IMG/VR virus record: IMGVR_UViG_3300032105_000080 | Location: 1-22,701 of that record | From: a virus | Direction: 5' to 3' (one strand) | DNA: 22,701 nucleotides | Shown here: positions 1 through 22,701 of the stretch, one piece after another | How the letters are laid out: each line of letters starts with the position of its first letter | Numbering within the stretch: the first letter of the stretch is position 1 | Position numbers and translations under genes: made by a program | The notes under the pieces: model-generated | Told to the model about the DNA's origin: nothing | Seen by the model: only the letters and a program-made list of their open reading frames with translations | Database searches by the model: none

Positions 1-180
1 TGGACCGGCGCGATAAGTAACTTCCTTACCGTTGGTATCAAAGCCATTCCAACCACCGGGAGTTCTTTTAATGCGTCCGATACATTGTTGGTCAGCAAAA
101 ACTTCATATGTTGTTCTGACATAACCTTCCATTTTATTGAATTGGAATTTGATTGTGTGATTGCTTATGTTGGTATTCAT
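1..180 (-). CDS. Small protein of unknown function, C-terminus cut by window edge
   Basis: I do not recognise this gene. Sixty codons are open from an ATG at 180 and run off the left end of the window without a stop. A clear Shine-Dalgarno AGGAG (complement of 189-193) lies 8 bases before the ATG, which is what makes the gene credible. The peptide starts MNTNISNHTIKF and has a mixed, soluble composition with no membrane segment; the visible part (EVFADQQCIGRIKRTP, then a GGW) looks like a small beta-rich protein. It is transcribed away from the structural genes, together with the small gene at 283-435, so it probably belongs to an early or accessory module lying to the left. Confidence 0.6.
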   Translation of the reverse strand, partial: MNTNISNHTIKFQFNKMEGYVRTTYEVFADQQCIGRIKRTPGGWNGFDTNGKEVTYRAGP

Positions 181-215
181 CTTTTCATCTCCTATAAGTT
201 GGCCTATCTCATCAG

Positions 216-239
216 CGTCAGACTGGCCACCGTCTGACG
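216..239. other. Perfect 8-bp inverted repeat (hairpin) between two small - strand genes
   Basis: CGTCAGAC at 216-223 is the exact reverse complement of GTCTGACG at 232-239, with an 8-base loop TGGCCACC. No T-run follows on either strand, so it is not a standard intrinsic terminator. A second, weaker inverted repeat (ACCAAG at 241-246 with CTTGGT at 263-268) follows and is trailed by a T-rich stretch on the + strand. It may regulate or process the transcript joining the two small genes, or be an operator. Confidence 0.45.
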
Positions 240-282
240 GACCAAGATTGACCAAAGCCAACCTTGGTTTCGATTTGATTTT

Positions 283-435
283 TTAGTTATTGATTTTGAT
301 GCAGAGTTTGATGTAAGATTTAGCATCTTCCTTGATGTCAAAAGATGCATCGCGTTCTCCGTCAAGATATACAATCCATTTGTCTTTGATCTTTTTTATC
401 TCGATGGTCATTCCTTGGTAAAATTCTTTCGTCAT
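283..435 (-). CDS. Small protein of unknown function (50 aa)
   Basis: I do not recognise this gene. From the ATG at 435 it gives 50 residues starting MTKEFYQGMTIEIKK, with a pattern of short charged beta strands (DKWIVYLDGE) and a helix near the end (EDAKSYIKLC). A purine-rich GAAGAGA about 6 bases before the ATG could serve as ribosome site. The frame is also open upstream to a TTG at 498, but AGGAGG lies about 15 bases before that codon, too far for a good match, so I prefer the ATG. It has the same orientation as the gene at 1-180 and probably shares its transcript. It diverges from the late genes. Confidence 0.5.
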   Translation of the reverse strand: MTKEFYQGMTIEIKKIKDKWIVYLDGERDASFDIKEDAKSYIKLCIKINN

Positions 436-543
436 TGGTTGTCTCTTCAGTAAGGGTTGGTTGAAAAAATTATTAAACCGCAAGGGGAACCAATCCAAAA
501 AAGTTGGGCTGGTCCTCCTCGCGAATAATAGAGGAGAGGAGAT

Positions 544-575
544 ATCTATCTACACGATTTTCTGTGTAGGTAGAT
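544..575. other. 12-bp hairpin
   Basis: The arms 544-555 and 564-575 pair over 12 positions around an 8-base loop (GATTTTCT). Eleven pairs are Watson-Crick; the remaining one (549 with 570) is U-G in a + strand RNA but A-C in a - strand RNA, so the structure is better as a + strand transcript. It is followed by TATATTATG rather than a T-run, which argues against a simple intrinsic terminator. Confidence 0.5.
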
Positions 576-722
576 TATATTATGCCCGGGTCAGGTCGTT
601 CACAGTTATGTTACTAATTCCTAAACCCTCGCCTGTTGAGCAAACCCCCGTAAATTATCTTTGGCCGTTTTACGCATCAGACTACAATCCTGAGCCTCAA
701 AGCAGGAAGTGTTATGATCGCC

Positions 723-752
723 AGCAAGGTAGGGTAGACATCCCGTCTTGCT
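723..752. other. Two-tier hairpin inside the gene-free region
   Basis: AGCAAG (723-728) pairs with CTTGCT (747-752), and an inner GGG (732-734) can pair with CCC (742-744). The sequence around it is G-rich and non-coding. It could be one helix of a larger folded RNA or part of a protein-binding packaging site. Confidence 0.4.
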
Positions 753-946
753 CGGAGGTCAGGTAGTCGGTGCCGTCTGGATATTGTCGGCGCGAACTGA
801 GGGGTGGGCAGGGTGGCTCTCACACATGACAGATCTGGAGCCGGTTGGGTAAGTCACTTGCAGCGGGCTGGAATAGGACCGGGCACGCTGTAGAGGTGGG
901 ACAGATCCGCAGAGATCTAAGAGCCGGGGGTGCCACACGCGTTGAG

Positions 947-958
947 GGGTATATACCC
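947..958. repeat. Perfect 12-bp palindrome
   Basis: GGGTATATACCC reads the same on both strands. It marks the right edge of the GC-rich stretch. Symmetric sites of this kind bind dimeric proteins; no particular protein can be named. Confidence 0.4.
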
Positions 959-1101
959 GTTTATTACCTTTTGCTCCGCAGGCACTGGGGTCTTTAAAAG
1001 GACCCTCTTTATATTGCTCGTCGTTTAAGACCCGAGACGTCTGATTTGATACACGTATTGTACCCGATTTCGTGAAAAGATAAAAGCATATTCATTAAAT
1101 G

Positions 1102-1128
1102 TAACCTCTTGAAATCATTAGCTTTTCT
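1102..1128 (+). repeat. 27-bp repeat, copy 1
   Basis: First of three near-identical direct repeats (starts TAACCTCTTGAAATCATT). It differs from copies 2 and 3 only at position 7 (C for A). A TTGAAA inside it (1109-1114) lies 16 bases before TTTAAT (1131-1136), a promoter-like spacing. Confidence 0.75.
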
Positions 1129-1195
1129 CATTTAATTATAGGCTTTTAGCCGGATTTTATGATATTAAGCCAAAAATGCTCAATTTTTGGTAGAC

Positions 1196-1222
1196 TAACC
1201 TATTGAAATCATTAGCTTTTCT
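1196..1222 (+). repeat. 27-bp repeat, copy 2
   Basis: Identical to copy 3 over all 27 bases and preceded, as there, by AC. It begins 94 bases after copy 1. Its internal TTGAAA is the -35-like element of the best promoter candidate before the terminase. Confidence 0.8.
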
Positions 1223-1230
1223 GATAAAAT
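1203..1230 (+). promoter_or_regulatory. Candidate promoter upstream of terminase
   Basis: TTGAAA (1203-1208), a 16-base spacer, then TAAAAT (1225-1230) preceded by TGA, an extended -10 motif. The -35-like box and most of the spacer lie inside repeat copy 2, so a regulator that recognises the repeat would sit on the polymerase site. A weaker equivalent is at 1109-1136 over copy 1. It would drive the terminase/portal genes. Confidence 0.45.
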
Positions 1231-1238
1231 CATTAAAC

Positions 1239-1265
1239 TAACCTATTGAAATCATTAGCTTTTCT
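1239..1265 (+). repeat. 27-bp repeat, copy 3
   Basis: Identical to copy 2 and begins 43 bases after it, close to four helical turns. No -10-like hexamer follows at the right distance, so this copy may act as a binding site only. An inverted partial copy of its first bases (ATAGGTTA, 1279-1286) follows shortly after. Confidence 0.8.
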
Positions 1266-1396
1266 AAAGGGTTCATGGATAGGTTAAGGTATTAGAGGAT
1301 AAATATTTGTTGAGGTAAAGTCATAAAATCGTAGATGCTTTGTAAATTTTGGTGTATACATTATACTTCCATATCAGTATAGCTTGGTTGGCTCAT

Positions 1397-2875
1397 ATGT
1401 CTTCTCTTTATATGACTTCTATTATAAGAGCGTGTCAAGACCCCGGCCTTTTCCAGCCTTGGTTTAAGCGGGTCGAGACCTGGCGCAACTGGCGCGTTTT
1501 CCTCCGGGCGCTGTTTGGGCTTCCCTTTGCAAAGGGTGACCGTGTCATCTTCGAAAAGTGTACCGGACGTACACGTATCCCTAAGAAACCATTTACCGAG
1601 GCGTGGTTGGTCGTTGGCCGGCGAGGTGGAAAATCATTCATATTGGCGCTGATCGCAGTTTTCCTAGCGTTCTTTCGAGATTGGCGTCCCTACCTACAAC
1701 CAGGTGAAAAAGGGACGATCGTCATCATCGCAGCTGACCGTAAACAGGCTCGAGTGATTTTCCGTTTTATCGATGGTCTCATTATGAACATACCCCTGCT
1801 CAAGAAGGATGTTTATCTACCGACCTCAGCGGACGCGATCAATCTAAAGAACGACATTGTGATCGAGATCCATACCGCATCTTTCCGTAGTGTCCGTGGC
1901 TATGTCATTGTCGCTGCGCTTTTGGATGAGATTGCTTTCTGGAGAGACGAGAAAAGTGCCAATCCAGACACGGAGGTTTTGGATGCACTCCGTCCGGGTA
2001 TGGCAACCGTCCCAGGTTCGATGCTTATATGTGCATCCAGTCCATATTCAAAACGTGGTGTTCTTCATGATGTGTTCGCAGAATATTTTGGCAAGGAGAC
2101 AAGAGACGTCTTGGTTTGGAAGGCGTCAACAAAAATGATGAATCCCACCATTTCAGACAAGGTCATCGATCGTGCTTATGAACGTGATCCGGTTGTAGCG
2201 TCTGCAGAATATGGTGGCGAGTTCAGGACTGATGTAGAAGCCTTCATGACGAGGGAAGTTGTCAATGCTGCTACGTCATTCGGAACTTATGAACGTCCAT
2301 ATATAAAGGGGATTCGTTATTTTGGATTTGTGGATCCTTCCGGTGGATCTCAGGATTCGTTCACCTTGGCGATCGCCCATGCTGAAAACGGGATTCCTAT
2401 TTTGGACGTGATCAGAGAGAAGCGTCCACCGTTCAATCCTGAAACGGTTGTCAGTGAGTTTTCTTCCATAGCGAAGGAGTATAAGCTCACCTATGTTGTA
2501 GGTGATCATTACGGTGGTGAATGGCCAAGGGTACGGTTCAAGTCATGTGGGATTCAGTATCGGCTCTCGAAGACAGGTAAGTCAGCGCTGTATGTTGAGA
2601 TCTTGCCTGAGTTCAATGCTGGATTGGTGGAGATCCTAGACGTTGTGTTGTTGCGGAACCAGTTTTTGGGGCTGGAGCGTCAGACTTCCAGGAAAGGGAA
2701 GGATTCGGTAGATCACAAGCCTGGAGGAAGAGATGACTTGTGTAATTCAGCGACTGGTGCTTTGGTTTGTGCAACAAATAAGACCGTTGAGATTGATAGC
2801 TCACACTTTAGAGTTGGGCCGCGTTTAGTCTCGTCACAAATAGAGGATATGGAGGATATGTACATTGAGCCGTAA
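1397..2875 (+). CDS. terL: Phage terminase large subunit (DNA-packaging ATPase and nuclease)
   Basis: This is the packaging motor. Its N-terminal ATPase drives DNA through the portal and its C-terminal RNase H-like nuclease cuts the concatemer. Counting from the ATG at 1397 (492 residues), Walker A is GRRGGKS at about 74-80, Walker B LLDE at about 175-178, and a coupling-motif-like SSPYSKRG lies near 215. The nuclease acidic residues fit VDPSGG (about 312-317), GDH (about 369-371) and the late RDD (about 445-447). The length is normal for the family. The start is uncertain: no good Shine-Dalgarno precedes any candidate. The frame is open to a TTG at 1349, and an ATG at 1412 is also possible. 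The stretch before 1397 is hydrophobic and unlike the family, so I chose 1397. The end overlaps the portal start by 11 bases. No small terminase gene is seen next to it. Confidence 0.95.
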   Translation: MSSLYMTSIIRACQDPGLFQPWFKRVETWRNWRVFLRALFGLPFAKGDRVIFEKCTGRTRIPKKPFTEAWLVVGRRGGKSFILALIAVFLAFFRDWRPYLQPGEKGTIVIIAADRKQARVIFRFIDGLIMNIPLLKKDVYLPTSADAINLKNDIVIEIHTASFRSVRGYVIVAALLDEIAFWRDEKSANPDTEVLDALRPGMATVPGSMLICASSPYSKRGVLHDVFAEYFGKETRDVLVWKASTKMMNPTISDKVIDRAYERDPVVASAEYGGEFRTDVEAFMTREVVNAATSFGTYERPYIKGIRYFGFVDPSGGSQDSFTLAIAHAENGIPILDVIREKRPPFNPETVVSEFSSIAKEYKLTYVVGDHYGGEWPRVRFKSCGIQYRLSKTGKSALYVEILPEFNAGLVEILDVVLLRNQFLGLERQTSRKGKDSVDHKPGGRDDLCNSATGALVCATNKTVEIDSSHFRVGPRLVSSQIEDMEDMYIEP

Positions 2876-5800
2876 AAAGATAGCTAAATCCCCTTCGAAG
2901 AAGATGACAATCAAGCGATCTGTAAAGAAGCATAAAGCTGATCCAATCGATCCAAAGGATCTGATGTCTCAGATGGCTGTTGTCACCTCTAATATGTTTG
3001 TTGGAGATATTCTCCCACAGTTCAATCCGTCAGCGCTTGTTTCTAGGAAGGGTCTTCAAATCTATGACCGTATGAGAAATGATGACCAGATAAAGGCAGC
3101 ACTATGGTTTAAGAAGCTTGCCATTGTCAGTACGGGATGGGAAGTCATCAGTCCTGGGAATAAACCTGAGGACTGGGAAGTCACCCGTTTTGTTCGAGAT
3201 CAGTTCGATAACATCGAGCGATCATTCATGGACTGTATTGTCGAAATCCTCAGTGCACTTGATTATGGTTTTTCATGTTCAGAGAAAATATATTTTCCAA
3301 CACCGAAAGATCATCTATTCCCAAACAAGATCGGGTTGAGAGCAATCAAGTCTAAGAAACCACATGGAATTTCGTTCAAGATGGATGAGTTTGGTACTTT
3401 GGATCCAGACGGTATTGTTCAACAGGGTGGGAAAGCAGGAGGGAACAAGCTTCCGGTTGGTAAATTTGTGATCTACTCTCATCAGTTTGAGTTCAGTAAT
3501 TACTATGGCAAATCGGATCTGGAGGCGGTTTATCGCAGCTGGTGGGTAAAAGAAAATGCGTACCGATGGTTGGCGATGTTGCTCGAAAGATTTGGTATAC
3601 CACCGATCTTTGCCTTATACGAACCTGAGAGTCTTACAGAGAAGCAGATCAACGATCTCCTGACGGTCATTGAACGGATCCAGGCCGCGACCGCTGGTGC
3701 TCTTCCAAGAGCGTCTAAGGATTCGCTGGAGCTTTGGGCACCTCAGCTGGCTGGACAGGCGCAACGGGTCTTCATCCCTGCGTTGGAAATGTTCAACCGG
3801 GATATTGCTCGTGGGTTGTTGATGCCTGGGCTTATGGGTCTAACCCCTGATCAGCAGGTTGGATCCTTTGCTCGGGCTCGTGTCATCTTCGATGCCTTCA
3901 TGCTCATGATTAGTCGTACTCGTAGACAGATCGAGGATCTTGTGGTTACCGAGCAGGTTCTCCGTCCATTGGTCGATCTTAACTATGCTATCAAATCGGA
4001 TGAGTATCCTATGTTCCGGTTCCTTCCCATCACCGATGATCTTCGCTTGGATCTCATGAAGCAGTGGGGTGATTTTGTTGGTGCTGGTGTCACAGAGGCT
4101 CAGGTGGATGATGAAGAACATATCCGGAAGCTGTTTGCCTTTCCCAAGATTGATAAATCCTTACGTGGTGAAGAAATACTGCCGGACGATGATCTTGAAG
4201 ATGACGACGAACCTGTTGAAGATGATGACGACGAGGATGAAGGTGGGGATGAAGGAGGAGATGATGATGGTGATGATGGAGATTCAAACCTCAAGATTGG
4301 AAAACCAGAGAAATTGGCTTCTGAACAGGAAGAAGTAAAAACCTATGTCCCACGGACAACTCCGAACAGGTTCGAGAAGCAAGTAGATTTCAAGAAGATT
4401 ACTAAGACCTTGGATGATCTTGAGAGGAATTCGGTTAAGAATATTGTGGAAGCTATGGTCGATGTTCGGAATCGGTTCCTGAAGCATATCGAAAGTAAGT
4501 TTGACCATAAAGTCGCGTTTGTCCGTCAGTTGGCTTCATTAAGGGGGATGCCGAAGGTCTCACAGGCCATAGGCGAGTTTCTTGAGGAAGCCTTTGACCA
4601 GGGCACCGTTAGTGTACGGAACGAGCTGAGTGGGGTAGTGAAGTTTCAGGACGCACCCAACTTCAAGCCAACCCAAGCGATTAAGTTCCTCAAGACAAAA
4701 ACCTTTTGGATCACTGGTATCATCGATGATAGTCTTCGGAAAGAAGCAAGAGGTATTCTTCTCAATTCAATCGAGAACGGGGAGCCATTACGTGAGACGA
4801 TGAGGAAGTTGAAGACTTCATTCGAACCATACGTTGGTGATCCCAGTGTCATTCGTAGTGGACGTGTCATTTCCCCATCACGATTAGAGACCATCGTCCG
4901 AACCAATACTACTGATGCATTCAATCGTGGCCGGCTGGTGGAGGCACGAGCGGCTGAAGATCTCGTTACAGGGTTTGAATTCAGTGCAGTAATTGATGCG
5001 GTGACTTGTTTTCATGGTGATACTCTTGTTGTAATGGCTGATGGTATAAGAAAGGAAATTAGAAGTGTCAGACCTGGAGATAAAGTCCTCAGCGGTTGTG
5101 GAAGAGAACGACGTGTTAGAGCAATCAAAGTCAGTCTTGCAAGTCGATGGTGCATCATCAAGATGGAGGGGTCGGCACAAATCCGCACGACAATTACGCA
5201 TCCTTTCTGGACAATTCGATCCGGAAGCTATTGCTGGGTTCAAGCAGCTGACCTGTCGACAAACGACAGAGTTGGTACAATTGAACTGCCAAAATTGTGG
5301 GAAGGTGATGTTACGTCACAAAAGCAAGAAGACGAAGAAAATAAAGGGAGGGAAATACTGCAGTCTCATTTGTTACTACGCGGCAATTCGGGTTGTCAGA
5401 GTGAAATTGAAATGTGCAGGTTGTGGGAGAGAAGTTCTCAAGAGAGAGTCTTACATAAAGAGGAGAGGGTACAAGACACACTATTGCTCTCGGAGATGTC
5501 AAACTCGGGCTCGTCAGAAGGGTGTCTTAATGCGAGATCGTCTTCGGGTATGTCGAACCTGCGGAAGAGAGTTTTTCATATCACCAAAGAGTGTGTTGGA
5601 GAAGAAACAACGACAGCATTGTTCGAAGGAATGTCAGAGGCGGAGAGTTTGGAAAAATTGTCCAATTTGCGGACAGCAATTCGAGACAAAGATATTGGAG
5701 GGAAAGATTTATTGTTCACGGAAATGTTATCGTCGGTCGGATCTGGAAACGAGACCGGAAAAGACAGTGAGAGAGGAATTGGAAGCAATAGGGATTCCAT

Positions 5801-6404
5801 TCGAGCAAGAAGAACTTCTCGGGAAGTTTGTTGTGGACTTTATAGTAGACAACAAGATTGTTGTGGAAGTGAATGGGGAATATTGGCACCGAATGGACAA
5901 GAGGAAAGTAGAGAAGAGAAAAATGAAAGAAGCAAAGATGAAGGGTTTATGCTTTTTCAGGTTGACAGTGGGGAGAGACTTAAAAGTGGCCAGAAGCGAC
6001 TTTCTGAGAGGCCTGATCATTCTATTGCTCCGACCCCGACCGACTCTGTTGTGGTAACGTCTATTAGAAATTTCAGGGGATTGGAAGTGTGTTATGACTT
6101 GGAAATTGAAAGGGACCACACCTATCTGGTTGGTCCTGGCATTATTGTACATAATACTGAGGTCTGTCAGCATTTAGACGGTAAGATCATACGGAGTGAT
6201 GATCCGAACCTGGATATTTTGAAACCGCCGCGTCACTACAACTGCCGTAGTTTATTGGTTCCCATAACCTTAGATGTCCCAGTCAAAGAGGATGAGTTTT
6301 TGACCAAGCAAGATGGAGCTAAGGGAGTTGAATTGAGTGGAGAGAGTTTTGGTGGGCCAGCTAGAAAAGGACGAGTGAGGGGCTTGATTGAGGAAAGAGA
6401 CTGA
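2865..6404 (+). CDS. Portal protein fused to MuF-type minor head protein, interrupted by an intein
   Basis: One 1179-codon frame. Residues about 30-425 resemble the Mu gp29-like (DUF935) portal: YGFSCSEK near 134-141, GKSDLEAVYR near 215-224, then WWVKENAYRW. The portal forms the ring through which DNA enters the head. An aspartate-rich linker (about 440-473) leads to a MuF/SPP1 gp7-like domain from about 510. An intein (residues 715-1097) splits that domain just before the typical TEVCQHLDG motif, and the fold resumes with HYNCRS. After splicing the product would be 796 residues. The start is a TTG at 2865 with GGAGG at 2851-2855, nine bases away, so this unusual codon is well supported. The stop overlaps the ATG of the next gene (TGATG). 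Portal and MuF are usually separate neighbouring genes, so the fusion is less common but logical, because the two proteins act together. Confidence 0.93.
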   Translation: MSRKKIAKSPSKKMTIKRSVKKHKADPIDPKDLMSQMAVVTSNMFVGDILPQFNPSALVSRKGLQIYDRMRNDDQIKAALWFKKLAIVSTGWEVISPGNKPEDWEVTRFVRDQFDNIERSFMDCIVEILSALDYGFSCSEKIYFPTPKDHLFPNKIGLRAIKSKKPHGISFKMDEFGTLDPDGIVQQGGKAGGNKLPVGKFVIYSHQFEFSNYYGKSDLEAVYRSWWVKENAYRWLAMLLERFGIPPIFALYEPESLTEKQINDLLTVIERIQAATAGALPRASKDSLELWAPQLAGQAQRVFIPALEMFNRDIARGLLMPGLMGLTPDQQVGSFARARVIFDAFMLMISRTRRQIEDLVVTEQVLRPLVDLNYAIKSDEYPMFRFLPITDDLRLDLMKQWGDFVGAGVTEAQVDDEEHIRKLFAFPKIDKSLRGEEILPDDDLEDDDEPVEDDDDEDEGGDEGGDDDGDDGDSNLKIGKPEKLASEQEEVKTYVPRTTPNRFEKQVDFKKITKTLDDLERNSVKNIVEAMVDVRNRFLKHIESKFDHKVAFVRQLASLRGMPKVSQAIGEFLEEAFDQGTVSVRNELSGVVKFQDAPNFKPTQAIKFLKTKTFWITGIIDDSLRKEARGILLNSIENGEPLRETMRKLKTSFEPYVGDPSVIRSGRVISPSRLETIVRTNTTDAFNRGRLVEARAAEDLVTGFEFSAVIDAVTCFHGDTLVVMADGIRKEIRSVRPGDKVLSGCGRERRVRAIKVSLASRWCIIKMEGSAQIRTTITHPFWTIRSGSYCWVQAADLSTNDRVGTIELPKLWEGDVTSQKQEDEENKGREILQSHLLLRGNSGCQSEIEMCRLWERSSQERVLHKEERVQDTLLLSEMSNSGSSEGCLNARSSSGMSNLRKRVFHITKECVGEETTTALFEGMSEAESLEKLSNLRTAIRDKDIGGKDLLFTEMLSSVGSGNETGKDSERGIGSNRDSIRARRTSREVCCGLYSRQQDCCGSEWGILAPNGQEESREEKNERSKDEGFMLFQVDSGERLKSGQKRLSERPDHSIAPTPTDSVVVTSIRNFRGLEVCYDLEIERDHTYLVGPGIIVHNTEVCQHLDGKIIRSDDPNLDILKPPRHYNCRSLLVPITLDVPVKEDEFLTKQDGAKGVELSGESFGGPARKGRVRGLIEERD
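5007..6155 (+). other. Intein in the MuF domain, with a nested endonuclease gene in another frame
   Basis: An in-frame protein-splicing element of 383 residues. It starts with Cys (codon 5007-5009) in CFHGDTLVVMADG, a typical block A. Block B is ITHPFWT with its His, near 5190-5210. Block F is CYDLEIERDHTYLV, and the element ends in His-Asn (6150-6155) with Thr as first downstream extein residue. All residues needed for class 1 splicing are present. The N-terminal Hint part (about 93 residues) and the C-terminal part (about 37) are in the portal frame. The roughly 250 residues between them are rich in Ser, Glu, Arg and Gly, with no recognisable fold. That DNA encodes the endonuclease in the +1 frame. 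No in-frame LAGLIDADG or HNH domain is present. Confidence 0.92.
5065..6057 (+). CDS. Zinc-ribbon Vsr-like (EDxHD) homing endonuclease encoded in the +1 frame inside the intein
   Basis: This is likely the nuclease that spreads the intein by cutting intein-free alleles. Numbered from the GTG at 5065 (330 residues), four Cys4 ribbons follow in tandem: C75/C78/C99/C103, C117/C120/C141/C145, C163/C166/C186/C190 and C199/C202/C217/C221, presumably for DNA binding. A Vsr/DUF559-type nuclease domain follows at about 229-310: E232 (RPEKTV), D258 (VVDFIV), E268 and H275 (VEVNGEYWH). The last Asp of the EDxHD pattern appears to be Glu (E283). The GTG has AAGGAA a few bases upstream, but residues 1-72 only mirror the splicing domain in another frame. 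The functional protein may begin nearer 5266-5281, where in-frame TTG codons occur. It ends with TAA at 6055, just where intein block F takes over. Independent initiation or a frameshift from the portal frame are both possible. Confidence 0.85.
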   Translation: MSDLEIKSSAVVEENDVLEQSKSVLQVDGASSRWRGRHKSARQLRILSGQFDPEAIAGFKQLTCRQTTELVQLNCQNCGKVMLRHKSKKTKKIKGGKYCSLICYYAAIRVVRVKLKCAGCGREVLKRESYIKRRGYKTHYCSRRCQTRARQKGVLMRDRLRVCRTCGREFFISPKSVLEKKQRQHCSKECQRRRVWKNCPICGQQFETKILEGKIYCSRKCYRRSDLETRPEKTVREELEAIGIPFEQEELLGKFVVDFIVDNKIVVEVNGEYWHRMDKRKVEKRKMKEAKMKGLCFFRLTVGRDLKVARSDFLRGLIILLLRPRPTLLW

Positions 6405-6634
6405 TGGAAATCAATTGGCTGGAGCTTCACTTATTCGCTGTTGCTTTCTTGACGGTGTTTGTTGTGTTTTTCTATAACAAGATGGTGATTCCCATTTCCA
6501 ATGGTCATAATTTACCACTCTGGAGTTGTGATCTGATATATGTACTTATTATCACAATAATGTGGCCACTTGTTCTGGTTATCATGATTGTAAGTCTGGT
6601 GAAAGGTTTCTATCGTGGAATAAGTGGGAGCTGA
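6404..6634 (+). CDS. Small membrane protein with two predicted transmembrane segments
   Basis: I do not recognise this 76-residue protein. It has two hydrophobic stretches, about residues 7-25 (LHLFAVAFLTVFVVFFY) and 43-65 (LIYVLIITIMWPLVLVIMIV), separated by a short polar loop and ending in a basic tail (KGFYRG). The ATG overlaps the portal stop by one base, and a GAGGAAAGAGA stretch just upstream provides the ribosome site, so it is translationally coupled to the portal gene. Its size and topology would fit a class II holin, but the position in the head module is unusual for that. A membrane-anchored assembly factor is equally possible. Confidence 0.7.
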   Translation: MEINWLELHLFAVAFLTVFVVFFYNKMVIPISNGHNLPLWSCDLIYVLIITIMWPLVLVIMIVSLVKGFYRGISGS

Positions 6635-6748
6635 ACCCTTGCCTTGGTGGTTAGTATTTGTATATATATAGAAGTATGGCTATGAATGTAAAGAGTTCAT
6701 TCGAAACTATTGTTATCCGGGGCTTTTGGTGTGTAGATATCCAATGAA

Positions 6749-6779
6749 GGAGTTGGTTTTCTGAGGGAAAACAAACTTC
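6749..6779. terminator. Long hairpin after the portal module (possible terminator or processing site)
   Basis: Arms 6749-6761 and 6767-6779 pair at 12 of 13 positions (one G-A mismatch, one G-U) around loop TGAGG. What follows is TCTATTCTCTATC, pyrimidine-rich but not a solid T-run, so strong intrinsic termination is doubtful. It lies directly upstream of the promoter candidate. Confidence 0.4.
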
Positions 6780-6802
6780 TCTATTCTCTATCGCTAAAAA
6801 AT

Positions 6803-6811
6803 TGCTATAAT
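6803..6811 (+). promoter_or_regulatory. Candidate extended -10 promoter for the head genes
   Basis: A perfect TATAAT (6806-6811) is preceded by TGC, giving the TGnTATAAT extended -10 form. No good -35 box lies 17 bases upstream, which the extended motif can compensate for. Transcription would start near 6818 and give a leader of about 110 bases containing the 6849-6887 hairpin. Confidence 0.45.
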
Positions 6812-6848
6812 TCATCTAGAGAAGCCGTTATATTTCTCCCCGCAAACC

Positions 6849-6887
6849 GCGTAGAAGCGCTGTCTTTTAAAGGTAGTGGTTCTGCGC
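6849..6887 (+). other. Long leader hairpin upstream of the protease/scaffold gene
   Basis: Arms 6849-6861 and 6875-6887 pair at 12 of 13 positions (one G-G mismatch, two wobbles), and the loop can extend the stem through CTTT/AAAG. ATTTTATTTG follows directly, so it resembles an intrinsic terminator or attenuator lying between the promoter candidate and the gene. It could limit read-through or stabilise the mRNA 5' end. Confidence 0.4.
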
Positions 6888-6927
6888 ATTTTATTTGTTG
6901 ATTGTTAACGGTTTTGTAGGGTGATAT

Positions 6928-8910
6928 ATGAAGTCGTTCCAGGAAACTACCAAAGGTATCCAGTTTGTCATTGGTCGTCTCAAGGGGGAAACCTCCACGA
7001 CGGTTCAGTCTGTTCTTTTTGACAATGAGATATGGACAAGTTCAAAGGCAAAGAGTTGGTTGTCTGATCACGATTTCAAATCTTCAAAAGTTGACGAGAC
7101 GGAAGCCAAGCTCCGATATCGTCAAAGAGACCCTTCCAATTTTGAGGAGGGGTCCTTCCGAACGATTTCTGCTGGCAGTAAGAACGCGCTCATTGTATAT
7201 CCTGGTGTGAAGAAGCAGCAGAAGAAGAAGCTCCGAGGAAGTGAGGAACTCATGGAAGAGCAGCATAGTCAAGCGCGAGAATATTTCGTTGATCATCATG
7301 AAGGTATTCGGTTCAGAGTTGGCAAGCGACACGACGAGAAGCTGTTTTCCATTCAGTCAATTGATTTTTCCAAAGATGCCTGGAGCCTGAAGGATGCTCT
7401 GAGATATCTGAAGGACATCGGTCTCTGGCAGAATGGTTTTGATGAGGTTGGGAACAGTTGGCAATTCGAAGTTGCTGAGGAGAAGTTTTTTGAGGATGGT
7501 TCCTTCAAAATGATCGAACCAGATCCTGATTCGATGATGGAGGTTGCTGCCATTTCGGAACCAAGAGAGATCCGATTTTCTTTGGACGACGACGAGTCTG
7601 AAATCGTCAAGGTCTATAAAGACTATGATGAGGATGAAGACAAGAACAAGAGTGAGGAGGAAGAACCGGAACTGTTCGAAATCAATGACGTCGAGATCTT
7701 CTCGACTGGCACCTGGAATAATGACAAGTACATGAGGAAGGATCTGGACGACATCGTCTATTCTTTCAGTCGTGTTGGTTTTCGTCCACCTATCAAACTT
7801 GGACACAAAGACAAATCAGGTGGTCCTGCTTTTGGATGGGTGAAGGCTCTCCGGAGGAAGGGAGATAAGTTGGTCGCCGATTTCATGGACATCTCAAAGA
7901 CGATGTTCGATGCTATCAAGGGACGGAAGTTTGACACCGTCTCGTCAGAAATTTTTTGGGATCTTGAACGTAACGGAAAGAAGTTCCGTCGCGTCTTGAA
8001 GGCTGTAGCGTTGCTTGGTGCGGAGACTCCTGCGGTTTCGGGCTTGGCTCCGTTACGGTCAGTCGTGCTCTCTCTCCCTGAAGATGGGTTCGAGGGGGTG
8101 TATTCGTATTCGATACATCCGAAGGAATGGAACATGGATCAAATCGAAGAACTTACCGACAAGGTCGAAGCCTTGGAAAAGGGTCTTGAAGAGGCCAATG
8201 TGGCGAAGGAGGCTGCAGAAGCTGAACGAGATGATTTCAAAGCGGGCAAGAAGAAGAAGGCTAAGTTGGAGGAATCCGAAGAGAAGCTGAAGGAGGCCGC
8301 TGAGGCCGCTGAAAAGCTTCAGGAAGAACTCGACGATGCTAAGTCTTCATTGACCGAGGCAGAAGAGGAACTGGAGAAAGCTAAAGGTTCCAATGTCACC
8401 GAGGTGGAATCTTTGAAGGAAACAGTCGCGGAACTGACGAAAGCTCTTGCGACCATGACCGATCAGCAGCGTATTGCGCGGATCGAGGAGAAGGTTGAGG
8501 ATTGTGGCCTTCCGGCGATTCGGCCATATGTCAGGGCACTCTACGATATTGCGTCCACGTCTGAACGGACTGTCACCTTTAGTGAAGGTGGAGAGGAAGG
8601 TGAAGACAAGAAGGAAAGGAAACTTTCTGCTGAGGAGGTTGTTGACGAACTCGTGTCGATGATCAGCAAACAAAGCGAGAAGTTGTTTGCTCAACTCGGT
8701 GTCTCTGGTCTGGATGATCGTGAGGAAGGTAATGTTGCCGCAGCCGGTGGCGACGTTACAATGGTCCTCGACGAGAAGGCCAAGAAACATATGTCGGATA
8801 ACAAAGAAGCGACCTATGTACAGGCAGTCGAGGCAGTTTTGGGCAAGGATCCAGATCTTCGCCGTCAATACGCCACTTTCACCAACGCCAGCTCTGTCAA
8901 AGCAAATTAA
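6928..8910 (+). CDS. Prohead protease with C-terminal scaffold (Mu I-like) and duplicated N-terminal domain
   Basis: This 660-residue protein probably builds and then clears the prohead core. Residues about 10-80 and 126-196 are two copies of one module (IQFVIGRLKG...FEEGSFRTI and IRFRVGKRHD...FEDGSFKMI), a type often found in phage protease/core proteins. After an acidic stretch (about 218-248), residues about 249-375 look like a Mu I-type serine protease. LGHKD (H293) and TVSSEIF (S339/S340) are candidate catalytic residues; this assignment is inferred. Residues about 403-490 form a long Glu/Lys/Ala coiled coil typical of scaffold, and the tail is acidic. The ATG has GGGTGAT upstream. In Mu the scaffold is a nested C-terminal product of the protease gene; here the single ATG at 8134 (MDQIEEL) before the coil could start such a product. 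Confidence 0.85.
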   Translation: MKSFQETTKGIQFVIGRLKGETSTTVQSVLFDNEIWTSSKAKSWLSDHDFKSSKVDETEAKLRYRQRDPSNFEEGSFRTISAGSKNALIVYPGVKKQQKKKLRGSEELMEEQHSQAREYFVDHHEGIRFRVGKRHDEKLFSIQSIDFSKDAWSLKDALRYLKDIGLWQNGFDEVGNSWQFEVAEEKFFEDGSFKMIEPDPDSMMEVAAISEPREIRFSLDDDESEIVKVYKDYDEDEDKNKSEEEEPELFEINDVEIFSTGTWNNDKYMRKDLDDIVYSFSRVGFRPPIKLGHKDKSGGPAFGWVKALRRKGDKLVADFMDISKTMFDAIKGRKFDTVSSEIFWDLERNGKKFRRVLKAVALLGAETPAVSGLAPLRSVVLSLPEDGFEGVYSYSIHPKEWNMDQIEELTDKVEALEKGLEEANVAKEAAEAERDDFKAGKKKKAKLEESEEKLKEAAEAAEKLQEELDDAKSSLTEAEEELEKAKGSNVTEVESLKETVAELTKALATMTDQQRIARIEEKVEDCGLPAIRPYVRALYDIASTSERTVTFSEGGEEGEDKKERKLSAEEVVDELVSMISKQSEKLFAQLGVSGLDDREEGNVAAAGGDVTMVLDEKAKKHMSDNKEATYVQAVEAVLGKDPDLRRQYATFTNASSVKAN

Positions 8911-8925
8911 GGAGGACGATGCATT

Positions 8926-9327
8926 ATGGCTGAGTTTGGAAGAGTCACTGCTCGAACCATGCAAGCGAACTCGGATATGCGCACGGTTCAGCATCATATC
9001 CTTCGTCAATCCAGTGCTGGGTTTTCAGATGTAGCATCCAATCCCGGGGGCGGTCACGTCGACGTGATTGGTGTCCTTCAGAACAAACCCAATTCGGCTC
9101 AGAATGCCGCTGTTGGTATTATGGGTGAGACGAAGGTTGTCGCAGGTGGAACCTGCACAGCAGGGGCGATGTTAGCCCCAAACGGGTCGGGTCGTGCGAT
9201 CGATGCGACCTCTGGTGATTTCACTGTCGGGATGGGTCTTGAAGCGGCCACGACGGATGGTGAAAAGATCCGGATGCTGTTGAGGATCCCGTCGGTGCAG
9301 TTACCGACATCCCTGCAAGTGTCCTAG
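8926..9327 (+). CDS. Capsid decoration/cement protein (DUF2190-like)
   Basis: A 133-residue protein, preceded by GGAGG at 8911-8915, ten bases before the ATG. The pattern VDVIGVLQNKPNSAQNAAVGIMG, then KVVAGG, then TAGAMLAPNGSGRAIDAT and FTVGMGLEAATTDGEKIRMLL, is that of DUF2190-type proteins. These lie immediately before major capsid genes and are thought to cement or decorate the capsid lattice. It is Gly/Ala/Val-rich and beta-like, without signal peptide or membrane segment. The N-terminal ~30 residues (MAEFGRVTARTMQANSDMRT) are specific to this version. It sits 19 bases before the capsid gene, in the same operon, and likely occupies lattice contacts on the mature head. Confidence 0.82.
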   Translation: MAEFGRVTARTMQANSDMRTVQHHILRQSSAGFSDVASNPGGGHVDVIGVLQNKPNSAQNAAVGIMGETKVVAGGTCTAGAMLAPNGSGRAIDATSGDFTVGMGLEAATTDGEKIRMLLRIPSVQLPTSLQVS

Positions 9328-9346
9328 GTTACGGAGGAAAAATGAC

Positions 9347-10330
9347 ATGAATGAACCGTATAGGACATATCAGGTTGGTGCGTCTGGACCAGATGTTCAC
9401 CACGATACGTTGCTTTCCAACGTTGCCGTGGTTGCTTTCGACGATGGTACTGACGGTCTTATCGGTAACGATTTATTCCCTAGTGTCCCGGTCAATAAGC
9501 AGTCGAACCGCTATGCGATCATTGACAAGGGGAATTTCTTACGGATTCCTGATGCACGTCGTGCTCCTGGTGCAGAAGCTCGTCGGGTTGAGTTCCAGGT
9601 GTCGTCCGATGCATATTTTGCTGACAACTTCGCATTGGCTGCTGAAATCCCGCTGGAAGATCTGGCTAACGCCGATACAGTGTTTCAGCTTCGGGAGAAC
9701 AGTACTCGGTTGGTTGTTGGTAATCTTCGTCGGGCTCAGGAAAAGCGGATTGCTGACATCGTCACTTCCGCGACCAACCTTGGTTCTGGGACTACGTTGT
9801 CTGGGAACAGTTTGTGGAGCGACTTTGTCAACTCCAATCCACTCGGAGACGTGACGACGGCCCATGCCTTTATCCGGCAACAGACTGGCCTCGTGGCAAA
9901 CACCGCCATGATTGACGAGGACACGTTCCAGATCGTTCGGCGTCATCCGGATCTTCTGGACATGTTCAAGTATACCAGTGGTGGTGAACTGAACGAAGAT
10001 CAGATCAAGTCGGTCTTCAGGGTGAAGAAGCTCCTGATCGGCTCGGCTGTTCAAGAGAACGCGCTTGAAGGTGGTACTACCAGTATGACGAACATCTGGG
10101 GGAACAACTGCCTTATTGCGTTTGTCGGTCCCTCGACCGGGATGCGTTCGCAGACTCTTGGTCTTCGATTTGTCTGGCCAGCCCCTGGGTTTCCTGCGCC
10201 TCTCGCTGCTCATACAAGACGTGAGGCAGGGGCAGGTACCAAGAACGTTGAGTATATCCAGGCTGAACACTATCAGGATGAAAAACTGATTGCTACTGAT
10301 CTGGGCTATCTCATCGCAACGACTTTGTGA
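9347..10330 (+). CDS. Major capsid protein
   Basis: A 327-residue protein expected to form the icosahedral shell. It follows the protease/scaffold and decoration genes, and GGAGG at 9333-9337 lies nine bases before its ATG, a strong ribosome site suited to an abundant product. Recognisable features are the N-terminal MNEPYRTYQVGASGPDVHH, LFPSVPVNKQSNRYAIIDKG, an acidic EIPLEDLANAD helix, and a C-terminal segment (GFPAPLAAHTRREAG, then AEHYQDEKLIATDLGYLI) typical of this capsid class, presumably HK97-fold. There is no obvious long N-terminal scaffold arm, consistent with scaffold being supplied by the protease/scaffold protein. I am sure of the role from context and sequence style; the exact family assignment would need a profile search. 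Confidence 0.9.
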   Translation: MNEPYRTYQVGASGPDVHHDTLLSNVAVVAFDDGTDGLIGNDLFPSVPVNKQSNRYAIIDKGNFLRIPDARRAPGAEARRVEFQVSSDAYFADNFALAAEIPLEDLANADTVFQLRENSTRLVVGNLRRAQEKRIADIVTSATNLGSGTTLSGNSLWSDFVNSNPLGDVTTAHAFIRQQTGLVANTAMIDEDTFQIVRRHPDLLDMFKYTSGGELNEDQIKSVFRVKKLLIGSAVQENALEGGTTSMTNIWGNNCLIAFVGPSTGMRSQTLGLRFVWPAPGFPAPLAAHTRREAGAGTKNVEYIQAEHYQDEKLIATDLGYLIATTL

Positions 10331-10343
10331 TCGAGGTGTAGTC

Positions 10344-10604
10344 ATGGAACGAGTGTTCACTGAAGATATCTTAAAGGACGATGGTTCTGTTCGTTTTGGA
10401 GCCGGTGAAGTTCGGGACTTCCCTCGTGATACTTGGGAAGGTCTAGCCAGAACGCTCGGATGTTCTCTCAAGGATTTCACAGATACCGTGACGGACTTTG
10501 CGCGGAAGGTGGTCCAGTCTACACGAGAGGAATTCAAGGGACGTCGGTACGCTGAAGGAAAGAAAAAGAGTAAGTCGTCCCAACCGAAACGCGTCAGGCT
10601 ATAG
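10344..10604 (+). CDS. Small conserved-looking phage head protein, function unknown
   Basis: An 86-residue protein from the ATG at 10344, with GAGGTG at 10333-10338 as ribosome site. The frame is open further upstream but that part overlaps the capsid gene and is not coding. The peptide has the form seen in small proteins following capsid genes: ILKDDGSVRFGAGEVRDFPRDTW, then a helix with GCSLKDFTD, and a strongly basic tail (GRRYAEGKKKSKSSQPKR). The tail suggests binding to nucleic acid or an acidic partner. No function can be assigned. Confidence 0.75.
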   Translation: MERVFTEDILKDDGSVRFGAGEVRDFPRDTWEGLARTLGCSLKDFTDTVTDFARKVVQSTREEFKGRRYAEGKKKSKSSQPKRVRL

Positions 10605-10619
10605 GAAAGGAGTTCTGCT

Positions 10620-10946
10620 ATGGCTGGTAATCCTCTTGAACTTCTCAGGCGTGTGTTGTTCACTGGCATTCAGACGACTCGTGCTCAATCAGCGTCCAAT
10701 CAGTTTGCTGGCCGGACGACGTTGAACTCAGGAGATACCACCGTCACTGTGTCGTCGTCGGTGGTGACTTCAGATTCTATCATTCTTCATGGGATGGAAG
10801 CGAATACTTCTCAGAGTAGTGGGTTCGCTGCGCCAATTGATGTTATGTCGATCGTCGACGGTAGCCATTTTACCTTCGGTCAGGCAGATGGAGTCGCCGT
10901 TGTGAGAGAGACGAATATCATGTGGCAGATCCTGCACACGAATTGA
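10620..10946 (+). CDS. Small beta-rich virion protein, function unknown
   Basis: A 108-residue protein, ATG at 10620 behind AAAGGAG. The middle (TTVTVSSSVVTSDSIILHG) and end (SIVDGSHFTFGQADG, then IMWQILHTN) have alternating hydrophobic residues ending in an aromatic strand, a layout common in small phage beta-sandwich proteins of head or tail decoration. I do not recognise a specific family. It is co-directional and tightly spaced with its neighbours between the capsid and glycosyltransferase genes, so a virion surface or head-completion role is reasonable. It could be a substrate of the modifying enzymes downstream, but that is only inference. Confidence 0.7.
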   Translation: MAGNPLELLRRVLFTGIQTTRAQSASNQFAGRTTLNSGDTTVTVSSSVVTSDSIILHGMEANTSQSSGFAAPIDVMSIVDGSHFTFGQADGVAVVRETNIMWQILHTN

Positions 10947-10964
10947 TAGTTTGGAGGATCTGTG

Positions 10965-11303
10965 ATGCCTGTGACAGCTAGGTCCGTTCAACACGTCCAG
11001 ATCAACAGCGGTCAGTCGATCGTCTCAGAAGATATTGTCCTTGCCGGTGCGAGGTACGTTGGTATTCTCGCACCGACATTGACAAGTTGTCAGCTTTTCA
11101 TGCAGACCAATTATGATCAGACAAGTGGTGGCTTTCTCCGTGTGTTTGATCAGGATGGGGCTGCTGAATGGTCCTGGGATGTAGGAGTTGGTTCTGTAGC
11201 AGCAGTGTTTCAGAACGCGGTAAATCCGTTTCCGTTTGCACGGTTGGAGTCCAGTGTTATTCAAACGGATGTCAGGTCTTTTGCGTTTGTCATGAGAGGC
11301 TGA
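10965..11303 (+). CDS. Small beta-rich virion protein, function unknown
   Basis: A 112-residue protein. GGAGG at 10953-10957 lies seven bases from the ATG at 10965; the GTG three bases earlier is too close. Sequence such as QLFMQTNYDQTSGGFLRVFDQDG, then PFARLESSVIQTDVRSFAFVMRG, alternates strands and turns and resembles small phage proteins with a carbohydrate-binding-like beta sandwich, but I cannot name the family. It is the last gene before the hairpin at 11398-11422 and the sugar-modification genes, so it closes the head gene cluster. Confidence 0.7.
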   Translation: MPVTARSVQHVQINSGQSIVSEDIVLAGARYVGILAPTLTSCQLFMQTNYDQTSGGFLRVFDQDGAAEWSWDVGVGSVAAVFQNAVNPFPFARLESSVIQTDVRSFAFVMRG

Positions 11304-11397
11304 TCAACTCCCTTGGTCAGCTTTCTCATGATAACCTTACAAGCCCACACAGGAGGACTAGCTTACACCTACTAAAACCCTATACCCTCGTCTCAAA

Positions 11398-11422
11398 ACC
11401 CCTCAGTGGTTCTTGCAGGGGT
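11398..11422. terminator. Candidate terminator at the end of the head cluster
   Basis: ACCCCT (11398-11403) pairs with AGGGGT (11417-11422) around a 13-base loop. On the + strand it is followed by CTTAAAATTG; on the - strand by TTTGAGACG after the stem. The tails are short, so termination may be partial or bidirectional. The 11304-11481 gap around it holds an orphan AGGAGG at 11351-11356 with no start codon behind it, possibly the remnant of a lost gene. Confidence 0.4.
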
Positions 11423-11481
11423 CTTAAAATTGTAAAAAGTAATGTTTGGTGAGTCGTATAACTTCAGGAAGAACGGATCTA

Positions 11482-12171
11482 ATGCCTAAACGTAAGTCCA
11501 ACCAAATTTCTGTCGTAGTCCCCTGTTTGACGGAAGAGCCTTGGCAAGTTCATTTGACTAAGGCGGTGATAAATATAGCTCGGGAGACTACCAAGATCCC
11601 ATACGAACTCATCATTGTCGAAGCAGTAGGGAACGAGTTTGACAATGGATGTGACAAATACTATCGCAATCCTCATAAAGGATTTGTGAATGCGGATCTA
11701 AACAAGGGGATGGATCTGGCAGAGGGGAATATCATAGTTGTCTTGACCAATGATGTATTTGTAAAGACGGGATGGCTTGAAGCCCTTGTGGATTGTTTTG
11801 ACATTAAGAGCTGTGGAATGGCAAGTCTTGGAACGTCGGATCATCGAGAAATATCCATGCCAGTGATTCGTGAGGGGATATGGTGTCCTTTGATGGCAAT
11901 TCCTAACAGACCAGATTTTAGATTTGATGCTGAAACTTTTCCGGCTTATTGGGGTGACTGTGATTTGGTGATGAAGATCTACAATGCTGGGTTCCAGGCA
12001 TATCGGAATCGTCGGGTGATCTGTGACCATCTGGGTAGAGCGACTGTCACTGAAGAGCATGTTCTAGGGAAGCCTGAAGAAATAGAGAAGGCAAAAAATA
12101 AATTCATTGAGCGCCATCAGACATCACATCATTTGATTTTTCGTGTCTTGATGGAAGGGTTTGTTGTATGA
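11482..12171 (+). CDS. Family 2-like glycosyltransferase (GT-A fold)
   Basis: A 229-residue protein predicted to transfer a sugar from a nucleotide donor. The N-terminal QISVVVPCLTEE and ELIIVEAVGNEFDNG strands, the helix with GFVNADLNKGMDLAEG, and IIVVLTNDVFVKTGWLEAL match GT2 architecture. The usual DxD metal motif is represented by TNDV, and a later YWGDCDLVMKIYNAGF with ICDHLGRAT fits the acceptor side. The ATG at 11482 follows AGGAA; the frame is open upstream without a better start. It lies next to the three-domain sugar enzyme, and both interrupt the structural operon. The target may be a virion protein or a host glycan; sequence alone does not say which. Confidence 0.85.
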   Translation: MPKRKSNQISVVVPCLTEEPWQVHLTKAVINIARETTKIPYELIIVEAVGNEFDNGCDKYYRNPHKGFVNADLNKGMDLAEGNIIVVLTNDVFVKTGWLEALVDCFDIKSCGMASLGTSDHREISMPVIREGIWCPLMAIPNRPDFRFDAETFPAYWGDCDLVMKIYNAGFQAYRNRRVICDHLGRATVTEEHVLGKPEEIEKAKNKFIERHQTSHHLIFRVLMEGFVV

Positions 12172-12204
12172 ATCTCACAATACAAAACGAGAGTAGATGA
12201 GATA

Positions 12205-15147
12205 ATGAAATACACATATGATATATCGATGCTCGTTCCAGGGATGCCCTTCGATGGGGATTCGCTGGAAACCGGAAGTCTCGGAGGGAGTGAGACGTCC
12301 GCAATTTGTTTGGGGAGAGAGCTTCAGAAAATAGGCCACCGGGTAAAGATATTTTCCAATTGTAACAAGCCTGGGGTTTTTGATGGGGTGTATTACTATC
12401 CAATCGATCAATGGAGTGCATTTGTTCTTTCAACACCACATGACGTTGCAATATTTGAACGCACACCAGACATGTTGCAGGTGCGGACGTGTGCGAAGTT
12501 GAATATTCTTCATGTTCATGATCTAGCTCTAGGACGACAGGCTGATCCGTTTCGTGCAGTGATGTGGAATGCCGACAGCGTGTTTGCTGTGAGTGAGTTT
12601 ATGAGACAGCAGTATTGTAAGGTTTATGGTCTACCTAAGAAGTTTGTGTGGAAGACCAGGAACGGACTCGATCTGTTTAGATTTCCAGAAATAGATAACG
12701 AAAAACGTCATCGCAATCGGTTAGTGTATGCGGCGAGACCAGAACGTGGTCTTGATGTTCTTCTTGAAATCTTTCCGAAGATACTGGAGCGTGAACCATC
12801 AGTCGAATTGGCGTTGTTTGGATATCATAATCCAGTTGATCACATGAAGGAGTTCTATAGCCAACTCTCTCAGAGGACATCTTCATTTGGGGATAAGGTT
12901 CGGTTTGTTGGGGAGCTTTCTAAATCGGCGTTGTACCAGCAGTATGTGGAAGCAGGGATATATGCTTATCCGACGCCGTCACCGTTGATGAAAGATTTTA
13001 ACGAGGTTAGCTGCATTTCGTGTCTTGAAGCTCAGGCGGCTGGAATGCCGATCGTTACAAGTAAACGTGGCGCTCTTGTGGAGACGGTGGATCCTGGAGC
13101 GGGCATCCTTCTTGAAGGAGATCCTAGTTCGGAGGAATACCAGGAGAAGTTTGTTGACGCGATCATTTCCTACATGCACGATGATAAACTTTATGATGCA
13201 GCCAGCGAGGCTGGTCAAAGGAAAGCTAGAAAGCTTGGATGGGATGGTGTCGCTAAAGACTGGACAAAAAAGTTTGATCGTATGATTGAAGAATTAAATG
13301 ATGATCCAGTTCGGTTGGCTCATCACTTCTATTGGAGGAGTGACATATTCGCAGCGAAGAAAGCGCTCAAGGGTCAGACCAGTCCATCAGCTAAACGTCT
13401 CCGTCATAAGATCAGTGAGGAGTACGCATTCATAAAGTCTCGCGATATATTTGAGGAGCACTATCGTAAAGGTGGGGAGAACACGGACACCCGATTGAGC
13501 GGTATTCCTGTTGAGGAGCATGATTTCAAGACAACAAGTGAAAAGCGGTTCCACATCTTGGTCAAGTACCTGACCGATCATCCAGAATTGGAAAACATTC
13601 TGGAGTTTGGTTGTGGTCATGGATGGTCTTCGATCTATCTTCACAATCAGCTTGGGCGAAAGTGGACTGGTGTTGACATTGATCCAGGGGCTATAAAGTG
13701 GGCACGGATCTTCACCAAAGAACATGCAAATCATCCGGAGGATCTTGAGTTTGTTCAAGGATCTCACGACGTTGATCTTGGTGATCGTGTTCCATTCGAT
13801 TGCGTAATTTTATCTGAAGTCCTTGAGCATTGCATCGATCCGTACAAGACAATCGAAGCGGTTGAAAAAATGGTGAAGCCTGGTGGAATCGTGATCGTCA
13901 CTGTTCCCTATGGGCCATCGGAATATGGAACGTCTAATTGGGAAAAATTCAGAAACCACCTTTGGGAATTTGATGTCCACGATCTCCAGGATATGTTTGG
14001 GAAGAAACATGAGATGAATCTCTTCGCAGTTTCCATGTTCCCGAACAGCAAGACCGGGGATATGTTGGGATTCCATATCATAAACTATCGTGCAGATCAA
14101 GAACCTGTCGGTCGGATTGATTGGGATCGGAAGCTTTGGCTTCAACGTCCACGATTGACAACGTCTGCAAGTATCATCGCAGGTCCAAACTGTGAGGACA
14201 CTTTGCTATGGTGTCTCAACTCCATAAAGTGGATAGTGGATGAAATCGTTCTTGCAGATACAGGACTGTCTCCCTTGGCAAGATCCATGGCTGAAAGCGT
14301 TGGTGTGAGATTCGTAGAAAATGCCAGCAACCCGACGGTGGTTGGATTTGAAGTTCCGAGGAACGAATCTTTGGATAAGTGTTCCATGGATCTGGTTCTA
14401 TGGATCGATACAGATGAGAAGCTTCTCGGTGGGGAATTTTTGACTAAATATTATCGGAAGTGTATCTGGGATGGATGGTCTATTCGTCAACACCACTTCA
14501 CCGTCGACACGTCATGGAAGCCTGACCTTCCGGTTCGTCTTTTCACACGTGGACCAGTCAAAGGAAAGGAGATTCGCTACATTGGGAAAATTCACGAACA
14601 TCCCGAGCGTGGTCTCAACAAGGGACCTGGAGATGTTCTGATCCTTCCGGATGTCCATATTGCACATGTTGGATATCTTAATGAAGTGACTCGTCGGGCT
14701 CGGTTCCTTCGGAACACTCCATTGCTTGAACTTGATAAGAAAGCGTACCCAGATCGTCTGTTACAAAAGCACTTCATCATGCGAGACAATATGCTCATGA
14801 ACATGTATGAGCACCAGCTTAATGGTGGTCGAATCACGGATTCCATGCGTAAACGCGCTGAGGAAGTCATAGACCTGTACAGAAATAATTTTCTTGGTAA
14901 AAAGAAGTATGCCTTTGTCGATGGTCTTGAATATTACACGGAAGCATTGCGTCAGCTCGGACAAGGTATTGATGTGGCGTTCAACCTCGCTGCTGGCCGC
15001 GACGGGGTTGGGGATGACGTAATGAATGGAACACCTTTCAGTGGCGGTCCTGTTGTTGCACGATTTGCCGACGTGAACGAGGCATCTGCTGAACTTGTCT
15101 ATAGGATGAGGGAAAAGATGAATCCTCTGACAAAGGAAGGGTGGTAA
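12205..15147 (+). CDS. Three-domain fusion: GT4 glycosyltransferase - SAM methyltransferase - GT2 glycosyltransferase
   Basis: A 980-residue protein with three enzymes in a row. Residues about 1-362 form a GT-B family 4 glycosyltransferase: GGSE near 27-30, RNGLD near 152-156, AARPERGLD near 176-184, and the E-x7-E of EVSCISCLE at 267-275. Residues about 405-630 form a class I SAM-dependent methyltransferase: LEFGCGHG at 466-473, VDIDPGAI at 490-497, and ILSEVLEHC with a following KPGG. Residues about 650-840 form a GT-A glycosyltransferase: SASIIAGPNCED, then ADTGLSP, and the DxD in LWIDTDE at 732-738. A C-terminal region of about 140 residues is helical then Gly-rich. The enzymes could build and methyl-cap a short glycan. 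The ATG at 12205 has only a weak GATGAGA upstream. No stop or frame break lies between the domains. Confidence 0.9.
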   Translation: MKYTYDISMLVPGMPFDGDSLETGSLGGSETSAICLGRELQKIGHRVKIFSNCNKPGVFDGVYYYPIDQWSAFVLSTPHDVAIFERTPDMLQVRTCAKLNILHVHDLALGRQADPFRAVMWNADSVFAVSEFMRQQYCKVYGLPKKFVWKTRNGLDLFRFPEIDNEKRHRNRLVYAARPERGLDVLLEIFPKILEREPSVELALFGYHNPVDHMKEFYSQLSQRTSSFGDKVRFVGELSKSALYQQYVEAGIYAYPTPSPLMKDFNEVSCISCLEAQAAGMPIVTSKRGALVETVDPGAGILLEGDPSSEEYQEKFVDAIISYMHDDKLYDAASEAGQRKARKLGWDGVAKDWTKKFDRMIEELNDDPVRLAHHFYWRSDIFAAKKALKGQTSPSAKRLRHKISEEYAFIKSRDIFEEHYRKGGENTDTRLSGIPVEEHDFKTTSEKRFHILVKYLTDHPELENILEFGCGHGWSSIYLHNQLGRKWTGVDIDPGAIKWARIFTKEHANHPEDLEFVQGSHDVDLGDRVPFDCVILSEVLEHCIDPYKTIEAVEKMVKPGGIVIVTVPYGPSEYGTSNWEKFRNHLWEFDVHDLQDMFGKKHEMNLFAVSMFPNSKTGDMLGFHIINYRADQEPVGRIDWDRKLWLQRPRLTTSASIIAGPNCEDTLLWCLNSIKWIVDEIVLADTGLSPLARSMAESVGVRFVENASNPTVVGFEVPRNESLDKCSMDLVLWIDTDEKLLGGEFLTKYYRKCIWDGWSIRQHHFTVDTSWKPDLPVRLFTRGPVKGKEIRYIGKIHEHPERGLNKGPGDVLILPDVHIAHVGYLNEVTRRARFLRNTPLLELDKKAYPDRLLQKHFIMRDNMLMNMYEHQLNGGRITDSMRKRAEEVIDLYRNNFLGKKKYAFVDGLEYYTEALRQLGQGIDVAFNLAAGRDGVGDDVMNGTPFSGGPVVARFADVNEASAELVYRMREKMNPLTKEGW

Positions 15148-15150
15148 TCA

Positions 15151-15642
15151 ATGCCAGCATTGGCGTATACATCTGTTGATCGTCTTTATGATATCTTACC
15201 AGAGGTTGGATCTGACAGCACATTGACCAGTGCTCAAATTCTGACTGCATTTGCCATTCCGGCCGAGTCAGAGATCAACGCAAGAATATCACGGTTATAT
15301 GCGGTTCCGGTCCCGGGGGTGGTTCCACTTCTTGAGGCGATCGCCGACGACCTGGCAATGTATCGTATCCTCTCACGTCGGATAATGACGCGTGACATGC
15401 TGAAAGATAGTGGATGGACCGACCGTTTCAAGGAAGCCAGGGAAACTCTTGATGCGGTTGCCACAGGGAAGACACTCCTTGTCAATTCGGCTGGGGACTT
15501 GATCGGATCACGGACGGATGTTGCTGAGGTAAGGAGTAACGTCAGTGCTTACCAACCGACATTCCATGAAGGAAGCGATCTTGACCATGTCATTGATAAG
15601 GACAAGATCGATGATATCCTCAGTGATAGGGATTTGAAATGA
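15151..15642 (+). CDS. Head-tail connector protein (Mu gp36-like, DUF1320)
   Basis: A 163-residue protein starting four bases after the previous stop. The N-terminal ALAYTSVDRLYDILPE, the helix AFAIPAESEINARISRLYAVPVPG, and the downstream LEAIADDLAMYRILSR, then RFKEARETLDAVATGK, match the DUF1320 connector family, which docks below the portal and completes the head before tail attachment. The last ~45 residues (from RTDVAEVRSN to SDRDLK) are polar and probably flexible. Its stop overlaps the next ATG (ATGA), indicating coupled translation with the Mu gpG-like gene. The length is slightly above that of typical members because of this C-terminal tail. Confidence 0.85.
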   Translation: MPALAYTSVDRLYDILPEVGSDSTLTSAQILTAFAIPAESEINARISRLYAVPVPGVVPLLEAIADDLAMYRILSRRIMTRDMLKDSGWTDRFKEARETLDAVATGKTLLVNSAGDLIGSRTDVAEVRSNVSAYQPTFHEGSDLDHVIDKDKIDDILSDRDLK

Positions 15643-16178
15643 GCTTGGGGTTTTCCATAAAGGTCAATACGAAACAAGCGATCAGGGAATTACGACGCTT
15701 AGGAAAGGCAGTTGAGCCAGGGGTTCTATTATCTGCGATTGGAAATAGACACCTGAAGTGGATCAATGACAATCTAAAGAAAGGTGGTCTTACTAAGCTC
15801 CATGAAGCCATGGCTGCAACGACTATATCAGAAGGCAAGTCCAGAACAAGTTCCAGAAGTTTTCAATCTACTTTTCGGTCACAACTTTCGTCGTCTTTTG
15901 TGGTACGTCGTGGTGCCGGGCAGGTCTGGGTTGGTACAAGACATCAGCTTTCTGAAATCCATCACTTTGGTACCAAGCCATTTACGATTGAACCAACCAA
16001 CAAGACGTTTCTAAAATTCAAGACACCAGAAGGAGATGTCTTCCGTAAAAAAGTCTCACACCCTGGTATCCCGGCGCGACCATTGATCCCAACAAAAGCC
16101 GTGGCTGAAACCTTGGCGCTCGGTGTCATCAAAGCTGCTGTTGATAGAGCCATCAGGGAAGGGAAGGGAGGTCGTTGA
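15639..16178 (+). CDS. Tail completion / virion morphogenesis protein (Mu gpG-like, HK97 gp10-like)
   Basis: A 179-residue protein whose ATG overlaps the preceding stop. It has a basic N-terminal helix (KQAIRELRRLGKAVEPG), a VWVGTRHQLSEIHHFGTKP segment and the hallmark ending GIPARPLIPTKAVAETL, all characteristic of phage virion morphogenesis proteins (PF05069-like / HK97 gp10). These act at the head-tail joint. The final residues are basic (AIREGKGGR). It sits in the expected place between connector and tail terminator, in an overlapping block. Confidence 0.85.
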   Translation: MSLGFSIKVNTKQAIRELRRLGKAVEPGVLLSAIGNRHLKWINDNLKKGGLTKLHEAMAATTISEGKSRTSSRSFQSTFRSQLSSSFVVRRGAGQVWVGTRHQLSEIHHFGTKPFTIEPTNKTFLKFKTPEGDVFRKKVSHPGIPARPLIPTKAVAETLALGVIKAAVDRAIREGKGGR

Positions 16179-16621
16179 TGGCGAGAGTTGATTATTATGC
16201 GATTGAACAGGGAATTGAAACGCTTTTGAAAGCAGACACGGATCTGTCGGAGGCTAATATTGCTATTGAGGAAGAGTTAACATTTCAACGTGGTGATACC
16301 ATTCTCATTTATCTTGATCGTAGAGATGCTCCTGCTGAAGAGCAGACATTGTCAGCTGGGACTAGGACTCGGTTGCTGGTCACTTTTTCAATTTGGTGTT
16401 TTCACTTTGGTATGTCAAAGAAGCAAGACGTTCTTGAGAGGAGGGATGATCTTATTGGGAATACAGAGATTGCATTAATGCAGGACCGAACATTGAGCGG
16501 AACTGTCGAGACATCCTGGCTGGTTGGTGGAGAGTTCCAAACCGGACCAAACCCAGAAGGGAAGGGTTATGGATCAGGGGGTGAAATTCAATTAGTCGCT
16601 GATGTCAACGCGATCACATGA
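16178..16621 (+). CDS. Tail terminator-like / minor tail protein
   Basis: A 147-residue protein from the ATG at 16178, which overlaps the previous stop (TGATG) and has GGAGG at 16167-16171. The overall layout, an N-terminal helix (YYAIEQGIETLLKAD), a central strand region (TRTRLLVTFSIWCFHFGMSKKQDVLERRDDLIGN) and C-terminal beta segment ending IQLVADVNAIT, resembles small tail terminator proteins that cap the tube (such as Mu gp37-like or lambda gpU-like). Identification rests on position and style rather than a sharp motif. Confidence 0.7.
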   Translation: MARVDYYAIEQGIETLLKADTDLSEANIAIEEELTFQRGDTILIYLDRRDAPAEEQTLSAGTRTRLLVTFSIWCFHFGMSKKQDVLERRDDLIGNTEIALMQDRTLSGTVETSWLVGGEFQTGPNPEGKGYGSGGEIQLVADVNAIT

Positions 16622-16632
16622 GGAGTCCAACG

Positions 16633-16854
16633 ATGGGAAAAACAAACCCAGAGAAGCGATCTATTGTTATGACAGACAGTCGTCACGTCGTGGGATATGG
16701 GTTGAAGACCACTGGACAGGTTTTGAAAGTGCCAAAAGACATTCCTTCACGACTTGCTGATCAGCTTGTTTATCAAGGTTTTGCGGACGATGTGGTGGTT
16801 GAGAGTTCCAATTCAAAGAAAGCAAAGGACAAAGACAGCGACAATCCAGGATAG
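16633..16854 (+). CDS. Small phage protein of unknown function before the tail tube gene
   Basis: A 73-residue protein. GGAG at 16622-16625 is seven bases from the ATG at 16633; an ATG at 16618 overlapping the preceding stop is in the same frame but would put this site inside the gene. The core (YGLKTTGQVLKVPKDIPSRL, then QLVYQGFADDV) resembles short unnamed proteins found near phage connector genes, and the end is Lys/Asp/Ser-rich and disordered. It was presumably followed directly by the tail tube gene before the homing endonuclease entered. Confidence 0.7.
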   Translation: MGKTNPEKRSIVMTDSRHVVGYGLKTTGQVLKVPKDIPSRLADQLVYQGFADDVVVESSNSKKAKDKDSDNPG

Positions 16855-16890
16855 GAAGGTGAGAGAAACAGAGAAGTTAGTCTTTTGCAG

Positions 16891-17595
16891 TTAGGAGTAG
16901 ATGTGCAAATAACCAGCGATTATCTTGATGACGGTTTTTGGATTGGCGCAAACTTCTTTGTTTGTGAACCGAAGCACGCGGAACTTCAGTTTGTTCAGAT
17001 ACTTGGTCTTTCGCTTGTCTCTCTCACGAATTTTAGGCACCGATTTATGGTCACCACCGTCAATCTCTACACAGATCTTACTCGGCAGATGTACAAAGTC
17101 GGCTTCGTAATATGTAAGACCTCCCTGTTGGTTTTTACATGGTATAGGAAACTTATGACGAAAGATAAATCCGAGTTTAGTCAATCCGGGAAGAACAGCG
17201 AGTTCAGACGGTGTTGGGGTGTTACTGAAAGTTGGCAGATTCCGAGATTTATAGCGTCCTTCGACCCAGCGCTTTTTTACGGTCGCACTGATTTTCAGTT
17301 TTGTCTCAGAACGTTGTGGTTTCTGGTTGGCAGCTATAATACGCTGTCTACCTTCAGGAGACGGAGGAGTATATCTGAGTTCTCCACTTTTGTATTTCCG
17401 TTTAAGAGTCTTGCTGATTTTTGCCCGTACTTTTGGATCATCACGGGAGGGATTGTGCAGCTTTTTGGCCGCAGAGATCTTAGCGGCAACTTCAGGCCGC
17501 GTCGACGGCGGTATCATCCTACCTTCTCGGTAGGCGCGTTTGACGCCTTGAGAAATGCGTCGGCGCTGCTCTTTGGACCACTTCCGTTTAGGCAT
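16891..17595 (-). CDS. Free-standing homing endonuclease, Vsr-like EDxHD nuclease with NUMOD3-like repeats
   Basis: A 234-residue nuclease on the strand opposite to the structural genes. Residues about 4-115 hold repeated basic helix modules of the NUMOD3 type (SKEQRRRISQGVKRAYREGR, EVAAKISAAKKLHN, KVRAKISKTLKRKYKSG, KLKISATVKKRWVEGRY), which bind DNA. Residues about 126-215 form a Vsr-like domain as in the I-Bth0305I family: E131 (TPSELA), D166 (YEADFVHL), E177 and H183 (VEIDGGDH) and D193 (ERDKRK). It probably cuts genomes lacking the insertion so that repair copies it in. The ATG at 17595 lacks a strong Shine-Dalgarno, suggesting low expression. It lies neatly between two tail genes and disrupts neither, but its transcript would oppose the operon. 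Confidence 0.9.
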   Translation of the reverse strand: MPKRKWSKEQRRRISQGVKRAYREGRMIPPSTRPEVAAKISAAKKLHNPSRDDPKVRAKISKTLKRKYKSGELRYTPPSPEGRQRIIAANQKPQRSETKLKISATVKKRWVEGRYKSRNLPTFSNTPTPSELAVLPGLTKLGFIFRHKFPIPCKNQQGGLTYYEADFVHLPSKICVEIDGGDHKSVPKIRERDKRKTKYLNKLKFRVLRFTNKEVCANPKTVIKIIAGYLHIYS

Positions 17596-17643
17596 AGGGT
17601 TAGTTTAACCTATATGACTTGGAAAAGTAAATAGGAGGAAAAT

Positions 17644-18594
17644 GTGAGTTATGGATTCGCAGGTCATATCGGCATCGCCGAAGAAACGACATGGGGCACA
17701 GCATTAGCAGCCACTGACTATTTTGAAGCGTTGAGTGAATCGATCGTTACAAACATCGAGAGGTTCGACGTTCGAAACATCACTGGTGGTTTCTTTGAGC
17801 CTGATGACGAGACTGGTGTGCAACGGCACGCTGGTGATGTCGTGATCCCAGGACATCCAGTCAGTATTGGTTACTTACTGAACGGTGTCTTAGGGACAAA
17901 TTCAATCTCGACAGTGCTTTCGGGATTTCTATTCACAAACAACTTTACGTTCTTGACTTCGGATATCAACAGTCTTCATCCGTTGGTTCCATATACACTG
18001 GAAGTGTTCCGTGATGTGACATCAGCTCAGCAGTTTTCTGGTGTTCAATTTGGTGCCTTGCAGATTGGTGTCGCACCAAACCAGGATCTACGATTTTCAG
18101 CCAGTGTCCTTGCACAAACTCGCAATAACATTGCTGCGACCACTCCGAGTTTTCCGGGATCTCCAACGGGTGTGTTTAAATTCGATACGGCATCCATCCA
18201 GATCGGTGGAGCAGCAAACACGAAGTTAGAAGCGGTCAACCTTACGTTGGACAACCAAATTGAAGGTCTACCGGCGTTAAATGCTTCGGCTGAGATTGCT
18301 CGGGTGAAACGTAATGGTTTCCAGATGGTGAGACTCTCTGGAACTATGACGTTTGAAGATCAGACGGAAAAGGATATCTTCATCGCTGAAACGGAACAGG
18401 CTGTCCTTTTGAACTTCACGAAGGCAGATTCGTTCTCGTTGTTGGTAGATATTCCTCGGTTTGTCTATTCCACATATCCTGATCAGATGTCTGGTCGGGA
18501 TCGTTTGACAGTGGATTTTGAAGGCATCGGTCGTTACCATACTGGATCGTCCAGTGCCATTCGAATCTCATTGACGACAACCAATACGTTCTAG
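17644..18594 (+). CDS. Phage tail tube protein
   Basis: A 316-residue protein that should stack as rings to form the tail tube. The N-terminus SYGFAGHIGIAEETTWGTAL, then ALSESIVTNIERFD, is characteristic of siphovirus tube proteins, and the rest alternates strands as in the tube beta-sandwich, ending ISLTTTNTF. The start is GTG at 17644 with GGAGG at 17634-17638, a short five-base spacing; the ATG at 17642 is followed at once by TGA and cannot be used. The gene follows the homing endonuclease insertion and precedes the tail chaperone, as expected. No sheath gene accompanies it. Confidence 0.85.
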   Translation: MSYGFAGHIGIAEETTWGTALAATDYFEALSESIVTNIERFDVRNITGGFFEPDDETGVQRHAGDVVIPGHPVSIGYLLNGVLGTNSISTVLSGFLFTNNFTFLTSDINSLHPLVPYTLEVFRDVTSAQQFSGVQFGALQIGVAPNQDLRFSASVLAQTRNNIAATTPSFPGSPTGVFKFDTASIQIGGAANTKLEAVNLTLDNQIEGLPALNASAEIARVKRNGFQMVRLSGTMTFEDQTEKDIFIAETEQAVLLNFTKADSFSLLVDIPRFVYSTYPDQMSGRDRLTVDFEGIGRYHTGSSSAIRISLTTTNTF

Positions 18595-18625
18595 GTGAGA
18601 GGTGAGCAAAGGAGGATAGAAGAAA

Positions 18626-18946
18626 ATGTCACAAACCGGGAAGGAAAAAGGAAAGGGAAAAGAGAGAAGAGATACTATAATCTCTCTGAATGGTCATGAC
18701 CTGGATCTTAAGAAAGCTTGGCCAATGAAGTGGAAAGACATAAAGAAACTCCGGAAACTTGACGTTACAGATGAGGGTTTGGAGAAAGGAGATGTGGAGC
18801 AGACAGAACAGTTCCTTCTTTATGTTCTTCAAAAGATAGATCCCAAGGTTACAAATGAAGATATTGACGAGTTGGAGATTGGTGATATTCAGAAGATCGT
18901 TGCCTTCTTCCAGACGAATATTGAGGAATTGAACCTCCCTACCTAG
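18626..18946 (+). CDS. Tail assembly chaperone, short form (gpG-like)
   Basis: A 106-residue protein, with GGAGG at 18611-18615 ten bases before its ATG. A basic N-terminus (KEKGKGKERR) precedes DTIISLNGHDLDLKKAWPMKWKDIK and an acidic C-terminal helix region. Its position directly before the tape measure gene, together with a second open frame overlapping its end, is the signature of the tail chaperone pair G/GT, which coats the tape measure while the tube polymerises. The short form ends at TAG 18944-18946. Confidence 0.85.
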   Translation: MSQTGKEKGKGKERRDTIISLNGHDLDLKKAWPMKWKDIKKLRKLDVTDEGLEKGDVEQTEQFLLYVLQKIDPKVTNEDIDELEIGDIQKIVAFFQTNIEELNLPT

Positions 18947-19086
18947 AGACCCTCCATGTCTTTGCGAGTAGATATGGTTGGGGTCCGGGTGATCTGGATG
19001 AGCTGTCTCCACTTGAGACAGATTTCCTCATAAAGAAGATCAAAGACGACGATCAAAAGTTACGGCAGTTACAGGGTAAAAGATAA
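18925..19086 (+). CDS. -1 frame extension of the tail chaperone (T part of a gpGT-like fusion)
   Basis: Immediately past the short form's stop, the -1 frame reads LETLHVFASRYGWGPGDLDE, then LSPLETDFLIKK, ending at TAA 19084-19086. The helix LHVFASRYGWG with a following LSPLE is typical of chaperone T domains. There is no ribosome site or start codon in this frame, and it is closed upstream by TGA at 18922-18924. A -1 slip must therefore happen between 18925 and 18946 to make a fusion of about 150 residues. No perfect X XXY YYZ heptamer is present in that window; the CTC CCT ACC TAG codons just before the stop are the most plausible place. Confidence 0.8.
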   Translation, partial: GIEPPYLETLHVFASRYGWGPGDLDELSPLETDFLIKKIKDDDQKLRQLQGKR

Positions 19087-19095
19087 GGAACTTCG

Positions 19096-21702
19096 ATGGC
19101 TGTTGTCTCAATTACAACAAAGCTCACTGGAGTCAGTTCCATCAATGCTGGCCTCCGGTCGGTCGAAAAGTCCTTTGCTAATCTCGCTAAAAGAGCAGGT
19201 GAAGTCGGGCGGACCATGACCACGAGGGTCTCTTTACCGATCCTAGGGTTAGGGGCGCTTATAGTTAAGGTATCAGCCGACCAGGAGCGCGCTGTGGCCC
19301 AGGTGGAGGCTGCTATTAGATCCACCGAGGGGGTGGCCGGGGTAACGACCAAGAGCCTCCAGCGGATGGCTGCGGAGCTGCAGAAGACGTCGACATTTGG
19401 TGATGAAGTGATTTTATCCGCCCAGTCACAGCTTCTCACGTTTACTAATGTCTCGGTTGCAGTTTTTGAGGATGTCACAAAAGCTGTTCTTAATCTTTCG
19501 GCCCGGATGGATCAGGATCTTCGATCTAGTGTCATTCAACTTGGCAAGGCAATAAACGACCCGGTCAAAAATCTCAGTGCCCTTTCCCGTGTTGGTATCC
19601 AGTTCACGGATCAGCAAACGGAGATGATCAAGGCGCTTGTTGAGACTGGTGATCTCATCAGCGCCCAGAAGATAATCCTCTTAGAGCTTGAAAGGCAATT
19701 TGGCGGATCGGCAAAGGCAGCTCGTGAGAATCTTGGAGGAGCATTGATTGCATTGAAGAATGCTGTGGGGGATCTTCTGGAGTCGATAGGTGAAGCAGGT
19801 CTTTCTGGGGCTATCAGAAGTACGGCTGAGAGTATGCGAGAACTTGCTGAAGCGGCTATTAGGTTACCACCAGCAGTGAAGATTACAGGTATCGTTGTCT
19901 TGGGCTTGGTTGCGGCAATCGGACCCTTGGCTCTTTTGGTTGCCTTGGTGGCTAAGAGCTTTGCCATTCTGATCCCTATTCTCGCTTCTGTTGGAGTAGC
20001 ATTCGCTGCCATCAATATTACCACTGTCCTGGTCGTCGCGGGGATTGTTGCACTCGCTGGTGCGGCTGCTGTTGTAATTATATCATGGGAAAAACTTGGA
20101 GATGCCACGAGTCAGATTTGGGGGAGTATCAAACTCACTGTTTTAGGAACGGCTAGAGATATTGTCGATGGTTTGGATGGTGTCGTTGCAGAGTTTCTTG
20201 GTCTTGATGATAATCTAGCTGAGGTTAGAGATAAGCTGGACAACCTCATCAGTGAACAAGCCACTGAGAATATCAAGGCTGGTGGACAGTCCATGAAGGA
20301 AGCTCTCGTGGGTGTATATGACACATTGCGAGAGTCAACAGAAGAACTCGTAGAAGATCTAAAAAATACCCTAATAACACCTTTCACTGCGATGGAAGAA
20401 GAAGCGAGTTCTGCTGCGACCAGCACAGTCGAGTCAGTCACTGCTTCAACAGAAGAGATCAAGAAGAAACTGGAAGAGCTTGGTATTGCAGCAATTGCAA
20501 AAACCAAAAAGGCAGCCAAGGCAGACAAAGAAGCCTCTGAGAAGAGTAAGCAATTGGCATTTGAAACCTTGAACTTCCAGATAGAATTGGGAAGAAAAGA
20601 ACTCGAGGATAGGATTTTATTACTCCGAGAGAAATTGGAGGTAATGAAAGAGGGATCACGTGAAGAGCTAGAGGTTCGACGAGCAATGGCTCGGACCATT
20701 AAAGAGATAGCTGATCGCGAAGCTGAGCTGATCATTCGTAATACTGCTCTGACCGAGGAAGAGATGGTCAAGCGTCTTCAGATCCTCCGTCGGCAGTTTG
20801 AAAAGGAAGGGGAACTTGGTGGGTTAGCCATTAAAGAATTGGACAGGGAGATACGTGGTCTTGAAGGACAGTCGGAACAATCTACTGAAAGAATGAAATT
20901 GACGTTTTTGGATTTCAATACGACCGCATTCAATGTTGCTGGTTCTATTCAGCAAGTGTTCCGTAGAACATTTCAGGATCTTGCTAGTGGTGCTATTACT
21001 TTTGGGAGTATATTTAAAACTATCTTCAGTGGTATCATCGGTTCTGTTCTTGATGAGTTTGCCAAATTGGCAGCAGACACTGTTTTTCAGATTTTATTCA
21101 CTGGCACCGACGTTGGAGCAGGAAGACAAGCAGGGCAGCAAGTTCTAGAGCAAAGTGGTGGATCCCTTTTTGGTGGGGGTACTAGTGGATTAGGTCTTGC
21201 TGGGTTCTTTAGTCCGACCGCTTCAAGTGTTGGTTTCGGAGTGGAGACTATATTTGGTGCTGTGGCTGGAGAGGCTGCTGGAAACTTAGCTTTGAGTTTG
21301 GGGAAATTTGGTCCGGCACTTGTTGCTGGAATACCAGGTCTTATCGGAGCCATACTTAGAAGGGTTGTTGGAGGAACGGTGGGTCGCATCCTCGGCGGTC
21401 TTGGTGGTGCATTATCGGGGTTTCTTGTTGGTGGTCCTATAGGGGCAGTGATTGGTGGTTTGTTGGGTGGCTTCTTTCAGACCGGTGGTAGTGGTATTGT
21501 CACTTCACCGAGCCTGATCGCTGTTGGTGAACACGGACCAGAACGATTTAGTGTTCGTCCTCTTGTAGGGGCGGCAGGTTCTGCGATCAACGGAGTGACA
21601 ATTATTATTCAAGGAGATTTAATCACCGATGATCTTTCAGTGTCGCGATTGGCAAGGCGGATTGCAAGAGAGATTGAACGAGATAAGGGATTTTTAGTGT
21701 AA
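19096..21702 (+). CDS. Tail tape measure protein
   Basis: An 868-residue protein that sets tail length and later passes into the cell. Residues about 10-230 match tape measure N-termini (RSVEKSFANLAKRAGEVGR, QLGKAINDPVKNLSALSRVG, then ALIALKNAVGDLLESIGEAG). Residues about 255-330 hold hydrophobic membrane-like segments (VLGLVAAIGPLALLVALVA and a second Ile/Val/Ala run). Long charged helices follow (about 380-600), then a Gly-rich hydrophobic region (about 690-800) and a C-terminal beta part (GVTIIIQGDLITDD). At the usual 0.15 nm per residue the tail would be roughly 130 nm, a rule-of-thumb estimate. The ATG has AAGGAA upstream, and the stop overlaps the next ATG (TAATG). Confidence 0.92.
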   Translation: MAVVSITTKLTGVSSINAGLRSVEKSFANLAKRAGEVGRTMTTRVSLPILGLGALIVKVSADQERAVAQVEAAIRSTEGVAGVTTKSLQRMAAELQKTSTFGDEVILSAQSQLLTFTNVSVAVFEDVTKAVLNLSARMDQDLRSSVIQLGKAINDPVKNLSALSRVGIQFTDQQTEMIKALVETGDLISAQKIILLELERQFGGSAKAARENLGGALIALKNAVGDLLESIGEAGLSGAIRSTAESMRELAEAAIRLPPAVKITGIVVLGLVAAIGPLALLVALVAKSFAILIPILASVGVAFAAINITTVLVVAGIVALAGAAAVVIISWEKLGDATSQIWGSIKLTVLGTARDIVDGLDGVVAEFLGLDDNLAEVRDKLDNLISEQATENIKAGGQSMKEALVGVYDTLRESTEELVEDLKNTLITPFTAMEEEASSAATSTVESVTASTEEIKKKLEELGIAAIAKTKKAAKADKEASEKSKQLAFETLNFQIELGRKELEDRILLLREKLEVMKEGSREELEVRRAMARTIKEIADREAELIIRNTALTEEEMVKRLQILRRQFEKEGELGGLAIKELDREIRGLEGQSEQSTERMKLTFLDFNTTAFNVAGSIQQVFRRTFQDLASGAITFGSIFKTIFSGIIGSVLDEFAKLAADTVFQILFTGTDVGAGRQAGQQVLEQSGGSLFGGGTSGLGLAGFFSPTASSVGFGVETIFGAVAGEAAGNLALSLGKFGPALVAGIPGLIGAILRRVVGGTVGRILGGLGGALSGFLVGGPIGAVIGGLLGGFFQTGGSGIVTSPSLIAVGEHGPERFSVRPLVGAAGSAINGVTIIIQGDLITDDLSVSRLARRIAREIERDKGFLV

Positions 21703-21953
21703 TGGCATGGCCAACAGTTCCAGGGACTGGAGCTCTAACAATTGATGGAGAATTCACCGTCGCATCCGCCCACAATATTTTGGTTGGTGAAAGTGCTGAC
21801 GTAGCCAGCGGGCAGAATGTGTTAGCATTGGGGAATGTCGTGACGGCACCGTCTTCATTGGGGGGATTGAACACTGGAGTGGTGTATGTACAGAGTGGTG
21901 CTCTCATGTTTATGGGGGCGAGCGGAACCGTGACATCATTGGCGGCACCATAG
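21702..21953 (+). CDS. Small tail-associated protein, function unknown
   Basis: An 83-residue protein whose ATG overlaps the tape measure stop by one base. It is Gly/Ala/Val/Ser-rich with no charged clusters (TIDGEFTVASAHNILVGES, then VVYVQSGALMFMGASGTVTS), suggesting a compact beta structure or a short repeat-like fibre element. There is no Shine-Dalgarno of its own, so it depends on translation of the preceding gene. I do not recognise the family. Its place between tape measure and distal tail protein suggests a tail tip or virion surface role. Confidence 0.7.
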   Translation: MAWPTVPGTGALTIDGEFTVASAHNILVGESADVASGQNVLALGNVVTAPSSLGGLNTGVVYVQSGALMFMGASGTVTSLAAP

Positions 21954-21954
21954 A

Positions 21955-22701
21955 ATGGCGGAAGCAGCTCCAACATATACTGTGCGTGCTGGATGGGTTC
22001 TACCGACGTGGACAGAGGTCCATTCCAAGTACACATGGCTGCAGCTTGCTGGTGCTTTCCGTTGGGATGAACTTGCCGCTGGTGAAGTTGATGGATCTGA
22101 CGTGCTTGCAATACAAATTCGTCGGACCCTTGCAGATCTGTTTGATCCGTTACAACTTGGTAGGGCTGAAATCAAACTCTTGAACGATACAGGGCAGTAT
22201 AGTCCAGACAATACAATGTCACCATATTCGCTTCAGATCAATCAAGTTATCTCTATCAAAGCCATCACCGCCAACAACTCAGTATATGGATTGTTCTCTG
22301 GGTTGACGGATGGGTTTGAACTTGATTCTCAAATTGGACGACGATTCACAGTGGCTAGAGCATCAGACATTTCAAGGTTCCTCAGAAGTACAGTTACTAC
22401 GAGTCTTTTTGTCGATACGAAGATGGCTAGTTTGACAAATGCTGTCATGAGTGAAGTCGCTTTGGGACCAAATCGGTTCCGAATATCTTCATCAATGTCA
22501 GATACTGTTCCATTTGCATTTTTGAATAATATTCCTGCGGCCACAGCTCTTGATCAGATACTGAAGACTGGGGCACATTTTTCCTTTGTTGATGGTTCTG
22601 GTAATTTGCAGGTCAAGGATAGAAATTTTGAGATATTTTTGACAACACAGAATAGTTATGTCAACGATGCCTACACAACAAAGTACTCGTTGGATGATCG
22701 T
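21955..22701 (+). CDS. Distal tail / baseplate hub-like protein, C-terminus cut by window edge
   Basis: From the ATG at 21955, one base after the preceding TAG, 249 codons stay open to the right end. The segment LGRAEIKLLNDTGQYSPDNTMSPYSLQINQVISIKA, then YGLFSGLTDGF, is the pattern of phage tail hub proteins that carry a description like 'nothing but strand, turn, SP..sPY, strand, LF.G'. Later LDQILKTGAHFSFVDGSGNLQVKDR also fits a hub or distal tail domain. It probably joins the tail tube end to the adsorption apparatus. Only the N-terminal part is visible, so its true length is unknown. Confidence 0.75.
   Translation, partial: MAEAAPTYTVRAGWVLPTWTEVHSKYTWLQLAGAFRWDELAAGEVDGSDVLAIQIRRTLADLFDPLQLGRAEIKLLNDTGQYSPDNTMSPYSLQINQVISIKAITANNSVYGLFSGLTDGFELDSQIGRRFTVARASDISRFLRSTVTTSLFVDTKMASLTNAVMSEVALGPNRFRISSSMSDTVPFAFLNNIPAATALDQILKTGAHFSFVDGSGNLQVKDRNFEIFLTTQNSYVNDAYTTKYSLDDR

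Follow-up and report, generated by a model that had tools for sequence, protein, structure and literature searches.

A predicted homing endonuclease gene nested out of frame within a probable phage portal-MuF intein

Inteins are the textbook case of one polypeptide that joins a nuclease to a splicing domain. In the viral locus described here (IMG/VR record IMGVR_UViG_3300032105_000080, analysed over the whole stretch of 22,701 nucleotides, hereafter the window), nuclease and splicing domain appear to share DNA and not protein, which raises the question of whether this layout is an artefact, a passing state or a stable architecture. The host gene and the parts of its intein are as follows.

2865 to 6404, plus strand: portal-MuF precursor, a single open frame that includes the intein
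5007 to 6155, plus strand: intein of 383 aa (C1 ... HN, +1 Thr), from motif residues, profile matches and the empty site in relative L007
5007 to 5300, plus strand: N-terminal splicing half (CFHGDTLV, TITHPFW, LSTNDRV), from PF14890, PF05203 and a purpose-built HMM
6045 to 6155, plus strand: C-terminal splicing half, blocks F and G (YDLEIERDHTYLVGPGIIVHN), from TIGR01443 and a purpose-built HMM

In the domain search, the frame at 2865-6404 matched Portal_Mu (1.9e-45) and Phage_Mu_F (2.4e-10), and intein/Hint matches in the same frame flanked a gap on both sides. The intein bounds were set from residues (T/C at 5007, HN/T at 6155), with the insertion point between the MuF Thr codons 5004-5006 and 6156-6158. 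The relative with an empty site reads ILDMKT/TEVCRFLDG, the counterpart of VIDAVT/TEVCQHLDG flanking the intein in the window. Purpose-built HMMs, whose training sequences included the window, matched the N-terminal splicing half at 8.8e-30 over 5007-5276 and the C-terminal half at 2.7e-14; TIGR01443 matched the C-terminal block above its cut-off (1e-4), and PF14890 matched the intein slightly under its own (6.4e-8). The residues are those of a class 1 intein, namely C1, block B TITHPF, a penultimate His with C-terminal Asn, and +1 Thr. A group I or group II intron carrying a nested endonuclease gene was rejected, as Rfam gave no match at E<=1 across 4700-6500. By its sequence the insertion is a class-1-like intein, with predicted splicing.

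Mobile inteins of the usual kind have their endonuclease in frame, whereas the nuclease found here lies in frame +1.

5065 to 6057, plus strand: nuclease ORF, first NTG to TAA, in frame +1 relative to the host
5272 to 6057, plus strand: nuclease gene at its probable full length, with TTG 5272 or 5281 as start, judging from relatives whose starts sit just before ribbon 1
5287 to 5727, plus strand: four zinc ribbons of the nuclease, from conserved Cys and AF2
5749 to 6030, plus strand: EDxHD/Vsr-like catalytic domain, from domain search, alignment of relatives and comparison with 3r3p
5051 to 5056, plus strand: AAAGGA, 8 nt upstream of GTG 5065, which could act as a ribosome-binding site but is not distinctive
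5283 to 6042, plus strand: the overlap as read in the host frame, a stop-free polar linker with no recognisable domain

A preliminary description of this DNA had proposed a complete four-zinc-ribbon Vsr-like nuclease at 5065-6057, nested out of frame in the intein and ending exactly where block F starts. The nesting and the domain content are borne out, both splicing halves being in the host frame and the nuclease in +1, with four CxxC...CxxC ribbons and a Vsr/DUF559/MTES_1575 domain (each Pfam-type match under its curated cut-off). The coordinates hold as the span of the ORF, but 5065 simply marks the frame's first NTG and the domain begins near 5281; the TAA at 6055-6057 lies about 35 bases upstream of block F proper. 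The nuclease frame is open over 330 codons. The E, D and H residues, invariant across 20 relatives in the alignment, are retained (E160, D186 and H203 in the 258-aa form), as are all zinc cysteines. An AF2 model of the nuclease has a pLDDT of 85, and the closest solved structure is I-Bth0305I (PDB 3r3p; 1.3e-5 by sequence, 1.6e-4 by fold); judged by model and alignment, the catalytic domain is of the I-Bth0305I type with a predicted Vsr-like fold. The Asp at position 211, near-invariant in relatives, is replaced in the window (by Glu when aligned with I-Bth0305I), so activity of the nuclease would not be assured. Neither ribosome-binding-site inspection nor duplex energy gave a convincing start signal for the window nuclease, the SD strength of candidate starts by duplex energy not being distinguishable from background.

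Both frames look constrained, because the host frame has no stops where about 15 would be expected. Permutation of the nuclease's own codons gave an expectation of 14.9 host-frame stops across the 257-codon overlap, and zero was reached in 0 of 20,000 shuffles; phage codon usage gave an expectation of 22.2. Nuclease codons ending in T are absent from the 60 at-risk positions, compared with 54/129 elsewhere (Fisher p=1.3e-11), and the longest open run of the corresponding frame in the other genes of the window is 72 codons. Between the window and relative L026, the nuclease frame is 33% identical over 250 aa (E=8e-37) and the splicing half 36% (E=2e-12), whereas the host-frame linker is not conserved (E=0.2). 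A hidden domain in the linker was sought, and the relatives share no homology there beyond weak similarity. AF2 gave no usable fold for the host-frame intein (pLDDT 39, the N half alone partly folded). The acidic and polar character of the linker exceeds what the codon constraint demands (D/E at the 99.8th percentile), which is suggestive only.

We consider it likely that a homing endonuclease gene has been overprinted in the +1 frame between the splicing halves of a mobile class-1-like intein in portal-MuF. Ribosomes reading the host frame would produce a portal-MuF-intein precursor, with the overlap as an unstructured linker; from this precursor the intein would excise itself by splicing. 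Other ribosomes would initiate within the intein coding region and yield a free zinc-ribbon EDxHD nuclease; this would cut MuF genes that lack the intein in co-infecting phages, and during repair the entire intein would be copied together with the nested nuclease gene. The linker would accept nearly any amino acid but no stop codon in the host frame, and such tolerance of residues but not of stops would lead to the pattern observed. The out-of-frame nesting supports the earlier proposal that splicing and cutting would reside in separate proteins.

The nested form is not unique: examples with at least three types of nuclease are known here, and they lie on either strand. Related nucleases are nested in the same +1 frame in four divergent MuF-type inteins, which have no host-frame stop where own-codon permutation predicts 6.8 (L026), 8.5 (L090), 10.2 (L091) and 12.9 (L092); P<=2.5e-4 for each, and likewise for the window in this test. 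In at least five further intein genes a related nuclease is placed antisense. Host stops in these genes correspond to nuclease TTA, CTA and TCA codons, so codon permutation is no test for them; against the codon usage of neighbours they have 0 stops versus 1.6-4.9 expected (P 0.005-0.19 each). The motif MPV.A.DF.G, common to the antisense hosts, was discarded as evidence for a host-frame domain, since it is the antisense reading (hand-derived) of nuclease EVDG.YWH. One TerL intein carries an out-of-frame HNH_3 nuclease, and actinophage TerL inteins (TerL6-f: Chandler, Phlyer, Gordonia Vividuovirus) an out-of-frame endonuclease VII, their GC-rich, stop-free host frames not being individually significant (P 0.06-0.7). 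Homologues that were always in frame had been named as grounds for abandoning the nested reading; in most homologues the nuclease is out of frame.

Other layouts also occur in this nuclease family. The nuclease is in frame in L113; in L099 the N-intein half is naturally fused to it in frame with the C half in a different frame, and split arrangements are found in L046 (DnaE-like exteins) and L083 (RNR-like). In L029, a MuF intein with its nuclease in antisense, the host frame is interrupted and forms two ORFs, and S16 UvsW consists of an N-intein ORF, a nuclease ORF and a C-intein ORF with overlaps confined to their ends. In the nuclease tree each layout is compatible with a single origin; the deep forks are unresolved, and the resolution is too poor for ordering layout changes. 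The relatives were found by alignment-based search, a protein search of IMG/VR with the single nuclease sequence returning the near-identical contig only. A DNA-level pattern for further inteins with the ending [ILVF]VHNT[ED][IV]C retrieved from IMG/VR only that contig and three chance matches, and one scan of GTDB genomes found nothing beyond the near-identical MAG contig and a single weak match.

An artefact of sequencing or assembly, in which two compensating indels shift an in-frame nuclease out of frame, would be compatible with the in-frame version in L113, and indels near 5270 and 6050 had been named beforehand as the telling sites. None is present in two further assemblies, IMG/VR contig 3300010931_000028 (8,100 bp, 2 substitutions) and MAG contig JAHCSE010000023.1 (6,774 bp, 9 substitutions), both gapless against the window and with no substitution within the intein; being near-identical, they are uninformative on selection in the window's nuclease frame. 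A previously unused frame should moreover hold about 15 stops where zero are seen, and four divergent relatives use the same frame. The artefact was rejected on these grounds, its probability being negligible. It is also improbable that the nuclease is a decaying passenger of an intein that alone matters: the replaced near-invariant position and a long terminal branch in the nuclease tree would fit such decay, but 330 codons are stop-free, the zinc cysteines and E, D and H are all retained, and nested relatives conserve the nuclease and not the linker.

Translation by a programmed +1 frameshift, giving a nuclease fused to the portal-MuF-N-intein half in place of one made from an internal start, is suggested by the lack of a strong start signal in the window and by the natural fusion in L099. 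We find this quite doubtful, given AGGAG 8 nt upstream of the nuclease ATG in nested relatives L027, L030 and L032, AAGGAG and AAAGGAG upstream of the nuclease TTG in L090 and L092, and no host-frame stop around 5270-5300 to force a shift; a frameshift would also be unusable for the antisense versions. The nested form might alternatively be a transitional state, leading to a fractured gene (split intein plus free-standing nuclease) or returning from one, as the split arrangements in L046 and L083, the two host ORFs of L029 and the three ORFs of S16 UvsW could indicate. This is unlikely: in the tree, whose deep forks are unresolved, each form is compatible with a single origin, and the nested state is long-lived, because it is kept in +1 by five divergent inteins without a host-frame stop and in antisense by at least five more genes. 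We conclude that the overprinted layout, with splicing and cutting as separate proteins, is a stable architecture, in which separate translation and cutting are predicted from sequence. Of the two outcomes first envisaged, a stable solution is thus favoured by the five MuF-type inteins and an intermediate is less supported.

In fractured genes, as reportedly described by Dassa et al. in 2009, a free-standing EDxHD nuclease separates the two parts of a split intein. The window shares with them the role of the nuclease, its position between the splicing halves and its catalytic class, and S16 UvsW and L046 are such cases, L046 with a relative of the window's zinc-ribbon nuclease family; in contrast to their divided hosts, the window's host gene is one undivided frame that continues through the nuclease gene, and its intein is unsplit. 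As in canonical mobile inteins (in-frame LAGLIDADG or HNH; L113 here), the nuclease lies between block B/N4 and block F, but it is out of frame and would be a separate protein, whereas theirs is part of the precursor. TerL6-f inteins such as Chandler gp6 also combine a nested out-of-frame nuclease with an open host frame, although theirs is an endonuclease VII/HNH nuclease, in frame +2 in Chandler gp6, in a different host gene; passages of Kelley et al. (2016, PMC5050341) on the Chandler gp6 TerL intein report that it splices in a reporter assay and make no mention of the nested gene. The closest precedent is the out-of-frame HNH insertion of ShiLan, from a 2025 report on phage methylases (PMC11855218). 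It likewise carries a homing-type nuclease gene that is out of frame with its host, an open host frame and a start codon within the insertion, but is HNH without splicing domains, its authors finding no support for an intein (PMC11855218), whereas the window has an EDxHD nuclease and both splicing halves.

Inteins with overprinted endonucleases may, tentatively, form a widespread class of mobile elements in phage head and terminase genes, nested in either alternative sense frame or codon-aligned antisense, with several origins (EDxHD, HNH_3, endonuclease VII), and long kept because the cutting enzyme could be expressed independently of a late structural protein inside one mobile unit. A 2025 preprint is said to concern 'non-canonical' actinophage inteins, a title that suggests unusual layouts, possibly this one. 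The class may be undescribed so far, with priority uncertain beside that preprint, known by title. The layout would be a third stable route to linked splicing and homing, beside in-frame and split inteins, and the occurrence of in-frame, nested (on both strands) and split forms within one nuclease family makes the origin of split inteins directly studiable. It is also a clean natural example of dual coding, in which the constraint on one frame concerns its sequence and that on the other chiefly the avoidance of stops. Annotation of one frame per region misses such nucleases, as in the actinophage TerL inteins, which are recorded as plain terminase or intein.

The window spans 22,701 bases of a virus record and carries the head and tail module of a tailed phage. 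Its portal-MuF gene is interrupted by an intein, inside which a nuclease gene lies out of frame:

2865-6404, plus strand: portal-MuF ORF, with Mu-type portal (PF06074, 1.9e-45) and MuF head-morphogenesis (PF04233, 2.4e-10) domains
5007-6155, plus strand: intein, C1 at 5007 and terminal Asn at 6155, then Thr
5065-6057, plus strand: nuclease ORF of 330 codons between the splicing halves, frame +1 relative to the portal-MuF (host) frame, stop TAA 6055-6057

Comparison with L007, an intein-less relative, places the insertion point at ILDMKT/TEVCRFLDG (empty site) versus VIDAVT/intein/TEVCQHLDG in the window. No intron family matched the insert. Over its last 258 codons, the nuclease ORF specifies four zinc ribbons together with a Vsr/EDxHD nuclease domain (AF2 model from 20 sequences, pLDDT 85), and among solved structures the best match is to the homing endonuclease I-Bth0305I, in its catalytic domain (sequence 1.3e-5; fold 1.6e-4). 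This copy may be weakened, because Asp 211, near-invariant in the family, is replaced.

The preliminary description had named compensating indels as grounds for rejecting the out-of-frame layout. Such an artefact is ruled out by two other assemblies covering the region, an IMG/VR contig (8,100 bp, 2 substitutions) and a contig assigned to a Patescibacteria MAG (6,774 bp, 9 substitutions), each with 0 gaps and no substitution in the intein. The near-identical phage region in this MAG (L088, JAHCSE010000023.1) could point to the host or reflect a binning error.

The open host frame through the overlap is not due to chance. A host-frame stop arises where a nuclease codon ending in T precedes one starting with AA, AG, or GA. 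Where a synonymous T was possible, T occupied 0/60 at-risk positions versus 54/129 positions elsewhere (p=1.3e-11, a value somewhat flattering on its own because the window was chosen for its open frame). Shuffling the nuclease's own synonymous codons gave a mean of 14.9 host-frame stops and none free of stops in 20,000 trials. The stop-free run of this relative frame is 257 codons, versus at most 72 in the window's other genes, and the remaining sense frame of the overlap has 18-19 stops.

Relatives, unlike the window, were found through nuclease similarity, using two alignment-based IMG/VR scans followed by HMMs of both splicing halves. Since the window and part of the same set of loci went into these HMMs, independent support comes from Pfam. 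Four layouts were found:

L026, L090, L091, L092: same strand and +1 frame as the window, MuF-type genes
L027 (=L028), L030, L031, L032, L094: antisense, codon-aligned frame, MuF inteins
L113: nuclease in frame, the canonical form
L046, L083, L029, L099: split or broken

The nested form, of which the preliminary description knew no other case, recurs at +1 in four loci and antisense in further MuF inteins. L090 was assigned to MuF on a Pfam or PHROG match, L091 and L092 because they share its PHROG family, and L026 on the DERTxEVC motif only. Host-frame stops, seen/expected, were 0/6.8 (L026), 0/8.5 (L090), 0/10.2 (L091), and 0/12.9 (L092), each P<=2.5e-4. Among these four and the window, nuclease identity is 31-41% (E 1e-27 to 1e-54), and the host-frame linkers, the overlap read in the host frame, are at most weakly similar (best E 5e-17, others 5e-6 or worse). 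All the antisense MuF inteins have an open host frame, and TTA, CTA, and TCA codons are absent from the nuclease core (P 0.005-0.19 each, by neighbours' codon usage). One of these genes contains a second intein of 272 aa, also with an antisense Vsr-like ORF:

L031:1756-4722, minus strand: MuF gene with two inteins, an antisense nuclease ORF in each
L031:1792-2601: second antisense ORF, covering nearly all of the 272-aa intein, splicing blocks included

Of the two possibilities raised initially, an intermediate or a stable solution, the sequences favor the latter. The nested form is evidently long-lived, because five divergent inteins keep frame +1 and the nuclease tree needs a single change between same-strand and antisense groups, although most of its deep forks are open. 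Split and broken forms within the same nuclease family would fit occasional passage between layouts, in either direction.

Other nuclease types are also nested in inteins. We identified out-of-frame HNH_3 in a terminase intein (L078/L082; 4.6e-15; P 0.01) and out-of-frame endonuclease VII in TerL6-f inteins of Gordonia and Mycobacterium phages (5e-21); among the matches listed, about three dozen have endonuclease VII beneath a terminase-annotated gene. In the TerL inteins L014 and L018-L024 from these phage groups, the endonuclease VII is unannotated, and at the homologous position a start codon falls on a Trp codon conserved in the splicing domain.

Already known are in-frame inteins and fractured genes in which split inteins occur with EDxHD nucleases. 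HNH insertions that lie out of frame and lack splicing domains are known from phage ShiLan (PMC11855218). In our literature search, inteins carrying an overprinted nuclease gene, antisense nesting in inteins, and the EDxHD MuF intein family were nowhere described; a preprint on noncanonical actinophage inteins (bioRxiv 2025.01.02.630785) may cover the actinophage cases.

Host-frame translation would yield a precursor that then splices, the overlap forming an exposed linker. An experimental analogue is the TerL intein of Mycobacterium phage Chandler (gp6), which we found to carry a nested endonuclease VII and for which a 2016 reporter assay showed ready splicing (PMC5050341). Translation of the window nuclease probably begins at a start of its own. 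Relatives have good ribosome-binding sites at this start: AGGAG 8 nt before ATG in L027, L030, and L032, and AAGGAG (L090) or AAAGGAG (L092) ahead of TTG. Candidate starts in the window are GTG 5065, with AAAGGA at 8 nt, and TTG 5272/5281, which match the relatives' start positions but lack a clear ribosome-binding site. From its family, we infer that the nuclease would cut the empty site, followed by homing.

Amid the window's tail genes, a free-standing DUF559/Vsr-like nuclease (16891-17595, minus strand, 234 aa) is a second homing-type nuclease of the same phage. Judged by eye only, 11446-15147 holds two large glycosyltransferase-like ORFs within the head-tail gene order, and part of the second (980 aa) resembles a methyltransferase. 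Mycobacterium phage Techage (L004), L003, L038, and L039 have an antisense relative of the window nuclease between two DNA methylase pieces, annotated as an other-strand hypothetical protein or not at all. The fractured UvsW gene of Salmonella phage S16 (L016) comprises N-intein, NUMOD3/TnsA-like nuclease, and C-intein ORFs overlapping at their ends only. At L056:2488-3870, where no intein blocks are recognisable, a Vsr-like nuclease runs on in frame into the C-terminal portion of a RecA-like gene.
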